Below are positions 1-64,000 of a DNA stretch of 64,000 bases, one piece after another. The notes below the pieces were generated by a model, which saw nothing but the letters and a program-made list of their open reading frames with translations, was not told the DNA's origin and made no database searches. The position numbers were made by a program, and so were the translations under genes. Positions within the stretch are counted from its first letter, which is position 1, and the number at the start of each line of letters is the position of its first letter. The stretch is from positions 62,001 through 126,000 of IMG/VR virus record IMGVR_UViG_3300031578_000004; one strand, given 5' to 3'. The DNA comes from a virus.

Positions 1-75
1 TTTAAAACATATTTATTGTTATATTTCATTTCTTTCCATCCTTTCATATTTACATTATTTTACATGACTTTGAAT

Positions 76-207
76 CTACTGTTTTATAGGCTGTTTACAA
101 AAGGGACATTTTTCTAATTCCCCTTCATAGAATATACTAACAGTTTCACCACAAGAACAGGTTTTGTAAATAAAAAGATTTTCAACTACTTCATTTTTAT
201 TATCCAT
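76..207 (-). CDS. Small zinc-ribbon protein (43 aa)
   Basis: Short ORF preceded by a good ribosome-binding site (AGGAGTG, about 9 bases before the ATG at 207). The product has two cysteine pairs, CSCG near residue 17 and CPFC near residue 34, about 15 residues apart, as in rubredoxin-like or zinc-ribbon knuckles. No other domain fits in 43 residues. It is the first of a series of minus-strand small genes. Function unknown; a zinc-binding accessory or transcription-related protein is the most one can say. Confidence 0.6.
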   Translation of the reverse strand: MDNKNEVVENLFIYKTCSCGETVSIFYEGELEKCPFCKQPIKQ

Positions 208-261
208 GTTTCACTTCACTCCTAATTATTTATTTCAGTTTCCTGTTTCCTGCTTATCAAA

Positions 262-537
262 TTACTTTAATAATGCAATAATCTCTTCTATTTTTAATAT
301 CAATACCTCTTTCTTATCAGGAGTAACATCCACATCTTCAGTTAAATTAATTAACATTCTTTCAATTGTGTTAAGATACTCTGTTTCAGGAGTATATTTC
401 TTATAGCAAACCATATCATTATGAATAACTATCTCAAATGGGTCTCCTTCTCTAATACTCAATGTTCTTCTAATTTCTTTAGGAATAACCACTCTTCCTA
501 AATCGTCAATTCTTCTTATAATTCCAGTTGCTTTCAT
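262..537 (-). CDS. AbrB/SpoVT-type transition-state regulator
   Basis: 91 residues. The N-terminal half is a textbook swapped-hairpin AbrB DNA-binding domain: start MKATGIIRRIDDLGRVVIPK, then EIRRTLSIREGDPFEI. The C-terminal 40 residues are helical and probably serve oligomerisation. Members bind AT-rich promoter DNA as dimers or tetramers and repress or activate many genes. The length matches AbrB (about 95 aa). Monocistronic on the minus strand. In a phage or plasmid it probably controls element genes or the host transition state; the targets cannot be read from sequence. Confidence 0.9.
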   Translation of the reverse strand: MKATGIIRRIDDLGRVVIPKEIRRTLSIREGDPFEIVIHNDMVCYKKYTPETEYLNTIERMLINLTEDVDVTPDKKEVLILKIEEIIALLK

Positions 538-694
538 TTTATATTTCCACCTTTCAATATTTATTTATTTCCGTTTGATTCGTTACACTCATATTACCAT
601 ATGTTGTTATTTGCTGTCAAGTGGTTTTTGTAATTATTTTTATAGTTTGTTTTCTTTATATTATTATATAAATTCCGTCAACTATTTATACCTT

Positions 695-795
695 GCTGTT
701 ATAGGAAATTTTGAAAAGTCCTTCAACCATTTCAGGCTCGCTGTTATAGTAACTTTTCAAAATCTCAGGGTCTACCACACATCGGCTGTTATAGT
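695..795 (-). repeat. Three degenerate repeats with CTATAACAGC core
   Basis: On the minus strand three copies of a block A/T-rich-CTATAACAGC lie about 45 bases apart, cores at 785-795, 740-750 and 695-704. A fourth core lies inside the adjoining HTH gene (919-929). In one frame the copies read K-x-T/P-ITA, echoing the WTITAK segment of that HTH protein, so they may be remnants of a tandem extension of the gene. They could also be binding sites or -10 like elements. Confidence 0.5.
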
Positions 796-1226
796 GATTT
801 TACCTTTTCTAAACTAAATACCCTATAATATTCTTTGGCTGTCTTGTCTGTAATGCTGTACTTCTTACAGACTTCTGTTATAGACATTTTGTTAAAATCC
901 TTGATGTAATTTTCCTTCGCTGTTATAGTCCATTTTGTGTCCTGCTCTGGTTGTTCTAGTTGCATCGGTTGTATTAGTTCTGTTATATTAATATTTAGAA
1001 TGTCGGAAATTAGTAAAGCTGGTATAAAGTCAACTTTATATGAATTATAAACTTTTCGTATTTGGTAAATAGTTTGAATTGATAGTTTTGACTGTTCTGC
1101 TATATACTGATTTTTAAGTCCAGAGGCATCTATAAAGCGTTTTATATTGGCTTTGATGATATCTTTATCAGTTGAATTATATTGGCTTATAAGGTGAATT
1201 AATTGCTTTTGTTGTAGTATATCCAT
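789..1226 (-). CDS. Helix-turn-helix DNA-binding protein
   Basis: 145 residues. Residues 27-90 resemble an XRE/Cro-type HTH: IKRFIDASGLKNQYIAEQSK followed by LSIQTIYQIRK, then a helical segment ending NINITEL. Residues 105-140 contain a second HTH-like stretch (MSITEVCKKYSITDKTAKEY), so the protein may carry two DNA-binding modules. The repeats just downstream reproduce part of its coding sequence and contain the same CTATAACAGC word, so it may bind them. Probably an element-encoded regulator; the ligand is unknown. Confidence 0.65.
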   Translation of the reverse strand: MDILQQKQLIHLISQYNSTDKDIIKANIKRFIDASGLKNQYIAEQSKLSIQTIYQIRKVYNSYKVDFIPALLISDILNINITELIQPMQLEQPEQDTKWTITAKENYIKDFNKMSITEVCKKYSITDKTAKEYYRVFSLEKVKSL

Positions 1227-1361
1227 TATTATATATACCCTCCGAATTGCTGTGATTAGTTGTAGTGAGTTTAATTGATTTATGCTATTATGTATAATGT
1301 TATTAACTATAATTGCTTAGAATTGATTTAAACGCTTTGTATATTGCTGTATATGGTTATG

Positions 1362-1410
1362 TAATAAAAATAGCTGATACAATAACCCTATAAAGGCTAT
1401 CATATCAGCT
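1362..1410 (-). terminator. Rho-independent terminator
   Basis: On the minus strand an 8-bp stem AGCTGATA/TATCAGCT with a long loop is followed by ATTTTTATTA. It lies just downstream of the 303-aa gene and isolates it from the HTH gene. Confidence 0.75.
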
Positions 1411-1468
1411 ACAAAGATTTACACTAATTAAAGTAACTTTTGGTTTATGCTGTTTATTAAGTTTTGTA

Positions 1469-2380
1469 TTATCCTGCTATTTCTGATAATTCATTGACTA
1501 AATCGTAAATATCACCAGTGTATATTTTGTTTAACTTCTCAAGCTGCTTTTTACACTTTTTATAAATCTTTTCTGCTGTTCGGCTGTCTGAATCGTATCC
1601 AAATTCACTACAAAAGTTTTCAAAATTTTCTTTTGCTGATACTGCATCACCTACAAAACAATAAAAAGCATTTAATATGTCATACTCTGAGTTTAATACT
1701 GGATTCACTATTGATGCCCAAAATTCAAAAGTTATTTTTTGTTCTGTCTCTGTGTTTGTTACTGTTACCATGTGATTATTAAAATTATCACTTGACCAGT
1801 CGGCTTTTTTAGTTCCTTTATAACTTGCTTTGACTTCAAATTGCTTATATGTTGCTTTGTTTGTTTTCTGTTCTGTATGCTCAACTTTGTTATACTTTTC
1901 AAATATTGAGGTAATTTCTGTTATTACTTCTTCTGGTAGTGGATTAACTAACCATGCATGACCGTATTTATAATTATTATCTTCATATAATTCAGCTTTT
2001 TTTAATGCTTCACATACTGCCGAATATTCGTATTTGTTATTTTGTTCCCACTCTTTTATAAAAGCTTGTTGTTTTTCTGTTCCTGCTTTTAAATCGTTTA
2101 GATGCCATTTTTCCCAGATATTTATTATAGTTTGTAAATCTTCCTGAGAAACAAATAACTCTTTATAATTATTAATATCGGCTGTCTCTTCTCTGTTTTG
2201 TCCGTTTGTTCCTGTTATTGATAAGCTTTTATATGCTGTTATTGTTTCCAATGTTGTCGTTTGTTTTTCTCTGGTTTCTGATTCTTGATTGATTGTTAAT
2301 TCTACATACATCTTTTTACTTTTGTTTGAAATTCCTGTGTAAAGCTTTTTGTTGAAAAGTGTTTTTGTGTCATTAAACAT
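1469..2380 (-). CDS. Conserved phage/plasmid protein of unknown function (303 aa)
   Basis: Mixed alpha/beta protein. The recognisable blocks are a segment near residue 85 (IINIWEKWHLNDLKAGTEKQ), then YKYGHAWLVNPLP near 143, and a C-terminal block FEFWASIVNP plus FCSEFGYDSDSRTAEKIYK. From memory these blocks recur together in uncharacterised proteins of Firmicute phages and plasmids; I know of no assigned activity. No catalytic motif, membrane segment or signal is visible. It is the largest gene of the minus-strand module and has its own terminator. Confidence 0.7.
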   Translation of the reverse strand: MFNDTKTLFNKKLYTGISNKSKKMYVELTINQESETREKQTTTLETITAYKSLSITGTNGQNREETADINNYKELFVSQEDLQTIINIWEKWHLNDLKAGTEKQQAFIKEWEQNNKYEYSAVCEALKKAELYEDNNYKYGHAWLVNPLPEEVITEITSIFEKYNKVEHTEQKTNKATYKQFEVKASYKGTKKADWSSDNFNNHMVTVTNTETEQKITFEFWASIVNPVLNSEYDILNAFYCFVGDAVSAKENFENFCSEFGYDSDSRTAEKIYKKCKKQLEKLNKIYTGDIYDLVNELSEIAG

Positions 2381-2510
2381 ATAAACTCCTTAAAATCTAC
2401 CTGCTATTTCTAGTTCAGGATTTATGATTTTTCCTCTGCTCTGTATTTTCAAGGGCTTGCAACCTTATAACATTGCTGTTATGCTACATTAGAGGAAGGG
2501 CAAAAGTCCT

Positions 2511-2789
2511 TTACTCCTCTATAAATTCCTTCATCATATCATTTAATTCTTCATAACATATTCTAGTTGATATATATTTTATATTGTCTGGTGTTCTGTC
2601 TTCCTGCATATAATTAGCTTTTATAAATGCTACATATGGCTTTTTGCCTTTGTATGTTTTCATAAATTCTACTGCTGCTCTATATAGTGGTTCATCGTTA
2701 TTAATCCACAAACTAATATTCCAAGTCTGTCTGTTTTTCCATCCGTTGTATGTTGTGTCTGCTTTTGTGTTTATGTTTGTATTTGTCAT
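2511..2789 (-). CDS. Small conserved phage protein (NGWKNRQTWN motif)
   Basis: 92 residues with the signature YNGWKNRQTWNISLWINN followed by DEPLYRAAVEFM. I recall this block from many small phage and plasmid proteins of unknown role. The protein is acidic and helical towards the C-terminus. The start lies about 8 bases after AAAAGGAG on the minus strand. Confidence 0.7.
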   Translation of the reverse strand: MTNTNINTKADTTYNGWKNRQTWNISLWINNDEPLYRAAVEFMKTYKGKKPYVAFIKANYMQEDRTPDNIKYISTRICYEELNDMMKEFIEE

Positions 2790-3167
2790 TTTTAAAACTC
2801 CTTTTAAAAACAGCGTGCCTGTTAAGGTTCACGGCTTATGTTTTATTAACTATCTTTAGTATAAACCTTTTTATTTAGTATGTCAATACTATTATATGAA
2901 GTATTTTAAAAAATATTCAAGTATTTTTATTTACTTTTAGATGCTCCAATACTGATATATAATATTTAAAAATCATCAATAGTAAACCAATTCATAATAG
3001 CATTATATACCTTTAGGTTAACGCTAAGATAATTCAAAATAGAATTGTTGATAATTAATATTATATTTTGGTGCTGGCTGCATCCTCCTGTAAATTTAAA
3101 ACGCTGTAATTGATTGTAATCGATTGTTTAATGATTGTTTAATTTTGAATTTGGATTTTATAGACTG
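2790..3167. other. Gene-free AT-rich spacer
   Basis: No ORF with a credible ribosome-binding site. It holds the 13-base word ATTATATACCTTT at 3002-3014, which recurs with one mismatch at 5003 and 7263, and a TGCATCCTCCTG word near 3078 echoed by GCATCCTG words at about 6308 and 7559. Confidence 0.5.
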
Positions 3168-3377
3168 TTATATCACTTCTATTACTTCAAATATTTCTGC
3201 ATTCCTCAGCATACTAACAAAACAATGTGCATATTCTTTTGTTCTTTGATTTAATGCTATATACTCATTATAGTCATTTTTAGATATATGCACTATATCC
3301 TCTTTTTTGGTCATATTGGTATCAATTAACATTTTCCCTATTATTTGATTAAATTTTCTTGGTATTTTGTTATTCAT
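3168..3377 (-). CDS. Hypothetical protein (69 aa)
   Basis: Start MNNKIPRKFNQIIGKM, preceded by an AAGGAGAG ribosome-binding site on the minus strand. Basic N-terminus and a helical middle; no cysteine pairs, signal or membrane segment. Not recognised. The tidy Shine-Dalgarno and its place among similar small genes support it as real. Confidence 0.55.
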   Translation of the reverse strand: MNNKIPRKFNQIIGKMLIDTNMTKKEDIVHISKNDYNEYIALNQRTKEYAHCFVSMLRNAEIFEVIEVI

Positions 3378-3607
3378 TTTTATACTCTCCTTTTAATATT
3401 TATTTTGATAAAATACTTTATTTATTCAATTATTATATAATAACATTGTTTAACTTTACTGTAATAAATTTTATTATCATTTATACTTTGTTGTCTATAC
3501 TCTGCATCTTTTGGAAGATTTTTAACAGTATGTTTACGAAATGGATTTTGCGATATTTTTTTTATTATCATTTATATATCACTCCTTAATATTTTATTAA
3601 AGCTTTG

Positions 3608-3629
3608 AAAGAGGTATTTCTACCTCTTA
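3608..3629 (-). terminator. Hairpin after the 56-aa gene
   Basis: The minus strand reads AAGAGGTA, loop GAAA, TACCTCTT, a perfect 8-bp stem three bases after the stop of the gene at 3632. The U-run is weak, so it may be an inefficient terminator or a protective 3-prime hairpin. Confidence 0.55.
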
Positions 3630-3631
3630 TT

Positions 3632-3802
3632 TTAAAATGCTTGATTATGATTTATATAAGCGTGTGCCATACTGTGAAGTTTTGTTCTTGTCGTATAGTC
3701 AAATTGCTCTATGTATTGTCTTGTTTGTTCGCTCCAGTATCCTGTGTTATCTAATATTTGTTTTAAGTCTGCTTTAACTTGTTTTGTGATTCTGTTTTTC
3801 AT
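3632..3802 (-). CDS. Hypothetical protein (56 aa)
   Basis: The start was chosen at 3802 because TCAGGAGACGAAAAC precedes that ATG. The frame extends 22 codons upstream to 3868 without a ribosome-binding site. The product MKNRITKQVKADLKQILDNT then continues GYWSEQTRQYIEQFDYTTRT. Highly basic and helical. Not recognised; a DNA- or RNA-binding role is possible on charge alone. Confidence 0.55.
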   Translation of the reverse strand: MKNRITKQVKADLKQILDNTGYWSEQTRQYIEQFDYTTRTKLHSMAHAYINHNQAF

Positions 3803-3908
3803 GTTTTCGTCTCCTGAATTTTTATATCTTATGTCTATTATATTATAGTATGTTTGGTTTAATGTCAATATATATTTTTATATCATATGTCCTTTAAATT
3901 GTCATAAA

Positions 3909-3941
3909 ATAAAAACCTCTTGAATATCTACAAAAGGTTTA
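3909..3941 (-). terminator. Intergenic hairpin with U-run
   Basis: On the minus strand AAACCTTTTG pairs with CAAGAGGTTT and is followed by TTATTTTA. It lies between two minus-strand genes, downstream of the terminator at 3980-4001, so it may act as a second terminator for the gene starting at 4258. Confidence 0.5.
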
Positions 3942-3979
3942 AAATGTTTTGACCAAATTGTTATTTCATGGGAACAAAG

Positions 3980-4001
3980 AAAAAAGGCTTCCCAGCCTTT
4001 T
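3980..4001 (-). terminator. Rho-independent terminator
   Basis: The minus strand has stem AAGGCT/AAGCCTT around a GGG loop followed by TTTTTTC, directly after the stop of the gene at 4004-4258. Confidence 0.75.
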
Positions 4002-4003
4002 AA

Positions 4004-4258
4004 CTATTTATTGCAATATCTTTTTAATCCTTCTTCTCTTGCTTCATCGTTATAAGGTTTTAATAATTCCATTGCTTGTTTATTTGATATTCCCGTGAAT
4101 TCATTTTCTGATATTTGTTTATTATATTCAACTCCATCTATTATTAAATGTACTCCGCAACCTTGTGTTACAAATAATTTAACTTCATGTTTGGTTAAAT
4201 AATTAATGTTAGATATAACAGTTTCTAAATATTTTATTGATATTCTATGTTGTTTCAT
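4004..4258 (-). CDS. Hypothetical protein (84 aa)
   Basis: AAAGGAGCTG precedes the ATG on the minus strand. Alpha/beta protein with a single GCG turn (TQGCGVHLIIDGVEYNKQ) and a basic C-terminus ending RYCNK. No known motif. Own terminator immediately downstream. Confidence 0.55.
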   Translation of the reverse strand: MKQHRISIKYLETVISNINYLTKHEVKLFVTQGCGVHLIIDGVEYNKQISENEFTGISNKQAMELLKPYNDEAREEGLKRYCNK

Positions 4259-4402
4259 TTTTATTCAGCTCCTTTTAATATGTATTAATTATCTTAATTA
4301 TAAATCTTAATATAGTATATGTCAACAATTATTTTTATATACATTGTACTTTAAATTAATATTTCAATAAAATACAGATTTTGAGATAAATTTTAGTAAA
4401 TA

Positions 4403-4421
4403 AAAAAGGCTTTACGCCTTA
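4403..4421 (-). terminator. Rho-independent terminator
   Basis: Minus-strand stem AAGGC/GCCTT with loop GTAAA and then TTTTTTATTT. It overlaps the last bases of the gene ending at 4419. Confidence 0.75.
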
Positions 4422-4796
4422 ATTATTTATTTTTGCATATTCTTCAGATTCCCTTAATTTTTTAATTACAAATTGTTTAATGTCATGTTCATCATTTAAA
4501 TCATTTGTAATATAGTCGTTAATCATATTATAAATTTCTGATTCTTCAAGTTCAATTTCTTCTGCTAGTTTTATTATTTCTTCTGCATCATTTTCGTAGT
4601 TTGTAATATATTCTTTCCACCAGTCAAAATCTTCTTCTACCATTTCATAATTTTCGGTTTCATCATTCCAAAAATCTGATGCTGTTATTAGGTCTGCTGT
4701 ATATTCTATTCCATTTATACCTATAATAGTCAAATCTTTAATTTCAGAACAAACCGTATTACCCCTTTTACCAATTGTTTTTACTCTAATTTTCAT
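4419..4796 (-). CDS. Hypothetical acidic protein (125 aa)
   Basis: The start was chosen at 4796, where GAAGGAAT lies five bases upstream; an upstream ATG at 4814 contains that ribosome-binding site inside its own codons. N-terminal 40 residues form beta strands (KIRVKTIGKRGNTV, LTIIGINGIEYTADL). The remainder is strongly acidic and helical with a WNDETENYEMVEEDFDWWKE block. Such small acidic phage proteins sometimes mimic DNA or bind host factors, but nothing specific is recognised. Confidence 0.55.
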   Translation of the reverse strand: MKIRVKTIGKRGNTVCSEIKDLTIIGINGIEYTADLITASDFWNDETENYEMVEEDFDWWKEYITNYENDAEEIIKLAEEIELEESEIYNMINDYITNDLNDEHDIKQFVIKKLRESEEYAKINN

Positions 4797-4814
4797 TTTT
4801 ATTCCTTCTTTCAT

Positions 4815-5199
4815 TTTTTATTTATTTGTTGATTTTACTAATTATAACATATCAATAATTTTATTGTCAATAGTATTTTATGTAGTTTTATATTATTTAT
4901 GCATGTTTTTAAAATATATTTTTATATAGTTTTTTTGTGTAGATATTATAGATATTTTATATCAATATTAATAGATAAATTATAATTAATTTTATATAAT
5001 GTATTATATGCCTTTGTAACGTCATAGGATTGATTTTAAGCGTGTTTGGTGATAGTATTTGTGTATAAGGTTTAAAATAAGCTGGTAGAATAAATTATGA
5101 TGCTTTGTTTTTGTTGTTGTTATACTCTGTTATATGTATTTTTCGCTGATATAGAATAACGTGGCTGTTATAGCGTGGCTGTTATACTGATATTTTAGG
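4815..5199. other. Gene-free spacer with repeated words
   Basis: Very AT-rich. It contains ATTATATGCCTTT at 5003-5015 (also at 7263) and two adjacent GTGGCTGTTATA words at 5161-5187, the reverse of the CTATAACAGC element seen near 0.7 kb. No credible coding. Confidence 0.5.
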
Positions 5200-5236
5200 A
5201 AATAAAAACAGACTCAACTATTTTGTCAAGTCTGTT
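5200..5236 (-). terminator. Rho-independent terminator
   Basis: The minus strand has ACAGACTTGAC pairing with the AGTCTGT side of the hairpin, then TTTTATTTCC. It follows the gene ending at 5250. Confidence 0.7.
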
Positions 5237-5249
5237 ATAGTGATTCTGT

Positions 5250-5522
5250 TTATATTTTGCTTATTGTTTTATATATTGGTGTTATTGATATTATTAAATC
5301 CTCATAGCTGTTAATGGCTTTTGTTATATATTCTTTTGTTTGTTTCCACGTTTCCATTTTATCAATTTTAAAAGATTGTCTATAATCAGAGCCGTCAAAA
5401 CTTATATGACTTTTTATAGTTGTATTAAAATTTTCTATAAACCAGTTTATTTTGTTTATGTTTTTTGATGTGCATCTTATAATAAAATATTCTAGTTCAT
5501 TTTTATATAGATATTTATTCAT
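5250..5522 (-). CDS. Hypothetical protein (90 aa)
   Basis: The start was set at 5522 because AAAGGAGTGTATAAA precedes that ATG; an in-frame ATG at 5531 overlaps the Shine-Dalgarno. Predicted alpha/beta fold: LEYFIIRCTSKNINKINW, IENFNTTIKSHISFDGSD, then a helix and DLIISITPIYKTISKI. No motif recognised. Confidence 0.5.
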   Translation of the reverse strand: MNKYLYKNELEYFIIRCTSKNINKINWFIENFNTTIKSHISFDGSDYRQSFKIDKMETWKQTKEYITKAINSYEDLIISITPIYKTISKI

Positions 5523-5624
5523 TTTATACACTCCTTTATATATTATAGTGATTCTGTTATACTATTATTTCACGCTACAATCTTTTTTAAGCTTCTGTTA
5601 TTGTTATAATACATTTTTTTTATA

Positions 5625-6002
5625 TTATTTTAGAATAATACTTTTATTTTCAAGTTTTGCTATAAATGTTTTGATTATTTCAATTCTAGCATTAATCATA
5701 TTTTGACTTTCAGAGGTGAATTGTACTTCATCCCTTATATATTCTATCATATCATTGTTTAAAGGTAATATTTTATTGATACTAATATAATTGCATATAT
5801 CCTTCCAAGTATTTATTAAATAGCTGTTATTATCCAGTATAACGTTATTTTCTGCATCTACTATTATGTCATTGCTTAATACTGATTTTAATATTGTTTT
5901 GATTCTGGTTATTGTATTTGAATCTATGAAGTTGTAATGATAGTAATTAGCGTACTCGATTTTATAGGCATCTAAAATGTTTTTTATTTCTGTTTTTGTC
6001 AA
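5625..6002 (-). CDS. Hypothetical protein (125 aa), TTG start
   Basis: Starts with TTG at 6002, about 10 bases after AAAGGAGTG on the minus strand. Mostly helical, no cysteines; segments TEIKNILDAYKIEYANYYHY and TRIKTILKSVLSNDIIVD. Not recognised. Spaced like its neighbours and probably a single-gene transcript. Confidence 0.5.
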   Translation of the reverse strand: MTKTEIKNILDAYKIEYANYYHYNFIDSNTITRIKTILKSVLSNDIIVDAENNVILDNNSYLINTWKDICNYISINKILPLNNDMIEYIRDEVQFTSESQNMINARIEIIKTFIAKLENKSIILK

Positions 6003-6421
6003 TGTGATTCACTCCTTTATATTTGATATCTAAATACTATTATACTCCTATTATATTCAATTGCAATAGTATTATTCAAATATTTTTATATTATTTGTGA
6101 TTTATTTTTTTGTACTATATATAGGTAGAGATTTATTAATTAGCTCTTAACTACTGATATTAGATTGATATTAGATATATTTTATGCATTATATTAGCTA
6201 ATTACTAATATTTGATTATATACGCTGTAAGTATTGCAATATAAGGATTCCTTTTATTTTTGTGAATTAGTGTTAGTATACTAGATAATAGGTTTAATCG
6301 GTTTAAAGGCATCCTGGAGCGTTATGGAGGTATGTTGGAGTTTGTAATTTTATAGTTATTGTTGGTGATTGTTTATGCAGTGGATGTATAAAATTGTGAG
6401 ATGCATTATAATTTTAGGCAA
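6003..6421. other. Gene-free AT-rich spacer
   Basis: No supported ORF. It carries a GGCATCCTGGAGC word near 6307 and TTTATGCATTATATT near 6181, which is repeated near 7522. Possibly untranslated leader or remnant sequence. Confidence 0.4.
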
Positions 6422-6450
6422 AGAAAAAAGCCCTAATTTAAAGGCTTTTC
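6422..6450 (-). terminator. Rho-independent terminator
   Basis: On the minus strand AAAGCC pairs with GGGCTTT across a TTTAAATTA loop and is followed by TTTTCTTT. It overlaps the 3-prime end of the gene ending at 6433. Confidence 0.7.
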
Positions 6451-6921
6451 AAATTCTAAATAATAATCATTCATATCTTTTACTATCAATGGGTTTTTAT
6501 ATACTTCTGAAAATGTCTGATTTAAAAAATCATATGAATCAATTTCACCGATAAAATCATTATAATAGTCTATGCATTCTTCTCCGCTGGAAAAGTGTAT
6601 ATTAACTATATTATTCAAATTTGGTTTTTTACCTTCATATTCATAATTAAATCTTATAATTGTATTATCTGCATATTTGATTAAAAAAGTTTCATCTTCA
6701 CTCATCTCATTTGTTAGCCAATTTTCAATGCTATATTTCAAACATTGTTTTAAATCACTTTTATAAATTTGTGTTTTATCTTGCTTTGATTGTCTTATAT
6801 ATTGTTTACACCAGCTTTGCTTGTCTAGTTTACTATTCATGTATTTTGGTTCTATTTGGTTTGTGTAATCTTCATGGGTTGTTGTTAGGTTTGTAAGGTT
6901 TAAAAACTCTTGATATAACAT
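6433..6921 (-). CDS. Hypothetical protein (162 aa)
   Basis: The start was chosen at 6921 because AAGGAGTTGTTAACA precedes it; an ATG at 6930 lies inside this spacer. The product has a helical, charged N-terminal half and a beta-rich C-terminal half (TIIRFNYEYEGKKP, IVNIHFSSGEECIDYY). Not recognised. It is the upstream-most minus gene of this module. Confidence 0.5.
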   Translation of the reverse strand: MLYQEFLNLTNLTTTHEDYTNQIEPKYMNSKLDKQSWCKQYIRQSKQDKTQIYKSDLKQCLKYSIENWLTNEMSEDETFLIKYADNTIIRFNYEYEGKKPNLNNIVNIHFSSGEECIDYYNDFIGEIDSYDFLNQTFSEVYKNPLIVKDMNDYYLEFEKPLN

Positions 6922-7280
6922 TGTTAACAACTCCTTATTAATTTTTATAGTTATTATCTAATATACTACTACTACTATATGTAAGAGTCAATAGCATTAT
7001 ACTATTTATTTTTATAGTCTTTATTCCTTATTATATGAAGTGTTTTATTAGTTGGTGTATTAATTGTGTAGTTGATATATAAGATAGTTTATAATCAATT
7101 GTAGTAGCTTGCAGAGGTATTGTAAAAGGTGATTGTATTGGTATAGATTGTATTGTCAACTGCTTTATATTATATAGTTAACAATAGTATTGAGTTTGAT
7201 TAGTTTGATTGTCAACTTTGATATTGTAGTTAGTTAACAATATGTATAATTAATATATGAACATTATATGCCTTTAATGG

Positions 7281-7380
7281 TTTAATGTTCGTGTTTATTA
7301 TGTGATATGTTTGATTGATATTAATTGAGTATTGAATAATAAAACACGAACATTATTATTATATTAGTGTTTAATGTTCG
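7281..7380. repeat. Inverted and direct repeats of AATGTTCG
   Basis: TTTAATGTTCGTGTTTATTA at 7281-7300 is matched in reverse by TAATAAAACACGAACATT at about 7337-7354, and TTAATGTTCG recurs directly at 7371-7380. Arrays like this serve as iterons, partition sites or operators; no adjacent protein identifies which. Confidence 0.6.
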
Positions 7381-7631
7381 GATATTATAATATGAATTGT
7401 ATCGCTACAATTATAGTATATATTGTTTAATAGTGTATTAGTACATTGGTTAATTAGTGTAGTAACTAACCTTAATACTTCAGTGAGTTGTTCGCTGTTA
7501 TTACTGCCGAATTTTAGGCATATTTATGCATTATATTGTAAGTCTATACAATTACATTGGCATCCTGCAAAGCTCCAATAAACAACATCAATATACTCTT
7601 ATTATTCCCTATTTTTATTAACATAATACAT

Positions 7632-7665
7632 AACATATCTTATAATAATCATTATAGGATATGTT
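7632..7665. terminator. Strong palindrome, possibly bidirectional terminator
   Basis: AACATATC-T-TATAAT, loop AATC, ATTATA-G-GATATGTT: 14 paired bases with one T/G position, followed by TTTT on the plus strand. A second stem, GTAAAGCCTT/AAGGCTTTTAC, follows at 7687-7723. Confidence 0.5.
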
Positions 7666-7771
7666 TTTAATATATAATAAATGACTGTAAAGCCTTATAT
7701 ATCAACGTTTACAAGGCTTTTACTGATATACAATCAACAAATCAGCTTATGTAGTGGGGCATAGTTTACAT

Positions 7772-7786
7772 TGATAATCATTATCA
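7772..7786. promoter_or_regulatory. Exact 7-1-7 Fur-type box
   Basis: TGATAATCATTATCA is a perfect inverted repeat, identical to the Bacillus Fur consensus TGATAATNATTATCA. It lies 17 bases before the ATG of a 35-codon ORF. In sequence this AT-rich it could arise by chance, but all 15 positions match. Confidence 0.5.
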
Positions 7787-7802
7787 TTTAGCAGGATGGA
7801 GC

Positions 7803-7910
7803 ATGAGTACATCAACAAACACACCCACTTTAAAATACGAAATCGACTCTCCAAAATTACATAAAAATACAAAACAAAAAACCCAAAAACCCTTCCTCAC
7901 ACTCGACTAA
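7803..7910 (+). CDS. Possible 35-aa ORF below the Fur-type box
   Basis: The ATG follows AGGATGGAGC. The product begins MSTSTNTPTLKYEIDSPKL and is hydrophilic and Lys/Thr-rich. It runs into the G-depleted tract, so much of its composition is that of the tract. Could be a real peptide or a gene remnant. Confidence 0.25.
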   Translation: MSTSTNTPTLKYEIDSPKLHKNTKQKTQKPFLTLD

Positions 7911-8280
7911 ATTATCGTACACCCTTTTCCACTCCTATTCCATAAGGGGGCGTACATTAACAACCAACACACTAAAAACACCCTATACACCACCATACCC
8001 TTACAAAACACTAACATATTACGACTGTAATCCATAAACTCAATATCCAATAATCCACTAAACCTATAAATACCAATACTTCAACTATATTTCTAATACT
8101 ATATCTAAACCATAACCGAACACCATTTCACATACCCTCTCTCCAAATACCACATTAATCCTAAACAAAACTTCCCACCCTTCCCATATAAATCTACCAC
8201 TAAAATATAAACTATCTTAAAACTCATTACAATACCCAACTCCAAACCACCTCACTCCCAAATTCAAACCCCACTTCACG
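7815..8280. other. G-depleted, C-rich tract A
   Basis: The plus strand almost lacks G: 8041-8279 has one G in 239 bases by my count, while C stays above 20 percent. Neighbouring DNA has ordinary G. Candidate explanations are a long unstructured C-rich transcript (Rho utilisation), strand-specific cytosine deamination of the minus strand, or a single-stranded replication region. Confidence 0.75.
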
Positions 8281-8512
8281 ACAATAAAAAAGTAGGGCAT
8301 TAAACCTTACTAAAAATTACACTATAATCCTTATCTTTTCCTTCAAACCATTCATGTTGTCTAACAAATCTTCTGGAAATATATAAATAGCACGATGTTT
8401 AATTGTTTCACAAGTTTCTATCTTTGCAATCGCATAAAAGTAAGTTATAAATAGAGGAATTTGTGAAAAAATATAGAAGTAATATAAGAAATTTGCAAAA
8501 GGGGGAAACAAA

Positions 8513-8968
8513 ATGAAAAAATCAATTTTTAAACGTTGGTGGTTTTGGGTAATTATTGTTGTAGTTTTAATAGGTGCGATTAGTTCGCAAGGGGGAAATG
8601 ATGTAACTCCAACACAAAGCACAGCTGCACCAGCTCCGGTAAAAGAGGTAATGCCAGAAGTTGTTGTTACTGCAGCAGACCTTTCTGCAGCTTTTGAAGC
8701 TAATGAAGTAAAAGCAAATAAGGATTATAAAGATAAATTAGCTGAAATTACAGGAACAGTTGACAGTGTCGGTGAAATGCTAGGTCAGACATTTGTAGTG
8801 TTATCATCTGGTAAAGATTTTTCAATTGTGAATGTTCAATGTTTTTTTGATGATAAAGCAGAAATAGATAAAATTGCTGAACTTAATAAAGGAGATACAG
8901 TTACTATTATGGGAAATATTGATGGAATGTCGATGAACGTAGGAGTAAATGGTTGCATTCTTAAATAA
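8513..8968 (+). CDS. Membrane-anchored tRNA_anti-like OB-fold protein
   Basis: 151 residues. One N-terminal membrane anchor (WWFWVIIVVVLIGAISS, residues 9-26), then a Thr/Ala/Pro linker. From about residue 60 there is an OB-fold domain of the tRNA_anti-like family: ADLSAAFEANEVKANKDYKD, LAEITGTVDSVG, FSIVNVQCFF, then KGDTVTIMGNIDG and a terminal GCILK. Such proteins are exported or membrane-tethered in Firmicutes and their role is unknown. GGGGGAAACAAA precedes the ATG. Less AT-rich than the phage genes, suggesting host-derived cargo. Confidence 0.8.
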   Translation: MKKSIFKRWWFWVIIVVVLIGAISSQGGNDVTPTQSTAAPAPVKEVMPEVVVTAADLSAAFEANEVKANKDYKDKLAEITGTVDSVGEMLGQTFVVLSSGKDFSIVNVQCFFDDKAEIDKIAELNKGDTVTIMGNIDGMSMNVGVNGCILK

Positions 8969-8981
8969 ATATTAAAATATA

Positions 8982-9015
8982 AAAACTGTCTACAACTTTA
9001 AGTAGTCAGTTTTTT
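8982..9015 (+). terminator. Rho-independent terminator
   Basis: AAAACTGTCTAC pairs with GTAGTCAGTTTT, followed by more T. It lies directly downstream of the OB-fold gene. Confidence 0.8.
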
Positions 9016-9071
9016 CTTTGGAATATATTCAATTAAATCTGTAAGACAAGCTATTTAACAATCATTATAGT

Positions 9072-9098
9072 AAAAAAGCCAGAGCTTTCGCCCTGACT
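9072..9098 (-). terminator. Flagellin terminator
   Basis: Minus-strand stem GTCAGGGC/GCTCTGGC with a GAAA tetraloop, followed by TTTTTTAC. It lies 30 bases past the flagellin stop. Confidence 0.85.
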
Positions 9099-9128
9099 CC
9101 TTAATATATCTATTGTAAGTTTTTTCAA

Positions 9129-9998
9129 TTACCTTAATAATTGAAGTACACCTTGTGGAGCTTGGTTTGCTTGAGCTAACATAGCTGTTGCTGCTTGATT
9201 AAGGATGTTATTCTTGCTGAACTCCATCATTTCCTTTGCCATGTCTACGTCACGGATTCTAGATTCAGAAGCCGATAAGTTTTCTGATGATGTATCTAGA
9301 TTCTTAATAGTATGTTCAAGTCTATTTTGCAATGCACCTAATTGTGATCTTTGTGTAGAAACTTGACTGATAGCTTCGTCGATAGCACCCAATTGATTGT
9401 CAAAAGATGTAAGGGTGCCGGATGCTCCAAAAGTTTCAACATCTATAGTATCCATTGTTAAAGACGAAGCAGGGGTGGCACCAATTGTACCTAATGCATC
9501 AGAGCCCATATCTGCCACGTTTATTTTTAACGTTTGACCCGCGTTAGCGCCAATTTGTAAATCAATACTAACAGCTGAATAAGCTCCATTCAACAAAGTT
9601 TTTCCATTGAATTCTGTTCTGTCTGAAATTCCTGTAATTTCATCTGATAAAGCAGTTATCTCAGTTTGAATTGCTGCTAAATCTTCATCTGCGTTTGTTC
9701 CGTTACCAGCTTGAACAACTAGCTCACGCATACGTTGCAAAATTGCATGTGATTCGTTTAATGCACCTTCTGCCGTTTGTATCAATGAAATACCATCTTG
9801 TGAGTTTCTTGAAGCTTGATTTAACCCTCTGATTTGACCTCTCATTTTTTCTGAGATAGAAAGACCAGCAGCGTCATCTCCTGCTCTATTGATTCTTGAA
9901 CCTGATGATAACTTCTCCATTGACTTGGCATTGGCATTTGCATTGATACCTAATTGTCTGCTTGTGTTCATTGCCATTATGTTCGTGTTTATTCTCAT
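9129..9998 (-). CDS. fliC: Flagellin
   Basis: 289 residues. Complete D0/D1 architecture: N-terminal MRINTNIMAMNTSRQLG, SSGSRINRAGDDAAGLSISE and RNSQDGISLIQTAEGAL; a short variable centre (about 150-200); and the C-terminal GALQNRLEHTIKNL, ESRIRDVDMAKEMMEF and ending QAPQGVLQLLR. It polymerises as the flagellar filament after export by the flagellar type III system. Size is close to short Firmicute flagellins such as Hag. The gene is visibly richer in G and C than its surroundings. It sits 68 bases downstream of csrA with a CsrA-type site in its leader, and has AGGAGG 8 bases before the ATG. No FliW, FlgL or FliD neighbour is present, so the unit looks transplanted. Confidence 0.97.
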   Translation of the reverse strand: MRINTNIMAMNTSRQLGINANANAKSMEKLSSGSRINRAGDDAAGLSISEKMRGQIRGLNQASRNSQDGISLIQTAEGALNESHAILQRMRELVVQAGNGTNADEDLAAIQTEITALSDEITGISDRTEFNGKTLLNGAYSAVSIDLQIGANAGQTLKINVADMGSDALGTIGATPASSLTMDTIDVETFGASGTLTSFDNQLGAIDEAISQVSTQRSQLGALQNRLEHTIKNLDTSSENLSASESRIRDVDMAKEMMEFSKNNILNQAATAMLAQANQAPQGVLQLLR

Positions 9999-10027
9999 AA
10001 AATTTCCTCCTTAGACGCGTTAATTTA

Positions 10028-10039
10028 CACATCCATGTG
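10028..10039 (-). promoter_or_regulatory. CsrA-binding site in the flagellin leader
   Basis: The minus-strand transcript reads CACAUGGAUGUG: a 5-bp stem with GG at the loop. It contains ACAUGGAUGU, matching the CsrA SELEX core ACARGGAUGU except at the R position. It sits about 20 bases upstream of the flagellin AAGGAGG, which can form a second GGA site, as in the Bacillus hag leader. Confidence 0.7.
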
Positions 10040-10066
10040 ATTTATTTACAAACTGATATTATCAGT

Positions 10067-10285
10067 CTATATCGATATTAAAGGTTTGACTAATTCTGTT
10101 CTCAAAATTTGTATACTCTTTGGAGCATCTATTGCTACTCTAAACAAGTCACCACTTGTTTTTAGAAAGAATATAGAAATTACTCCATCTGAGGTTTGAA
10201 ACTTGATTGACTCACCAACTTTTCTACCTAAAACCAACCCTCCTATGTTGTTTACTTTTGATGATTTCTTTATTATATTGCTCAT
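10067..10285 (-). CDS. csrA: CsrA-family RNA-binding translational regulator
   Basis: 72 residues. The core GLVLGRKVGESIKFQT, then GVISIFFLKTSGDLFRVAID and APKSIQILRTEL, matches CsrA: the LxxRKVGE strand, the VAIDAPKSI strand and the RNA-contacting Arg in ILRTEL. An extra 15-residue N-terminal stretch (MSNIIKKSSKVNNIG) precedes the usual first strand. The ATG at 10285 has an ideal AGGAGG about 8 bases upstream, so the extension is probably translated. CsrA dimers block translation by masking ribosome-binding sites; in Bacillus the target is hag, controlled by FliW. Here the flagellin gene with a matching site lies immediately downstream. Confidence 0.88.
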   Translation of the reverse strand: MSNIIKKSSKVNNIGGLVLGRKVGESIKFQTSDGVISIFFLKTSGDLFRVAIDAPKSIQILRTELVKPLISI

Positions 10286-10797
10286 TTGTTTTCCTCCTTG
10301 ATTGATTCGGTAGTTTATTTAGTAGTTCCATCTACAAAATTTGTTGTTTTGTTGTCCTTAGTTATTATATCGGAATATTTTAATAATACATTAGTGATTT
10401 TTTTAGATTTTTTTAATATAAGTGGAATGTTCGTTTTTACTTATTTATCTCAACCTCAACCGTAACCTTCTTGCCCTTTTCCCCCGACCTTATAATCCCC
10501 ACGATATAGCAGTGTTACTGTCTCCACGTTCCTCCGTTTTTAATACCATTTTATCACATCTACAATTTAAAAACCGTTCTCTGTAGCAAAACTAATTTGT
10601 CAGCGTACAAACTGCGGGGAATTAAACCCGTCTTTGATTAAAGCAACCCCCATTATGTCAATTATATAGCATCAACTGTACAATGTAAGCATTGATAAAA
10701 ACGACACAGAATTGATTGTAGATTAATTCAATTTTAAATTGTCACCTTTCAATATCATTTAAACATGACCTATATTTTAATATTTTTTTACTCTGCA
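10286..10797. other. csrA upstream region with gene remnants
   Basis: Contains the csrA promoter near 10364. Around 10440-10510 the minus strand can be read as GIIRSGEKGKKVTVEVEINK plus stop, which looks like the C-terminal scrap of a lost protein. No intact gene is seen. Confidence 0.4.
10364..10395 (-). promoter_or_regulatory. Promoter of csrA-flagellin, SigD-like
   Basis: Minus strand TCCGATATAATAAC combines a SigD-like -10 (consensus GCCGATAT) with an overlapping TATAAT. TAAT lies 15 bases upstream at the SigD -35 position. Motility-sigma or housekeeping control both fit. Confidence 0.5.
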
Positions 10798-11400
10798 TTA
10801 TTTGTTAAATTCCTGCCTGATTTCTTGTATAGTTGAAACTAATGCTAACATTTCCTCATAGTTCTCATGTATATAATTAGATATCTCCCTATCTAACTCT
10901 GCAAAAAATTCATATAGCTTAGCATCATACTTGTATTTATCAAATAAAATTAGTGCGCCATCACTTCCCATTAAATACTTTTTAGTAATGAATCGTTTTG
11001 CATATCCTAATGCTAAAACTGCGTATCCATAAGTGATACTTCCTGTTCCTCTATACTTCAGCCTTGCTTTAGACCATTTCTCAAGTCTTGAAAATAAATA
11101 CTTATATTGTCTTTTATCTAACATATATGTTGATAATCTGCAAATATATCCAAATGCTATGGCTGAAAGCTCATAAGAATAATTTACTTTATCTTGGTGT
11201 TTTATATCTATTTGAAGAAGTCTTTTATCATCCATAAAATCATTCAGAATTTTGTCTATAACATACAAAGACATATCAACAGCAATTGAATTAATTTTAC
11301 TACTGTCTTTAACTGTAATCCTAATATATATTGTTTGTAATACCTTCCAAGTTATTAATATTGTCAGTGCATATGTAACATATTTAATAAACATTTTCAT
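10798..11400 (-). CDS. Membrane-anchored helical protein of unknown function (200 aa)
   Basis: One N-terminal membrane helix (YVTYALTILITWKVLQTIYI, about residues 7-26), followed by an all-helical cytoplasmic or external domain rich in Tyr, Lys and Arg (YICRLSTYMLDKRQYKYLFS, RLEKWSKARLKY, GYAVLALGYAKRFITKKYLM). No catalytic motif. An in-frame ATG at 11394 is better placed after GGGAG. Monocistronic in the accessory block. Confidence 0.5.
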   Translation of the reverse strand: MKMFIKYVTYALTILITWKVLQTIYIRITVKDSSKINSIAVDMSLYVIDKILNDFMDDKRLLQIDIKHQDKVNYSYELSAIAFGYICRLSTYMLDKRQYKYLFSRLEKWSKARLKYRGTGSITYGYAVLALGYAKRFITKKYLMGSDGALILFDKYKYDAKLYEFFAELDREISNYIHENYEEMLALVSTIQEIRQEFNK

Positions 11401-11580
11401 TTCTCCCTTTACACATTTTTTGAGGCTTCTCTAATTTATGCCATCATCTCTTCTTACTATAATTCGCAATTTTCAAGTTTCTCCTTTTAATTTTATTTAT
11501 TAAAAGTTATATAATAAATGAGCCTCTACGGTCATTGTAGAAGCTCTAGAAAGTTATCCCGTTAAAGGTAGACAGAAATA

Positions 11581-11943
11581 TTAATACAGCCAATTTCCAT
11601 TACTATCTACTCTACCTTTTAATTTTGGTAGTATACCTAGCTTTTCCAAAATAATTCCCGTTAGGCTTCTTCCATTTTGATAAAAATATCCGTTTTGTTT
11701 ATCTCCTTCATCCATTATGTACCCAAGTGTTTTTGCATTTCTTAATGTGTTTTCTTTCAAATCTAATGCTGTTACTTTCTCTTGTGTTAAGCTTAATGGC
11801 GAATAAAAAACATTTGTATTAGTGTCGACATAAACAATGGCATTGTCTGGAATTGTTCCCATAGAACCAATTGTAAGTCCCAAACCCAACAAAGCCACGA
11901 TTGCAATTATTAGATTTAGCGTATATTTTTTTATCTTTTCCAA
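11581..11943 (-). CDS. Membrane-anchored small protein (about 120 aa)
   Basis: The TTG at 11943 follows GAAAGGGTG by six bases and is preferred over an ATG at 11976 lacking a ribosome-binding site. One N-terminal membrane segment (YTLNLIIAIVALLGLGLTIG), then an exported domain beginning TIPDNAIVYVDTNTNVFYSP and ending RVDSNGNWLY. I recall similar exported domains from clostridial accessory proteins but cannot name a function. Confidence 0.5.
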   Translation of the reverse strand: MEKIKKYTLNLIIAIVALLGLGLTIGSMGTIPDNAIVYVDTNTNVFYSPLSLTQEKVTALDLKENTLRNAKTLGYIMDEGDKQNGYFYQNGRSLTGIILEKLGILPKLKGRVDSNGNWLY

Positions 11944-12021
11944 TAAAAACACCCTTTCATATAATACAATGAACATAAGTAATACAAATTCGAGAGTAAT
12001 ATACCAAATTTTCTTCTATGT

Positions 12022-12273
12022 TTATTTATTCAAATCATCTAAGCTCTTTTTAGTTGGTGGGCGACATACTTTACATGCTTCTAATCCATCATATAAAGCC
12101 CTAGAGAGATTTATATCTATCGCTTTACCTTTTACATATCTACAATTCATACGGTGATATTTTGCCCCTGCTGATGTTTTATAGACTGATATATCATTCT
12201 TTGGGGCTTGATAACATGATGTGAGTGATAAACACAATATAACTAATAATAACATTAGCAATTTTCTTTTCAT
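12022..12273 (-). CDS. Lipoprotein with small Cys-containing domain (83 aa)
   Basis: Signal peptide with lipobox LSLTSC (Cys at residue 20). The mature part has the pattern VYKTSAGAKYHRMNCRYVKG then IDINLSRALYDGLEACKVCR, a YHxxxCxxxK...A...G...C..C arrangement known from small metal-binding or nuclease-associated C-terminal modules in Firmicutes. Start ATG overlaps the stop of the upstream membrane gene by four bases, so the two are cotranscribed. Confidence 0.7.
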   Translation of the reverse strand: MKRKLLMLLLVILCLSLTSCYQAPKNDISVYKTSAGAKYHRMNCRYVKGKAIDINLSRALYDGLEACKVCRPPTKKSLDDLNK

Positions 12274-12563
12274 ATAATTTCATCCTTTGGTATACATATA
12301 GCTATTAGAACTTTCAGAATAATTCCCCCTATTATATATGTAAATACAATAATAGAATATTTAGTTAAAAGTGTATGGCTAATTTCGTAGCCTAGTATGA
12401 TTAAGTATATTTGTGATACAAACGGAAAACATAAACTTGCTAATCCCCATAAAACCCCGTTTATAGTATAAATAATATAAGCAGTCCACAAATGAATCCC
12501 TCCACCAACTAATCCTAATAAAATATTAACAATAAAACTTACATAGAATATGCTTTTTCTCAT
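12270..12563 (-). CDS. Small integral membrane protein (97 aa)
   Basis: Three hydrophobic segments: SIFYVSFIVNILLGLVGGGI, a WGLASLCFPFVSQIYLIILG stretch and YSIIVFTYIIGGIILKVLIA. TAAGGGAGGTAAT precedes the ATG. Overlaps the lipoprotein gene downstream by ATGA. Function unknown. Confidence 0.6.
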   Translation of the reverse strand: MRKSIFYVSFIVNILLGLVGGGIHLWTAYIIYTINGVLWGLASLCFPFVSQIYLIILGYEISHTLLTKYSIIVFTYIIGGIILKVLIAICIPKDEII

Positions 12564-12647
12564 AATATTACCTCCCTTATTTTTACAACCACATTAATCC
12601 CTCTTTCAAATTAATAACATATATATCAACATTGAACACATACCTTT

Positions 12648-12809
12648 TTAATGAATAGAACCACAAATTGTTCGCTTGCACCCAATCCATCCTATAGATA
12701 TCAAATGTTCCCCTTTAGTATAAAAATAAACAGCGTAACCTTCAGCATCATAACTTTTTTTATAATATTCCCACCCGCAAGAATTTAATAATATTATGCC
12801 TTTTCCCAT
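12648..12809 (-). pseudogene. Possible 53-aa ORF or gene remnant
   Basis: The frame MGKGIILLNSCGWEYYKK continues to KRTICGSIH and has protein-like composition (Trp, Cys, Tyr). It lacks a Shine-Dalgarno. A strong AGGAGGA precedes a different, out-of-frame ATG at 12846. This suggests a small gene broken by an indel near 12810-12846. Confidence 0.35.
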
Positions 12810-12955
12810 TGAAGCAGTTTAAGCACGATTACACATAACCATCATAAATTAGTCCTCCTTCATTAATATTGTTATATATAGACTTTCTCGATGAGCATTT
12901 GTCGACTTTTAATAATAAAAATCTATCCTAATTTTAAGCTGTTTAGATCAACCTT

Positions 12956-13704
12956 TTATTGAGATATATCTTTATTCTTTTGTTTCAGTAACATCTTTAG
13001 AGACTCTACAGTACTATATTCCCCTTGGCCAGCAGGTACTAATAATACATAATTTTCTATGCAATTGAGATTTTCTATATCAGTTGTTTTCTGATCCTCA
13101 TAATAATCTTCTACTATGGAATCTACACAGTCTTGCTTCTCTTCTCTGTATTGTATTTCATATGTTGCAACCTTAACTCCACACTTACTACAATATTTCT
13201 CGTTATCTATGATAACATTACCACATTGTGTGCAATACTTTGCTAATTTACTAACTTCTATTGAATCACTCTCATCATTATTTTGTATAACATCATAGTT
13301 ATTTTGTCTTTGATCGATTCCATAATTATTTAATCCGCTGTAACTTCCCTTAACTAGTAAAAATATATAAAATACTAGGTTAACTATAGGAATATAGCCG
13401 ATTATAAAATACCCCCTGGCAAATTTATATCATGTAATCTCCTTATAAAGTTAACAATAGATATCCAGACTATTAATAATGTAGCTGGAAGAAAAATCTG
13501 ACGGGCAAATTGATATGTATATTTAAATGTTTTAAAAGCCTCTCTATTATTTGTTCTGCCTATCTCTATCATTGTCTTATTTACATTACTAAGCCACACG
13601 CTTAATATAACAAAGGCAAAAATTGTGACAATGAAAGTAATAGCATATCTTATTCTTGTATTCCGCCCCTTATAAAAAAAAACTTTATTTAAGAACTTTT
13701 TCAT
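12956..13704 (-). pseudogene. DUF805 membrane protein with zinc ribbon, split by G-run frameshift
   Basis: The first frame (13402-13704) gives 100 residues of a DUF805 membrane domain ending RRLHDINLPGG then a stop. Adding one G to the GGGGG run at 13412-13416 (minus strand) opens the frame YFIIGYIPIVNLVFYIFLLV, completing the canonical DUF805 C-terminus. It then continues through a zinc ribbon (CTQCG and CSKCG) to a stop at 12956. The corrected length is exactly 250 codons. So the gene is either disrupted, phase-variable at the G run, or affected by a sequencing error. Three membrane helices precede the cytoplasmic ribbon. Confidence 0.8.
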
Positions 13705-14093
13705 TAATATTACCTCCTTATATTTTCTTTTCAGAGTGTATCTTATCGATTTCTTAATTATAAAACTTTACATTTGATTATACGTTTTAGTTATTATTAT
13801 AGTCATCAATAAATCTTTCTCTTCTGCTATTAAATTCTCTCCCTTTTCTTTTGTATATTGCTTCTTAAAATTCGCATTATCTCATAGAAGATAAAAATAA
13901 GTTCTCTTGCCTATAGTAGCTATGGGAAATATCCTCTTACGTATTAACTTATACATGAGTTTATTAAATTCTTAGCTCATTATTTAATTATGTACTAAAC
14001 ATTTGAATGTCATTTCTGGGATAAGAATCAATGAAGGTTCACCAATTACTGCTACTATTGCATTTCCCTCCAATCACTTAACACCAATAATTA
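13705..14093. other. Spacer with a short coding scrap
   Basis: No intact gene. The minus strand at about 13985-14070 reads GNAIVAVIGEPSLILIPEMT then FKCLVHN and stop, protein-like but only about 28 codons and without a good start. Probably a remnant. Confidence 0.35.
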
Positions 14094-14657
14094 CTATTTA
14101 AAAGCTTTCCACATTTCAGCTTCAGCTTCAGTTACCGCATTATTAATTTTAACATAATTAGAAAAGCTCCGAACCGCCTGAATACCTCCAAATAATATAG
14201 CACCCCAAGTAACGACGTATGTTCCGCCACCACTATTTACCGCAGCCATATAGCTTCCAAAAGTAACCACTAATCCACCGATCAACCACGCCATGCCAAC
14301 CGCAACTGATCTTTTAGCCTCTTCTTTATATGGCTTGACCTCCTCATACAGTGCATGAATATACCGTTCAATGTCTGCCGCAGTAGCACGAACACTACTA
14401 TAATATGACGACGATCTTTTATCAGTAGTTTGTTGCTGAGACGCTCCCTCTTGATAAAATGCATCCCAGTAATTCTTTTGTGCAGGATCTGCTAATATTG
14501 CGTACGCTTCCGCAACGTCCCTGAATTGAGCAGTCATTTGTTGGCTCCCGCCGTTTAAGTCAGGATGTGTCTCCTTTGCCAAGCGACGAAAAGCGGATTT
14601 AATCTCGTCAGTTGGCGCATTGGTTGGAACACCCAAAACTTCGTAAGGATTTTTCAT
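14094..14657 (-). CDS. J-domain (DnaJ-like) membrane protein
   Basis: 187 residues; start at 14657 after GGGAGGG. Residues 1-70 are a J domain: NPYEVLGVPTNAPTDEIKSA, then ETHPDLNGG with the HPD motif needed to stimulate Hsp70 ATPase, and FRDVAEAYAILADPAQKNYW. There is no G/F-rich or Cys-rich DnaJ zinc region. The C-terminal half has two membrane helices (SVAVGMAWLIGGLVVTFGSY and GTYVVTWGAILFGGIQAV). Clearly richer in G and C than neighbours, so probably acquired. A DnaK-recruiting membrane co-chaperone is the likely role. Confidence 0.85.
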   Translation of the reverse strand: MKNPYEVLGVPTNAPTDEIKSAFRRLAKETHPDLNGGSQQMTAQFRDVAEAYAILADPAQKNYWDAFYQEGASQQQTTDKRSSSYYSSVRATAADIERYIHALYEEVKPYKEEAKRSVAVGMAWLIGGLVVTFGSYMAAVNSGGGTYVVTWGAILFGGIQAVRSFSNYVKINNAVTEAEAEMWKAFK

Positions 14658-14750
14658 TTTTTTACCCTCCCTTTTCTTTGTACCATTAATTCCTAAGTTC
14701 TGCATTATCAATTAAAGTCCTTTAATAATTATGAACTGGATTGACTTATT

Positions 14751-15260
14751 TTCTAATTTAATAGTTACCATTAAAACTCATTATAATTTATCTAACCAAT
14801 TAAAACAATCTTAACCAATAAAAAACCATTCCCCATACTAAAACAAAATCCCACCCATAACAATCCCTCACCATATCCTCTCCGAATTACAATCTATTCC
14901 CACAGCCACTTTTACCCACTTTACCTATAAACACCTTACTCACTATATAAATGTCTCAAACTTACTTTAAATTAACCATATCAAACTAAATATAAAAAAC
15001 ATTTAAACACCCACTGTTTACACCTCACACTTAACACACTATACTGTTTAGTCTATAACCTTAACACGCAAATTAACCGCAATTCAAACACAAATCTATC
15101 CACAAAACAAAAGGATGCTCTCAAACACCCTCACAAATCACATCACATTTATACCCTTAATTTTAATTCCAAGGTAACTTATCAACAAAACCCATAACCT
15201 TATCTAACCAAATCCCAAACCCAAACAATACACTAATAATACTTTCCACATTATAATTAC
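14751..15260. other. G-depleted, C-rich tract B
   Basis: About 510 bases with roughly 14 G by my count, including 14821-14880 and 15181-15240 with none, while C is abundant. It separates the accessory block from the divergent plus-strand phage operon. Same character as tract A at the other end of the block. No ORF is credible in it. Confidence 0.75.
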
Positions 15261-15616
15261 TTAAATACACCATTATAAATCTTCTATTTTTCTTTAAATT
15301 TCTCATATTTTACCTCACTTTTAAAGAATTTTTACATATAATTAAAGTATTTTACTAAAATCTAACCAATACCATTTTATTAACATTTTGGTATATTATT
15401 GTTTTTTAGGAATTTTTTTATTAGATATTTATTTTTTATTCTCTTTAGCATATAATGTATTTGAGGTGAATATTTATGTTAAGTCAGAGAAGATAAATAA
15501 TTCAAAATATAAGTAGCAAAATTATTATTTGTCATTTATTATTTGAGGATTTGGTTGTGGATAACTTTGTCAATATTTGTGACAGTTTTATATTTTAATC
15601 GAATTTTAAAACATTA

Positions 15617-15636
15617 AACAAATAATATAAAAATAA
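15617..15636 (+). promoter_or_regulatory. Copy 1 of 20-base element
   Basis: Exact AACAAATAATATAAAAATAA, four bases before the TTGACA of the first early promoter. The other exact copies are at 16591, 18946, 20032 and 20870. Confidence 0.6.
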
Positions 15637-15640
15637 TTTA

Positions 15641-15668
15641 TTGACAAGGTAGAAATGCGTGATATACT
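15641..15668 (+). promoter_or_regulatory. Sigma-A promoter of the early operon
   Basis: TTGACA at 15641-15646, a 16-base spacer, TATACT at 15663-15668. About 40 bases upstream of the first gene of the plus-strand operon. Confidence 0.85.
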
Positions 15669-15709
15669 TAATTTAGGATTGAAAAATATATTTAGAAAGG
15701 AGGAAAATA

Positions 15710-15988
15710 ATGGTTAAAATAATAGAAACAAATTTATCATTAGATGCTTGTAATGAAATAAAAGACCATCAATCAAGAGTAATAGAAGTTTTTGATTGGA
15801 ATTCTTACATAAATGAAATTAAAGAATGCAAGTCTATAAACAGAAGTAGTGTAATAGGAAGTTTATACGGTTATTCTATACCTAAAGAATCTACAGTTGT
15901 AAACCTTACATATGATGATAAACATTTAGATTGTGATGTTATTAATAGATTCGGAATTAAAACTAAAAAATTAGTTTATTTGGTTTAG
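15710..15988 (+). CDS. Hypothetical early protein (92 aa)
   Basis: AAAGGAGGAAAATA precedes the ATG. Small alpha/beta protein (MVKIIETNLSLDACNEIKD, SLYGYSIPKESTVVNL). No motif. First gene after the sigma-A promoter, hence probably expressed immediately on induction or infection. Such leading genes often target host functions, but nothing here proves it. Confidence 0.6.
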   Translation: MVKIIETNLSLDACNEIKDHQSRVIEVFDWNSYINEIKECKSINRSSVIGSLYGYSIPKESTVVNLTYDDKHLDCDVINRFGIKTKKLVYLV

Positions 15989-16030
15989 TAGAATAAACAA
16001 TATAAAATAGTAAAAAGAAAGGAGGAAAAG

Positions 16031-16381
16031 ATGTTTAATTTATTTAAAAAGTATTATATTAAAGAGTTTACAATAAGTGATTTTAGCGAAGGTAGACATG
16101 GTTACAACAACTCATATACTCATACTTGTGCTAATGTATCATATACAGGCATATATAAAGGTGAAAGTTATTCTTATACTTATAATTTACATTCTAGTAA
16201 AGATGGTTATTATTTTTGGAGTAAAGTAGGAGAAGATAGTATTAGTAAGGAATATGCTTATAAGTTTGCCACAGATATTAAAAAGGGAAAATATAAAAAT
16301 ATTATTAAGAATTTACTAGAGAATGATTTTAAGAAATGTATGATTAAAATGGAATATGAAAAATTAAGTTTAGTAAATTAG
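16031..16381 (+). CDS. Hypothetical early protein (116 aa)
   Basis: AAAGGAGGAAAAG before the ATG. Tyr- and Ser-rich beta-type N-terminal half (GYNNSYTHTCANVSYTGIYK) and a basic helical C-terminal half. Not recognised. Follows the first early gene by 42 bases and precedes the next by 13, consistent with one operon. Confidence 0.55.
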   Translation: MFNLFKKYYIKEFTISDFSEGRHGYNNSYTHTCANVSYTGIYKGESYSYTYNLHSSKDGYYFWSKVGEDSISKEYAYKFATDIKKGKYKNIIKNLLENDFKKCMIKMEYEKLSLVN

Positions 16382-16394
16382 AAAGGAGAAAAAT

Positions 16395-16592
16395 ATGGAA
16401 AGTAAAATAGATATTAGAACAGAAGTATATATGATTAAAAATAATAAAGACAAATATATACTTCCTGTAGCATATGAAACTAAGGGATTTGCAGAATTTA
16501 TCATGGAAGTAAAATTTAATTCTCTGTGGATACATAATAATTGGGTTGAGGTTATAGTTATTCCAGTAAAGTTTTTAAAAGAAACGTACTAA
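16395..16592 (+). CDS. Hypothetical early protein (65 aa)
   Basis: GAAAGGAGAAAAAT before the ATG. Beta-rich with the segments TEVYMIKNNKDKYILPVAYE and WVEVIVIPVKF. No known motif. Immediately downstream lies a copy of the 20-base element. Confidence 0.5.
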   Translation: MESKIDIRTEVYMIKNNKDKYILPVAYETKGFAEFIMEVKFNSLWIHNNWVEVIVIPVKFLKETY

Positions 16593-16610
16593 CAAATAAT
16601 ATAAAAATAA
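16591..16610 (+). promoter_or_regulatory. Copy 2 of 20-base element
   Basis: Exact AACAAATAATATAAAAATAA overlapping the stop of the preceding gene and 26 bases before the yopX start. Confidence 0.6.
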
Positions 16611-16636
16611 ATATAATTTAGAAAGGAGGCACTTAT

Positions 16637-17074
16637 ATGAGAGATATAAAATTTAGAGCATGGGTGAAAGAAGTTTATGAAAATGGAGAATTTCAATATG
16701 GAGGGTATATGATAGATAATATTCACTCTTTGAATTTCAGTAAAGTTACAAACTTAATGCTCGGTGTGACCCCTGTAGGAATTAGTTATTATCAACCAAT
16801 GATGTATTTTGGGTCAATTGAAAATCTAAAGCAAGAGGAAATTGAGTTAATGCAATATACAGGATTAAAAGATAAGAACGGCAAAGAGATATATGAAGGT
16901 GATATAGTTGGATTTAAAGGCATAAGAGCAAAAATAATTTATGGATTTTGCGGATTTGAGTTTGAATGGATTGATGGCAACACTGATAAAATAAGACAAC
17001 GCAAAACGGAAGAAATGTTTGAAAACACATCTATAATTTTTGAAGTAATCGGCAACATATACGAGGTGAAATAA
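16637..17074 (+). CDS. yopX: YopX-family phage protein
   Basis: 145 residues. N-terminal signature MRDIKFRAWVKEV, then IELMQYTGLKDKNGKEIYEG and the DIVGF strand, ending FEVIGNIYEV, the classical YopX domain first named in SPbeta and found in many Firmicute phages. A beta-barrel (SH3/Tudor-like) protein of unknown role. Strong AAAGGAGG before the ATG. Its stop overlaps the next start by one base. Confidence 0.92.
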   Translation: MRDIKFRAWVKEVYENGEFQYGGYMIDNIHSLNFSKVTNLMLGVTPVGISYYQPMMYFGSIENLKQEEIELMQYTGLKDKNGKEIYEGDIVGFKGIRAKIIYGFCGFEFEWIDGNTDKIRQRKTEEMFENTSIIFEVIGNIYEVK

Positions 17075-17268
17075 TGAAATACATCTATGTAATCTTATGT
17101 GGAGACACTGTATCAGGACTAGGTTTTGATTCATTTGAGAAAGCTGAACAGTGGTTAATTACAGAAAGGGATTGTGAGAGAGTGGGTAATGATTGGATTT
17201 ATAAGGATAAGAGTGCTGATAGATGTAATTGTTTTTATTATAAGATAAAAGAAGTTAAGATTGTTTAG
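17074..17268 (+). CDS. Hypothetical protein (64 aa)
   Basis: Coupled to yopX through TAATG. Sequence MKYIYVILCGDTVSGLGF, then a helical middle and CNCFYYKIKEVKIV at the end. No recognised domain. Translational coupling supports it as real. Confidence 0.55.
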   Translation: MKYIYVILCGDTVSGLGFDSFEKAEQWLITERDCERVGNDWIYKDKSADRCNCFYYKIKEVKIV

Positions 17269-17383
17269 TGTTGTGAGGTTATGAATAAAATATATAAAAA
17301 TAATAAATAAAATCAAACTAACAATACATCAATAAATAAATATACAATACGAAACCACAAATGTGAATTGGAGGATTATTAAT

Positions 17384-17566
17384 ATGGTATATGTAATAAA
17401 AAATGAAAGGCTAAGAGATTATTTATATTGTCTAGGTTTTAATTATAAACAAACAACAGATAAAAACCAAATACAAGAATACATATATTTATTTAAGAAA
17501 ACAGAAAAATTATTAGAAGCAATTACTTACTACACAAACTTTAAACAAGACCAAAAACATAATTAA
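17384..17566 (+). CDS. DUF5659-like small protein (60 aa)
   Basis: The start was chosen at 17384 after TTGGAGGATTATTAAT; an upstream in-frame ATG at 17363 overlaps the Shine-Dalgarno. The pattern MVYVIKNERLRDYLYCLGFN, then IYLFKKTEKLLEAITYY, resembles small plasmid and phage proteins of the DUF5659 type. Role unknown. It lies just upstream of the iterons and possible initiator. Confidence 0.5.
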   Translation: MVYVIKNERLRDYLYCLGFNYKQTTDKNQIQEYIYLFKKTEKLLEAITYYTNFKQDQKHN

Positions 17567-17680
17567 AAAACAAAACTTAATAACGAACAAAACAATCATA
17601 AAATAAAACAAGTTTTAAGCGAAGAAGAGATTATTATTTTCTCTTATTATATCTTTAATTACTATTACTACACCTTAATG

Positions 17681-17746
17681 AGGTACACGATTTATGTACC
17701 TGAGATTTGGCTTCTACTTGTTTTGAGGTACATGAATTATGTACCT
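17681..17746. repeat. Two palindromic iterons upstream of a putative initiator
   Basis: AGGTACACGATTTATGTACCT (17681-17701) and AGGTACATGAATTATGTACCT (17726-17746). Each is an inverted repeat AGGTACA/TGTACCT followed by GAGATTT, and they are spaced 45 bases, about four helical turns. Placement before the next gene fits an operator or origin iterons. Confidence 0.75.
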
Positions 17747-17849
17747 GAGATTTTTTACTTGTTTTTGATAAGTTTTTAAGTGTTTGATTTATAAGGGTTA
17801 TGTAGGTTTTAAATGTAAATATCATGTTGATTTAGGAGGAAATTATATC

Positions 17850-18812
17850 GTGACAAAAAACAAGTATTTTTCAAAAATACCAAACAACTTATTTTATCTA
17901 AAAAGTAAAAAAAGTATATTTAAAATAACAAATGATTATAATGTTTTGTTTGTATTGGATTATCTCTATACTAATACAAATAGGAGAAATCAAACTTTAT
18001 TTACAATAGAAGATATTGTTAGGTATTGTGGACTTAAACCAGATGCTCACAGAGGTAAGAGTAATAATAGAATAAAAAGTATTGTAATAATGTTAAAGGA
18101 ACTAAATTTAATTAATGATGATACAGATTATAGTCTGTTGGGAACTAAAGGTTATAAAAATGATAAAGATATATTATATACAAATCTAAACCTATTCAAG
18201 AAAAATAAAGAAGGTAATGATGTAGAGTTTGTATTATTAGAAGATAATGAAAGAAATAAGATTGTAAATACAGATACAAATCTTGATAAAACAAAACTAC
18301 TATTCTATTATTTGTATTTAAAATCAAGAATATATAAAAGAAATGCTGAAACAGAGGGAGATTTAATTATGAATGGTGGAAAATCTGAGTCAGCATATAT
18401 AAGTTTTGAAAAAATAAATGAGGATACTCTCCTTACAGCAGATACAATTAATAAATATAATGAAGTATTAGTGGATTTACATTTAATTAAATATGATAGA
18501 GCTGAACACTGGTATTATAAAAGTGACCCTAATAAAACCACTTATGAAAGTTGTAATGTTTATGTTTTATATAATAATGGTAATTTTAAAACCAATTTAA
18601 AAGAAGGTATAAAACAATATAAATTATTCTATTCAGAGAAAAGAGTGTTTACTAAAAATGAATATACTAACAATAATAGAAGAATTAATGGTAAAATAGG
18701 TAGATTATCTTATCTTGAGAGAATCGGTAAGGCTACTGAACAACAAATATTAGAGAAAAATGATTTAATTAAGTTGGTAGAATCTGAAAAGGAAAAGTAT
18801 CTAACAAAATAA
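17850..18812 (+). CDS. Winged-helix replication initiator-like protein (320 aa)
   Basis: The GTG start at 17850 follows TTAGGAGGAAATTATATC; the longer frame from a TTG at 17784 lacks a ribosome-binding site. Residues 25-95 look like a winged helix (YNVLFVLDYLYTNTNRRNQT, FTIEDIVRYCGLKP, NNRIKSIVIMLKELNLI), as in plasmid RepA-type initiators. A second helical domain follows (KTKLLFYYLYLKSRIYKRNA). The C-terminus is basic. The two palindromic repeats just upstream support a role as initiator or autoregulated DNA-binding protein. Family assignment is from fold impression only. Confidence 0.5.
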   Translation: MTKNKYFSKIPNNLFYLKSKKSIFKITNDYNVLFVLDYLYTNTNRRNQTLFTIEDIVRYCGLKPDAHRGKSNNRIKSIVIMLKELNLINDDTDYSLLGTKGYKNDKDILYTNLNLFKKNKEGNDVEFVLLEDNERNKIVNTDTNLDKTKLLFYYLYLKSRIYKRNAETEGDLIMNGGKSESAYISFEKINEDTLLTADTINKYNEVLVDLHLIKYDRAEHWYYKSDPNKTTYESCNVYVLYNNGNFKTNLKEGIKQYKLFYSEKRVFTKNEYTNNNRRINGKIGRLSYLERIGKATEQQILEKNDLIKLVESEKEKYLTK

Positions 18813-18848
18813 TTTAACAAAAACTATAAAATTATTATTCAAACCCTA

Positions 18849-18876
18849 TTGACATACTCCAAACACGTGCTATAAT
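18849..18876 (+). promoter_or_regulatory. Sigma-A promoter upstream of metK
   Basis: TTGACA at 18849, a 16-base spacer, TATAAT at 18871. It is followed by GGAGGTG and a tiny ORF (ATG ATG ATA ACG GAA ACT stop), possibly a leader peptide. Confidence 0.85.
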
Positions 18877-18945
18877 TAGTATATGGAGGTGATGATGATA
18901 ACGGAAACTTAGTGATTGCAACAAATGATTTATAGAAGTGTAAAG

Positions 18946-18965
18946 AACAAATAATATAAAAATAA
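18946..18965 (+). promoter_or_regulatory. Copy 3 of 20-base element
   Basis: Exact AACAAATAATATAAAAATAA, 28 bases before the metK ATG and about 70 bases past the sigma-A promoter. Confidence 0.6.
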
Positions 18966-18993
18966 ACCAAACAACATAAAAGGAGAATTATAA

Positions 18994-20031
18994 ATGAAAT
19001 TATATAGTAATGAGATAGTTTTTAGAGGACATCCTGATAAGACTTGTGACCAAATAAGTGATGCATTATTGGATGCTTATTTAAAAGGGGATAAATATAC
19101 AAGAGCAGGAATTGAAGTAATGGGTGGTAAGGGTAAAATATTTGTCACAGGTGAGGTTACATCAAAAACAGAAGTAAATGTAGAAGAAGTAGTAAAAAGA
19201 GTTGTAAAAGAAATAGGTTACAATCCAGATAATTATGAAGTAATAGACAATATAGGTAAACAAAGTCCAGATATAGCACAAGGAGTAGACTTAGGTGGTG
19301 CTGGTGATAATGGTATGATGTTTGGTTATGCTTGTAATGAAACTATAGAATTATTACCTAAAGCTATGATAATACTTCAAAAATTAAGTCAATCATATAA
19401 TAATTTAACACATCTTTATATGTTTTTACCAGATGGTAAGGCTCAAATAACAGGTTATTATGATGATGATTTTAGATTAAAAAAGATAAAGACATTTACT
19501 ATATGTTATCAAAACACAGAAGACAATAGAGAATATACAGATAAGATAATTAAAAAATTAGCTTTGAGTATATGCAAAGAATATGAGATAGAAGTAGAAG
19601 AGTTTTTAATTAATCCTACTGGTAAGTTTTTAATTGGATTTTTTGAAGGAGATGCAGGTTTAACAGGTAGAAAAATAGTAGTAGATGCATATCAAAGTTT
19701 TGCAAATGTTGGCGGAGGAGCTTATTCAGGGAAAGATGGTACGAAAGTAGATAGAAGTGGAGCATATAAATCAAGACAAATAGCAAAGAGATATTTAATA
19801 AAACATAACCTTAAATGGTGTGAAGTACAATTAAGTTATGCAATAGGCAAGGCAGAACCATTGGCAATTTATATAGATAGTGATATAGGTAATTTAGATG
19901 CAGAAGATGGTTTATACCAAGAATGTATACCATCAAATATTATAAGAGAATTAGATTTAAGAGAACCGAAATTTGAGAAAACAGCTATGTATGGACATTA
20001 TGGTAATTCAGATTTTAGTTGGGAAATGTAA
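18994..20031 (+). CDS. metK: S-adenosylmethionine synthetase
   Basis: 345 residues, somewhat shorter than chromosomal MetK (about 385-395). Motifs in order: GHPDKTCDQISDALLDAYLK near the N-terminus, GAGDNGMMFGYACNET (canonical GAGDQGxMFGYAxxET), EGDAGLTGRKIVVDAY, VGGGAYSGKDGTKVDRSGAY and a YAIGKAEPLAIY segment. Condenses ATP and methionine to SAM. A phage copy would boost SAM for the two DNA adenine methyltransferases encoded next to it and for the radical SAM enzyme at 62.3 kb. AAAGGAGAATTATAA precedes the ATG. No catalytic block appears missing; the shortness is spread through the N-terminal domain. Confidence 0.95.
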   Translation: MKLYSNEIVFRGHPDKTCDQISDALLDAYLKGDKYTRAGIEVMGGKGKIFVTGEVTSKTEVNVEEVVKRVVKEIGYNPDNYEVIDNIGKQSPDIAQGVDLGGAGDNGMMFGYACNETIELLPKAMIILQKLSQSYNNLTHLYMFLPDGKAQITGYYDDDFRLKKIKTFTICYQNTEDNREYTDKIIKKLALSICKEYEIEVEEFLINPTGKFLIGFFEGDAGLTGRKIVVDAYQSFANVGGGAYSGKDGTKVDRSGAYKSRQIAKRYLIKHNLKWCEVQLSYAIGKAEPLAIYIDSDIGNLDAEDGLYQECIPSNIIRELDLREPKFEKTAMYGHYGNSDFSWEM

Positions 20032-20051
20032 AACAAATAATATAAAAATAA
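20032..20051 (+). promoter_or_regulatory. Copy 4 of 20-base element
   Basis: Exact AACAAATAATATAAAAATAA beginning one base after the metK stop and leading into the methyltransferase region. Confidence 0.6.
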
Positions 20052-20072
20052 AATAATAAAGGAGAATAATTA

Positions 20073-20129
20073 TTGAGGTATTTTGGCGGAAAAGCAAAGA
20101 TTGCTAAAGATATAGCAAATTTTATTAAT
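20073..20129 (+). pseudogene. Duplicated methyltransferase N-terminus (remnant)
   Basis: A TTG after AAAGGAGAATAATTA starts RYFGGKAKIAKDIANFIN, a close parallel to MQYFGGKQRIAKHIAEWLN encoded 68 bases later. The two lie in different frames. It looks like the start of a paralogous D12 methyltransferase fused by deletion to the following gene. Confidence 0.6.
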
Positions 20130-20140
20130 GGGAGGTTTCT

Positions 20141-20862
20141 ATGCAATATTTCGGAGGAAAACAAAGGATTGCAAAACATATTGCAGAATGGCTTAACTCT
20201 ACACACACACACACACACACTATGTAGAACCTTTTTGCGGAGCGTGTAATGTTGCATCTAAAATACATATTAAAAATAAGATATTAAATGATAAAAATCC
20301 ATATTTAATTGAAATGTTTAAAGCAATTCAAAAAGGATGGATACCACCTACTTATGTATCTGAAGAAGATTATGCCAATGCAAAAAAGAATCAAGATAAT
20401 GAACCGCATATAGCAGGATTTGTTGGATTTGCTTGTAGCTTTGCAGGAAAGTTTTGGGGAGGATATGCTAGAGATAGTAAAGATGGTAGTGGAACTGGAA
20501 ATTATGCTTTGAGAGGTCATAATAGTATTTTAAAGAAGATGGAAATATTGATGGATGCACAATTTACATGTAAAGATTTTATGGAATTAGATTATGAAAA
20601 TTGTTTAATTTATTGCGACCCTCCATATAAGGGAACTACACCTTATTATAAAAAGATATTAGGAGAATTTCCATATGATAAGTTTTTAGAATGGGTTAAA
20701 GAACAAAGTAAGAATAATACAATAATAATTAGTGAATATAAACATAATGTTCCTAATGATGCATACATAGTTTTGGAAATACCATCAAAAACAAGTATAA
20801 GAGATAAAACTGGCAATGTAATTGAAACAATTGAGGTTTTATGGACTTATAATAATTTTTAA
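20141..20862 (+). pseudogene. D12-class DNA adenine methyltransferase, out of frame at an AC repeat
   Basis: The ATG at 20141 follows GGGAGGTTTCT. The N-terminus MQYFGGKQRIAKHIAEWLN is the usual D12 start. The frame then enters ten AC units (20201-20220), encodes THTHTHT and stops at 20225. Immediately after the repeat a second frame continues YVEPFCGACNVASK (SAM-binding FxG motif) to 20862, with IYCDPPYKGTTPYY as the catalytic DPPY and a C-terminal IIISEY block. Removing one AC or adding two restores one continuous reading frame, so the gene is likely phase-variable and currently OFF. The expected product methylates adenine N6 in a short recognition site. Confidence 0.88.
20201..20220 (+). 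repeat. (AC)10 simple-sequence repeat inside methyltransferase
   Basis: Ten perfect AC dinucleotides between the N-terminal and FxG-motif parts of the methyltransferase. Tract lengths of 9 or 12 put the ATG frame ON; 10 and 11 are OFF for that start. Confidence 0.95.
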
Positions 20863-20869
20863 TACATAA

Positions 20870-20889
20870 AACAAATAATATAAAAATAA
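20870..20889 (+). promoter_or_regulatory. Copy 5 of 20-base element
   Basis: Exact AACAAATAATATAAAAATAA between the methyltransferase stop and the next gene, 27 bases before its ATG. Confidence 0.6.
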
Positions 20890-20916
20890 AATAACAAAAC
20901 GGAGGTAACAAAATAA

Positions 20917-21384
20917 ATGACAAACAACACAAACAATTCCACTTCCCCAGATTCCGACTCCCAAATAGAAGGTTTTAACCACACAGGTATACTACTACTA
21001 AAGCCTATGCAAAACAAAATAGAATATAGACTATATGACACAAAGATACCTTATCCTATATGTGTAGAGAATTGGGATGTAAATGAGAGTCTTGAATTAC
21101 ATACATATAAAAACACATCACAAGAAACATATATACATATTTCAAGCGGTAATGAATTAATATGTGAAGGTATAGGTAAATTGAATAAGTATGTTGAAAA
21201 TGGAGTAGATAAATATTATTTAATTACAGGAAAATATGTAGATTATATAGACCTTGAAAGAATCTTATTTAACTCAACAGAAAAAACAATTAATATAAAA
21301 ATAAACACATTCCACAACGAAGAAGTAATCGTAGATGAGAAAGGAAGTCAAGCAGATGAGTCAAGAGAAGAACAACAAAGTTAA
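20917..21384 (+). CDS. Hypothetical protein (155 aa)
   Basis: ACGGAGGTAACAAAATAA precedes the ATG. Ser/Thr/Asn-rich disordered first 20 residues, then a beta-rich domain (TGILLLKPMQNKIEYRLYDT, LELHTYKNTSQETYIHISSG) and an acidic tail. No motif recognised. Overlaps the start of the next small gene by 29 bases. Confidence 0.55.
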   Translation: MTNNTNNSTSPDSDSQIEGFNHTGILLLKPMQNKIEYRLYDTKIPYPICVENWDVNESLELHTYKNTSQETYIHISSGNELICEGIGKLNKYVENGVDKYYLITGKYVDYIDLERILFNSTEKTINIKINTFHNEEVIVDEKGSQADESREEQQS

Positions 21385-21553
21385 TACGGCTAAAAATGAA
21401 GGATACAGTGATGTTTATGAAAGTTGTAGTATTTGTGGTAGAGATATGAGCAATCCAAAATACATATTTGTAGAAGTAGATTCAGATTTATATATTTGTG
21501 CTATTTGTAAGAAAAAACATAATATTCATGCTGTACAATGTGCAGAGATATAG
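21356..21553 (+). CDS. Zinc-ribbon protein (65 aa)
   Basis: The start at 21356 is preceded by AAAGGAAGTCAAGCAG. Contains CSICGRDM and CAICKKKH about 25 residues apart, a classic two-knuckle zinc ribbon, with beta strands between (YIFVEVDSDLYI). Probably nucleic-acid or protein binding; specific role unknown. Confidence 0.6.
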   Translation: MSQEKNNKVNTAKNEGYSDVYESCSICGRDMSNPKYIFVEVDSDLYICAICKKKHNIHAVQCAEI

Positions 21554-21749
21554 AAATCTCAACCAATTGCGAAATTGATTAAAAGTGAATAATGAGTTTT
21601 ATATGGCGTGAACACTCGTGATTTCAGTCGTGTGAGGTTCAGGCTAGAGAAATAAAAAATCCATTTTCAAAAATGAAGAGATATTGCAAAGCTGAGTTCT
21701 GTGAAATTTTATTGAAGGATTATGAGGTTTAGAAAGGAGATAAATATAA

Positions 21750-22337
21750 ATGACATGTATTATAGGTGTATTTGATAAAGAACAAAATTGTGTTTATATA
21801 GGAGCGGATAGTTTAGGTTCAAATGGATATAGTCAACAATTATTTAGAAATAAGAAAGTATTCAAAGCAACAGATAATTCAAATATAGTAATGGCTATTA
21901 GTGGAGATTATAAACTCTCTAATATATTGTCTATAGAGGATAAATTAGTTGAAGAGTTGAAAGAATTGAAAAACGAAGTTAATATTTCACATATTATTCA
22001 ATATACAGTTCCTAAAATAATTGACTCTGCTATGAAATATAGATGTTATAAGAATAGAGATGGGTATGTAAGTATTGAAGGAGATATTATATTTGCATAT
22101 AAAAATCAATTATATATAATAGAAAGTAATTTACAGGTTTTAGAGTCTGATGATGATTACTTAGCTAGTGGTTCGGGGAAACAATTCGCTATGGCAGTAC
22201 TTTCACAGAATAAAGATAAAAGTACCATAGATAGAATTAAAGAAGGTTTAGAGGCATCTGAGAAGCATGGTATTGGTATTAAAAGACCTTTTTATATTAT
22301 GAATACTAAAGATGATAAAGTTATTAAGATTGATTAA
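21750..22337 (+). CDS. Ntn-hydrolase, proteasome/HslV-like phage protein
   Basis: 195 residues. N-terminus MTCIIGVFD followed by VYIGADSLGSNGYSQQLFRN and KKVFKATDN, then IVMAISGDYKL. This is the arrangement of proteasome-beta/HslV-type N-terminal nucleophile hydrolases, with Thr2 or Cys3 as nucleophile after Met removal. A C-terminal ASGSGKQFAMAVL segment also fits the fold. Phages often encode such HslV-like proteins of unknown substrate. AGAAAGGAGATAAATATAA precedes the ATG. Confidence 0.75.
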   Translation: MTCIIGVFDKEQNCVYIGADSLGSNGYSQQLFRNKKVFKATDNSNIVMAISGDYKLSNILSIEDKLVEELKELKNEVNISHIIQYTVPKIIDSAMKYRCYKNRDGYVSIEGDIIFAYKNQLYIIESNLQVLESDDDYLASGSGKQFAMAVLSQNKDKSTIDRIKEGLEASEKHGIGIKRPFYIMNTKDDKVIKID

Positions 22338-22377
22338 GATAAAATGCGAAATTGGTAGAAATATAAAAGAGGAAATT

Positions 22378-22776
22378 ATGAATAAATCTAACAACATTAT
22401 ATATATAGTCGATATAGAAACATTTATAAAAGACTTCAGAAATTATGAAACAGGTAAAGAAATAATAGAACGTTTTACTCAAGGGTATTGCTATTGGTTT
22501 GCATACATATTAATTAATAGATTTCCAGACGGAGAAATTTATTATAATACCATGAACCATTTTGTTTTTAAATATAACAATAGACTTTATGATATTACAG
22601 GTGATTGCACTGATAAATGGGATAATGAGTATTTATATGATTGGAATGAATATCAGAAAAAGGAAAAAGATTCAGAGCATATTAAACTTTTAGAACATTG
22701 CTGTATTAATAAAAATTATTATTATCCATATGGCTCTTTGGAGTTGGAAAATAAATATCAAAAAACATATATATAA
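22378..22776 (+). CDS. Papain/NlpC-like cysteine-peptidase-fold protein
   Basis: The start at 22378 follows AGAGGAAATT; a longer frame back to 22312 has no ribosome-binding site. 132 residues with a Cys-His-Asp series in the right order: FTQGYCYWFAYILINRF, TMNHFVFKYNNRLYDI then TGDCTDKW. Similar small phage proteins are known to me only as uncharacterised; a cysteine protease, amidase or acyltransferase fold is inferred from residue order. Confidence 0.5.
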   Translation: MNKSNNIIYIVDIETFIKDFRNYETGKEIIERFTQGYCYWFAYILINRFPDGEIYYNTMNHFVFKYNNRLYDITGDCTDKWDNEYLYDWNEYQKKEKDSEHIKLLEHCCINKNYYYPYGSLELENKYQKTYI

Positions 22777-22827
22777 AATTACGACCAATGCTCAATTTTG
22801 TAAAAATAAGAAAGGAGAAAATTTAAT

Positions 22828-22989
22828 ATGAAATCGAAATGACATTTGTATATCTCGCTTACCAAATCAATAATCAGAATTCTAGCCTGTATTGTTGCTA
22901 TAAAAACAAATAATGTATGGGATTTAGCAATAGGTTTAGCGGTAGCTGAGGTTTTGGGGATTTTGGAAGAAGTTAGGGATGAGAGATAG
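22828..22989 (+). pseudogene. Small membrane protein with in-frame TGA at codon 5
   Basis: AAAGGAGAAAATTTAAT precedes ATG AAA TCG AAA TGA. The same frame continues without interruption as HLYISLTKSIIRILACIVAI and ends VAEVLGILEEVRDER. A TGG-to-TGA change would explain the stop. The intact form would be a 53-residue single-helix membrane protein. Confidence 0.6.
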
Positions 22990-23029
22990 GGAAATATGAG
23001 ATATATAAAATTATAAGGAGGATACTAAA

Positions 23030-23896
23030 ATAGAATTTGAAAAATATAAATTAATAAAGAGTCCACTTAATTATGTGGGTGGCAAATATAAACTACTTCC
23101 GCAGATACTCCCTTTATTTCCTGAAAATATAAATAGGTTTGTTGATTTATTCTGTGGAGGAGGAAATATAGGGGTTAATGTAAAGGCAAAACAAATTATT
23201 TGTAATGACTTTCAAAAAGAAGTAATAGAATTTTTAGATGCATGTAATAACACAGATAGTGAAGAAATGTTGTTAAAAATATTAGATATTGTTAATACAT
23301 ATAAGTTATCCAAAACTAATGCAGAAGGGTATTTAAAACTAAGAGAAGATTACAATAATGGACATAAATCTTGGCTGACTTTTTATTCTTTAATATGTCA
23401 CGCTTTTAACAACCAGATAAGATTTAATTCTAAGGGTAATTACAATATGCCTTTTGGGAAAGATAGAAGTAGTTTTAATCCAACACTACAAAAGAAGTTC
23501 ATTAATTTTGTTGATGAATTAAAAAAGAAAAATATAAAATTTATAAATAAAGACTTTAGAAAATTACCTTTTGATAAATTAAATTCCAATGATTTTGTAT
23601 ACGCAGACCCTCCGTATTTGATTACTTGTGCAAGTTATAATGAAAATGATGGTTGGAATGAGAAACACGAAAGAGATTTAATTAGTTTACTAGATAAATT
23701 AAATAAGCAGGGAGTTAAATTTGCTTTAAGCAATGTGTTAGAAGATAAAGGTAAATCTAATGATATATTAAAAGAATGGGTAATTAAATATAATATTAAT
23801 CATTTAAATCATACATATGGGAATTGTAATTATCAAGCAAAAGATAAAAGCAAAGATGGAACGGTTGAAGTTTTAATTACAAATTATAAATATTGA
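23030..23896 (+). CDS. D12-class DNA adenine methyltransferase
   Basis: Motif order: SPLNYVGGKYKLLPQILPLF, FVDLFCGGGNIGVNV (SAM-binding FxGxG), and DFVYADPPYLITC (catalytic DPPY), as in Dam/DpnII-type N6-adenine methyltransferases. The conserved SPLNYVGG block extends upstream of the first standard start (GTG at 23075). Back-translation reaches an ATA at 23030 placed 8 bases after AAGGAGG. So the start is either AUA, an ATG mutated to ATA, or the downstream GTG, which would remove part of motif X. Second methyltransferase beside metK; may protect against host restriction or modify regulation. Confidence 0.88.
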   Translation: MEFEKYKLIKSPLNYVGGKYKLLPQILPLFPENINRFVDLFCGGGNIGVNVKAKQIICNDFQKEVIEFLDACNNTDSEEMLLKILDIVNTYKLSKTNAEGYLKLREDYNNGHKSWLTFYSLICHAFNNQIRFNSKGNYNMPFGKDRSSFNPTLQKKFINFVDELKKKNIKFINKDFRKLPFDKLNSNDFVYADPPYLITCASYNENDGWNEKHERDLISLLDKLNKQGVKFALSNVLEDKGKSNDILKEWVIKYNINHLNHTYGNCNYQAKDKSKDGTVEVLITNYKY

Positions 23897-23947
23897 AACT
23901 ATAAAAAATGTCCTCAAAAGTTCAATTTGATGGAAAGGAGAGAATAA

Positions 23948-24181
23948 ATGATAGATAAGAGTAATCATAAAAAAGTAGGTAGAGGGTTATATTTAAAATT
24001 CACACCAGAAAATTTTATAAACACATTTAAGTAATATGAAATTAATGAAAAAGATATTGAAGTTGGAGATACTTATGATTTAGAAGAATGTACAATACCT
24101 ATATATATTGCAGAAAATGTTCAAGGTGATTATGAATGTGTTTGTGAATTTGGAACTGAAATACATGAAATTGGAGATTAG
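23948..24181 (+). pseudogene. Small gene with in-frame TAA at codon 29
   Basis: GGAAAGGAGAGAATAA precedes the ATG. The frame reads MIDKSNHKKVGRGLYLKF to NTFK, meets TAA at 24032, then continues YEINEKDIEVGDTYDLEE to a natural stop at 24179. A CAA-to-TAA change is the simplest explanation. Intact length would be 77 residues; family unknown. Confidence 0.6.
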
Positions 24182-24222
24182 AAAAAATATAAAATTAGAT
24201 GAAGGAGGAATATAAAAATAAT

Positions 24223-24426
24223 ATGATAAAAACAGAACATGATGTAATAAGATTCATAAAGAGATTTCCAGATAAAATAATAACTTCTGAAAACATTTCC
24301 GAAAGAATGATTGCTAAAACATGGAAATGCTCAAGTTGTAAGACAAAATATTATAGTGAACTTGGTAGGATAATACCGAGTCCGTGTGAGATGTGTGGTG
24401 GGATTGGGTTTGAGAAGGTTGAGTAG
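24223..24426 (+). CDS. Zinc-ribbon protein (67 aa)
   Basis: HDVIRFIKRFPDKIITSENI followed by a two-knuckle zinc ribbon: WKCSSCKTKYY and SPCEMCGGIGF. The upstream ATG at 24199 overlaps the GAAGGAGG and cannot use it; the ATG at 24223 is 14 bases past it, slightly long. Small nucleic-acid-binding type protein of unknown role. Confidence 0.55.
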   Translation: MIKTEHDVIRFIKRFPDKIITSENISERMIAKTWKCSSCKTKYYSELGRIIPSPCEMCGGIGFEKVE

Positions 24427-24459
24427 GGGATAGGATTTGATAGTAGATAGGAGGATAAT

Positions 24460-24693
24460 ATGAGCATAAAATATATAAAACAATTTAGTATTCCTTATTG
24501 GATAAATAGAAAATTAGATTTAGACTTGTTTTGGAGATTTAGTAATATTGAAAATATTAAAGAATTAATTCTAACAATATGGAAAGTTAAAAGATTAACT
24601 GATTATAAATGTCATGAAAATGAATGGGGTAGTAATTGGTGGAAACATATTGTGATTTGGAAGAGTAAGGGAAGGCTTAGACAGGAGGAATAG
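24460..24693 (+). CDS. Hypothetical protein (77 aa)
   Basis: ATAGGAGGATAAT precedes the ATG. Trp-rich (ten Trp in 77 residues): YWINRKLDLDLFWRF, WGSNWWKHIVIWKSKG. Its stop lies one base before the TTG of the RNA polymerase gene, so they are probably translationally linked and may work together. Not recognised. Confidence 0.6.
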   Translation: MSIKYIKQFSIPYWINRKLDLDLFWRFSNIENIKELILTIWKVKRLTDYKCHENEWGSNWWKHIVIWKSKGRLRQEE

Positions 24694-24694
24694 A

Positions 24695-27412
24695 TTGAAG
24701 AAAGAAAATGCATACATAATGAATTTAGAATCTGCTTATATATATAAAGATATTCAAGAAAATAAAAAGATAACCATTAAAAATAGAGATTTAACAAAAT
24801 TATTTTCAGCCACAATACCTTATAGTTTGGAAACTATTAGAATGAATAATATGTTTTCTGATACTTTTTATACAATAAAAAACAGTGGAAAACAATATAC
24901 TACAAAAATTATAAATGTCACTTTTGATAAAAACTATACTATATGGGATGACATAAATAAAAAAAGAATTACTTTAACTAATAAGAAAAAAATTAGAAAA
25001 CATCTATATGACAATGGATTTGTGATGGATGATGTGAAATATATTTTTTATAAAAGGGGAGCAGGAAAAGCTAAAAATGGTTACGCTTTCTATATTCAAG
25101 AAGATATGAGGGATAAATTAATCAATAGAAGTAGGTTAAATTTAAAATTTGAGAAAGATGAACTTCTTGATTTAACTTCACTTTTAGCTTATGAATCTTT
25201 AATTTCATCAAGTATAGATTTTACAATTAACTTAAATCCCTTAACAGAAATCCTATTAATAGATGATATATATGGGTTAGAGTTTGAAAGTCTTGCTAGT
25301 GTCACCAGAGAGCAAAATAAACACGTATCTACTCAGAATGAAACTTTAATTTTACAGAACTACTTAACAGATGGGCAGGGACTTCTTGATGAGTCAGTTT
25401 TTAAACAATATGATAAATCAGATAAAGGATTTATGCTTTTAAGAAGTGATATGTTTAAAGATTGTGGATTTAATACTAAGTTACAAGTATGGTTTAAGTA
25501 TAATAATATAGATACTCTAACAGATATGTTTGGAAATATATATGAAGCAAATAAAATAAAATTAGTAATTACCCCTAATTCATTAAAGTTCTTAAAGTTT
25601 GCTTATAAATTTACAAAAACAAAGACAATGGAAGAATATAATAATTTAAATAAAGAAGAACAAATAAAAGTAAAAAAAGAATGCTATGACTATTGGAAAA
25701 ACAATATTGATGATATGTTTGGTGTAGTTAAATGTGACAAAGAAGGTAATTATGGTAATTATAATAGAACTACATATCAAGTTTTAAATAGTATACCTAA
25801 TTTAACGTATGCAGAATTAATGGAAATTACGGAAATTGAAAGAGAATATGTAATGCTATTGAAGAACGATTTTGCTGTATTTAGAAACTATTTAGGCTGT
25901 GATGCTAAAACAAGTTTAAAATTAGAAAAGAAGTTAGAAGAAGGGGATATTAGTTTATATGAAAATACAGACTTAATAAATGCACTACTGTTGGTTAATT
26001 CAGATATTCAATATACCACAAAGTTTAAAAAGATAAAAAGTGATTTGATTGCTAATTATATTACTCATTTAAAAGAAGGCAAGATAAGAATGAAAGATTC
26101 TAAATATGTAACGTTAGTTTCTAATCCTTATGAGATGCTTTTAGCTTCAATAGGTAAATATAATAATAAGTCAATTATGAGTGGTAGGGAGGTATATTGT
26201 AAATATTATCAAGATGGTCAAAACTTTTGTGCCACAAGAAATCCTCATATTAATTCAGGAAATTTGATGCACACCACAAATAGATATCATGAAGAATATG
26301 AGGATTGGTTTAATTTAACTGATAATATTTGTGCAATAAACTTTTTTGATAATGATGCTCCAGATAGACTTCAGGGGTGTGACACCGATTCTGACACAAT
26401 TCTGCTAAATTCGAGTACCATATTGTCGAATAAAGCCAAATATTGTGAAGAGAACTTTCCTACTCCTATAAATAGAGTCGAAGGTAATTCAAAACCTAGA
26501 AAAAATAATATGACTGAATTACATAAATTAGATATTATATTGAGTGATAATTACATAGGTAGAATAGTTAATATGTCTCAAATAATTAATTCGTATTTAA
26601 ATGATGCTATTTCAAAAAGTAAGTCTAATGAGATAATAGATGAATTATATCAAGCAAGTAGTAAGCTATCAAGTATGAGTCAAATTGAAATAGATAAAAG
26701 TAAAAAGGTTTTTGATAATATTAAAATGAATAAAGAATTAGGAAAAATGAGAAATATTAGTTCTATAAGGTATGTTGAAGAAAAAGATAAGTTTGAAAAT
26801 ATGGTTAAGAAAATGGTAGTTCCTAATTTTTTTAATATGATTTCAGACTCTAATGATTACAGGGTGTTTGAGAAGTTTAATACCCCTTTAGATATATTAC
26901 AAGATATATTAGTGTTTAAGCACTCTGATTATAAGAAAGGAACAAAGAATATAGAATTAGTTGATTTATTAGTTAAGTCAAAAGAATTAGATGGAATATA
27001 TCAAATAAATAGTGCATTAGCTATATGTAAAATAATTGAGGATTGTGGAAAAAAGATAAATGGATTAAAGCTTAAAACATGTACATTGAATGATAAAGCT
27101 AAAAAAACCGTTGAGAGAAAATCTAAAAAAGAAGCTATTGAAAAATTAAAAAAATTAACCCCAAATGATGCAACGATTTTATCAATATTAAAACAAAGTT
27201 TTGGTAAAAAAGAAGATGATAGACTTGGATTTAAAAAATATAGTATGTTAACTTTAAATTTATTATTTATTTCTAAAAAAATTCAAGTGCTAAAATGTTT
27301 TAAAAACAATAATATGGCTATGGATGAAGTGTTGATAAAAATAAAAGATGAATATGATTTTAATATCTTTGGAGAAAATTATCAAAAGATGTTAAGAAAA
27401 GAAATTTTATAA
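24695..27412 (+). CDS. yonO: YonO-type single-chain two-barrel RNA polymerase
   Basis: 905 residues, about the length I recall for SPbeta YonO. The TTG start follows AGGAGGAATAGA. First barrel block at about 222-260: LTDGQGLLDES (D226-G229), GFMLLRSDMFKDCGFNTKLQ, the DGxG...R...K-type pattern of this superfamily. Catalytic barrel at 563-567: GCDTDSDTILL, a D-x-D-x-D metal-binding triad equivalent to DFDGD in YonO and the NADFDGD of cellular RNA polymerase. The C-terminal 300 residues are helical and basic. Such enzymes transcribe phage late genes independently of host sigma factors. The Gly-to-Ser change in the triad is unusual. The adjacent Trp-rich protein may be an accessory factor. Confidence 0.82.
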   Translation: MKKENAYIMNLESAYIYKDIQENKKITIKNRDLTKLFSATIPYSLETIRMNNMFSDTFYTIKNSGKQYTTKIINVTFDKNYTIWDDINKKRITLTNKKKIRKHLYDNGFVMDDVKYIFYKRGAGKAKNGYAFYIQEDMRDKLINRSRLNLKFEKDELLDLTSLLAYESLISSSIDFTINLNPLTEILLIDDIYGLEFESLASVTREQNKHVSTQNETLILQNYLTDGQGLLDESVFKQYDKSDKGFMLLRSDMFKDCGFNTKLQVWFKYNNIDTLTDMFGNIYEANKIKLVITPNSLKFLKFAYKFTKTKTMEEYNNLNKEEQIKVKKECYDYWKNNIDDMFGVVKCDKEGNYGNYNRTTYQVLNSIPNLTYAELMEITEIEREYVMLLKNDFAVFRNYLGCDAKTSLKLEKKLEEGDISLYENTDLINALLLVNSDIQYTTKFKKIKSDLIANYITHLKEGKIRMKDSKYVTLVSNPYEMLLASIGKYNNKSIMSGREVYCKYYQDGQNFCATRNPHINSGNLMHTTNRYHEEYEDWFNLTDNICAINFFDNDAPDRLQGCDTDSDTILLNSSTILSNKAKYCEENFPTPINRVEGNSKPRKNNMTELHKLDIILSDNYIGRIVNMSQIINSYLNDAISKSKSNEIIDELYQASSKLSSMSQIEIDKSKKVFDNIKMNKELGKMRNISSIRYVEEKDKFENMVKKMVVPNFFNMISDSNDYRVFEKFNTPLDILQDILVFKHSDYKKGTKNIELVDLLVKSKELDGIYQINSALAICKIIEDCGKKINGLKLKTCTLNDKAKKTVERKSKKEAIEKLKKLTPNDATILSILKQSFGKKEDDRLGFKKYSMLTLNLLFISKKIQVLKCFKNNNMAMDEVLIKIKDEYDFNIFGENYQKMLRKEIL

Positions 27413-27634
27413 TTATTTCTAAAAACAAGTGATTGCAAGGTGAAAATATTTTTATACCCCTCAAACCTTGTAGTACCAATGGTTCTACGATTGTCTATCT
27501 TCCTTGTATATGATATAGAACAACAAATATAAAAATAAATAATATAAGTGAGGCTTGTTGTGATAATAACCCTTTATATTATGTTTTTAAAAATACAGAC
27601 AGATAAACAATAAATAAGTAAGGGGATAGGACTT

Positions 27635-27934
27635 ATGAATAATTCCTGTAAAAATTGCATTATGGATTGTGACCAATATACAGAAAATGAATTATGTAAC
27701 AACTTCAAGAAAGCGAAGCCTGTTTCCGAATATAATAAAATTGTTAGAGAAGAAAATAGAAATCTACATAAATTCTGCGATAAAAATAATCTCAAATACA
27801 GTGAACTAATGAAAATGCTAAGATATAAGATTAGGTTTAAATATAAATATCGTGTTTTACTAGAAAATTTCTTGTATATGAAAGATGAGTGGAGTCAATG
27901 GATTGAGGATGGCGAAAAAACATATGGGGAATAA
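27635..27934 (+). CDS. Hypothetical Cys-rich N-terminus protein (99 aa)
   Basis: GGGGATAGGACTT precedes the ATG. N-terminus MNNSCKNCIMDCDQYTENEL with C-x2-C-x3-C spacing and a further CNNF could bind zinc. The rest is helical and basic (RYKIRFKYKYRVLLENFLYM). Overlaps the beta-CASP nuclease gene by 26 bases, implying coupled expression. Confidence 0.55.
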   Translation: MNNSCKNCIMDCDQYTENELCNNFKKAKPVSEYNKIVREENRNLHKFCDKNNLKYSELMKMLRYKIRFKYKYRVLLENFLYMKDEWSQWIEDGEKTYGE

Positions 27935-29363
27935 AAAGAAAAGTGAAGATAAGATAAAGATACAGTTTATCGGAGCTACAGATGAAGTTACAGGTTCATG
28001 TACATATATTCAAGTAGATGGAATAAATATATTAGTTGATTTTGGTTTGATACAAAACAATGAATTAACAATAGACCAACTATATAGATTAAATTCAAAA
28101 GAATTACCACTTCCAATGAGTAAAATCGACTATGTAATAATATTACATTCTCATTATGACCATTGTTCGAGACTCCCTATATTATCAAATTCTGAATTTA
28201 CAGGTAAGATTATTACCACAACTTTAACAGCAAAGCTAATGAATCTTATACTGAATGATTCAGCTCACATAATGAATAGAGAAGTAACAAGGGTGAATAA
28301 AAAGAGAACAGTAAAAAAGTTATCACCTTTATATACAAAATCAGATGTTGAATACATTATGACCTTTGTACAAGGTTATGATTTTAATAAAGAAATAATA
28401 TTAAATAATAGAACCAAAATAACTCTACTTCCTGCATCTCATATTAGTGGTGCAGCAATGTTGTATTTAGAATTTCAAGAATCTGAATATGTAAAGAAAA
28501 GAATCCTAGTTACATCAGATACAAGTGGAATAGATAGAGATGTTCCTTTTACTATGAAGCCTGATATAGAAAAATTAAAAGTAGATTTAATAGTTTCAGA
28601 ATCGACTTATGGTGATAGAGAACATGATGATATTAATCCTGAAGAACAGTTAGAAAAATGTATTAGGGATACTATTTTAGATAAAAAGAAAACTTTAATA
28701 ATCCCTTCGTTTGCGATGTCCAGATGCACGAATATAATATTAATGCTTTATAATTTATTTAATAAATATAAGGAATTTCAAGATATAGAGTTATATTTAG
28801 CAAGTCCTATGAGTATTAATGCACATAAGATTATTGGAGAAGATGAAAGTTTTGATTTCTATGATAAGCAATGGAGTCAATATAAGGACTTATTTAAATG
28901 GGATAAAATACAAATGATTGATGATTTTGAAATAGTTCAAACAAAATTAATTAATGACACTCCAAAACTGATAATCTCGGCTAGTGGAATGTGCGATAAT
29001 GGCTTTGTGAAATACATAATTAGTAAGTATTTACACATTAAAGATAATAAGATTTTAATTTCTGGCTATCAATCAAATGGAAGCCTTGGTAGGAAATTAA
29101 TTGACGGAATTACTAAAACAGTTACTATAGATGGAATAGCCGTACCTATAAAAGCAGATATAGAAATGCTTAAAAAAATGAGTAGTCACGCAAGTAAAAG
29201 TGAACTTGTGAATTTACTAAAGACAGTAGAAAAAAAGAAAGTAAAAAAGATTGCTTTGGTACACGGGCAAAAAGAAGCAAAAGAAAGTCTTAGAGAAGCA
29301 CTAAAGAAGGAATTTGATTGTGAGATTATTATACCGTATGAGAACATGATAATTAAAATATAA
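27909..29363 (+). CDS. Beta-CASP metallo-beta-lactamase-fold ribonuclease
   Basis: About 484 residues. Metallo-beta-lactamase motifs: LVDFGL, LHSHYDHCSRLP (HxHxDH), LLPASHISGAAMLYLE, ILVTSDTSG. Beta-CASP domain with motif A-type SESTYGDREH, IIPSFAMSR, ISASGMCDNG and a terminal VHGQKEAKESL. This is the CPSF-73/archaeal CPSF-like class rather than RNase J, judging by ISASGMC. Such enzymes cleave or trim RNA 3-prime ends. Next to a phage RNA polymerase it may process phage transcripts. The start could be 27909 or 27924; neither has ideal spacing. Confidence 0.88.
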   Translation: MAKKHMGNKKKSEDKIKIQFIGATDEVTGSCTYIQVDGINILVDFGLIQNNELTIDQLYRLNSKELPLPMSKIDYVIILHSHYDHCSRLPILSNSEFTGKIITTTLTAKLMNLILNDSAHIMNREVTRVNKKRTVKKLSPLYTKSDVEYIMTFVQGYDFNKEIILNNRTKITLLPASHISGAAMLYLEFQESEYVKKRILVTSDTSGIDRDVPFTMKPDIEKLKVDLIVSESTYGDREHDDINPEEQLEKCIRDTILDKKKTLIIPSFAMSRCTNIILMLYNLFNKYKEFQDIELYLASPMSINAHKIIGEDESFDFYDKQWSQYKDLFKWDKIQMIDDFEIVQTKLINDTPKLIISASGMCDNGFVKYIISKYLHIKDNKILISGYQSNGSLGRKLIDGITKTVTIDGIAVPIKADIEMLKKMSSHASKSELVNLLKTVEKKKVKKIALVHGQKEAKESLREALKKEFDCEIIIPYENMIIKI

Positions 29364-29404
29364 ATAATTAATATAAAATAAAAGGAATAAAAGGAGAAAT
29401 AAAA

Positions 29405-29602
29405 TTGGCAAATAAAAAGAATTCGGTTAGTTTCAAAAAAGGATTTATACATTTTGAAGATGATAAAATAACTTTTGAAGAAATAACTAAAGACGGTAGT
29501 TTCTTTTATGATTTAATAGCTACTTTAAAGGAATTTGATGGTATTGAAAATGTAAGTATCACAATAGGAAATGATAAAGATATCGCTCCTATAAAAGAGT
29601 AA
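29405..29602 (+). CDS. yonK: YonK-family small phage protein
   Basis: 65 residues, TTG start after AAAAGGAGAAATAAAA. GFIHFEDDKITFEEITKD and YDLIATLKEFDGIENVSITI parallel what I recall of SPbeta YonK (a small oligomeric protein with the ending NVSITVKEENELPV). Its place downstream of the YonO-type polymerase, as I recall in SPbeta, supports the call. Function unknown. Confidence 0.75.
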   Translation: MANKKNSVSFKKGFIHFEDDKITFEEITKDGSFFYDLIATLKEFDGIENVSITIGNDKDIAPIKE

Positions 29603-29609
29603 TAACAAA

Positions 29610-30700
29610 TTTAAAAAACGTGGTGGCGGAATAGATTTCTATTAGCATGAGTGCGAGTAGAGAGGTCTAGGAATGACCAGTAGACGCAAGCAAATTACAG
29701 GTTCGATGTGCTGAACGCACGTGGGTATAGCCAATATCCCACAACATGGCGCTGTCAAAAACTGTATGATATGTAGAGTGCAAATCTTTACCCACGTTTA
29801 ACAAATTAATATAAGCCGAAGGGCATTATAAATAAATAGAATATGTGGAAGGGCATCGAAAGAGTAAGTCCAGCCACAATAGAATGAATAGGGTATAGAA
29901 TCCCAACAAAGAAGATTTAACTATCCAGTGTGAGAAATCACACACCTGCCTATAACACAAATAACAGTTTACAAGTTTATATTTTGTGTGAAGAAAAACT
30001 TGTCTGAAACATATATAGTTACCTGTCGTATATGTGAATGGTTTACTGCTTGATAAAAGCAACAGGCAAAACTATTATTTATTTAATAGTCGGTACAATA
30101 TCACCGAATAGTCCTCATGATAGAGGTTTGTCAGAAGCCTACCAAATATCTGCATGGTAAAGCATGTAAAAACTTAGAGTGCGAGGTTTAGAGGAAAAGC
30201 CTTCCAAGATATTGTTTGAGGCAATGCACTTAAAAAACCCTGCTTTTATTACTTACTTGCTTTAGAGCAAGAGATTTTATCACATATTCTACATGTAGAA
30301 CACGAGAGGATATTGGACGTTCTGACATCTTCTCAACCCCTTAATTTTTACTATTTTGAGGATAGAACAGGCAGCTATCACACCATGAAAATGGTCTTAT
30401 AAGAGATGCAGGAGCTATATCAATAAGGATATAGAGTTTATAGATTAGAAATACATTTATAAACTGATTGTCGCCCTGCCAAATAGTTTAATAATCCTAC
30501 AGGGCATGTAATTTTGCTTGTGGAATAACATACATTTTAATGGTGTATCACAAGTTGGTAATATACTTTGTCAGAAGTACAAACTGACCATGTCCGAATT
30601 TGCCTTATATATAATTTTTTATTATACTCCCTCTAAAATACAGGTGCTTACTTGCTAATGGGTGGGCATCTGTATTGATTTAAACTAAAATAAGTAAATA
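29610..30700 (+). ncRNA. Candidate large structured non-coding RNA
   Basis: 1.1 kb with no plus-strand ORF, noticeably richer in G and C than the flanking genes, and full of nested stems: ACGTGGGTA/TACCCACGT enclosing a tRNA-like block (29719-29797), GTGTGA-GAAA-TCACAC (29928-29943), ATAGTT..CCTGT/ACAGG..AACTAT (about 30016-30075), CTTGCT-TTAG-AGCAAG (30256-30271), GCCCTG/CAGGGC (30473-30505), AGTTTATA/TATAAACT near 30435-30465 and CTTGTG..ATACA/TGTAT..CACAAG (about 30518-30555). A tRNA-Leu-like GTGGTGGCGGAAT and GGTTCGA words occur at its 5-prime end. Size, setting in a Firmicute phage and tRNA-like content recall the GOLLD and ROOL ornate RNA classes, but I cannot confirm either. Confidence 0.65.
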
Positions 30701-30725
30701 ACGAAAGGTGTTTGTTTAATAGAAA

Positions 30726-30899
30726 ATGAACAATTTTGAAGATAATTTTATTGATGAACTGGATGAAGCAGAGCAATCATACAATATCGACCTAAAAGTA
30801 ATAAAACAATTTAAACGAGAAAGTAAGCAGAAAAAGATAGATGGTAAGAAGAAGAAAAAAATTAATAAAATTAAATTAGAGAATGAGGAAAAGGAGTAA
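30726..30899 (+). CDS. Small charged protein (57 aa)
   Basis: GAAAGGTG precedes the ATG at 30726. Acidic first half (NNFEDNFIDELDEAEQSYNI) and very Lys-rich second half (KQKKIDGKKKKKINKIK). Stop is three bases before the next start. Possibly an RNA-binding or assembly helper; unknown. Confidence 0.6.
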   Translation: MNNFEDNFIDELDEAEQSYNIDLKVIKQFKRESKQKKIDGKKKKKINKIKLENEEKE

Positions 30900-30902
30900 A
30901 GA

Positions 30903-32078
30903 ATGAATAATTTAATTAGGTTATCTAATGAATGTATTAAAGATTTTAAAATTAGACTTTGTAAAAATAGAGAATTATATAATCTTACATGGGATGACCT
31001 TGCCGAAATTATTAATATAGAAACTGGTGATAAGTTTGGTGAATCTAAATATAGAAAATGGTGGTATGCATATTCAGAAGGTTTAAATGATGCAATTGAT
31101 AGTAATATAACTGAAGATAAATTTTTAATAGAATTGGATTTAAAACGTAGAGAATTAGAAAAAGAAAAACAGAGATTCTTTGACCAAAGGTCAGCATATA
31201 ACAAAATAGTAAGAGAAGATGCGAGACGTGATGAATTAAAAGACATTATAACAAATACTATAAAATATATTGAACCTTATAAAAATAATAATATTTTGAA
31301 AGTAGATTATTTACCTAATGATTTATTAGTTGGATTAAATGACCTGCATTTTGGAATTGAGATTGAAAACTATTGGAATAAATATAATTCAGAAATAGCA
31401 AAGCAAAGACTTGAAAAATATTTACAAGAAATTATATCTGTGCAACAATTACATAAATCTGAAAATTGTTATGTTTGTGCAAACGGAGATTTAATTTCTG
31501 GGGCAATTCATTATACAATTGCTCTAGCAAATAGAGAAAATGTTGTTGAGCAAGTAATGGGAGTATCAGAATTAATTTCGTGGTTTTTAAGTGAATTAAG
31601 TAATCATTTTAAAAATATTTATTTCTCTGTAGTGGCAGGAAATCATAGCAGATTAACAGTAAATAAAGATATGAGTCCTAAGAATGAGAGACTTGATGAT
31701 TTAATACCTTTTTATGTAAAAGCGAGATTGCAGAATTTAAAGAACATATTCATTATAGAAGATAAGGTTGATAATACAATGTCTTTGGTCGAGATAAGAG
31801 GATTGAACTATTTAGGAGTCCACGGAGATATGGATACTGTAAATGGTATTTTAAAACTTATTGAAATGTTACCACAGAAGATTTATGCAATAGTTTTTGG
31901 ACATTTACATCACAATGCCACTAACTTTACTCAAGGATATAAAACATTAATGTCAGGAAGCCTCATGGGAGTCGATGACTATTGTATTGAAAAACGTATT
32001 TTCGGTAAAGCACAACAATTAATAAGTGTTTGTGATAAAAATGGTGTTAAATGTAGTTATGATATAATGTTTCAATAA
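30903..32078 (+). CDS. Calcineurin-like metallophosphoesterase
   Basis: 391 residues. About 140 N-terminal helical residues (including WDDLAEIINIETGDKFGESK), then the phosphoesterase core: GLNDLHFGIE (DxH), NGDLISG (GDxxxx), VAGNHSRL (GNHD/E-like), VHGDMDT and VFGHLHHNAT (GHxH). All metal-ligand positions are present. From memory, similar proteins with this N-terminal extension are common next to terminase genes in Firmicute phages. A role in DNA processing or degradation (Mre11/SbcD-like) is an inference; the DNA-binding cap is absent. AAAAGGAGTAAAGA precedes the ATG. Confidence 0.85.
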   Translation: MNNLIRLSNECIKDFKIRLCKNRELYNLTWDDLAEIINIETGDKFGESKYRKWWYAYSEGLNDAIDSNITEDKFLIELDLKRRELEKEKQRFFDQRSAYNKIVREDARRDELKDIITNTIKYIEPYKNNNILKVDYLPNDLLVGLNDLHFGIEIENYWNKYNSEIAKQRLEKYLQEIISVQQLHKSENCYVCANGDLISGAIHYTIALANRENVVEQVMGVSELISWFLSELSNHFKNIYFSVVAGNHSRLTVNKDMSPKNERLDDLIPFYVKARLQNLKNIFIIEDKVDNTMSLVEIRGLNYLGVHGDMDTVNGILKLIEMLPQKIYAIVFGHLHHNATNFTQGYKTLMSGSLMGVDDYCIEKRIFGKAQQLISVCDKNGVKCSYDIMFQ

Positions 32079-32133
32079 ACAAATAATATAAAATTAATAT
32101 ACTCCTTTAGAATGTTTATCTATATGGAGTTTT

Positions 32134-32163
32134 GAGGTAGAATGTTTTTCTACCCTCTTTTAA
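32134..32163 (+). terminator. Rho-independent terminator
   Basis: GAGGTAGA/TCTACCCTC stem followed by TTTTAATTT. A preceding stem ACTCC/GGAGT at 32101-32130 may add to it. It ends the phosphoesterase transcript. Confidence 0.75.
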
Positions 32164-32227
32164 TTTATAGATATGAAAACAATTGATATTAGGCAATCAA
32201 TAATATAAAAATAAGCGAGGATAGTTT

Positions 32228-32812
32228 ATGAATAATACATTTGTCAAAGTAGAAGATGGAATAAGTATCTATGAAAAAATGTATAATGAATTACTTGATA
32301 ATAGAATTTTATACTTGAATAGTGATATAGATGACAACACCGTAGATATGATAACTATGCAAATAATAATAGCAAATGAAAGAGAAAAATCAATACAAGA
32401 AAGCGAATTGAAACCTATATGGATTTATTTAAATAGTTACGGTGGTTCAGCCGATGTATGTCTTCATTTAATTCAAGTAATTGAAGAATCTCGTATTCCT
32501 ATAAATGTAAAGGTTTTAGCAATGGCTGCTTCAGCAGGTTTATATCTAGCAGTGGCTTGTAAACATAGAGTTAGTTCTAAAAACTCTATCTTCCTACTTC
32601 ATAAAGGAAGTATTCAGATTGCAGGAAATATGAGCGAGGCAGAAGAAATTATGGATTTCTATAAGAATGAAGTACAAGAGAAAATGGATGATTTACTTAT
32701 AAGAAGAACTAAGATTACCAAAGAAGAATTAAAGAAAATTAGACGAAATGAAACATATTGTTTAGGGGAAAAGGCTTTAGAACAATATGGGTTTATTGAT
32801 GAATTAATATAA
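32228..32812 (+). CDS. ClpP-like serine protease
   Basis: 194 residues. RILYLNSDIDDNTVDMITMQ, then IWIYLNSYGGSADVCLHLIQ (ClpP GG loop), KVLAMAASAGLYLAVA with the catalytic Ser, and NSIFLLHKGS with the catalytic His. The Asp would lie in the following helical or loop segment. ClpP-like proteases near phage portal genes often act in prohead maturation. Here a separate protease-scaffold protein is encoded at 39 kb, so this one may process something else or modulate host Clp. AGCGAGGATAGTTT precedes the ATG. Confidence 0.85.
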   Translation: MNNTFVKVEDGISIYEKMYNELLDNRILYLNSDIDDNTVDMITMQIIIANEREKSIQESELKPIWIYLNSYGGSADVCLHLIQVIEESRIPINVKVLAMAASAGLYLAVACKHRVSSKNSIFLLHKGSIQIAGNMSEAEEIMDFYKNEVQEKMDDLLIRRTKITKEELKKIRRNETYCLGEKALEQYGFIDELI

Positions 32813-32853
32813 AACTATAATTAGAATTAAAAGGAGAAACAAAAGGAACGAAC

Positions 32854-33171
32854 ATAATACACAAAATTAATTTCAACGATGAAGGCATTTACGAAGAAAA
32901 ATACCTGTACAATGGTCAAGAAATTACAGAGACACAATTTGTGGGATTGGCTGAAGATTTAAAAGATTATGACAACGTTGAGGATTTTGAAGATGAATGT
33001 GATGATTGTTGTGGCTGTGGTGGATGTGGAAAAGAAGATGATTTAGAAAATAAAGGCATATCTGTAAAACTAAATGTTAGTTTAAATCCAGATGATTTAG
33101 AGGATATACTTGATACCGTAGATTATTTAGAAGAAAAATTAAGTAATATTAAGGTTAAATTTAGTTTATAA
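32854..33171 (+). CDS. Acidic protein with Cys cluster (about 105 aa), probable AUA start
   Basis: The frame from the first standard start, GTG at 32941, gives 76 residues. Coding clearly extends upstream: IHKINFNDEGIYEEKYLY then NGQEITETQFVGLAEDL. It reaches ATA codons at 32854 and 32857 about 6 bases after AAAGGA. The centre has CDDCCGCGGCG, five cysteines that could hold zinc or an iron-sulfur centre; the C-terminus is helical and acidic. Function unknown. Confidence 0.55.
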   Translation: MIHKINFNDEGIYEEKYLYNGQEITETQFVGLAEDLKDYDNVEDFEDECDDCCGCGGCGKEDDLENKGISVKLNVSLNPDDLEDILDTVDYLEEKLSNIKVKFSL

Positions 33172-33363
33172 AACCTAATCAATAATCCCTACCTTCCTTT
33201 TCTTTATGAGCTGGACTTAGTCCGATAGCAAGGAGTTGACTGTAGGGTTTATTATATATTATAAAGAATTTTAGAGTGAATATTGATAACTGCTCTTATT
33301 TAGATAAGGGCAGGATTGAGTATTTATTTTTACATTAAAATTTAAAAGGGAGATGAAAATCGG

Positions 33364-34332
33364 ATGCCTAGAGCAAATAAAAACAGTAAACAACTAAAAG
33401 CGGTGTCTGGTGAAGGATATTGCAGAAAATGTACCAATACATTGCCACTAGACAAATTCTACGAAACAACAAACAGGGATTTAGATACAAATGGAAAAAC
33501 ATCTATTTGCAAAGAATGTTGTAATTCTATTTATGATGTATATGCTGATAAATATAAAAGTATGGAAAAGGCTTTATATTTGACTTGTCAAGATTTAGAT
33601 ATGATGTTCAGTAAAGAAACTTTATTGCAAACACAATCTCATATAAATGGAATGGTGGAAAAAGGAAAAAATATAACTAAAGTTTTTGGTATTTACAAAA
33701 GTAAATTAAGCTCTACTGGTAAAAACAATTCAAAATTAGAGTCTATTAGATTTAAAGATAGTAATGAATTAGTAGATGAACAAAATAACGATGTAACAAG
33801 TGATAGTTTTGATGAAGATATAGAAGATGATTTAATATTATTTTGGGGTAGAGGATTTGATTTAGATGACATAATATTTTTAGAAACGGAATTGTCAAGT
33901 TGGAAACAAACTCATAAATGTGACAATCAGGCAGAATTAACATTATTGAAAGAAATATGTATAAAAATTTTAGATATAAGAAAATCAAGGGAAAAAAAAG
34001 AAAATGTAGGGACTCTTCAAAAAGAGCTACAAGACCTGTTTAAAACTTGTTCTGTTGACCCTGCAAAAGCAAATTCTGCAAGTGCAGGTAAGTCTCATGA
34101 GGCATTTGGTATTTGGGTTAAGGATATAGAACAACTTCGTCCTGCTGAATGGTTTGAACAACAAGAAAAATATAAAGATATGGATGGTTTCGTTCCGTAT
34201 ATAAAGAATTATATAGTTCGTCCCATAGAAAATTTCTTAACAGGTGTGAGAAATTTCTTTGTAGACGATAATATTGATGCGGATTTGGATAGTGTTGATG
34301 TTACTTCAAATGACGGTGAAACAAATGGGTAA
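33364..34332 (+). CDS. Putative terminase small subunit with N-terminal zinc finger
   Basis: 322 residues. N-terminal zinc finger CRKCTNTLPLDKFYE ... CKECCNSIYD, a helical middle, an acidic linker, and an ISLAND-like C-terminal region (PAEWFEQQEKYKDMDGFVPY, YIVRPIENFLTGVRNFF). The gene overlaps terminase by 8 bases, the usual TerS position. SPbeta-type phages encode a protein of this kind before the large subunit. DNA recognition for packaging is inferred from position and the zinc finger. Confidence 0.65.
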   Translation: MPRANKNSKQLKAVSGEGYCRKCTNTLPLDKFYETTNRDLDTNGKTSICKECCNSIYDVYADKYKSMEKALYLTCQDLDMMFSKETLLQTQSHINGMVEKGKNITKVFGIYKSKLSSTGKNNSKLESIRFKDSNELVDEQNNDVTSDSFDEDIEDDLILFWGRGFDLDDIIFLETELSSWKQTHKCDNQAELTLLKEICIKILDIRKSREKKENVGTLQKELQDLFKTCSVDPAKANSASAGKSHEAFGIWVKDIEQLRPAEWFEQQEKYKDMDGFVPYIKNYIVRPIENFLTGVRNFFVDDNIDADLDSVDVTSNDGETNG

Positions 34333-35583
34333 ATCGTATAGTAAATATGAAAATGACTTTAAGAAATACTCAGGTCATAGCAATCAATTTAAAGCACCTA
34401 AATCAATGATAAAAGAAAAAGATAGAAATGAATTATGGCAAGAAAATCTAATTGATTGGATTACATTCTATCGCCGTAATATTCATAGATTTATACAACA
34501 TTATTTTGGAGTACAATTATATTGGTATCAAATTATATGGATATATTTTATGAGTATAAGTGAAAGTTTTGTTACAATAGCATCGAGAGCCTCTGCGAAA
34601 TCGTGGCTAATCGCCCTATTAGCATATGCTCGTGGGTCGCTTTACCCCAACAGCGAAATTGTAATCGTGGCAAATTCTATGAAACAGGCTGCGGTTATTT
34701 TTGGAAAGATGGCAAGATTAAAAGATGATTATTCAAATATTGCAAGAGAAGTAAAAGATTTTTCTGATACTCAAAATAACTGTAGTTGCCTATTACATAA
34801 TGGTACAACAATTAAGGTTGTAGCGTGTCAGGAAAGTGGTCGTGGAGAACGTTCAACTTTCACAATTGGAGAAGAATTTCGGATTATGGATAAACAGAAA
34901 TTCGATAGTATAGTAAAACCTTTTGCCTATGCTAGACAAACTCCTTATTTAAAAAATCCGAAATATTCAAATATAAAAGTATTAATAGAAGAACCAAGAC
35001 AAATTCTTATATCTTCTGCATATCATAAAGGTTTGTGGTGGTATAAAGAAACATTAGATACAATAAAAATGATGTTAGAAGGTAAAGATGCTGGTTTTAT
35101 AGCTTTTGATTATTTAATTGCTATAAAACATAATATAAAAACTAAAAAGGCGATAGCAAGAGACCGTTCTACTATGGATGAAATCACTTTTCTTGAAGAA
35201 TATGAAAATATTCCTTGGGGAGAAAACAGTAATGCTTATTTTAAATTAGAGATGTTTAATAAAAATAGAAGCATTAAAAAAGCTTTTTATCCTTTAAGAA
35301 AAGATATTTTAGATAGTAAAAAAAATCCATATGACATAAAAAGAGTAGATGATGAAATTAGACTTGTATCTGTGGATATAGCTACAAGAAAAAATGAAAA
35401 AAATGATAATAGTATAATAACATGCATTAGACTTATACCAACTTCTAAAGGCTATGTAAGAGAATATGTTTATATGGAAAGTCATCAAGGTGAACATACT
35501 GGAAAACAAGCATTAAGGATAAAGCAAATATATCATGATTTTAGTGGTGATTATATTGTACTTGATTTACAGCAAGCTGGGAT
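34325..35583 (+). CDS. Terminase large subunit, exon 1
   Basis: The ATG at 34325 overlaps the previous stop. Joined to 36722-37265 the gene gives exactly 600 residues. ATPase: Walker A-like ASRASAKSWLIALLAY, Walker B TFTIGEEFRI. Nuclease: RLVSVDIATRKNEKND with the first metal-binding Asp and YIVLDLQQAG with the second. The exon ends CAAGCTGGGAT; splicing gives AGISVFEQLAVVTKDDERGI, a normal terminase continuation. The enzyme translocates DNA into the prohead and cuts it. Without splicing the frame runs 22 codons into the intron and stops. Confidence 0.92.
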
Positions 35584-36721
35584 GAACTTACTTGTCCTCC
35601 TTATAAGAAATTATAGGGTAATAAATTGCGGAACTAAGCGGGAAGGCTGAAATGCTAATCCGAACCGAAGGCTATAATATAAAAGGTGTAGTCAGGGGCA
35701 GAGCATAGGTGATGAGGAAACAATAATTCACCCAAGAGTCCGCAACATCTAAAATTGAATAAATTACTTCTAAACATCTCTAAAGGAGGTGTTTTTATTT
35801 GCTAATTTCAGAAACCGTTGAAACAAAATGGAATTCAAGAACTAAAAAATATTATGAATTACTAGGCTATATTTATACAAAAATGAAAGATTCTTTTATT
35901 GTAGATGTTTATGATTTAAAAGATAATAGTATGATTTATGTAGATGTACGATGTGAATATTGCGGAGAAAAATATTCAATATTATGGCTACATAGAACTA
36001 AAATGGTTTCAAAAAATATAAAGCATAAAGATTGTTGTCTAGCTTGTACTCCTAAAAAAGCTTCTGAAACGATGTTGTTAAAATATAATAGTAAAAATGC
36101 TATGTATATTAACGAATTTAAAGAAAAACAAAAACAAACTGTTTTAAATAATTATGGTTGTGAAAATGTTTTTCAAAGTGAAGAAGTTAAAAATAATATA
36201 AGACAGGGAAATTACCAAAAATATGGAGTAGAAAGTTACACTCAAACTGAAGAATGTCAAAATAAAAGAAAAGAAACATGCTTATTAATATATGGTGAAA
36301 CAAGTCATATGAAAACTAAAAAATACAAATTAATGTTTACTGGGAAAAATAATCCTGTATGGAAGGGTGGAATTAGGACAAAAAGAACAGAAAGAATAAC
36401 TAACGAATATAAAGAATGGAGATTATCTGTTTTTGAAAGAGATAGTTATGAGTGTTCTAAATGTCATCAAAACTCCCATGATTTACAGGCACATCATATT
36501 TTATCTTGGAGAGACAACGAAGATAAAAGATATGACGTTGATAACGGTATTACATTATGTTTGACTTGTCACCAAGAATTTCATAAAATTTATGGGAAAA
36601 CCATAGCAAATAGAGATGATTTATTAGAATTTATTCAAAAATGATGAAAATATATGCCGAACTATTAGGAATTATAACTAATAGAACTATAGAATAAAAA
36701 GTCTGTAGGATAACAAATTTG
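35584..36721 (+). mobile_element. Self-splicing-type intron (probably group I) in terminase
   Basis: The boundaries follow group I rules: 5-prime exon ends in T (GGGAT), intron ends in G (ACAAATTTG), and joining restores the frame. A G- and C-rich conserved core lies at about 35620-35755 (TGCGGAACTAAGCGGGAAGG, GAGTCCGCAACATC), followed by an HNH endonuclease ORF. The last eight bases CAAATTTG are identical to those of the second intron at 47262. Group assignment is less certain than for that intron because the P7 pairing is not obvious. Confidence 0.75.
35799..36644 (+). CDS. HNH homing endonuclease in intron
   Basis: 281 residues; start TTG at 35799 (AAAGGAGGTGTTTTTA precedes). N-terminal zinc-binding CEYCGEKYSILW ... 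CCLACTPKK, a middle of repeated NYGCENVFQSEEVK / KYGVESYTQTEECQ units that probably read DNA, and a C-terminal HNH nuclease: CSKCHQNSHDLQAHHILSW, DVDNGITLCLTCHQEFH. Cuts intron-less terminase genes to promote intron spread. Confidence 0.9.
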   Translation: MLISETVETKWNSRTKKYYELLGYIYTKMKDSFIVDVYDLKDNSMIYVDVRCEYCGEKYSILWLHRTKMVSKNIKHKDCCLACTPKKASETMLLKYNSKNAMYINEFKEKQKQTVLNNYGCENVFQSEEVKNNIRQGNYQKYGVESYTQTEECQNKRKETCLLIYGETSHMKTKKYKLMFTGKNNPVWKGGIRTKRTERITNEYKEWRLSVFERDSYECSKCHQNSHDLQAHHILSWRDNEDKRYDVDNGITLCLTCHQEFHKIYGKTIANRDDLLEFIQK

Positions 36722-37265
36722 AAGTGTATTTGAACAATTAGCAGTTGTAACTAAAGATGATGAAAGAGGTATTGAATATGATGCTTTAACTGTTTATGAA
36801 CATAAAACTATAGATAAATCTTTAATTGCTGAATTAAAAGAAAAAACATTAGGTATAAAAGCAAAACCTGTTATTTATCCAATAATGGCAAGTGCAAAAT
36901 TAAATAGTGAAATTGCTGTTGATTTTAGAGATAAATTACAAAGAGGTTTAATTAATTTTCTTGTGAATGAAAATGATGCAGAAAGTTATTTAACTAAAAA
37001 TAATAAAGAATATTCAAATTCAAAAGATATAAATTTAAGAGTGTGGTATACGTTGCCTTATATTGAAATAGAATTACTTGCAAACGAGACAATTAATCTT
37101 GAATATTCTGTTGTAAGTGGAAATATTAAATTAGAGACTTCGGGAACGGCAAGGAAAGATAGGTATACAAGTTGCAGTTACGGTAACTTCGTAGCTTCGT
37201 TGTTAGAACTTGATTTTTTAAAAAATGGTGATTCAGACTATGATTTTGTTTTTACCTATAGCTAA
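36722..37265 (+). CDS. Terminase large subunit, exon 2
   Basis: Continues exon 1 from 35583. Reads SVFEQLAVVTKDDERGIEYD, then a long C-terminal region with IMASAKLNSEIAVDFRDKLQ and the final DSDYDFVFTYS. An internal ATG at 36885 could be mistaken for a gene start, but the upstream 54 codons are clearly coding. Confidence 0.9.
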
Positions 37266-37282
37266 TACATTAATACAATAAC

Positions 37283-37368
37283 TATAAAATTATATATAAA
37301 TATAAAATTATATATAAATATAAAATTATATATAAATATAAAATTATATATAAATATAAAATATATAA
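37283..37368. repeat. Tandem 18-base repeat between terminase and portal
   Basis: Four perfect copies of TATAAAATTATATATAAA (37283-37354) plus a partial fifth. The unit resembles the ATATAAAA part of the 20-base element found near early genes. Confidence 0.9.
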
Positions 37369-37404
37369 AACTAAAATTAAATAAAAAAGAAAGGAGGATT
37401 TCAA

Positions 37405-38997
37405 TTGGAAGAAAATACTCAAAACACTTCTCAATCTCAACCACTTGAAGCTTCCCATATGATTGAATTAAATGCGATGTCTTTATCAAGTTATTTTTTT
37501 AGTGAAGCATTAACAACTGGAATATCATTAGAACAATTAAGATTATATTGTAGATATCCTATGAAATATAATATTCAATTGCGAAAAATTAGTCGTGAAA
37601 TGTATGGATTAAATGGAGTCTTTGCTAATGTATGTGATTATTATGTATCTATGCCTTCATTAGATAAAATTACTACATGTTATGATAATACACCACAAAA
37701 TCAAAAGAAAAGAAAATTATATGATTTAATGTTAGATAAAATTAATCATAAATTATCTTCAAGAGATATTTTATTAAAAGTATGTATAGATGGTATGTAC
37801 ATTGGTTATTTACGTGATTCTATAGCTACAAACAAAGATGCACAAATTCAAGAAGGATTAGTTGACAGTATGACAATTCTTGAAGGTTTAGCTATAGATG
37901 ATTCTTTTATGATAAATCCGTTAAATCTTGATTTTTGTAAAATATTAGGTTTTCAAAATAATGATTATGTTGTTGGTTTTGATATGATGTATTTCAATCA
38001 ATTCGTAGGAAATGATTTATTGGGAGAAATTAAGAATTTTCCCTCTGAATTGATTAAAGGCTATTTATCATATAAAAAAGATAATTCTAAAAGATGGTTA
38101 AAATTAGACCAATCTAAAACGGTTGTATTAAAAATCAAAAGTAATATTGATGAACCTTTTGGTAGAGGATTGGCTATATCGGCATTATCAGATATGTTCT
38201 TTTCAGACCAATATACTGAAAGTCAAAGAGCAAACATTATTGAAAATGCTGGTACTATTAGATGGTTAAAACAACCTTCTGGTGAAAAAAAAGGGACTTC
38301 CGCTTTAACTAAAGAACAACAGCAATCACAATATGAAAATTTTAAATCGGCAGTTTTATCTAATGCAAGTGGGTCGGATAGAAGAATTGGAAAAACAACT
38401 ACTTTAGTTTTAGCACCAGATACAGAAGTTGGAAAACTTGAAACAAATACTAATGACACATCAAAAACATTAACAGATGAAAATATTAAAAGAATATCTA
38501 CAGATTTAGGATTTGCTTCAGGAGCATTAAATGGAGAAGGAAATTCCACATATAGTAGTTTACAAATTAATATAGAATTAATTTTAACACAAGTTTATCA
38601 ATGGTTAGAACAAATTTCATGGCAATATACAAAAGTATTTAATAATGTTATTAATTCTAAAGGTAAAGACATTATTAAATTTATATATTTAAAAACTTCT
38701 TCATTGAATAAAGATAATGAATATAATATTGCAAAAGAAATGTTTACTTTAGGTTCTGGCTCTAGACTATGGTTATATGCAGTTGGTTCTGGAGATATTG
38801 ATACTTATATGTCATTGATGGAGTATGAAAAATCAATGGATATGGATACACTGTATCCTCCACACCCTATTTCATTCACTACTAGTGGAGATAATGGAGA
38901 TGAAGGTGGAACACCTACTAAAAATTCTAGCAATCCGAATACAGTAAAATCAAAAACAAATAACTCAAATAAAACACCTAAACCATCGACTAAATAA
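37405..38997 (+). CDS. Portal protein
   Basis: 530 residues, TTG start 10 bases after AAAGGAGG. Position after terminase, size, and the features LRLYCRYPMKYNIQLRKISR, VVLKIKSNIDEPFGRGLAIS and a long helical C-terminal half with GALNGEGNSTYSSLQINIEL fit a phage portal. It forms the dodecameric head vertex through which DNA passes and to which the neck attaches. The tail of the protein is Ser/Thr/Asn/Lys-rich and disordered. An IELNAMSLSS segment near residue 25 resembles the motif repeated in the scaffold protein and may be a maturation cut site. Confidence 0.85.
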   Translation: MEENTQNTSQSQPLEASHMIELNAMSLSSYFFSEALTTGISLEQLRLYCRYPMKYNIQLRKISREMYGLNGVFANVCDYYVSMPSLDKITTCYDNTPQNQKKRKLYDLMLDKINHKLSSRDILLKVCIDGMYIGYLRDSIATNKDAQIQEGLVDSMTILEGLAIDDSFMINPLNLDFCKILGFQNNDYVVGFDMMYFNQFVGNDLLGEIKNFPSELIKGYLSYKKDNSKRWLKLDQSKTVVLKIKSNIDEPFGRGLAISALSDMFFSDQYTESQRANIIENAGTIRWLKQPSGEKKGTSALTKEQQQSQYENFKSAVLSNASGSDRRIGKTTTLVLAPDTEVGKLETNTNDTSKTLTDENIKRISTDLGFASGALNGEGNSTYSSLQINIELILTQVYQWLEQISWQYTKVFNNVINSKGKDIIKFIYLKTSSLNKDNEYNIAKEMFTLGSGSRLWLYAVGSGDIDTYMSLMEYEKSMDMDTLYPPHPISFTTSGDNGDEGGTPTKNSSNPNTVKSKTNNSNKTPKPSTK

Positions 38998-39008
38998 GGA
39001 GGTGAAAT

Positions 39009-40487
39009 ATGAAAAACAAAATAATTGAAATATCAAAAATGAATGAAGTCACAGGGCGTTCGTCAATAAAAATAGCAATGCACGAAATTTATGATTCTAA
39101 TGAAGTTTATAATAAAAATGGAATATCATGGAGTGAAACTTATACTGAAAATAATTTAGATTCATGTATTGGAATGCCTATATGTGTTTCATTTATTGAT
39201 GATGCAAATACAATACCTTCTGGACATGGAGAATTTGAGGTTTTAGATGATGGTACGGTAACTTTTGGTACTTCTTCTGTAGTGGTAGGTTCAATAGAAA
39301 AAGCATATATAGGAAATATTGAAATTGATGGAACAATAAAAAAGGTTGCAATTGCAGAAGGATATTTATTTTCGCAACGCTACACTTCCTTCGTTGATTG
39401 GCTGAAAGAAACAATAAATTCTGAGCAAATTACAACGTCTATAGAAATTGGTGCAAAAGCACCAAATACTGAAATTATATATGATGGTGGATATAAAACA
39501 AAAGGGCGTGTACCTCAAGATTATTGTTACACAGCAACAGCTATACTTTATATAGTTGAACCTGCTGATGATTCTGCTATAGTAATTGAAGTAAATAAAA
39601 ATATTAATAACGAGGTGAATGTTGAATTGAAAAATAAAAAGAGAACAATCAAAGGACAAACTTTTGAAATGAATGCTTTAAATTATTATGATATTTGTTC
39701 AATTATAACAAAAGCATTTAATAAGATTATGAATCCTACTTGCAGTAATTGGTGTTGGGATTATTGTATTCATAAATTTTACCCTACAGAATCATATGTA
39801 ATTATGTGTAAATATGATGATGCAGGAGAATATTGGAAAACGCCATATACAATAACAAATGGAGATATCACACTTGGCGATATAACAGAAGTTGAAGAGG
39901 ATTGGAAACCTACTAATGAAGTTCAAGAAATGCAGATTGATTTATCTTCTCTAAAGGAAGATTTTATTAATAAAGAAGAAAATGTTTGTAAACAACAAGA
40001 AAACAATTCTAATAAAGGAGGTAATAATGAGATGGATGAAACTAAAATTCAAGAACTTAATTCTAAAATTGACGAGTTATCTAATAAAGTTACCGAGTTA
40101 AATTCAACTGTTGTTGAAGCTAATAAGGCTTTGGAAACTGAAAAAAATGAGAAGATAGCTATGGTTGAAGAATTAAATTCTTTAAAGGTATTTAAGGAAG
40201 AGAAGGATTTAGAAGCCAAGAAGGCAGAAATTAATTCATATTTTACAACTGAGGTTTTAAAAAATGGTTTTACAGAAATTGAAATTAATTCTCTTAAAAC
40301 AGATTATGTAGATAAAATGGATTTGGATGGTTTGAAGAAAATTGAAGCAGAATTATGTGTGAAGAAAGTAAAAGAACTTAATTCTATACAAAAAAATGTG
40401 GAAGTTAATTCAAAAGACAATTCCGATTTATTTATGGCAATTCACAACACTGAAAAATCAGACGAAGATATGTCTGATTTATTTTAA
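39009..40487 (+). CDS. Prohead protease-scaffold fusion
   Basis: 492 residues. The N-terminal half (about 1-200) looks like a phage maturation protease domain (SSIKIAMHEIYDSNEVYNKN, VAIAEGYLFSQRYTSFVDWL, ITTSIEIGAKA). Residues 340-450 are a coiled-coil scaffold (MDETKIQELNSKIDELSNKV). The motif E-L/I/V/M-N-S/A occurs eight times from the middle to the end, spaced through the scaffold, and could mark self-cleavage sites. Six bases after GGAGG. The capsid gene follows after the decoration protein. Confidence 0.7.
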   Translation: MKNKIIEISKMNEVTGRSSIKIAMHEIYDSNEVYNKNGISWSETYTENNLDSCIGMPICVSFIDDANTIPSGHGEFEVLDDGTVTFGTSSVVVGSIEKAYIGNIEIDGTIKKVAIAEGYLFSQRYTSFVDWLKETINSEQITTSIEIGAKAPNTEIIYDGGYKTKGRVPQDYCYTATAILYIVEPADDSAIVIEVNKNINNEVNVELKNKKRTIKGQTFEMNALNYYDICSIITKAFNKIMNPTCSNWCWDYCIHKFYPTESYVIMCKYDDAGEYWKTPYTITNGDITLGDITEVEEDWKPTNEVQEMQIDLSSLKEDFINKEENVCKQQENNSNKGGNNEMDETKIQELNSKIDELSNKVTELNSTVVEANKALETEKNEKIAMVEELNSLKVFKEEKDLEAKKAEINSYFTTEVLKNGFTEIEINSLKTDYVDKMDLDGLKKIEAELCVKKVKELNSIQKNVEVNSKDNSDLFMAIHNTEKSDEDMSDLF

Positions 40488-40511
40488 TTAAAAATTAAGG
40501 AGGAAATAATA

Positions 40512-41318
40512 ATGAGTTTATTTAAATTTAATTCAATTCAAGCTTTAGTTAACGCAAAAAATAATCCTAGAGTTAGAGCAACAGCTGAAATAAAAAATGG
40601 TTACATTCTTACAGTAGAGGAAAAACATGTTGGAACTGGTACAAAATCGTTGGCTGATATTACTGTAGGTGGAACACCTGCTGCTGGTACTTTAAAAATT
40701 AGTGTTGGTGGCTATAGAGCTGATGTAACAACAACTGCTACAACTGCTGCTGCTACTGCTACAGTTATATATAATACATTATTAACTATATTAACACCAT
40801 ATGGTTATATATTGGATAATACTACATCAGCACATGTAAAAATTACTGCACCTACAAATAGTTCTGATACAAGTTCTATTGCTGTAGTCGTAATAGATGC
40901 AGGTGTAAGTGGAGTTACATTTAGTACTGCTACAACCGCTGGTACTTTAACTGCGTCTTATGATGAAGCTACAAAAACTATTACAACTCTTACTGCTACA
41001 GATAGATATTATATAGCAATGAATATAATTGATACACCTGAATTATGGAAACAAAGTGATTTTGCTATATCTGAAGGTGGTTATGTTAATACGTTTGAAC
41101 TTAATCAATTAATTGGTTATCCTGTGGAAATATCAAGTGATTTGGTTACTACAGCATTTGTATCAGTAGATGCAGATGGAACTGATTTCCTTGTACCTGA
41201 TACTTCCAATGCATATAAATGGGTTAAGGCAGATTCAAAGGGTAATGCAGCAGTAGCAATAAAAGTACTTGAAAAAACTACTTTCGGTGGAACTGGTTTC
41301 TACGGAAAATTAGTTTAA
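40512..41318 (+). CDS. Capsid decoration or head-fibre protein
   Basis: 268 residues. N- and C-terminal parts form a beta-type head protein (MSLFKFNSIQALVNAKNN, YYIAMNIIDTPELWKQSDFA, FELNQLIGYPVEISSD). Between about residues 45 and 155 lies a Thr/Ala-rich inserted beta domain. Placed between scaffold and major capsid genes, the usual place of decoration proteins. Strong AAGGAGGAAATAATA start. Confidence 0.65.
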   Translation: MSLFKFNSIQALVNAKNNPRVRATAEIKNGYILTVEEKHVGTGTKSLADITVGGTPAAGTLKISVGGYRADVTTTATTAAATATVIYNTLLTILTPYGYILDNTTSAHVKITAPTNSSDTSSIAVVVIDAGVSGVTFSTATTAGTLTASYDEATKTITTLTATDRYYIAMNIIDTPELWKQSDFAISEGGYVNTFELNQLIGYPVEISSDLVTTAFVSVDADGTDFLVPDTSNAYKWVKADSKGNAAVAIKVLEKTTFGGTGFYGKLV

Positions 41319-41346
41319 TATTATAATATAAAAGGAGGAAAATTTA

Positions 41347-42465
41347 ATGAGTAAAATATATGAATTAAATAATTTTCAGGCAAAACCTGAAATTAATAGC
41401 ATTGTATCAGAGCATACATATAATGAAAAATCACCAGTAATTGAAATCTTTTCTGCAATGATAAAAGGCGAGGACACAAGCAAGTATGGAGAAAAGGCAA
41501 ATAAAGCATATAATTATATAAAAACATTGGCAGCAAATGCACTTGCTGGAGATGGAAAAGCTAAAGTAGAATTAAATACTATTACATCAGTAATGATTCA
41601 AGCACCTCTTTTAAAGAGATTACAGTTACTTTCATTTATGGGTAATGTAACTAATGTAGCTTATAATGAAAGATTGCTTTATAAAGTATATAAATTACAA
41701 GGTAAAATGTCTAATTTCCAAGCTAGTCAAGGCGATGTTACTTTTGCAACTGAAACTTGGGATTACAGAGAAATGTCCACACAAACTATTTCTGGTGGTA
41801 CTGCTGTAAACTATAGAGAACTTGCTACAGGTAATTTTGATAATCAAGGAGTATTAACTGAACAAGTTATTACAGATATGATGAACAAAGTTTTCTACAA
41901 AATAATGGTAGACCTTTATAGTGGAGTTAAAAATGCTACAGGTATTAAACATTTCGTAGAAGCATCAGGTATTACATCACAATCTGTAAAAGATATGGTA
42001 AAAGTAATACGTAGATGGGGTAATGTAGGTCTTTCTGGAGATTTTTCAGTAGTTTCTCAATTAAATGATTTTGTTGGATTTAAAGCATCATCTGGAGTAG
42101 GTACTAATTTACAATTACCAACAACAGTAGTTGAAGAAATTATGAAAACAGGATTGTTAAATACTTTCTTTGGTTCTTCTGTAGTTGAAATACCTAACAC
42201 TTACAATTTAACTAAACTTAATTCTGCTGGTGATAATTATGAAACATACTTACCAGAAGGTTTATTATTTGCTATGGTTAATGGTGAGAAATCACCTTTA
42301 CAAGTTGGTTATAGAGGTGGTTTAACTTCTAAAGCAGGTTTTGACGTAGTTACAGGTAATGAAATTACAAGATTTGATATGGAAGTAGGTTCAGTTGTTA
42401 TTCCAGAATACGTCCCAACTATGGGTATTATTTCAGATTCAAACTTTGCTGTAGATAAAACATAA
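41347..42465 (+). CDS. Major capsid protein
   Basis: 372 residues. Size, position after protease-scaffold and decoration genes, and HK97-like features: an N-terminal helical arm, then NVTNVAYNERLLYKVYKLQG, EMSTQTISGGTAVNYRELAT and a C-terminal VVIPEYVPTMGIISDSNF. The N-terminal arm holds PEINSIVSEH and VELNTITSVM, similar to the motif in the scaffold and possibly processed. Terminator follows directly. Confidence 0.85.
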   Translation: MSKIYELNNFQAKPEINSIVSEHTYNEKSPVIEIFSAMIKGEDTSKYGEKANKAYNYIKTLAANALAGDGKAKVELNTITSVMIQAPLLKRLQLLSFMGNVTNVAYNERLLYKVYKLQGKMSNFQASQGDVTFATETWDYREMSTQTISGGTAVNYRELATGNFDNQGVLTEQVITDMMNKVFYKIMVDLYSGVKNATGIKHFVEASGITSQSVKDMVKVIRRWGNVGLSGDFSVVSQLNDFVGFKASSGVGTNLQLPTTVVEEIMKTGLLNTFFGSSVVEIPNTYNLTKLNSAGDNYETYLPEGLLFAMVNGEKSPLQVGYRGGLTSKAGFDVVTGNEITRFDMEVGSVVIPEYVPTMGIISDSNFAVDKT

Positions 42466-42490
42466 TTAGTATAAATATAAAAATATAATA

Positions 42491-42526
42491 TAAGGGAGTA
42501 AATTAGTAAATATTTACTCCCTTATT
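42491..42526 (+). terminator. Rho-independent terminator after capsid gene
   Basis: 13-bp stem TAAGGGAGTAAAT/ATTTACTCCCTTA followed by TTAAAA. Probably limits readthrough, giving excess capsid mRNA. Confidence 0.8.
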
Positions 42527-42558
42527 AAAATTAAAGGATATTTTATGGAGGTTATTTT

Positions 42559-43080
42559 ATGGAAAAAAAAATTATAGAAAAAGAAATTATAGAAAAAGAA
42601 AACAAAGGTTATATAAAACCGAATATGGATTCATTCACTACTTGTAGAAATTTATGCAATTGGAGTTTATACTTTTCACTTCCATCTGTTTTAGGTGGAG
42701 AAAAAACAATAAAGTCTAATGGTACAATTGATTTACTCAATAGAGAAATTAAATTATTATGTGATAATAATGATATATTTTTTATTGGAACTGGTGAGGG
42801 TAATCATGCTAGAATTTTCGTAGATGACGAAAATATGAGAGTTTATTTAGGTTTTGAATCTGAGGATGGTAAAAGAAAACAAAATATAATATCAGATGAA
42901 AAATGCCAAAAACTCTTTGATTATAAAACGCATAGTACTTTTGAAAAACATATAAACGAAGATATTATCACAGAACATGAAAAAGATTTTATAATGAGTT
43001 ACGCACGTAAAAATAAAATTAATGATTTTGAGAAGATTGACTTTTTAGAAAATTTTTGTAATAAAAAATTTAAAATATAA
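42559..43080 (+). CDS. Putative head-completion protein (173 aa)
   Basis: GGAGGTTATTTT before the ATG. A repetitive charged start (KKIIEKEIIEKENKGYIK), then CNWSLYFSLPSVLGGEKTIK and a beta domain, ending in a helical segment. Not recognised. Position between capsid and connectors suggests a head or neck component. Confidence 0.5.
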   Translation: MEKKIIEKEIIEKENKGYIKPNMDSFTTCRNLCNWSLYFSLPSVLGGEKTIKSNGTIDLLNREIKLLCDNNDIFFIGTGEGNHARIFVDDENMRVYLGFESEDGKRKQNIISDEKCQKLFDYKTHSTFEKHINEDIITEHEKDFIMSYARKNKINDFEKIDFLENFCNKKFKI

Positions 43081-43092
43081 GGAGGAATTTTT

Positions 43093-43518
43093 ATGACTCC
43101 TTTGCAACAAATTTATGATGCTTTTCTTGGAAAAATAGATGAAAATATGTTTGGCAAAGAAGCTCAAATATTTCAATGGTTAAATTCTGCAAGAGCTAAG
43201 TGTAAAAAATATGTTATTCATTCTTTAGATTATGTATTAGATTCTCCAGTTTTACCTGAAACAGTTTCTTATGATGGAAATTTTCTTGTTAATTTAGATG
43301 ATGATGAAATTGATTTAATAGCTATGCAGATGAAATATGAATATTATGACAAAAAGAATGCTTATTTAATTGGACTTAAAAGAGAAATAGGAACAAAAGA
43401 TTTTAATTCGTTACCAAATAAAAAGCAAGAATTAGATGGAATATGTAATGTAATGAAAATAATTAAAGAAGACATTAAAGAATTACAACAACAATTTAAC
43501 ACTTATAAATATAATTAG
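43093..43518 (+). CDS. Putative head-tail connector (141 aa)
   Basis: AAGGAGGAATTTTT before the ATG. Helical protein (MTPLQQIYDAFLGKIDEN, AARAKCKKYV-like stretch near residue 30, DEIDLIAMQMKYEYYDKKNA). Order and helical content resemble gp6-type connectors. Assignment by position only. Confidence 0.5.
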   Translation: MTPLQQIYDAFLGKIDENMFGKEAQIFQWLNSARAKCKKYVIHSLDYVLDSPVLPETVSYDGNFLVNLDDDEIDLIAMQMKYEYYDKKNAYLIGLKREIGTKDFNSLPNKKQELDGICNVMKIIKEDIKELQQQFNTYKYN

Positions 43519-43528
43519 GAGGGATATT

Positions 43529-43771
43529 TTGAAAGAGATTTTAATAAAAACATCACAGGGAGAAATGTCCCTTCAATTCCTATGTGATAAAGAATATAGG
43601 CGAATTTGTGCAATTTTAAATATGATTGAAACGGAATTTAATACTTCTATGTCTCAACACTTAGAATTAAGAAAATATTTATTAGATACAGGTAATTTCA
43701 TTCAAAAAATACCCGAAATGATTTCAGAAATAATTGAAGTTAAGGGTGATAAAAATGAATACAAGAAATGA
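43529..43771 (+). CDS. Small neck-region protein (80 aa)
   Basis: TTG start after AGGAGGGATATT. Mostly helical (EYRRICAILNMIETEFNT). Overlaps the next gene by 17 bases, so translation is coupled. Unknown function, probably structural or assembly. Confidence 0.5.
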   Translation: MKEILIKTSQGEMSLQFLCDKEYRRICAILNMIETEFNTSMSQHLELRKYLLDTGNFIQKIPEMISEIIEVKGDKNEYKK

Positions 43772-44969
43772 ATGGATGACTGATAATGAACATTTTGGTA
43801 GTGAGTATCCTAATAATATGCTATTAGAAAAAACCATTGAGAGATTTGAAATTCAAAAAAATTCTCTTGAAGGAAAAGATGCAGTTATTGATGGAGTGAG
43901 CGAACGTGTTGTTTCTCAAAATCATACAAATCCTTTAAATCAAAGTAAATATGATTTAAAAATTCATTGTGATATGAGTAGTTTAGTACATACAGGTTCA
44001 ATAATTGAGATGGAAAATAAAACTTGGTTAGTTACAAGTAACGTATTTGATACTCAAGCATACAAAACCGTAAGTGTTGTTAAATCCAACAACACCCTAA
44101 CTTTCTATTCCTCCCAAATTCTATATACGCTCCCCTGTATCTTTTCAGATATAAGCATAGATATGGAAGAAAGCAAATTTATGAATCTTCCTATCGGACA
44201 TTACTTAATTTATATTTCTAGTGGATATATTACTAAATCTGATTTAAACTTACGTTTTATATTAAATGATTCAGCTTATAAGATTGAAGGGATAAGTAAT
44301 GCTACAAATGGATTAGTGAAGATTGAGTTAGTGGATGATGAAATAACTCCTGATGATAATCTTGAATTAGGTATTGCTAATTATTATAGTAATCAAATAC
44401 AATATGAAGTTACTATATTAAATGGGGAATTTGCTTCTTTACTCTATACAAATTCCACACTACAATTAAATGTACAATGTAAAGAAAATGGAGCAATCGT
44501 TAGTAATCCATTAGTTGTTTATACAACTAATAATAACTTAATTGCAACAGTTTCCAACGCAGGTTTAGTTACAGTAATTGGAACAGGGGATTGTATTATT
44601 ACTGCTACTTATAATGGTATAACGGATACAATGAATATTCATGGAGATATTTCATCTTCAAATAATTATTCTCTTACTTTAACACCTACAGATACGACTT
44701 TAAATCTAGGTGGAACATTAAAATTTACGGCACACGCATTTAATAATGGAATTGAAGATTTAACAAGGCAATTTAATTTTATTGTATCCAATCTCGATGG
44801 AACTACTAATAAATATGTAACCGTGATATCGGATTTTAATATTTGTACACTTAATGCAAGTATATCATCAAGTCTTGCTATGAATAAATATATAAAAGTA
44901 AGAGCTGAATTAACATATGATTCGGCTATTTTTGTTGAGAAACAAATTAAAATTATTGGATTAATATAG
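43755..44969 (+). CDS. Neck protein with Ig-like (BIG2-type) domain
   Basis: 404 residues; start at 43755 after AAGGGTGATAAAA. The N-terminal half looks like a stopper or neck protein (DNEHFGSEYPNNMLLEKTIE). It is followed by one clear bacterial Ig-like unit (VVYTTNNNLIATVSNAGLVT, VIGTGDCIITATYNG) and a second beta domain (TLTPTDTTLNLGGTLKFTAH). Ig-like domains on phage particles often aid surface attachment. Confidence 0.65.
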   Translation: MNTRNEWMTDNEHFGSEYPNNMLLEKTIERFEIQKNSLEGKDAVIDGVSERVVSQNHTNPLNQSKYDLKIHCDMSSLVHTGSIIEMENKTWLVTSNVFDTQAYKTVSVVKSNNTLTFYSSQILYTLPCIFSDISIDMEESKFMNLPIGHYLIYISSGYITKSDLNLRFILNDSAYKIEGISNATNGLVKIELVDDEITPDDNLELGIANYYSNQIQYEVTILNGEFASLLYTNSTLQLNVQCKENGAIVSNPLVVYTTNNNLIATVSNAGLVTVIGTGDCIITATYNGITDTMNIHGDISSSNNYSLTLTPTDTTLNLGGTLKFTAHAFNNGIEDLTRQFNFIVSNLDGTTNKYVTVISDFNICTLNASISSSLAMNKYIKVRAELTYDSAIFVEKQIKIIGLI

Positions 44970-44981
44970 GAGGTGTATATA

Positions 44982-45470
44982 TTGAAAATTGGTCAATCAA
45001 TAACTGAATTACAAAATAAAGTAATAGATAAAATATTAAAAAATCAAGAAATAGTTAAGGCATTAATTATTGATAATGAAGATTTTCTCAATATAACACC
45101 TACTGCTGAACAGAATGCTATATTGGAAAAACCAAATGTTTTAATTAGAAAACAGATAATGCCTTATAAAAATATTACATCTGTAACCAATATTGATAAA
45201 CCTTATATTACTTCTGCTTGGGTAAATTTTAAAAGAACAAGTAATAACTATAAAAGTGGTAGAGTTTATTTTTATATAATAATGCCTAATAGCTTAGAAA
45301 AAACAGCAGAAGGTATTAGATATCTTTTTATAGCAGATAGACTTGATGAATTATTATCTGAAAGTGGTATAGGTAGATTTGTTTTTGATGAACGAGGAGA
45401 TTTTCCGATAGATAAAGAAACTTTAGGTCATTACATAGTTTTTAATATAGAAGATTTTTATGGTGTATAA
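44982..45470 (+). CDS. Putative tail-completion or terminator protein (162 aa)
   Basis: The TTG at 44982 sits 8 bases after AGGAGGTG and is preferred over a longer frame lacking a ribosome-binding site. Alpha/beta protein (IGQSITELQNKVIDKILKNQ, RVYFYIIMPNSLEKTAEGIR, IGRFVFDERGDFPI). Position just before tail genes suggests tail terminator. Confidence 0.55.
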   Translation: MKIGQSITELQNKVIDKILKNQEIVKALIIDNEDFLNITPTAEQNAILEKPNVLIRKQIMPYKNITSVTNIDKPYITSAWVNFKRTSNNYKSGRVYFYIIMPNSLEKTAEGIRYLFIADRLDELLSESGIGRFVFDERGDFPIDKETLGHYIVFNIEDFYGV

Positions 45471-45472
45471 AT

Positions 45473-46180
45473 ATGGATATTAAATTAAATTTGATTTTAC
45501 AAGAGCCTATTGATTTTTATGGAATACCTATTCAACTTATAACTTTTGAAGAAATATTTAAATATGGAATAGATAAATTTAATCAACTATTAATACCGTT
45601 TAGTATTACCATTGATTTATTGGAAAACGAGTTATCTGAGGAAGATAAATTAAAAATTAAAAACTTTGATTTAGTTGTTTCTGATAAAAGCATTTTCCAA
45701 TTATTAATACAGGCATTGCAACTATTTTGTAAAACAGATGACATTCAATTTGTTGAAGAAGGTATTAAAATTAAAGATGGTATTCTAAATAGAGATAATT
45801 TTGATGAATTTGCTATAATCATTCTTCAAATATGTGCAAGAGAGAGACAAACAAAAGAAAGAGTGCCTATATTTAAAAATGATTTACAAAGAGATATTTG
45901 GACAAAACTTCAAGAAGGTAGAAAACGTGAGGCTAAAAAAAATGAATTGAAATTAGAAGATGTAATTAATATTGTTCAATATGGTGGGAAATCGTTTATA
46001 CCCAAAGAAGAAATTAAAAAATTTACTTTATGGGAAATGATGAACGCTTATAAAACAATATTAGGTATTTCTAATTACCAAGATAGTTTTAGTATTTATT
46101 TAATTAGTGGTGAAAAATCATTAGTTGAAGGAAAACATTGGACTGAATTAATTAAAATTGATAATAAATCAAAAGAGTAA
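45473..46180 (+). CDS. Hypothetical structural or assembly protein (235 aa)
   Basis: Starts two bases after the preceding stop. Helical protein with LQEPIDFYGIPIQLITFEEI at the start and FTLWEMMNAYKTILGI near the end; similar motifs occur in bacteriophage tail-assembly chaperones of the Gp15 type. Followed by a terminator. Assembly chaperone is a guess. Confidence 0.45.
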   Translation: MDIKLNLILQEPIDFYGIPIQLITFEEIFKYGIDKFNQLLIPFSITIDLLENELSEEDKLKIKNFDLVVSDKSIFQLLIQALQLFCKTDDIQFVEEGIKIKDGILNRDNFDEFAIIILQICARERQTKERVPIFKNDLQRDIWTKLQEGRKREAKKNELKLEDVINIVQYGGKSFIPKEEIKKFTLWEMMNAYKTILGISNYQDSFSIYLISGEKSLVEGKHWTELIKIDNKSKE

Positions 46181-46181
46181 T

Positions 46182-46199
46182 AAGCCGAAAGGCTTTTTA
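46182..46199 (+). terminator. Rho-independent terminator
   Basis: AAGCC-GAAA-GGCTT followed by TTTATTTTAT. It separates the connector genes from the tail tube. Confidence 0.85.
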
Positions 46200-46247
46200 T
46201 TTTATATAAAACCAAAACAAAAAAATATTTAAGGAGGCAAAAAAATT

Positions 46248-46268
46248 ATGTTATATGGTATTAAGGAT
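46248..46268 (+). CDS. Tail tube protein, exon 1 (7 codons)
   Basis: ATG after TTAAGGAGGCAAAAAAATT. Encodes only MLYGIKD before the intron begins with TGA. Joined to 47263-47976 it restores a 244-residue protein without a frame break. Confidence 0.8.
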
Positions 46269-47262
46269 TGAATGCAGTCCCCTGTGTTAGTGATAGCATA
46301 TGGAAAACTCCGAATATGCTGGAAACCCCTTAGAGTCTTTAATAGTAATTTATATAAGAAATTATATAAATATCTGAAAATTTAAAGAATTGGGCAATCA
46401 GCAGAGATAGACCTAACCCTATTAATAGGTATGGTAAGCTCTCAGAGACTACCAAGGAGTGTCTTGTAAGGACTTATTCACAAGACAATGGTATAGTCCA
46501 TTCCCCTAATAAGTACGAAAGGAATGATAGTAGATGGTAAAGTTACCGTCAAAGGTTAATATAGAAGCATTAATAATAGGATTAGTAATAGGTGATGGAT
46601 ACATGCGGATACAAGAAAAATCACATCACGCCTATTTAGAAATATCACACTCTTTAAAACAAAAACAATATTTAGATTTTAAAATATCTTTAGTTAAAAA
46701 ATACCTTAAAATAGACCATTCTATATACAATAGAATAATAAAAAAAGATAACAAAGAATATCCAGTTATTAAAGCAACTTTTAAGTCCGATTCAAGATTT
46801 ACTCATATTTATAAATTGGTGTATGAAGATAAAATTAAAACACTTAGAAATATATATGATAAATTTGACAAATTATCATTGGCTTTAATGTATATGGACG
46901 ATGGTTCTTGTAAGGTAAAAAAAAGATTAAAACAAAAAAATGGAGATATATTATTATCTGATATTGGTTATATAGATGCTTTTATGATAGCAACTAATTG
47001 TTTTAGTTTTGGTGAGTGTAAATTATTTTGTAATATGCTTAAAAATAAATTTGATATTGATGCGACAGTTCAAAAAGATAGAGAATTACCAAGGATAGCA
47101 ATATCGAATATAAAAAGTAAACAAATATTTATTGAATTAATAAAACCTTTCGTAGAATTAGTGCCAGATATGTTATATAAAATTAATAAACCAATTAGAA
47201 TGTCTGATGCTAATTTTTTAAAAATATCGGGATAACCGAGGGTATAAAAGGCTGCAAATTTG
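46269..47262 (+). mobile_element. Group I intron in the tail tube gene
   Basis: 5-prime exon ends in T (AAGGAT), intron ends in G (GCAAATTTG). Canonical group IA core: R element CTCAGAGACTACCAAGG and S element GGTATAGTCC at 46440-46500, whose GACTA/TAGTC halves form P7. Then a LAGLIDADG ORF. Without splicing the gene stops at codon 8, so tail tube synthesis depends on splicing. Confidence 0.9.
46534..47235 (+). CDS. LAGLIDADG homing endonuclease in intron
   Basis: 233 residues with two LAGLIDADG helices: ALIIGLVIGDGYMRIQ near residue 11 and LALMYMDDGSCKVK near 113, each with the acidic catalytic residue (GDG, DDG). A monomeric two-motif enzyme that cuts intron-less tail tube alleles. ATG or upstream in-frame starts near GAAAGGAATGATAGT. 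Confidence 0.92.
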   Translation: MVKLPSKVNIEALIIGLVIGDGYMRIQEKSHHAYLEISHSLKQKQYLDFKISLVKKYLKIDHSIYNRIIKKDNKEYPVIKATFKSDSRFTHIYKLVYEDKIKTLRNIYDKFDKLSLALMYMDDGSCKVKKRLKQKNGDILLSDIGYIDAFMIATNCFSFGECKLFCNMLKNKFDIDATVQKDRELPRIAISNIKSKQIFIELIKPFVELVPDMLYKINKPIRMSDANFLKISG

Positions 47263-47976
47263 CAGATTATTTCACAAGTAACTGGAAAACCTGTATTGTA
47301 TTGTAACTATGCTCAAACAAGTTCTATAGATTTTACTGCTGATAGTGTTTATGCAATGAATAAATCTACAAAGGCGATTCGTTGGGATAAACAGAGAGAA
47401 GGTACTTTCAAAACAGAAATGGAAGTATTTGAAACTAAATGGTTGTCACTTTTATTCGGCACTTCAATGTCTTCTTCAACAAAATCAATAGCTAAAAGAG
47501 AAGTATTAGATGTTCAATCAGGGGGTCTAGGTGCTTCATTGGCAGTTGCTCCAAAACCAGGTAGTCTTGTTATTTTCATATTAAATGCAGATTCTGTATC
47601 TCATGGAATTGAACAAACAGCAGGAACTCCAGCTACCGCACCAGACACTTATAGCGTCTCAACATTAGCTCTTACTTTTAACGCAACTACTTTTGCATCT
47701 GCTGGAAAAATAGTTGCTTACTATTTAATAGATTCGGCTGTATCTGGCTTTACAGTTGATAATATTTCATTCCCATCGGGATATAAAATTTATGCAGATT
47801 CAGCTATTAGAGGTACTGACCAAGTTGATAAATTTGTACAGTATCAGTTACTTAATGTTAAACCGAAATCTAATGTAAGTTTAACTATGGATGATAATAA
47901 TGTAGCCAAACTGTCGATTGAATGGGATATTTTGTCAGATTCCGCAGGTAATATGATGCACTACATAGAAGTATAA
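47263..47976 (+). CDS. Major tail (tube) protein, exon 2
   Basis: 237 codons continuing MLYGIKD with QIISQVTGKPVLYCNYAQTS. Beta-rich with GTFKTEMEVFETKWLSLLFG, ISFPSGYKIYADSAIRGTDQ and FVQYQLLNVKPKSNVSLTMD. Size and position before tail chaperone and tape measure fit a siphophage tube subunit. No sheath gene is present, so the tail is non-contractile. Confidence 0.75.
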   Translation, partial: QIISQVTGKPVLYCNYAQTSSIDFTADSVYAMNKSTKAIRWDKQREGTFKTEMEVFETKWLSLLFGTSMSSSTKSIAKREVLDVQSGGLGASLAVAPKPGSLVIFILNADSVSHGIEQTAGTPATAPDTYSVSTLALTFNATTFASAGKIVAYYLIDSAVSGFTVDNISFPSGYKIYADSAIRGTDQVDKFVQYQLLNVKPKSNVSLTMDDNNVAKLSIEWDILSDSAGNMMHYIEV

Positions 47977-47991
47977 TAGGAGAAGTTATTT

Positions 47992-48231
47992 ATGATTAAA
48001 TATAATGAAGTAAAATTGACTTACACTTGTCCTGCGTTCCCACCAGAAGGAATTTTTATGAATAGAAGTTATAGAATTGTTAAAAAAGATAATATATTAT
48101 TTGTAACTGATGGAAATAAAGATACTTTAATGGAAGAGTTATTAATAAAAATGTTGTTTTCTCCTCAAGAGAAAGATATTACTTGGATAAACGTAGATTT
48201 CAAAGAAGAAATAGTACCAAAGAAAAAATAA
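47992..48231 (+). CDS. Hypothetical tail-region protein (79 aa)
   Basis: TAGGAGAAGTTATTT before the ATG. Beta-rich: YNEVKLTYTCPAFPPEGIFM, YRIVKKDNILFVTDGNK. Could be a tail assembly or minor tube protein. Strong terminator follows. Confidence 0.5.
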   Translation: MIKYNEVKLTYTCPAFPPEGIFMNRSYRIVKKDNILFVTDGNKDTLMEELLIKMLFSPQEKDITWINVDFKEEIVPKKK

Positions 48232-48250
48232 TAAGTAATATAAAACTAAT

Positions 48251-48302
48251 AGGAGTTGGGAAAAATGGCTCAAAAGGCTTGATAGCCTAACTCCTATTTT
48301 TT
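48251..48302 (+). terminator. Rho-independent terminator after tail tube operon
   Basis: Outer stem AGGAGTT/AACTCCT, inner GGCTtgatAGCC, then ATTTTTTATTTTT. Followed by another C-rich, G-poor stretch (48345-48460). Confidence 0.9.
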
Positions 48303-48507
48303 ATTTTTGTAAATATAATAATTACGTTTTATTTAATGTTTAAGCCAAAATATCCCTCACCAATAACATTACACCAAACCACTATAAACATTTCTCAAAC
48401 TTTAATTAAATCACTTGTAGACGTATCTCAATATCCCAACAATACCAAAACATAACTTTGAAAATAAATAATATTAACATAGATAAATTAAAATTAGGAG
48501 TGAGAAT

Positions 48508-48606
48508 ATGATAGGTAGTTGTTTCTCTTTTAGTTTGGAAATAAACAGAGATGTTTTAGATAGATATAATATAAAACTATTGACAAGCAACATAAATAGT
48601 ATATAA
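48508..48606 (+). CDS. Possible 32-aa peptide
   Basis: ATG after TTAGGAGTGAGAAT. Product starts MIGSCFSFSLEINRDVLD. Its 3-prime end overlaps the promoter at 48580-48607. Short but with an excellent ribosome-binding site. Confidence 0.4.
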   Translation: MIGSCFSFSLEINRDVLDRYNIKLLTSNINSI

Positions 48607-48607
48607 T
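48580..48607 (+). promoter_or_regulatory. Sigma-A promoter
   Basis: TTGACA at 48580-48585, a 16-base spacer, TATAAT at 48602-48607. It drives a transcript that meets a hairpin about 70 bases later. Confidence 0.85.
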
Positions 48608-48613
48608 AAACTT

Positions 48614-48675
48614 ATACACATAAACTAAATTATGGAATAAAGGGTGGGTGTAGTAACCCTATGCTCACTCTTTTA
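48614..48675 (+). ncRNA. Candidate small RNA or attenuated leader
   Basis: Between the promoter above and a 10-bp stem AAAGGGTGGG/CTCACTCTTT (48639-48673) followed by TTTAAAAATC. No ORF inside. It could be a short sRNA or a leader regulating the HTH gene downstream. Confidence 0.45.
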
Positions 48676-48846
48676 AAAATCTATTGTAATTATAATATAA
48701 TAAACAATATAAAATTATTTTACTAACACATGAATAAATCATACACATTAGTAATATACTTATAATAATACTCAATCCCATATTAACAAATACATATTTA
48801 ATATAGTATAATATGAATATAGATATGAAATGAGAGGATTGAGAAT

Positions 48847-49410
48847 ATGGGAGTTAAAAACAAATTAAAATATTTATTAGATGCAAGGGGTTATACCCAA
48901 GCAACCTTAGCATCAATGTTAGATATTTCTTTAGTAGCATTAAATAACATAATCAATAATAAATCTTATCCAAGCGTAGTTATTTCAATGAATATGGCGA
49001 AAGTATTTAATGTATCAGTTGAAGATATATTCTATGAAGAATCCGATAGTCTACTAACAGAAGAGTTAAATGAAATAATTTATAACTTTGACCATGCTAA
49101 TATTGATGAAAAAGAAGATTTATTAAAAAGGATTTTATATTTAGATATTCAAAATGTGGTTACAATTTTAAAAGATAAAAATCAAAAGATTTATAAAATG
49201 TTAGAATTTGAATATGAAGAAAAAGAAGATATGGGTTTATATGAGAGATTTGATTTTCATATTAATTTTCAATTGAGACATATAATTAAACTTATGGATG
49301 ATACATTAAATGATAATAGAGAACTAAAAAATTCCTTAGAAAAGTTATTAGAATCGGTTATAAGGTATAATCAAAAGATGATAGATAAGAATATAAAGTT
49401 TAATTTATAA
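48847..49410 (+). CDS. XRE-family helix-turn-helix regulator
   Basis: 187 residues. Residues 1-65 are a Cro/CI-type HTH: VKNKLKYLLDARGYTQATLA, LDISLVALNNIINNKSYPSV, ending VSVEDIFYEE. The remainder is helical and charged, probably for dimerisation. AGAGGATTGAGAAT precedes the ATG; TATAAT at 48807-48812 is a likely -10. Its own transcript inside the late region suggests expression in the lysogen. Confidence 0.85.
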   Translation: MGVKNKLKYLLDARGYTQATLASMLDISLVALNNIINNKSYPSVVISMNMAKVFNVSVEDIFYEESDSLLTEELNEIIYNFDHANIDEKEDLLKRILYLDIQNVVTILKDKNQKIYKMLEFEYEEKEDMGLYERFDFHINFQLRHIIKLMDDTLNDNRELKNSLEKLLESVIRYNQKMIDKNIKFNL

Positions 49411-49437
49411 ATTATTATTTATTTTTATAAAGAATAG

Positions 49438-49466
49438 TTGACATTTTAAATTTCCCAGCATATAAT
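49438..49466 (+). promoter_or_regulatory. Sigma-A promoter
   Basis: TTGACA at 49438-49443, a 17-base spacer, TATAAT at 49461-49466. Shares TTCCCAGCATATAATATAAT with the lipoprotein promoter at about 50010. Confidence 0.88.
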
Positions 49467-49532
49467 ATAATTAGGAAAGGGAAATAAATCCCAAACTAAC
49501 CAAAATATATTATATGAAGGGGTGTTATTAAA

Positions 49533-49826
49533 ATGGATGTAATAACAAGTAAGAGAATGGAACAAAAACAGTATCGTGAGGCAGAAAGTGATTATGGAAT
49601 CGGTTTAGCAGAATATAACTATGGTGACAAAATGAAGTTGAGTTGGTTGGATATAATAAATTACGTATATGAGCAAACTCGAAAAGGAATTGGTAAAGTA
49701 ATAATAAAAGAAAATTTCCTAAGAGACATAATAGACCCAAAGATTAGTGAAATGAATATTGATTTAAGTGTAATGGAAGTTAATATAGAAATGGAGCTTG
49801 AACTTGAAAGATATAACTATAAATAA
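49533..49826 (+). CDS. Hypothetical protein (97 aa)
   Basis: GAAGGGGTGTTATTAAA before the ATG. Sequence SKRMEQKQYREAESDYGIGL, LSWLDIINYVYEQTRKGIGK; acidic helical end. Not recognised. Driven by the promoter at 49438 and followed by the hairpin AAGTATC/GATACTT (49834-49853). Part of the regulatory island inside the tail genes. Confidence 0.55.
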   Translation: MDVITSKRMEQKQYREAESDYGIGLAEYNYGDKMKLSWLDIINYVYEQTRKGIGKVIIKENFLRDIIDPKISEMNIDLSVMEVNIEMELELERYNYK

Positions 49827-49987
49827 AAAAAATAAGTATCCTGTCAGATACTTAGTAAAATAAATAATTGTTCGGTTGAGTTAATTATATACTTAATATT
49901 AGATAAAATCAATAAATAGAATAAATAGATAATAGTTTTCACAAGGGATAGATTAGCATGAGTTTGCAAAATCCTCCCCATACATAA

Positions 49988-50052
49988 ACAATCTACATAA
50001 TTGTAAATATTCCCAACATATAATATAATATATATAATTGTGTAGATTGTTC
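49988..50052 (+). promoter_or_regulatory. Lipoprotein promoter flanked by inverted repeat
   Basis: AACAATCTACA and TGTAGATTGTT form a perfect 11-bp inverted repeat around TTCCCAACATATAATATAAT. The -10 TATAAT matches that of the promoter at 49438. The repeat is a likely operator or leader hairpin. Confidence 0.65.
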
Positions 50053-50074
50053 AAATTTAAAGGAGGATTAATTT

Positions 50075-50575
50075 ATGAAAAAATTCTTTATTCCATTGAT
50101 TCTAGTATTGGTTTTAATATTATCATCATGCACGAGTACATTATCAGACGAACAGAAAGATAAAATAATAATAAGTGCTTATACAAAAGGTGATGTAGAG
50201 ACTGCAAAACGGAAAGCAGTAGAATTATATAAAGATGATGAAAGCAAAGCTATTACTTGGCTTATGGTTTTTAATGAAACAGAAAATAAAGATTACAAAG
50301 ATAAGTTAATAATACAAGATGGTTGGACTTGGAAAGTTGATAAAAATTATTCTTATGTAAAGGGTAGGGTAAAAAATACAAGTGATAAAGATATTAGATA
50401 CTTTGAAGTGACAGTAGAGTATTTAGATAGTGCAGGAAAAGTTTTAGATTCTGATTATACCAATAGCGGAGAAACATTGAGAATTGGCAATCAGAAGGAA
50501 TTTGAAATAATGCATAAGAATAATAGTGATTATGAAAAAGTTAGAGTGTTTGTAAATGAAGTGAGAACTGAATAA
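50075..50575 (+). CDS. FxLYD-domain lipoprotein
   Basis: 166 residues. Signal peptide MKKFFIPLILVLVLILSSC with lipobox LSSC (Cys at 19). Helical region to about 85, then an FxLYD-type beta domain: YVKGRVKNTSDKDIRYFEVT, VEYLDSAGKVLDSD, GNQKEFEI. It would be a lipid-anchored surface protein. Own promoter and terminator within the tail operon mark it as a lysogenic-conversion or superinfection-exclusion candidate. AAAGGAGGATTAATTT before the ATG. Confidence 0.85.
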   Translation: MKKFFIPLILVLVLILSSCTSTLSDEQKDKIIISAYTKGDVETAKRKAVELYKDDESKAITWLMVFNETENKDYKDKLIIQDGWTWKVDKNYSYVKGRVKNTSDKDIRYFEVTVEYLDSAGKVLDSDYTNSGETLRIGNQKEFEIMHKNNSDYEKVRVFVNEVRTE

Positions 50576-50587
50576 AACAAAATTATT

Positions 50588-50619
50588 AAAAGAAGCAAGT
50601 AATTCTTGTTTCTTTTAAT
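50588..50619 (+). terminator. Rho-independent terminator
   Basis: AAAAGAAGCAAG/CTTGTTTCTTTT stem followed by AATTTG. It ends the lipoprotein transcript. Confidence 0.75.
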
Positions 50620-50660
50620 TTGAATAAATAAAATATATAAAATTAATTGGAGGTAAAGGA

Positions 50661-51182
50661 ATGGAAGTAAATTTAGTAACTATAGAACAGGTGAAAGAAA
50701 ATATAGAATTATTAATAGTAAAACAATACATACCTTTTGCATTTAAAAAGAAGATGGTAGAAGATATAATAGAAACCTGCACATCTACAAATGAAAGTGG
50801 ATTTTATATTGATAGTTTATTCAAGCAGATGGCTTTTGAATATTCAATAGTTAATCAGTATAGTAATATTGAATTATCTGATAATAATATAATTGAAACC
50901 TATGACACAATTAAAGAATTTGGAATAGTAAACCATGTATTTAAATCAGTAGAAATAGAAGAAATTAAGTTTATAGAAAAATGTTTAAATGAACAATTAG
51001 AATATTTACTTAAAATAAACAATAGTATTGAAAGCGTTATTGCAAAGGGTATTTCTAAGATAGTAGAAAAAATACCAAATAGCAAAGAAATAAATAAAAT
51101 GATTCCAAAATTAACTAAAGAGTTGAGTAAAATTTCGCCAGAAACAATGGAAATAATAAAAGGTTTTAATAAAACAAAATAA
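50661..51182 (+). CDS. Putative tail assembly chaperone (173 aa)
   Basis: TTGGAGGTAAAGGA before the ATG. All-helical protein (ENIELLIVKQYIPFAFKKKM, SGFYIDSLFKQMAFEYSIVN), a usual profile for the chaperone encoded before the tape measure. No slippery frameshift site was noticed. Terminator follows. Confidence 0.55.
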   Translation: MEVNLVTIEQVKENIELLIVKQYIPFAFKKKMVEDIIETCTSTNESGFYIDSLFKQMAFEYSIVNQYSNIELSDNNIIETYDTIKEFGIVNHVFKSVEIEEIKFIEKCLNEQLEYLLKINNSIESVIAKGISKIVEKIPNSKEINKMIPKLTKELSKISPETMEIIKGFNKTK

Positions 51183-51210
51183 ATTTAAAAAACAAAATAT
51201 ATAAAAATAA

Positions 51211-51240
51211 ACCTCTCTATTAATTTAGGGAGGTTTTTAT
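51211..51240 (+). terminator. Rho-independent terminator
   Basis: ACCTCTCT/AGGGAGGT stem with loop ATTAATTT, then TTTTATTATT. Confidence 0.85.
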
Positions 51241-51258
51241 TATTGGTGGTGATATTTA

Positions 51259-51696
51259 GTGTTAATATCCGACAAAGATATACAAAATGAAATGAATTTA
51301 TATATAAAAAACATTCAGAAACGTTGTGAGCAGATATTAAGGGAAGAAATTGGAAGGTTAGTATACGATTCCTATAACAGTGTGCAATATGAACGCACCT
51401 TTTCTCTACTTGAGTCTGTAGATTCTAAAATAACAGAGGATGGAAGTTTATTAGTTTATATCAATGAAGGATTATTGGATTATTTTTCTGTAGTAGATGG
51501 AAGTGACCAATCCAAGAATGTTCCTTTTTACTTAAACTATGGACATACAGATAATACGGGTATTGATAATATGTATCACAATTATCCTGCTCGTAACTTT
51601 ATTGAGAGTAGTGCTGAAAGAATGAGTAAGGAATTTGGAATGAAAGTTGAAATAATTAATGATAGAAATATTGGATATTTGGATAATTATAGATAA
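51259..51696 (+). CDS. Hypothetical neck/tail protein, gp10-like (145 aa)
   Basis: GTG start after GGTGGTGATATTTA. Helical N-terminus (IKNIQKRCEQILREEIGRLV) and a C-terminal NYPARNFIESSAERMSKEFG, a pattern of HK97 gp10-type minor capsid or tail proteins, which end in a Pro-Ala-Arg-x-Phe segment. Unusual place, directly before the tape measure. Confidence 0.55.
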   Translation: MLISDKDIQNEMNLYIKNIQKRCEQILREEIGRLVYDSYNSVQYERTFSLLESVDSKITEDGSLLVYINEGLLDYFSVVDGSDQSKNVPFYLNYGHTDNTGIDNMYHNYPARNFIESSAERMSKEFGMKVEIINDRNIGYLDNYR

Positions 51697-51725
51697 TTCA
51701 CATTCACAGAAAGCGAGGTGTAAAC

Positions 51726-54700
51726 ATGGCTTTAGGTATTAAAATGCAACTGATAAATAAACAAGAATTAGAAAAAGAATATTCTAGTTATCTTGATAGT
51801 TTATCTAAAAAATATAATCTTAATGTAAAAATCAATTCTACAATTAATGAACAAATGAAACAAACAGAACAAATTACAAAGAATACTACACAAGCACAAA
51901 ATACTCAAAATAAATCCTTACAAGAACTGATACAATTAAGAAAAACATTACAAATAGATGCTCAACAATTTACTCAACTTGCTTCAAAATATAGGCAAGA
52001 AGAAGAATTTGTAAATTTAACTAAAAAAGAACAAGTTCAATTAGTAAGTATGCTAACTAAAGCTGAAAAAGAACATTCTGCGGTTTTAAATAGTAGAACT
52101 AATACTTTGAAAACCATGAATAATCAAGAAGAACAATTAGCAAAATTAATGGCTAAAGGAAGAGAGGCATCTCAATTAAAATCCAAAACAAATGACAGAA
52201 GTGCAGAATTGTTACAAACCAAAGCAATTAATCAATCTTTAGAAAAAACAAAACAATTAGAAATAGATATAGCATTATATAAACAAAAAATGCTTGGTGG
52301 AAATGGTTTTTCAGGAGAATTGGATATATTTGCAGGAAAACAAAAGGGTAGATATGATACAGATGCATTAGCTAAAATTAAAACAGATATACAAGGTTTA
52401 AATACAGCTACTCCTGAATTAAATTCTAAAATAAAACAAACTGGTATAGAATTTTCTTCATTAAAACAACAAGCAGGTCAATCAGGTAGTGTAATGGCTA
52501 ATGCATTAGAAAATGCAGGTAAATTCTTACGTTTTTATTTAGTAGGAGGATTATTAGTTGGTGCAGTAAATGTATTAAAAGGAAGTTTAACTACCATAAG
52601 AGAAATGGATACGGCATTAACAAATTTAAAAAAAGTTTCAGATGAACTAGGTAAGAGTGTGGGAATTACTCAGTTTTTAACTGATGTAAATAATTTAGCT
52701 ATTGAAGTAGGACATAGTACAAAAGCAGCGATAGAAGCAATTACTGATTTTAAAAAATTAGGTTATTCTTTATTGGATTCTCAAGAATTAGCAAAAAATG
52801 CTTTAATATATAGTAATGTTGGGGATTTACCTATTGAAGATTCAACAAAATCTTTAATTTCTACTATGCAAGGTTTTAAAATAGAAGCAAAAGATACTAT
52901 GGAAATAATTGACAAATTTAATAATATTGGAAATAAATTTGCAGTTACATCCGAAGGAATAGGAAATGCATTACAAAAAAGTGCAGCTTCTTTACAAATT
53001 TCAGGAAATACTTTAGATGAATCAATTGCATTAATAGCTAGTGCTAATCGTTCTGTTCAAGACCCTGAGAAAATAGGAAATTCCCTAAAAACTGTTTCTA
53101 TGCGATTAAGAGGGATATCTGAAGAAACAGGAGAAGCTATTCCTAAATTAGATAGATTTGTAAAATCTTTAACAGGTGTTGATATTATGAAAGATAAAAA
53201 TACTTTCAAATCAACATATGAAATATTATTGCAGATTGGACAAGAATTTGACAATCTTACAGATAAAAGTAAAGCTAATTTAGTTGAAAAATTATTTGGA
53301 TTAAGACAAGGAAACGTTGGTACGGCTATACTTACCAATACTAAAGATTTAATTAATGTCTTAGAAGAATCTTCTAATTCCGCAGGTTCGGCTTTACAAG
53401 AACAAGAGGCTTTTATGACATCTTTAGATGCAAAAACAAATAGATTTAGCGAAACAGTTGTAAAATTTTGGAACAATTTAATTAGTACCGATTTAGTTAA
53501 ATGGTTTGTTGATTTAGGTACAGGTATTATTAATGTTGCCGATAATGGTTTTGTAAGATTTATAGCTTCTATAATCCTTACAACAGTTGCTATTGCAGGA
53601 TTAACAGTAGGATTAGGTGTAATGAAAGCAGGATTTTTAAAGACAGCAATGGGAATAGCCGTATTAAAAATGGCTGAAGATGGTTTAATAGTAACAACAC
53701 AAAAATTAACGGCAACATTACTGGCTTCTCCCTTATTTTGGTTAGCAGCAGGAGTTACTACTATTTATGCAGTAGTAAAAGCTGTGGATTTTTTTACTGT
53801 ATCAATTGAAGAACAACAAACAAAAGTAGCAGATTTAACATCAAAATATAATGCACTATTAGATAAAATAAAAGAACTTAAACAGGTAAAGTCTCTAACT
53901 GAAGACCAAAAACAATATATAGATATTTTAGATAGAGAATTATTAATTCAAGAAAAAATACTTGCAATAGAAAAAGAACGTTTGATTTTAAAGGAAATTT
54001 TTGGAAAAGGTGTTTTAGGTAAGGGAATAGCAGGAGATATAGCAAAAGAAGCAATTCAAGCAACGGACTTAGCTGAAACTATAAAAGAAATACAAGATAG
54101 AATTTCTGAAACACCCAAGGGAACAGATACAAGTGCATGGACTAAAGTATTACAGGGTTTAAGAGAAGATGCACTAGCATTAGAAGATACCTTAACTCAA
54201 CAAAAGAAAATAATTAAAGATGATATTGATTCTTATAAGATAATAGGGGAAGTGGCACCTCAAGCTTTAAAAGACCAATTAGTTGCTATTGATGATACTT
54301 TAGTTGGCTTACAACAGTTGAATAACTCTTTAAATGATATACCAACAAACGCCACAGAAGCAGGAGATGCCCTCGAATCAGCATTTGACTTCACTTCCGC
54401 AGAAGAATCTATAAAAACATTACAAAAAGTTAAAGAAGAGACAAAAGATTTAACTGATGCAATGGCTGAATATAATGATGCTGGAAAATTTAATAATAAA
54501 ACTTTACTAGAATTAGTTGCAAAATATCCAGACCTTATAAAGTACCTCGGAAATGAGAAAGAATTATACGAACAAATATCAAAGAAAGTCAATCAAAAAA
54601 CCACAGATGTACAAACAGCATATAACACAGAATTAACAGCATTAGAAACTAGTATAAATCAGAAAGCTAAAGGTTATGTCACAGACCTTAAAAATTGGCA

Positions 54701-57263
54701 TAGCATAGAAGAAGCTAAATTAGCAATCAGTAAAGATATGCTTAACCAAGTAAATGATTTGTATAATAAAACATTAACAGCCACTGGTGACACAGGTACG
54801 GCAGAAATAAGTGCTATGAAATTTGCGAGGAGATTAAAGGAAAACTTAAATGCTGTATTGCCTGACATTGGTAAATATATAGATTTAAGTAATTTTAATA
54901 TTGGTAAATTACTAAAACCTGATAGTAAATCTTCTAAATCATCTTCAACTTCAGCAGAAAAAGAAATATCAGATACTATATTAAAAGCAGAAAGATATTC
55001 AGAACTTAATACTCAAATTGAGATTACCAATAGTCTTTTAGAGAAAAACAAAGCAATTCAGGAAAATCTATCTGGTGATGCATTAATTTCATCTTTAAGA
55101 GAAGAGCAAGAATTATACGAGCAAAAACAAAAGAATCTATCAGCTATAAATGACGAAAGAAGAAAAGAACGTGCTGAATTAACTTCTTATTTAAAAACTC
55201 AAGGAGCAGTATTTAAAGGAGAAGGAGATTTATTACAAGTTAAAAATGCCCAAGTTATTCTTCAAAATAAATTAGACGAAGTTAATGCACATAGGTCAGA
55301 TAAAGATAAAACTTTATATAATCAATTAAAATCTCAATATGATAATTTAAATGACTCATTAAAAAGATTTATTGATTTACAGACTAAAGATATTCCAAAT
55401 GCTTCTGCTGAATGGTGGAAATTAGAAGGTGCAATAAAAGATAATACATCTACAATTGAAGATAATATTAAGGCTCAACTAAAAACACAAATAGAAACTC
55501 AACAAAAAATAGATGAATTAGTTCTTAAAGATAAACATGACCGTGAACAAACCGCATTTGACACACAAAAGAAAATTGATGACGAGGCTTTTTCGGTTAA
55601 ACAACAAGGCGAAAAAGATAATTTTGAAGCTATTAAGAAAATTAGAGACGATGCTTTTTCAGATCAATTGCAACAACAACAAGATGCATTTGATACACAA
55701 AAAGCAATTGAAGATAAAGCATTTGAAGATAGTCAACAAAGCCAAAAGACTAATCTTTCTGCACAAACTTATGGAGTTACAGAATCAGATTATAATATTT
55801 ATAAAGCAAATAAAATAACTCAATTAAATCAGGGTATAGCAGGTTTGCAAGGTGTAACAGGGGCAGATTCTGAAATTCAAGCAAAACAAACAGAAATAGA
55901 TAATTTAAATGCACAAAGTTTTTCTGATTTAACAGATTATCAACAACTTTATACTGACATTCATCAGGTTAGAATTGACGCTTTAGATGCGGAACTTACA
56001 GCCTTACAAGCTACAAATGAAGCACAAGCAGAAACAGAAACACGTTTAAAGAATCAAAATGATTTGATTGAAAAACAAACTGCTTTAAAAAATGCTTTAG
56101 ATAATAAAAATGTTCAACAATTAAAAAAGCAAAGTGATGGAAGTTGGCAATATGAATATGTTGCTGATGACGATGCAGTAAAATCTGCACAAAAAGCATT
56201 TGATGACCAAATTACATCTAATCAAGACTGGGAATCTCAAACCACATTAAAGCATAAAGAAGATTTATTAAATCAAAAAAAACAATATGAGCAAGATTTA
56301 ATAAATGCTAAAAATAATTTATCAGATACCTTGCAATTAAATTTAGATAAGTCTTTAGCAGCGGAAAAAATTATTTATGATAATGCTTATGCTTTAAGAC
56401 AAAAAGCATTAGACATTTCATTAAAAGTTCAACAAGATGCTTACGATTTAGCAGAAAGAAATATACAAAGAGGAATTGATAATGCATTAAAAGCAGAACA
56501 ACTTGCTTACGATACAGCGGAAGCTATTAAACAAACTACTTTAACTAACGCACAAAATGTAGAGAATCTTAATTTAACTACTCATTATGCAGATATGAAT
56601 ACTTTAGTTGACATAGGTTTAAAAGAATTAGAAAAGACATATGGTAATGATTGGGATAAAATAAATGAAACTATAAAATCTAAACTAGATATTGCAAAAG
56701 AATTGTATGCGGAATTAGCACTAATACAAGCTGAAACAGGAAGTTTAGAAAGTGCAGATATTAATAATGGTGGAAACTCCCCTACTAATGTAAAAACCCC
56801 TCAACAATTGTATGCAGAAGCTAGAGCGAATGGCGATTGGCAAGGCATGGAAGATGCTAATAAATCTGCAAACAATGGTAAAATAACAGCTTCAGTAGAT
56901 ATAGAATATATAAAGAAAAAATATGGTCATGTAACTGGTGGAGAGGTTAGTGGAACAGGTTTTCAATGGCTTGATGGTAGTTTGCAAAAACCAGAAAGAG
57001 TTTTATCAGCAGAACAAACATTATCATTTAATAAACTAGTTGCAAATTTACCTAATCTTATGAATCTTATAAAATTACCTAGTTTACTTGATTTTAGTAG
57101 TTTTAAATTAGGTAATAATTCTAAAACAGAACAGATATTTAATATTGATAAATTAGAATTTCCAAATGTAACAAATCACACAGAAATTGTACAGGCATTG
57201 GATACTATTAGTTTAAGAGCTAAACAATATTCAACAACTAAAACATATGGACTAAATCAGTAA
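51726..57263 (+). CDS. Tail tape measure protein
   Basis: 1845 residues. Long N-terminal coiled coil (Gln/Lys-rich), a TP901-type tape-measure core at about 260-540 (YSNVGDLPIEDSTKSLISTM, FAVTSEGIGNALQKSAASLQ, RSVQDPEKIGNSLKTVSMRL), hydrophobic segments near 620-690, then coiled coils with repeated AFDTQK-x-I-x-D-x-AF units around 1275-1345. The C-terminal 80 residues include YGHVTGGEVSGTGFQWLDGS. At about 0.15 nm per residue the tail would be near 275 nm. Sets tail length and aids DNA entry. AGCGAGGTGTAAAC before the ATG. Confidence 0.93.
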   Translation: MALGIKMQLINKQELEKEYSSYLDSLSKKYNLNVKINSTINEQMKQTEQITKNTTQAQNTQNKSLQELIQLRKTLQIDAQQFTQLASKYRQEEEFVNLTKKEQVQLVSMLTKAEKEHSAVLNSRTNTLKTMNNQEEQLAKLMAKGREASQLKSKTNDRSAELLQTKAINQSLEKTKQLEIDIALYKQKMLGGNGFSGELDIFAGKQKGRYDTDALAKIKTDIQGLNTATPELNSKIKQTGIEFSSLKQQAGQSGSVMANALENAGKFLRFYLVGGLLVGAVNVLKGSLTTIREMDTALTNLKKVSDELGKSVGITQFLTDVNNLAIEVGHSTKAAIEAITDFKKLGYSLLDSQELAKNALIYSNVGDLPIEDSTKSLISTMQGFKIEAKDTMEIIDKFNNIGNKFAVTSEGIGNALQKSAASLQISGNTLDESIALIASANRSVQDPEKIGNSLKTVSMRLRGISEETGEAIPKLDRFVKSLTGVDIMKDKNTFKSTYEILLQIGQEFDNLTDKSKANLVEKLFGLRQGNVGTAILTNTKDLINVLEESSNSAGSALQEQEAFMTSLDAKTNRFSETVVKFWNNLISTDLVKWFVDLGTGIINVADNGFVRFIASIILTTVAIAGLTVGLGVMKAGFLKTAMGIAVLKMAEDGLIVTTQKLTATLLASPLFWLAAGVTTIYAVVKAVDFFTVSIEEQQTKVADLTSKYNALLDKIKELKQVKSLTEDQKQYIDILDRELLIQEKILAIEKERLILKEIFGKGVLGKGIAGDIAKEAIQATDLAETIKEIQDRISETPKGTDTSAWTKVLQGLREDALALEDTLTQQKKIIKDDIDSYKIIGEVAPQALKDQLVAIDDTLVGLQQLNNSLNDIPTNATEAGDALESAFDFTSAEESIKTLQKVKEETKDLTDAMAEYNDAGKFNNKTLLELVAKYPDLIKYLGNEKELYEQISKKVNQKTTDVQTAYNTELTALETSINQKAKGYVTDLKNWHSIEEAKLAISKDMLNQVNDLYNKTLTATGDTGTAEISAMKFARRLKENLNAVLPDIGKYIDLSNFNIGKLLKPDSKSSKSSSTSAEKEISDTILKAERYSELNTQIEITNSLLEKNKAIQENLSGDALISSLREEQELYEQKQKNLSAINDERRKERAELTSYLKTQGAVFKGEGDLLQVKNAQVILQNKLDEVNAHRSDKDKTLYNQLKSQYDNLNDSLKRFIDLQTKDIPNASAEWWKLEGAIKDNTSTIEDNIKAQLKTQIETQQKIDELVLKDKHDREQTAFDTQKKIDDEAFSVKQQGEKDNFEAIKKIRDDAFSDQLQQQQDAFDTQKAIEDKAFEDSQQSQKTNLSAQTYGVTESDYNIYKANKITQLNQGIAGLQGVTGADSEIQAKQTEIDNLNAQSFSDLTDYQQLYTDIHQVRIDALDAELTALQATNEAQAETETRLKNQNDLIEKQTALKNALDNKNVQQLKKQSDGSWQYEYVADDDAVKSAQKAFDDQITSNQDWESQTTLKHKEDLLNQKKQYEQDLINAKNNLSDTLQLNLDKSLAAEKIIYDNAYALRQKALDISLKVQQDAYDLAERNIQRGIDNALKAEQLAYDTAEAIKQTTLTNAQNVENLNLTTHYADMNTLVDIGLKELEKTYGNDWDKINETIKSKLDIAKELYAELALIQAETGSLESADINNGGNSPTNVKTPQQLYAEARANGDWQGMEDANKSANNGKITASVDIEYIKKKYGHVTGGEVSGTGFQWLDGSLQKPERVLSAEQTLSFNKLVANLPNLMNLIKLPSLLDFSSFKLGNNSKTEQIFNIDKLEFPNVTNHTEIVQALDTISLRAKQYSTTKTYGLNQ

Positions 57264-57295
57264 AATGGTTTAGTCCTTTAAAATGAGGTAATTAT

Positions 57296-57583
57296 ATGAA
57301 CGAAAATATTAATAAAAATAAGATTCAGCAGCAAGATGAGATATTGAAAGCAATAGAAATAATGATAACAGCATATAATAAAGATTCAAAATATGATAAA
57401 ACTCAATGGGGAACAATCACAACCATTAATGTTAATGGGACATATGCGGTGACTCATAACGGTGAAGTGTTTGATTTAACAGCAGTAAGCGGATTAACTC
57501 TTGCTATAAATGACGTTGTGCTAGTATTTATTCCTAATGGAAATTTTTCTCAAAGGTTTATTTTGTGTAAACGTCCATTTTAA
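57296..57583 (+). CDS. Small OB-like tail-tip protein (95 aa)
   Basis: ATGAGGTAATTAT before the ATG. After a helical start (QQQDEILKAIEIMITAYNKD), a small beta barrel: WGTITTINVNGTYAVTHNGE and TLAINDVVLVFIPNGNFSQR, resembling gp5-type OB folds of tail hubs. Position between tape measure and tail-tip genes supports that. Confidence 0.6.
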   Translation: MNENINKNKIQQQDEILKAIEIMITAYNKDSKYDKTQWGTITTINVNGTYAVTHNGEVFDLTAVSGLTLAINDVVLVFIPNGNFSQRFILCKRPF

Positions 57584-57618
57584 TACAATTAAACGGTAAA
57601 TAAAGGCGGTGATTAATT

Positions 57619-58662
57619 TTGCTAATAACACCACAGATTCCATCATTCCTACCCTTTGATGCAACAAAAGATTATGAATTAAACTTTAACATACCTTCAT
57701 ATTCAGACCAATGTGTCAAAAATCAAATTCAAATATTTAAACAATCAGATAGTACTTTAGTATATAACAGCATAACTACAAGTTTTCAACTTTTTTGCCC
57801 TATTCCTATGAATACTCTTATGAATGGTATAAATTATCAATGCCAAATTAGAACTTATAATATAAATAATGATATTTCTGATTGGTCTGTTATGACTTTC
57901 TTTTTGGTATTGTCTCCTGTGACATTGACATTATTTATTCCAAATATTATTTTAAGCCAAAGTTTAATTTTAAATGCCACTTATTCACAATTGGAATTTG
58001 AATCAATTTTAAGTTCTAAATTTATATTATATGATAGTCAAAAAAATCAAATATCAATTTCTGAAGAAATATTTGGACTTCCAATACAATATCAATTTGA
58101 TTTATTAGAAAATAATACTAACTATTTTGTAACTTGTGAATCAATCTCTCAAAATGGATTATTAGGAGATACGGGATATATTGGGTTTATGACACAGTTC
58201 CAAACTCCTAGAATAAATAATGTACTACAGTTAACTAATCAACACCAAGATGCTGCCGTGCTTGCCTCTTGTGAAATAGTTAGAGTATTGGGGCATGGAG
58301 TAGGCAGTTACTTTTATGAAGATAGTGAATGGATAAATTTAACTGTAGCTGATTCAATGGTGTATTTTGATGATGCTAATGGTTTTAAAATGGATAGTGA
58401 TTTTATCTTAAAAGTGTGGTGCAAAGGTGTCGTAGAAGACAAAGTAATTATATCTATATATGGATATAATTCTTTAGATAAAATAGAAGTACAATATTAC
58501 AATAATAGGTTTCATGCATTTAAAAAATCATGTGGCTTAGTTAATCATTATGCTAGTAATGAGTTGATAGTATTGCCAACAGACAATGTATTTATGTTTT
58601 TAAAACAAACCAATATAGGGATAGATGTTAAAACTGAGATAATAAGTGGTTTAGTATTATAA
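57619..58662 (+). CDS. Tail-tip or baseplate protein with FN3-like repeats (347 aa)
   Basis: TTG start after GGCGGTGATTAATT. Two fibronectin-III-like units (NYQCQIRTYNINNDISDWSV and NYFVTCESISQNGLLGDTGY), followed by a beta-sandwich resembling a concanavalin-type fold. Probably part of the tail tip or adsorption apparatus. Confidence 0.6.
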   Translation: MLITPQIPSFLPFDATKDYELNFNIPSYSDQCVKNQIQIFKQSDSTLVYNSITTSFQLFCPIPMNTLMNGINYQCQIRTYNINNDISDWSVMTFFLVLSPVTLTLFIPNIILSQSLILNATYSQLEFESILSSKFILYDSQKNQISISEEIFGLPIQYQFDLLENNTNYFVTCESISQNGLLGDTGYIGFMTQFQTPRINNVLQLTNQHQDAAVLASCEIVRVLGHGVGSYFYEDSEWINLTVADSMVYFDDANGFKMDSDFILKVWCKGVVEDKVIISIYGYNSLDKIEVQYYNNRFHAFKKSCGLVNHYASNELIVLPTDNVFMFLKQTNIGIDVKTEIISGLVL

Positions 58663-58691
58663 CGTGAAATTAAGAAGGGAGATGATAGCAT

Positions 58692-60407
58692 ATGGGTTAT
58701 AATAGGTCAAATTTTCCAAACCAATACGACCTCTTTCCAGAACTTTATGATGTTTCGCCATCAGATAGTCAAGATTTAGATATTTTATTTACTTTGCAAA
58801 AAATTATAAATAGAACCCCAACTGAAGAGATACAATACCAAAGTTTATTAACAACATATAATAATAAAATAATAAATGCTGAGAAATTAAATTATTTTCA
58901 AGATAGTGTAACAGCTACCCAGAAATTTTTTAAAGATTCTGTAGATAGTTATATTAATTATTCAGGAGTCTATAATATTAATGCTCAGTATGTAATTTAC
59001 AATACAGTAAAGTCAGCAACAGGAGATATATATTTAGCATTAAAAAATAATATTGGAATGCCATTGACTGATAGTATAGCATGGACAAGGATTTCATCAA
59101 AGGGAGATAAAGGAGATAAGGGAGATTCAATAAAAGGAGATGCGGGAATTGGATTAGCATTCGTTGGAGCATACGACCCATCAGCAACATATATGCTAAA
59201 CCAAGCTGTCGAATACAACGGTAGTTTATATGGTTGTATATCCGCAATACCTGTAACTGGAATATCTCCAAGTAATATAATTAATTGGAGTATGGTAGTT
59301 TCTAAAGGTAGCTCAACTTTCTTAGCCGTTTTGCGAAATTCAGTTACAGTAAATACGAATATATCTAGTTTACCTATAGGTATTGTAGGTTTCAATATGA
59401 ATACTGACCAAATTTTTGTATATAAAAACAAAGAGTATATTGAACAAAATCAAGAATATGTATTGAGTAGTAATGGAACGAACATTGAAAAAACAAGTGA
59501 CACTTGGAATGGATTAACTGTGCCAATTTATTTTAACTTTGTAGTATTTAAAAATATAGTGCAAGGAGTAACTTTAAGTGATGGAAGCTTAATTCAGATT
59601 AATAGTATTACATTAGATAAATTAAATGTGGGTATACAAAGTCAGATTAATAAAGTCGGCGATTCCTTTTTACAAACTACTGCTCAAAATTTGAGTGGAG
59701 GTCTAAACGAATTAAAAATAGTAGTTGATAGTAGTGCAATAGCCGTTGCTAAGAAAATTGAAAATAAAGGCAATACCCCTGCTATTCAATCTGGACTAGA
59801 TGCGTCAAAACCCAACCCTATTACAAATATCAATGAAATATATGTAGCTACAGATTCTAAGAAAATTTATAGAAGCAATGGTGTTGCTTATGATATGATA
59901 GGCGGTTCATCTACAGTTACAGATAATTTTGTGAGCAAAACTCAATTAGAAATTGATGCAAGCGATTTAAAATTTACAGGTACTAAAAAAGTAGATTTAT
60001 TATGTTGGGATGGACAATCCGTTTATAAAAGTACATTGACAACAGGGAGTATTGGTCTAACAAGTCTGACAATCAACAATTTAAGATTTGGTAATTATGT
60101 TCTAATGATTAGGTTTAAATCTGCTAATAATGCTTTAGCTACAAACGCAATTAACGCAAGTGTGTTGAAGAATATTAGTGGTGTATTTACAAGTATTTTA
60201 AATGCAAGTAGAAATATAAAAGCAAATGAATTTACTAATATAACAGACTACCAATGTTTTTATATTAATTTTAAATATTCAGGTATAAAAGCAACTAACA
60301 ACGAATTAAAAATTAATATAGATTTATTAATACAAACTGTAGCTTATGAAGTAAGTTTAGATTGTATTCAAATTATGCCTGTTGGAATGGGTGTATTTAC
60401 TTTTTAA
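58692..60407 (+). CDS. Tail fibre with collagen-like and carbohydrate-binding modules
   Basis: 571 residues; AAGGGAGATGATAGCAT before the ATG. N-terminus GYNRSNFPNQYDLFPELYDV, then a helical stalk, a short collagen-like GDKGDKGDSIKGDAG, and a carbohydrate-binding-like module (GAYDPSATYMLNQAVEYNGS). A beta receptor-binding end follows. The start R-x-NFP resembles that of the next protein ([10 protein letters not shown]), so they may attach to the same partner. Confidence 0.75.
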   Translation: MGYNRSNFPNQYDLFPELYDVSPSDSQDLDILFTLQKIINRTPTEEIQYQSLLTTYNNKIINAEKLNYFQDSVTATQKFFKDSVDSYINYSGVYNINAQYVIYNTVKSATGDIYLALKNNIGMPLTDSIAWTRISSKGDKGDKGDSIKGDAGIGLAFVGAYDPSATYMLNQAVEYNGSLYGCISAIPVTGISPSNIINWSMVVSKGSSTFLAVLRNSVTVNTNISSLPIGIVGFNMNTDQIFVYKNKEYIEQNQEYVLSSNGTNIEKTSDTWNGLTVPIYFNFVVFKNIVQGVTLSDGSLIQINSITLDKLNVGIQSQINKVGDSFLQTTAQNLSGGLNELKIVVDSSAIAVAKKIENKGNTPAIQSGLDASKPNPITNINEIYVATDSKKIYRSNGVAYDMIGGSSTVTDNFVSKTQLEIDASDLKFTGTKKVDLLCWDGQSVYKSTLTTGSIGLTSLTINNLRFGNYVLMIRFKSANNALATNAINASVLKNISGVFTSILNASRNIKANEFTNITDYQCFYINFKYSGIKATNNELKINIDLLIQTVAYEVSLDCIQIMPVGMGVFTF

Positions 60408-60440
60408 TTTATAAATATTATAACAAAAGGGTGTGATTTA

Positions 60441-61340
60441 ATGTCATTAAAAAGAGATAATTTCCCTTCTTCTACAGATTTTAGAAATTTAAAATCAAGA
60501 GTAAAAGCAGAAATGCTAAGAAGAAGTGGATATGGAACTTTAGTTGCATTCGGCGGAGCAACTTATGATTATACAGTAGTGCCTAAAGTTGATGACCTAC
60601 CTAAGATTGAACATTATTCTAAAATTAGAGATGTAATGACAAATATAAATATAGCTTCTGTCGGTATGACTGTTAAAAAAGCTGATGATTTAGTAGCTGA
60701 AATGGTAGTATTAGAGGCTAATATGACAGTATTTGAAGCAAAGCCAAGAGGTGAGAGAAGTACTAGTGATTGTAGTTCTTTATGTACGGGTACTTGTATA
60801 TCAGCTTGTACTACTACATGTACGGGAACTTGTTCAGGATATTGTACTGGTTGCACGGGAACTTGTTCAGGAGGTTGTACTAGTTGTACGGGAACTTGTT
60901 CAGGAGGTTGTACTAGTTGCACAAGCTGTACTGGTTGCACGGGAACTTGTTCAGGAAGCTGTAGTGGTTGCACGGGCTGTACTAGTTGCACGGGAACTTG
61001 TTTAGGATATTGTACTAGTTGCACAAACTGTACTGGTTGTACGGGAACTTGTTCAGGAGGTTGTAGTGGTTGCACGGGCTGTACTAGTTGCACAAACTGT
61101 ACTGGTTGCACGGGAACTTGTTCAGGAGGTTGTAATGCCTGTCCTAGTGGTTGTGGAAGCTCTTGTTTTGGGGGTTGTTCCACTGGTTGTGGGGACTGTA
61201 CTGGTACTTGTGTTGGTTGTACTGGTGGTTGTACTGGTGGTTGTTGGAATGGGTGTGACGGGAGTTGTGGTACAGGATGTTCTATATGTACTAGTTGCAC
61301 AGGTTGTTCTGGTGCTTGTGGTTTAAGTTGTACTTGTTAA
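60441..61340 (+). CDS. Giant Cys-repeat protein, putative radical-SAM-modified substrate
   Basis: 299 residues. Residues 1-110 form a soluble leader-like domain ([40 protein letters not shown]). From about 112 onward there are about 54 Cys in some 185 residues, spaced C-x2-C or C-x3-C with Thr, Ser, Gly or Asn between ([17 protein letters not shown] type). Tandem DNA repeats of about 27 bases underlie this. The part is free of charged residues except three Asp. Such arrays suit thioether cross-links by SPASM radical SAM enzymes, one of which is encoded three genes downstream. A disulfide-bonded beta-solenoid fibre tip is the alternative. AAAAGGGTGTGATTTA before the ATG. Confidence 0.8.
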
Positions 61341-61358
61341 AAAAAAGGGAGGGTTATT

Positions 61359-61931
61359 ATGAGAATATTAAATGATGTGGAGTTAACATTACTTAGAGGT
61401 GAGATGTACGCTTCGATAGCTAAAAATGGTATTGTAACTGTAGAGTTGGTTAAGGATTATAGAGATTCTATTCTAGATATTTCAGAATATAATAAAAAAC
61501 CAAGTATGATAGTAAGAAATATTTTAAATGCTTTAAGTTGGAATATATCAAATTATTCTAATGACTTAGAAGTGGTTTCCGATAATTATAGAGCATTATT
61601 ACAAATGGTAAATGATAATATAGAAGAGATAAATATAGATTTCTTTTATAATACGTATAAAATCTCCTGTGCTAAATATAATATAAATCTTATGAATAAA
61701 ATAAATCTTGTTACTAGAATAGAGATACTTGAATTATGTGATAGTATGATAATACCTATGGATTATATTAATGAGAGTGTAGATATGAAGAATTTACTAT
61801 TACGTTCTTACTTAGAAAAGTATGAAGTTTATAGTAGTAAAATACCAGCATTCTCAGATAAATTAAAAGAGTTGATAGTTATAAGAAATGATGTTGTTAA
61901 TGCTCAATATCAGTATGAATTATTTAATTAA
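61359..61931 (+). CDS. Helical protein of the Cys-repeat cassette (190 aa)
   Basis: Starts 18 bases after the Cys-repeat stop, with AAAGGGAGGGTTATT. All-helical (VELTLLRGEMYASIAKNGIV, LVTRIEILELCDSMIIPMDY); two lone cysteines, no catalytic motif or membrane segment. Placed between substrate and maturase, it may be a chaperone, recognition element or structural partner. Not recognised. Confidence 0.6.
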   Translation: MRILNDVELTLLRGEMYASIAKNGIVTVELVKDYRDSILDISEYNKKPSMIVRNILNALSWNISNYSNDLEVVSDNYRALLQMVNDNIEEINIDFFYNTYKISCAKYNINLMNKINLVTRIEILELCDSMIIPMDYINESVDMKNLLLRSYLEKYEVYSSKIPAFSDKLKELIVIRNDVVNAQYQYELFN

Positions 61932-61948
61932 AAGATAGGAGAAGGATT

Positions 61949-62272
61949 ATGGAAATTAAGAGAGTAATAATAGGCGAGGATATTTCTGATTATCTTCAAC
62001 GATTGAATTATGAATTGTTAGGCTACAGAAATCTTATAAGTAGCTTAGTGACTAATACAAATTCAGAATTAAAATATACAGATAATCATTATAGACAGCT
62101 AATGCAAGAATATAGGAAATTAAATATAGAGTATATGTTGTCTATGGATGAATTGAAACAAGAATATATTCCAGATGTTGAGATGAAAGAGAGCGTAGTA
62201 TCAATAAGCATAAACTTTGATAAATGTGAAGTTCTATTTTATACAGGTGGGGGTTGTTCTATACATGAATAA
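61949..62272 (+). CDS. Small protein of the Cys-repeat cassette (107 aa)
   Basis: ATAGGAGAAGGATT before the ATG. Helical first 75 residues (EDISDYLQRLNYELLGYRNL), then a short strand region ending FYTGGGCSIHE. Its last 8 bases overlap the maturase start (ATGAATAA). Possibly a peptide-recognition partner of the maturase; no domain is recognised. Confidence 0.6.
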   Translation: MEIKRVIIGEDISDYLQRLNYELLGYRNLISSLVTNTNSELKYTDNHYRQLMQEYRKLNIEYMLSMDELKQEYIPDVEMKESVVSISINFDKCEVLFYTGGGCSIHE

Positions 62273-63575
62273 ATCAAGTATGTTTCAAGATATCTTCCCT
62301 AACTTGTACCCTGAATTAAGAAGTGGAGAGTTAATGGTAAAGACAATAACTCTGGTAAATACACAAGATTGTAATTTAAGATGTACTTATTGTTATGAGC
62401 ATGGAAAAGGAGAGGGGAAAGTAATGCCAATATCAATAGCTAAAAAGACTATTGATATGTTATTTAAGAGTGATATTGAGAATTCTAAATACTTAAATAA
62501 TAAAAATGCAACTGCACTTATTCTTGAGTTTATAGGTGGTGAGCCTTTCCTAGAGATAGATCTCTTAGATGAAATAGTAGAATATTTTAAATATAAAGCA
62601 ATTACTTTAAATCATAGATGGAAGACATATTATATGATAAGTATAAGCACTAATGGAATTTTATATCTGGATTCAAAAGTACAGAGGTTTCTTAAAAAGA
62701 ATGATGGAAGAATTAGTGTTACAATAACTATAGACGGAAATAAAGAGTTACACGATTCTTGTAGAGTATTCCCAAATGGAGAAGGAAGTTATGATATTGT
62801 TGAGAAGGCTTATAAGAAATATTTATCTCAAGATTTGAATGATAGAAAAGCGACTAAATTAACATTGGCTCCTGCTAATGTTAGTTATCTTTTTGAAGCA
62901 ACAAAACATTTATATAATATGGGTTTAACTCATGTTTTTGCTAATTGTGTGTTTGAAGAAGGGTGGACTAAAGAACATGCATTAATATTATATAATGAGA
63001 TGAAAAAACTTGCAGATTATCTTATTGAGGATGAAAAAATAAATAAGTATACATGTACTTTATTTGAACCCACTTTGGGTAAATCTATGTTAGAGACTGA
63101 TAATGAAAATTGGTGTGGAGGAACTGGTAAGATGTTAGCTATTGATTGTGATGGTATAGTATATCCATGTTTAAGATATCTTCCCTTTTCCCTTAAAGAG
63201 GGTTTAGAACCTATTGTAGTAGGAGATGTTAATAATGGAGTAGCCATTCTTCCTGAACATAAAGAAAAAATGGAAGAACTTAATTTAATAACAAGACGTA
63301 GTCAATCTACAGATGAGTGTTTTAATTGTCCCATAGCTTCTGGATGTGCTTGGTGTTCAGCTTATAATTATGAAGTGTTTGGAACTCCTAATAAGAGAGC
63401 GACTTTCATATGTGTGATGCATAAAGCAAGGGTTTTAGCTAATAATTATTTATGGAATAAATTGTTTATAGCTAGAGGGATGAAAACTAGAGAACCTTTG
63501 AATATTCCTAAGGAGTGGGCGTTGGAAATTATATCTGAAGAGGAATATAATATGTTAGAAGATTTATCTAAATAA
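62265..63575 (+). CDS. Radical SAM/SPASM peptide maturase
   Basis: 436 residues; the ATG at 62265 (after GGTGGGGG) is preferred over a longer upstream frame. Radical SAM cluster site CNLRCTYC at about residue 35 (C-x3-C-x2-C), SAM-binding EFIGGEPFLEID, then a TIM-barrel body (SISTNGILYL, VTITIDGNKELHDSCR). C-terminal SPASM: WCGGTGKMLAIDCDGIVYPC, then CFNCPIASGCAWCSAY and FICVMHKA, carrying the Cys ligands for auxiliary clusters. SPASM enzymes install thioether or C-C links in RiPP precursors; the Cys-repeat protein is the obvious substrate. Closest class from memory: maturases of clostridial Cys-rich peptides (CcpM type), unverified. Confidence 0.92.
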   Translation: MNKSSMFQDIFPNLYPELRSGELMVKTITLVNTQDCNLRCTYCYEHGKGEGKVMPISIAKKTIDMLFKSDIENSKYLNNKNATALILEFIGGEPFLEIDLLDEIVEYFKYKAITLNHRWKTYYMISISTNGILYLDSKVQRFLKKNDGRISVTITIDGNKELHDSCRVFPNGEGSYDIVEKAYKKYLSQDLNDRKATKLTLAPANVSYLFEATKHLYNMGLTHVFANCVFEEGWTKEHALILYNEMKKLADYLIEDEKINKYTCTLFEPTLGKSMLETDNENWCGGTGKMLAIDCDGIVYPCLRYLPFSLKEGLEPIVVGDVNNGVAILPEHKEKMEELNLITRRSQSTDECFNCPIASGCAWCSAYNYEVFGTPNKRATFICVMHKARVLANNYLWNKLFIARGMKTREPLNIPKEWALEIISEEEYNMLEDLSK

Positions 63576-63593
63576 GTAGTGAATTAAAATAAA

Positions 63594-63630
63594 AAGAGGT
63601 GGATATCAATGTACTTATCCACCTCTTATA
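63594..63630 (+). terminator. Rho-independent terminator closing the Cys-repeat cassette
   Basis: AAGAGGTGGAT/ATCCACCTCTT stem (63594-63627) followed by ATATAG. Weak U-run, but a long perfect stem. Confidence 0.7.
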
Positions 63631-63651
63631 TAGTAAAGGAGGTTAAAATAT

Positions 63652-64000
63652 ATGGGATTAATTTTAGGGTATAATGCATGTCTATTTACATGTTCTGATA
63701 TTTCCTTACCTTCTAATAATTATTATAGATTAGAATTGCAGAATGCAATATTTGATACTATTAATGGGTTTGAAGATTTATCTAAAGTTTATTCATCAGA
63801 TAAAGATGAATGGAGTTACGATTGCATAATAAATGGAGAATTTAGAGATGATTTAGAAGCGGGGAATATTGATGTCAATGGTCAAGATGTAAAGTATATT
63901 TTATTTCAAAAACGTAAAATAGATGAATTACAATGGAATACTATAGCAAAACTTGATTATGACAAAGCTATTAAATTATATCGGATAATGGATTATTATA
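63652..64000 (+). CDS. Unknown protein, truncated by window end
   Basis: AAAGGAGGTTAAAATAT before the ATG at 63652. Open to the last base: starts MGLILGYNACLFTCSDIS, continues LELQNAIFDTINGFEDLSKV and KYILFQKRKIDELQWNTI. Beta/alpha mix, perhaps another tail-associated or host-interaction gene. Not recognised. Confidence 0.6.
   Translation, partial: MGLILGYNACLFTCSDISLPSNNYYRLELQNAIFDTINGFEDLSKVYSSDKDEWSYDCIINGEFRDDLEAGNIDVNGQDVKYILFQKRKIDELQWNTIAKLDYDKAIKLYRIMDYY

What the first reader, a model, noticed from the sequence alone, without database searches (positions are those of the whole stretch)
10028..10285. csrA beside flagellin with a CsrA consensus hairpin in the flagellin leader
CACAUGGAUGUG in the 68-base leader closely matches the CsrA consensus, and the nearby AAGGAGG supplies a second GGA. 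In Bacillus the same two-site logic controls hag, with FliW as antagonist. Here regulator and target form a two-gene cassette without FliW inside a phage-linked accessory block. It could be a self-limiting flagellin or an interference device for host motility.
Basis: partly seen in the sequence, partly recalled or inferred. Interest (0 to 1): 0.75.

Follow-up and report, generated by a model that had tools for sequence, protein, structure and literature searches.

The report
Phage CsrA–flagellin operon lacking FliW control
Several unrelated temperate phages of Bacillus-like bacteria carry their own flagellin gene together with a shortened copy of the protein that shuts flagellin production off, which could let the virus change or silence its host's swimming tail.

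Summary
In a 130 kb temperate-phage record, csrA (10285-10067, -) precedes a full-length flagellin (9998-9129, -); the 68-base leader holds CACAUGGAUGUG and AAGGAGGA. The record has no FliW.

It is not a one-off. Eight other flagellin-bearing virus records, loci in two Bacillus genomes and five ~200 kb Bacillus elements (one checked: a phage-plasmid) carry csrA directly upstream of flagellin. Three features set them apart from host fliW-csrA-hag loci. Phage CsrA keeps the key RNA-contact arginine but lacks the FliW-contact asparagine (0 of 11; hosts 57 of 57). A sigma-D-like promoter lies upstream of csrA, making both genes one operon. Phage CsrAs cluster together, while their flagellins are scattered among host flagellins.

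Best reading: a FliW-blind CsrA with a replacement flagellin, acting on the host's flagellin checkpoint, the protein counterpart of the published TldR-fliC flagellin-remodelling prophages. Function is inferred.

The parts
9129..9998 (-). phage flagellin, 289 aa, complete N- and C-terminal (D0/D1) regions, no long inserted middle domain
   Evidence: Pfam Flagellin_N 4.4e-49 and Flagellin_C 8.3e-33; aligned with six viral flagellins
10067..10285 (-). phage-type CsrA, 72 aa; RNA-contact R6 and R44 equivalents kept; ends at the equivalent of residue 54, before the FliW-contact N55
   Evidence: model matches solved CsrA/RsmE folds, best 5dmb_D (Foldseek E 0.013, prob 1.00), and has no C-terminal helix (mean pLDDT 76.8)
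10028..10039 (-). CsrA-consensus-like site CACAUGGAUGUG in the flagellin leader; hairpin possible alone but outcompeted in the leader
10012..10035 (-). rival 9-bp helix UGGAUGUGU/ACGCGUCUA (10027-10035 with 10012-10020) that buries the GGA
10006..10012 (-). AAGGAGG, Shine-Dalgarno of flagellin and second GGA site
10052..10066 (-). AU-rich hairpin ACUGAUAAUAUCAGU just after the csrA stop; role unknown
10322..10335 (-). hairpin GUAG[AUGGAA]CUAC with GGA in the loop, in the csrA leader; possible autoregulatory CsrA site
   Evidence: P(GGA in apical loop) 0.93, p = 0.010 against shuffles; coordinates
10292..10299 (-). AAGGAGGA, Shine-Dalgarno of csrA and second GGA site there
10367..10393 (-). sigma-D-like promoter TAAT-15-TCCGATAT upstream of csrA (two mismatches to the recalled consensus TAAA-15-GCCGATAT)
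   Evidence: 25 of 1000 shuffles do as well; 15 of 15 related cassettes scanned have one with at most one mismatch

Best explanation
It is a temperate-phage operon that takes over the host flagellin checkpoint. (1) Host sigma-D, active when the cell makes filaments, would transcribe phage csrA and flagellin together (promoter-like site seen, use inferred). (2) Phage CsrA would bind GGA sites in hag-type leaders: RNA-contact residues are kept in the window protein, binding is inferred. (3) It lacks the residue and helix by which FliW removes CsrA, so FliW could not lift the repression (residue loss shown, insensitivity inferred). (4) Host hag translation would fall. (5) The phage flagellin, whose ends are intact, would be exported and replace or dilute host flagellin; while unexported it would also hold FliW and so push host CsrA the same way. 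In the window phage the flagellin's own upstream site is predicted to be masked while the csrA leader site is exposed, which would favour phage flagellin over host flagellin and limit CsrA.
For: Recurrence: csrA directly upstream of flagellin in the window record and in 8 of the 39 other flagellin-bearing virus records tested (two further CsrA-bearing records are set aside as a different kind), in loci of B. pumilus (L053) and one more Bacillus species (L137) and in five 200-212 kb Bacillus elements, one of which has terminase, capsid and virion genes. FliW: 0 of 39 virus records and not in the window record. N55: 57 of 57 host CsrA against 0 of 11 phage CsrA (0 of 12 with L034); R44: 57 of 57 and 12 of 12. 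Published: V51 and N55 are the FliW contacts (PMC7829508, abstract and passages); a CsrA N55D homodimer is not relieved by FliW, and one extra csrA copy in B. subtilis stops swarming even without a measurable rise in CsrA (PMC6529632, passages). Promoter-like site upstream of csrA: 15 of 15 related cassettes with at most one mismatch, the window with two. GGA in an apical loop with P 0.79-1.00 in 9 of 10 phage flagellin leaders, Fisher 2e-7 over all ten, against 3 of the 22 other window leaders that hold a GGA. dN/dS 0.12-0.36 for both genes in five pairs (a sixth pair was too alike to judge). Integrase in 9 of 9 records.
Against: No binding, expression or motility data. The window promoter has two mismatches and could be chance (p 0.025). 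Three close relatives (L010, L053, G014) have lost R6 and K7 of the RNA pocket, so not all cassettes need bind RNA in the usual way. One FliW bound to one subunit suffices to inhibit a CsrA dimer (PMC6529632), so phage-host mixed dimers might still be relieved. 29 of 39 flagellin-bearing virus records have no CsrA, so phage flagellin does not require it. The host of the window phage is unknown.
Confidence: 0.5

Rival explanations
1. Motility brake: FliW-blind CsrA represses host and phage flagellin alike; the phage flagellin mainly ties up FliW, so the carrier loses motility.
For: Most phage flagellin leaders carry a foldable GGA hairpin plus a GGA at the Shine-Dalgarno. An extra csrA copy stops swarming in B. 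subtilis (PMC6529632, passages).
Against: Flagellin is kept under purifying selection with intact ends. The Shine-Dalgarno site of phage flagellin has a pyrimidine where the recalled CsrA consensus wants a purine in 11 of 12 cassettes, against 15 of 97 host flagellins; the window is the exception. The window's upstream site is masked.
Confidence: 0.2
2. Self-limiting extra flagellin: CsrA acts only on its own operon, keeping a helper flagellin at a low level; host hag is not touched.
For: The csrA leader also carries a GGA hairpin in some cassettes: P of 0.88 or more in 4 of the 7 leaders that have an upstream GGA, the window among them, out of 10 leaders tested.
Against: Host hag leaders have the same kind of site (37 of 41 with P of 0.5 or more), so a CsrA that binds one should bind the other.
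Confidence: 0.17
3. Captured host csrA-hag pair without a phage function (passenger genes, or a flagellin swapped in by recombination).
For: csrA-hag is the normal host order, and phage flagellins lie among host flagellins, with 9 label changes for 10 rows and at least 6 forced.
Against: Same altered design in unrelated phages: no N55, promoter upstream of csrA, CsrA cluster apart from hosts; dN/dS about 0.2.
Confidence: 0.08

Closest known systems
Hag-FliW-CsrA flagellin homeostasis of Bacillus subtilis (PMC6529632, passages read; Altegoer 2016 and Mukherjee 2011/2016 only recalled or seen as citations)
   Same: CsrA upstream of hag; hairpin GGA plus Shine-Dalgarno GGA in the hag leader; sigma-D control (recalled)
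   Different: FliW absent; CsrA lacks N55 and the C-terminal helix; the sigma-D-like site is upstream of csrA; carried by phages
Flagellin-remodelling prophages with TldR and fliCP (Walker et al. 2026, PMC13418256; abstract and passages read)
   Same: temperate phage carries its own flagellin and a regulator expected to lower host flagellin
   Different: regulator is the RNA-binding protein CsrA, not an RNA-guided TnpB derivative; a TnpB-type zinc-ribbon match is absent from the window record and from 8 of the other 10 records tested
Chromosomal csrA-tldR-fliC loci of Oscillibacter and relatives (same paper, section on CsrA-associated TldRs, passages)
   Same: csrA linked to fliC; CsrA bound at a stem-loop in the fliC 5' UTR
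   Different: described there as chromosomal and with TldR; here phage-borne without TldR. L034 (G030) in my scan looks like this kind (TnpB-type match beside csrA) and was set aside
Phage-encoded CsrA/RsmA (PMC8450108 and PMC7366521, passages)
   Same: CsrA homologues in phages and plasmids are known
   Different: the passages read speak of CRISPR-Cas repression or give no role; none mentions pairing with flagellin or loss of FliW contact

Membership tests
CsrA/RsmA family | Pfam PF02599 above cut-off | tested here: met
   44.6 bits against 27
CsrA/RsmA family | RNA-contact residues R6 and R44 (role recalled) | tested here: met
   both present in the window protein
CsrA/RsmA family | binds GGA RNA as a dimer | not testable with these tools
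   needs gel shift
FliW-controlled CsrA | N55 (and V/I51) in the C-terminal helix | tested here: not met
   window protein ends before position 55 and has L at 51; N in 0 of 11 phage against 57 of 57 host
FliW-controlled CsrA | fliW in the same locus | tested here: not met
   no FliW in the record
hag-type CsrA-regulated leader | GGA hairpin plus GGA at the Shine-Dalgarno | tested here: inconclusive
   both motifs present, hairpin not predicted to fold in the window leader; it folds in the 9 relatives tested
Flagellin | N- and C-terminal helical domains | tested here: met
TldR-fliC flagellin-remodelling prophage | TldR (TnpB-derived) beside fliC | tested here: not met
   no PF07282 match in the record
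TldR-fliC flagellin-remodelling prophage | host flagellin lowered and phage flagellin in the filament | not testable with these tools
   needs lysogens

The most novel reading that the evidence does not exclude
Unrelated temperate phages share a sigma-D operon of a FliW-blind CsrA lineage and a flagellin taken again and again from host lineages; it breaks the host's FliW checkpoint and swaps the filament, a protein-based twin of RNA-guided flagellar remodelling. In some cassettes the operator hairpin lies inside the csrA 3' end, the stretch that encodes the FliW-contact helix in hosts.
Probability: 0.42. Interest if true: 0.85.

Novelty: new variant of a known kind. Interest (0 to 1): 0.72.

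Why it matters
If right, it would show a second route, by a known translational repressor stripped of its antagonist's docking site, by which phages rewrite the host flagellum. It gives natural FliW-blind CsrA variants to test the partner-switch model, and predicts motility and flagellotropic-phage phenotypes in food and soil Bacillus strains that carry these elements.

Tried and rejected
Looked for CsrA relatives in viral contigs with the window CsrA alone (0 confirmed) and in named phages (none for the window CsrA; EZ-2018a only for the L007 CsrA). A scan with A5 gave 3 loci, all of contigs already held. The loose consensus ACARGGATGT is uninformative by count. My first hairpin score (stem next to loop) gave p 0.057-0.061 for the window and no hairpin for L003; with L005, L007 and L027 left out the combined p is only 0.048, so I went to the ensemble test, which folds whole leaders, gives the window P 0.00 and is the one I rely on. 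Sigma-70 scan: 8 sites where 6.9 are expected; one terminator-like site. One clade of all 11 phage CsrA including L009 is not rejected (AU p 0.275), but the best tree puts L009 with hosts. Rejected: host chromosome; a TldR system; adjacency of csrA and hag as such being unusual.

Set aside: L034/G030 (TnpB-type match beside csrA) and L009/G007 (host-type CsrA, promoter between csrA and flagellin). Both are still in the counts: the '11 phage CsrA' there are the window, L003, L004, L005, L007, L009, L010, L122, L053, L027 and L030. L034, L043 and the E. coli row were dropped from the CsrA tree. Near copies (L010/L053/G014; L126/L128/L135/L136; L004/L137) are not independent.

Full report
WHAT IS THERE. 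The window is part of a 130,358-bp virus record with portal, tape measure, tail fibre and terminase-like genes and both a tyrosine-integrase and a large-serine-recombinase match, so most likely a temperate phage. On the minus strand a 72-aa CsrA (10285-10067) is followed after 68 bases by a 289-aa flagellin (9998-9129). The leader has CACAUGGAUGUG (10039-10028) and AAGGAGGA. The record has no other CsrA or flagellin and no FliW.

HOST BACKGROUND. Of 80 flagellin loci from bacterial genomes, those with csrA mostly show the known order fliW-csrA-hag; 56 loci have a FliW match. So csrA beside hag is ordinary. Host hag leaders carry a hairpin with GGA in the loop: 41 of 43 leaders within 600 nt after csrA have an upstream GGA, and 37 of these 41 put it in an apical loop with P of 0.5 or more.

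RECURRENCE IN PHAGES. Two viral-contig scans with flagellin and two hits in the phage collection gave 39 records other than the window's. Ten have a CsrA match and none a FliW match. Of the ten, G030 has a TnpB-type match beside csrA and looks like the published csrA-tldR-fliC kind; G007 has a host-type CsrA. The other eight (G001, G002, G003, G005, G014, G023, G026, and Bacillus phage EZ-2018a) share the window's design. So do a B. pumilus genome locus (L053), another Bacillus genome (L137) and five elements of 200-212 kb in B. licheniformis, B. paralicheniformis and B. halotolerans; I checked one and it has terminase, major capsid and virion proteins. In 44 Bacillus species genomes every one has a CsrA match and 2 have a second, phage-type one. 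The B. pumilus carrier has host FliW and host CsrA as well. FliW was not searched for in the five large elements.

THREE SHARED DEPARTURES FROM HOSTS. (a) FliW contact. In C. jejuni V51 and N55 are needed for FliW binding, and N55D in B. subtilis prevents it (PMC7829508, passages). Host CsrA: N at 55 in 57 of 57, I or V at 51 in 56 of 57. Phage: N in 0 of 12 (0 of 11 without L034). R44 is kept in all; R6 in 8 of the 11 phage rows that cover it. (b) Promoter. A sigma-D-like site with at most one mismatch lies 57-74 nt before csrA in 15 of 15 related cassettes; the window has a two-mismatch site 108 nt before its ATG. Host loci have such a site (up to three mismatches) within 300 nt of flagellin in 53 of 56. 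(c) Descent. In a 49-column tree 10 of 11 phage CsrA are separated from 57 host CsrA by a branch of 95/92 support; long branches and few columns make this rough. Phage flagellins do not group: 9 changes for 10 rows, at least 6 forced (L009 and L030 are among the ten).

LEADERS. In 9 of 10 phage cassettes tested the upstream GGA sits in an apical loop with P 0.79-1.00 (individual p 0.007-0.060; Fisher over all ten, window included, 2e-7). In G002 and the plasmid-type elements the hairpin lies inside csrA coding sequence, and one pair goes from C-G to U-G to U-A across GACA[AGGA]UGUC, GAUA[AGGA]UGUC and GAUA[AGGA]UAUC. The window is the one exception: a 9-bp helix buries its GGA. Its csrA leader, in contrast, exposes a GGA hairpin (P 0.93, p 0.010). 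In 11 of 12 cassettes the flagellin Shine-Dalgarno site reads CACGGAGGT or CATGGAGGT, with a pyrimidine before GGA where the recalled consensus (ARGGA) has a purine; hosts have a pyrimidine in 15 of 97 (3 of 100 host flagellins had no GGAGG; rows are not independent, and B. pumilus-group hosts share CATGGAGGT). The window keeps AAGGAGGA.

HOW IT MAY WORK. In B. subtilis an added csrA copy stops swarming even when total CsrA does not measurably rise, and CsrA N55D homodimers are not relieved by FliW (PMC6529632, passages). A lysogen with a FliW-blind csrA copy under sigma-D is that situation made natural. Host hag would be held down; the phage flagellin would fill the gap. In this phage the masked leader site could be what lets its own flagellin through; in most others the altered Shine-Dalgarno site may do so. 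All of this is inference from sequence.

LITERATURE. The nearest work is Walker et al. 2026 (PMC13418256; abstract and passages). Searches of the held library showed no paper on a phage csrA-flagellin pair; the library lacks most subscription papers and all preprints.

Noticed in passing
window 30350-30487 (+): skipping-rope RNA (RF02924), 56.5 bits, the only Rfam match in the window.
   Followed up: no
window 8513-8968 (+): tRNA_anti-like protein that also matches PHROG superinfection-exclusion families, next to the cassette.
   Followed up: no
L010, L053, L122 (G014): CsrA of the B. pumilus phage group has lost R6 and K7 of the RNA pocket but keeps R44.
   Followed up: partly
L034 (G030), about 2454-6028: A viral-classed contig with csrA, a TnpB-type protein and a large flagellin, like the published csrA-tldR-fliC loci.
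   Followed up: no
L016, L019, L020, L021, L022, L026, L031: A well-supported cluster (100/100) of viral flagellins without CsrA, several in contigs of 90-330 kb.
   Followed up: no
L126-L128: The 200 kb Bacillus elements carry a gene annotated as an LXG polymorphic toxin with a YezG-family partner near the cassette.
   Followed up: no

What the first reader, a model, noticed from the sequence alone, without database searches (positions are those of the whole stretch)
29610..30700. 1.1-kb gene-free, stem-rich block: candidate giant ornate RNA
Seen: no ORF, composition shift towards G and C, at least seven independent perfect stems including a GAAA tetraloop hairpin, and tRNA-like motifs at the 5-prime end. 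It lies between yonK and a phosphoesterase gene, where every other gap in the operon is short. Known: GOLLD and ROOL are large phage-associated RNAs of this scale, some with tRNA-like parts. Whether this is one of them or a new class cannot be judged by eye.
Basis: partly seen in the sequence, partly recalled or inferred. Interest (0 to 1): 0.88.

Follow-up and report, generated by a model that had tools for sequence, protein, structure and literature searches.

The report
Phage small-RNA block with skipping-rope RNA
The 1.1-kb gene-free block in this SPbeta-like phage is not one giant RNA but a string of small structured RNAs, one of them a tRNA-shaped "skipping-rope" RNA that elsewhere sits next to a predicted toxin gene, so the phage copy without the toxin is probably an antidote used against bacterial self-destruct defences.

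Summary
Window 29603-30715 has no credible ORF, is 35% G+C against 26-28% around it, and folds better than shuffles mainly on the + strand (mean 200-nt z -2.3 against -0.7). It is not GOLLD or ROOL. The one Rfam family present is skipping-rope RNA (RF02924) at 30350-30487, helices intact. A tRNA-like cloverleaf can be drawn at 29719-29797. A 24-nt motif at 29891 is identical in three other contigs. The modules recur separately, so this reads as an array of small RNAs, not one giant RNA.

Two results are not in the papers I could search. (1) Skipping-rope RNAs sit 20-115 nt downstream of small free-standing PBECR3 genes, predicted RelE-like RNases. In 398 Bacillota genomes 15 carry both (1.5 expected; p=3e-15); 13 of 15 small PBECR3 genes have the RNA, against 1 of 7 large fusion proteins, while the RNA is often alone. 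That asymmetry fits an RNA antitoxin. (2) The RNA has tRNA cloverleaf topology plus a covarying loop-loop contact resembling the D-loop/T-loop elbow.

Large phages, including this one and its nearest sampled relative, carry the RNA without PBECR3, some between tRNA genes. Best reading: a counter-toxin RNA. Untested at the bench.

The parts
29603..30715 (+). ORF-free, G+C-rich, structured block: array of small RNAs
29719..29797 (+). tRNA-like cloverleaf: acceptor ACGTGGG/CCCACGT, D-arm GCCA/TGGC, anticodon-like arm TGTCA/TGATA, T-arm TAGAG-TGCAAAT-CTTTA abutting the acceptor; no CCA, not called by ARAGORN
   Evidence: 2 of 2000 shuffles have such an acceptor plus T-arm
29616..29799 (+). alternative larger domain closed by AAACGTGG/CCCACGTTT, with a tRNA-Leu-like 5' part GTGGCGGAATAG...GTAGACGC
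   Evidence: z -1.7
29891..29914 (+). motif A, GGGTATAGAATCCCAACAAAGAAG, identical in L228, L284, L286; an RNA element or a DNA site upstream of the terminase genes
29928..29943 (+). GAAA-tetraloop hairpin GTGTGA-GAAA-TCACAC
30350..30487 (+). skipping-rope RNA (RF02924), all four helices intact, with about 60 nt forming two extra hairpins inserted in the P4 loop
30366..30374 (+). P2 loop AACAGGCAG; GGCA (30370-30373) predicted to pair with TGTC (30469-30472) in the P4 loop
30408..30479 (+). P4 arm (GCAGG/CCTGC), next to P1 as a tRNA T-arm is next to the acceptor stem
30637..30676 (+). 3'-terminal long hairpin AATACAG.../...CTGTATT
27885..29363 (+). beta-CASP metallo-beta-lactamase RNase gene near the block; a beta-CASP gene also flanks the GOLLD/tRNA block in MT835469.1
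29405..29602 (+). yonK homologue, left flank
30903..32078 (+). YonJ-like metallophosphoesterase, right flank; conserved neighbour of orphan skipping-rope in L205, L228 and L002; a phosphoesterase-like gene also follows it in L394/L395

Best explanation
The block is a polycistronic array of small structured RNAs (at least a tRNA-like element and a skipping-rope RNA) in the rightward operon of an SPbeta-like phage, at a spot where such phages carry RNA cargo. Shown here: skipping-rope RNA is a four-arm cloverleaf with tRNA-like linkers and a covarying contact between the loops of arms P2 and P4; it sits just downstream of most small free-standing PBECR3 genes; large phages carry it without PBECR3. 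Inferred: skipping-rope RNA is the RNA antitoxin of PBECR3, a RelE/BrnT-like RNase, binding it as a tRNA-shaped decoy. The phage's orphan copy would be made during infection, excised like the tRNAs it travels with in some phages, and would neutralise PBECR3-type (perhaps also Abi_2/HEPN-type) toxins of the host or of resident prophages, as pseudo-ToxI does against ToxIN.
For: Rfam hit 56.5 bits, E 1.9e-12. 15 of 398 Bacillota genomes have both RNA and PBECR3, from 28 and 21, expected 1.5; Fisher p 3e-15. 25 of 50 skipping-rope loci have PBECR3 within 1.5 kb, against 0 of 111 control loci; in 20 of 25 the gene ends 20-115 nt upstream on the same strand. Anchored on the protein: 13 of 15 small PBECR3 genes have the RNA, 1 of 7 large fusions do. 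All six A1 members match PBECR3, best E 3.9e-25. Model pLDDT 89, top Foldseek hits are BrnT/HigB/RelE toxins though weak. Structure and loop contact covary. Other conflict-type families found upstream of single copies: Abi_2 2.7e-13, HEPN 5e-22, DUF3800 1.2e-8. PBECR3 absent from the orphan phage records and found in every record where it is linked. The closest sampled relative with a full-length match, L205, keeps the orphan at the same place. Skipping-rope lies 4-6 nt from tRNA genes in L397/L360. Precedents: the abiF-motif RNA neutralises AbiF (PMC12373285); phage pseudo-ToxI defeats ToxIN (PMC3475682).
Against: No experiment: neither toxicity of PBECR3 nor neutralisation nor transcription of the phage block is shown. 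About half of bacterial skipping-rope RNAs have no PBECR3 nearby and some lie next to ordinary genes, so another role is possible. G000 and the other records may be incomplete, so absence of PBECR3 there is weak. The RNA follows the toxin gene and is usually single-copy, unlike classic type III loci. Foldseek E-values are only about 0.05. The original skipping-rope paper was not available, so I cannot say whether any of this was noted there.
Confidence: 0.45

Rival explanations
1. Skipping-rope RNA is a cis-acting 3' element (terminator, stabiliser or processing signal) of the genes it follows, and in phages of the operon; the PBECR3 link reflects co-inheritance of a mobile cassette.
For: It usually follows a gene on the same strand by 20-115 nt and a terminator-like hairpin often follows it.
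Against: Several copies have no close same-strand upstream gene, or lie between tRNA genes; a -35/-10 like sequence is visible before L003's copy; tandem copies occur.
Confidence: 0.2
2. Tool-kit for translation: the block is a worn phage tRNA array, and the tRNA-like and skipping-rope elements are decoys against anticodon nucleases or simply decaying tRNAs.
For: A tRNA-like cloverleaf in the block; skipping-rope between tRNAs in L360/L397 and in a block with tRNA and tmRNA-like hits in L400.
Against: The skipping-rope copy is not decayed: P1, P2, P4 fully paired, conserved letters kept; orphan copies persist in relatives with intact P2, P4 and loop contact.
Confidence: 0.2
3. One giant ornate RNA of about 1.1 kb of a new class, of which skipping-rope is a domain.
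For: Continuous structure on one strand; skipping-rope also lies in long non-coding blocks in L228, L394, L400.
Against: Outside skipping-rope and motif A no segment of the block finds a homologue; modules are separated by an ORF in L228; covariation across the whole block could not be tested.
Confidence: 0.1

Closest known systems
skipping-rope RNA, Rfam RF02924
   Same: All consensus positions 1-80 matched, four helices, conserved letters
   Different: About 60-nt insertion in the P4 loop; orphan in a phage RNA block; the loop-loop contact is not drawn in the consensus structure that cmscan prints
AbiF and its abiF-motif RNA antitoxin (RF03085; PMC12373285)
   Same: Structured RNA partner of a toxin RNase in bacteria and prophages, neutralising by direct binding there; Abi_2 is also found upstream of one skipping-rope RNA
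   Different: Different RNA family, RNA precedes the gene there, toxin is HEPN-type not RelE-like
ToxIN and phage pseudo-ToxI (PMC3475682)
   Same: A phage carrying RNA related to an RNA antitoxin without the toxin
   Different: ToxI is a 36-nt repeat pseudoknot; skipping-rope is an 80-nt cloverleaf, mostly single copy
GOLLD RNA (RF02032)
   Same: Present with tRNAs just upstream of a beta-CASP gene in a related phage (MT835469.1)
   Different: No match in the window block up to E=5

Membership tests
skipping-rope RNA (RF02924) | score above the curated cut-off over the whole model | tested here: met
   56.5 bits against 36.7, positions 1-80
skipping-rope RNA (RF02924) | P1-P4 helices and conserved loop letters | tested here: met
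   unconstrained MFE of 30350-30487 gives P1-P4; 63.5 bits with own model R1
GOLLD (RF02032) / ROOL | match to the covariance models | tested here: not met
   no hit up to E=5 in the block against all Rfam 15 families
tRNA | recognised by ARAGORN or RF00005 | tested here: not met
tRNA | cloverleaf with acceptor abutting T-arm | tested here: inconclusive
   29719-29797 can form it, 2 of 2000 shuffles, but the MFE prefers another fold by 2.6 kcal/mol
type III toxin-antitoxin | RNase toxin gene adjacent to a structured RNA | tested here: met
   for PBECR3/skipping-rope loci elsewhere, PBECR3 being a predicted RNase only; not in the window phage, which lacks the gene
type III toxin-antitoxin | RNA repeats upstream of the toxin gene | tested here: not met
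   RNA is downstream and usually single; a few tandem pairs
type III toxin-antitoxin | RNA directly binds and neutralises the toxin | not testable with these tools
   needs bench work

The most novel reading that the evidence does not exclude
Skipping-rope RNA is a class of tRNA-shaped RNA antitoxins for RelE-fold (PBECR3) and other RNase toxins, and large phages keep orphan copies in their tRNA/RNA arrays as broad antidotes to toxin-based immunity.
Probability: 0.35. Interest if true: 0.85.

Novelty: new variant of a known kind. Interest (0 to 1): 0.62.

Why it matters
Skipping-rope RNA is listed in Rfam as an sRNA; the papers I could search give it no function. A tight partner gene and a testable antitoxin hypothesis would turn it from an orphan motif into a defence/counter-defence element, and would add a tRNA-shaped member to the few known RNA antitoxins. 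The phage copies would be a natural counterpart to pseudo-ToxI, found by sequence alone.

Tried and rejected
GOLLD, ROOL, tmRNA, group I intron: no Rfam hit in the block up to E=5. BLASTN of the block against annotated phages: nothing but a chance 50-nt match. nhmmer of the block against 89 related loci: nothing; BLASTN found skipping-rope and motif A beside a few matches at chance level. Motif A as a promoter: only one copy in the window even with 5 mismatches. Terminase association of skipping-rope: suggested by the first hits L003/L004, but most bacterial copies show no terminase near them. Second skipping-rope copy in the block: none. PDB sequence relatives of PBECR3: none. Own sigma-70 promoters in the block: no more than in shuffles. 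Replication in Bacteroidota: uninformative, small PBECR3 and the RNA are both nearly absent there.

Full report
Observation. The block 29603-30715 contains no ORF over 78 aa, has 35% G+C in a 28% window, and shows a + strand bias for stable folding: whole-block z -4.7 (+) and -2.4 (-); mean of 200-nt windows -2.3 (+) and -0.7 (-); a coding control gives +0.2. The GAAA hairpin and many stems are there. The window is bases 62001-126000 of a 130-kb virus record. YonK, a YonO-like polymerase, a YonJ-like phosphoesterase and terminase genes mark it as SPbeta-like (the YonO and YonJ names rest on weak or distant matches and my own knowledge).

Identity of the parts. cmscan against all Rfam 15 families finds one family, skipping-rope RNA (RF02924), at 30350-30487, 56.5 bits, with P4 carrying about 60 extra nucleotides that fold into two hairpins. 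GOLLD and ROOL do not match. ARAGORN finds no tRNA, yet 29719-29797 has a seven-pair acceptor stem abutting a T-arm, seen in 2 of 2000 shuffles, and can be folded as a cloverleaf 2.6 kcal/mol above the MFE. Motif A at 29891-29914 is identical in L228, L284 and L286; in the window, L284 and L286 it lies upstream of terminase genes; whether it acts as RNA or as a DNA site is open. The rest of the block, most of its length, has no detectable relative.

Array, not one RNA. Skipping-rope is a free-standing RNA of about 80 nt in bacteria, often followed by a terminator-like hairpin. In L228 motif A and skipping-rope are separated by a 177-aa ORF. In L397/L360 (100-kb phage record) skipping-rope lies 4 and 6 nt from tRNA genes on either side. 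In L002 a tRNA-Gly follows some 350 nt downstream. In L400 (148-kb record) it lies in a non-coding stretch of over 2 kb with tRNA and sub-threshold tmRNA hits. In the distant relative MT835469.1 the stretch between the RNA polymerase gene and a beta-CASP gene holds a GOLLD RNA and three tRNAs. Staphylococcus phage SPbeta-like has a 1.7-kb strongly structured gap after its phosphoesterase gene. So this region of SPbeta-like phages looks like an RNA cargo site.

A partner gene. Around free-standing skipping-rope RNAs the recurrent neighbour is a small ORF matching PBECR3 (PF18812), a predicted RNase (PMC5512222). In an even sample of 398 Bacillota genomes 28 have the RNA, 21 have PBECR3, 15 have both; 1.5 expected, Fisher p 3e-15. 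25 of 50 RNA loci have the gene within 1.5 kb against 0 of 111 control loci of 836 kb, in 20 cases ending 20-115 nt upstream on the same strand. The 50 loci include several from one genome; within the even sample alone it is 17 of 30. Anchored on the protein, 13 of 15 small PBECR3 genes fetched have the RNA next to them (one found only with the laxer search), against 1 of 7 large multidomain proteins (two of the seven from Bacteroidota); three of three viral loci found by protein have it, two of them already known. So the gene rarely lacks the RNA while the RNA often lacks the gene, the pattern expected of toxin and antitoxin. The predicted PBECR3 fold (pLDDT 89) has BrnT, HigB and RelE toxins among its best, though weak, structural matches. 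Three other families that belong to abortive infection or conflict systems, or are found with structured RNAs, appear upstream of single copies: Abi_2, HEPN, DUF3800.

Shape. From the Rfam consensus, arms and linkers run P1, 2 nt, P2, 1 nt, P3, 4 nt, P4, 0 nt, P1: the order and linker sizes of a tRNA. On 50 aligned copies the structure is well supported (covariation score 0.451 against 0.176 shuffled; slid versions 0.08-0.13), and three pairs between the P2 and P4 loops are formed in 96-98% of copies, with changes on both sides. By a separate parse that does not use that alignment, matched P2/P4 loops are more complementary than mismatched ones, z 6.6, with swaps such as UGUGUU/GACACA, CGUGG/CCACG and CGUCCG/CGGACG. 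This contact is where tRNA has its D-loop/T-loop elbow. Relatedness inflates such statistics, but the independent sequence swaps are hard to explain otherwise. The window copy keeps the contact (GGCA/UGUC).

Orphans in phages. The window phage and the other large or SPbeta-like records with skipping-rope show no PBECR3 (G000, G009, G416, G417, G429, G435, G453, G456, G460, W01), while the five linked records do. The nearest sampled relative with a full-length match, L205 (62% identical phosphoesterase), keeps a skipping-rope RNA immediately upstream of that gene, and L228 and L002 keep it in the same neighbourhood; L394/L395 have it upstream of another phosphoesterase-like gene. Other relatives of similar closeness lack it, so it is not universal. 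Retention with intact helices argues for function.

Mechanism. Shown: the parts, the pairing, the association, the orphan state. Inferred: PBECR3 is toxic; skipping-rope RNA binds and blocks it as a tRNA-like decoy; the phage copy does so in trans during infection. Precedents are the abiF-motif RNA, which neutralises AbiF by direct binding (PMC12373285), and pseudo-ToxI of phage PhiTE (PMC3475682). Confidence 0.45 for the whole chain, higher for the RNA-PBECR3 partnership alone.

Limits. The original description of skipping-rope RNA was not available, so priority of any of this cannot be judged; in the open library only two papers name it and neither title nor abstract start points to a function. 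No transcript data were available.

Noticed in passing
L182 (MT835469.1) 10786-13037: A GOLLD RNA (172.6 bits) with tRNA-Met, tRNA-Arg and tRNA-Ser lies between a YonO-like RNA polymerase gene and a beta-CASP RNase gene, the same neighbourhood as the window block.
   Followed up: partly
L181 (KT429160.1) 5677-7370: A 1.7-kb ORF-free gap in Staphylococcus phage SPbeta-like is strongly structured (mean z -3.3 on the + strand, one window -6.8) and matches no Rfam family up to E=0.5: candidate new large RNA.
   Followed up: partly
window 29891-29914; L228 437; L284 5907; L286 (reverse) 10850: 24-nt motif GGGTATAGAATCCCAACAAAGAAG identical in four phage contigs with unrelated flanks; in the window, L284 and L286 it lies upstream of terminase genes; could be a packaging site or an RNA element.
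   Followed up: partly
window 6931-8316: 1.4 kb without an ORF of 60 aa on either strand, with one strongly structured 200-nt stretch (z -5.9).
   Followed up: no
window 34274-36644: The terminase large subunit ORF (458 aa) stops and is followed by an ORF (35799-36644) that looks like an HNH endonuclease; similar interruptions are seen in L178 and L180 (a transposon-like ORF there).
   Followed up: no
L177 (SPbetaL1) 4236-4300: Sub-threshold hit to DUF3800-VIII RNA (30.6 bits, cut-off 40.2) in the equivalent gap; a DUF3800 gene also precedes two neighbouring skipping-rope copies (L202, L204, one genome).
   Followed up: no
L393 and L293: Skipping-rope RNA directly after an Abi_2 (AbiF-like) gene and about 310 nt after a HEPN gene, hinting that the RNA pairs with several RNase families.
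   Followed up: partly
L228 1774-1873: About 21-bp near-perfect inverted repeat (GCATCAATTCATGTGGGAACA ... TGTTCCCACATGAATTGATGC) at the end of the non-coding block.
   Followed up: no
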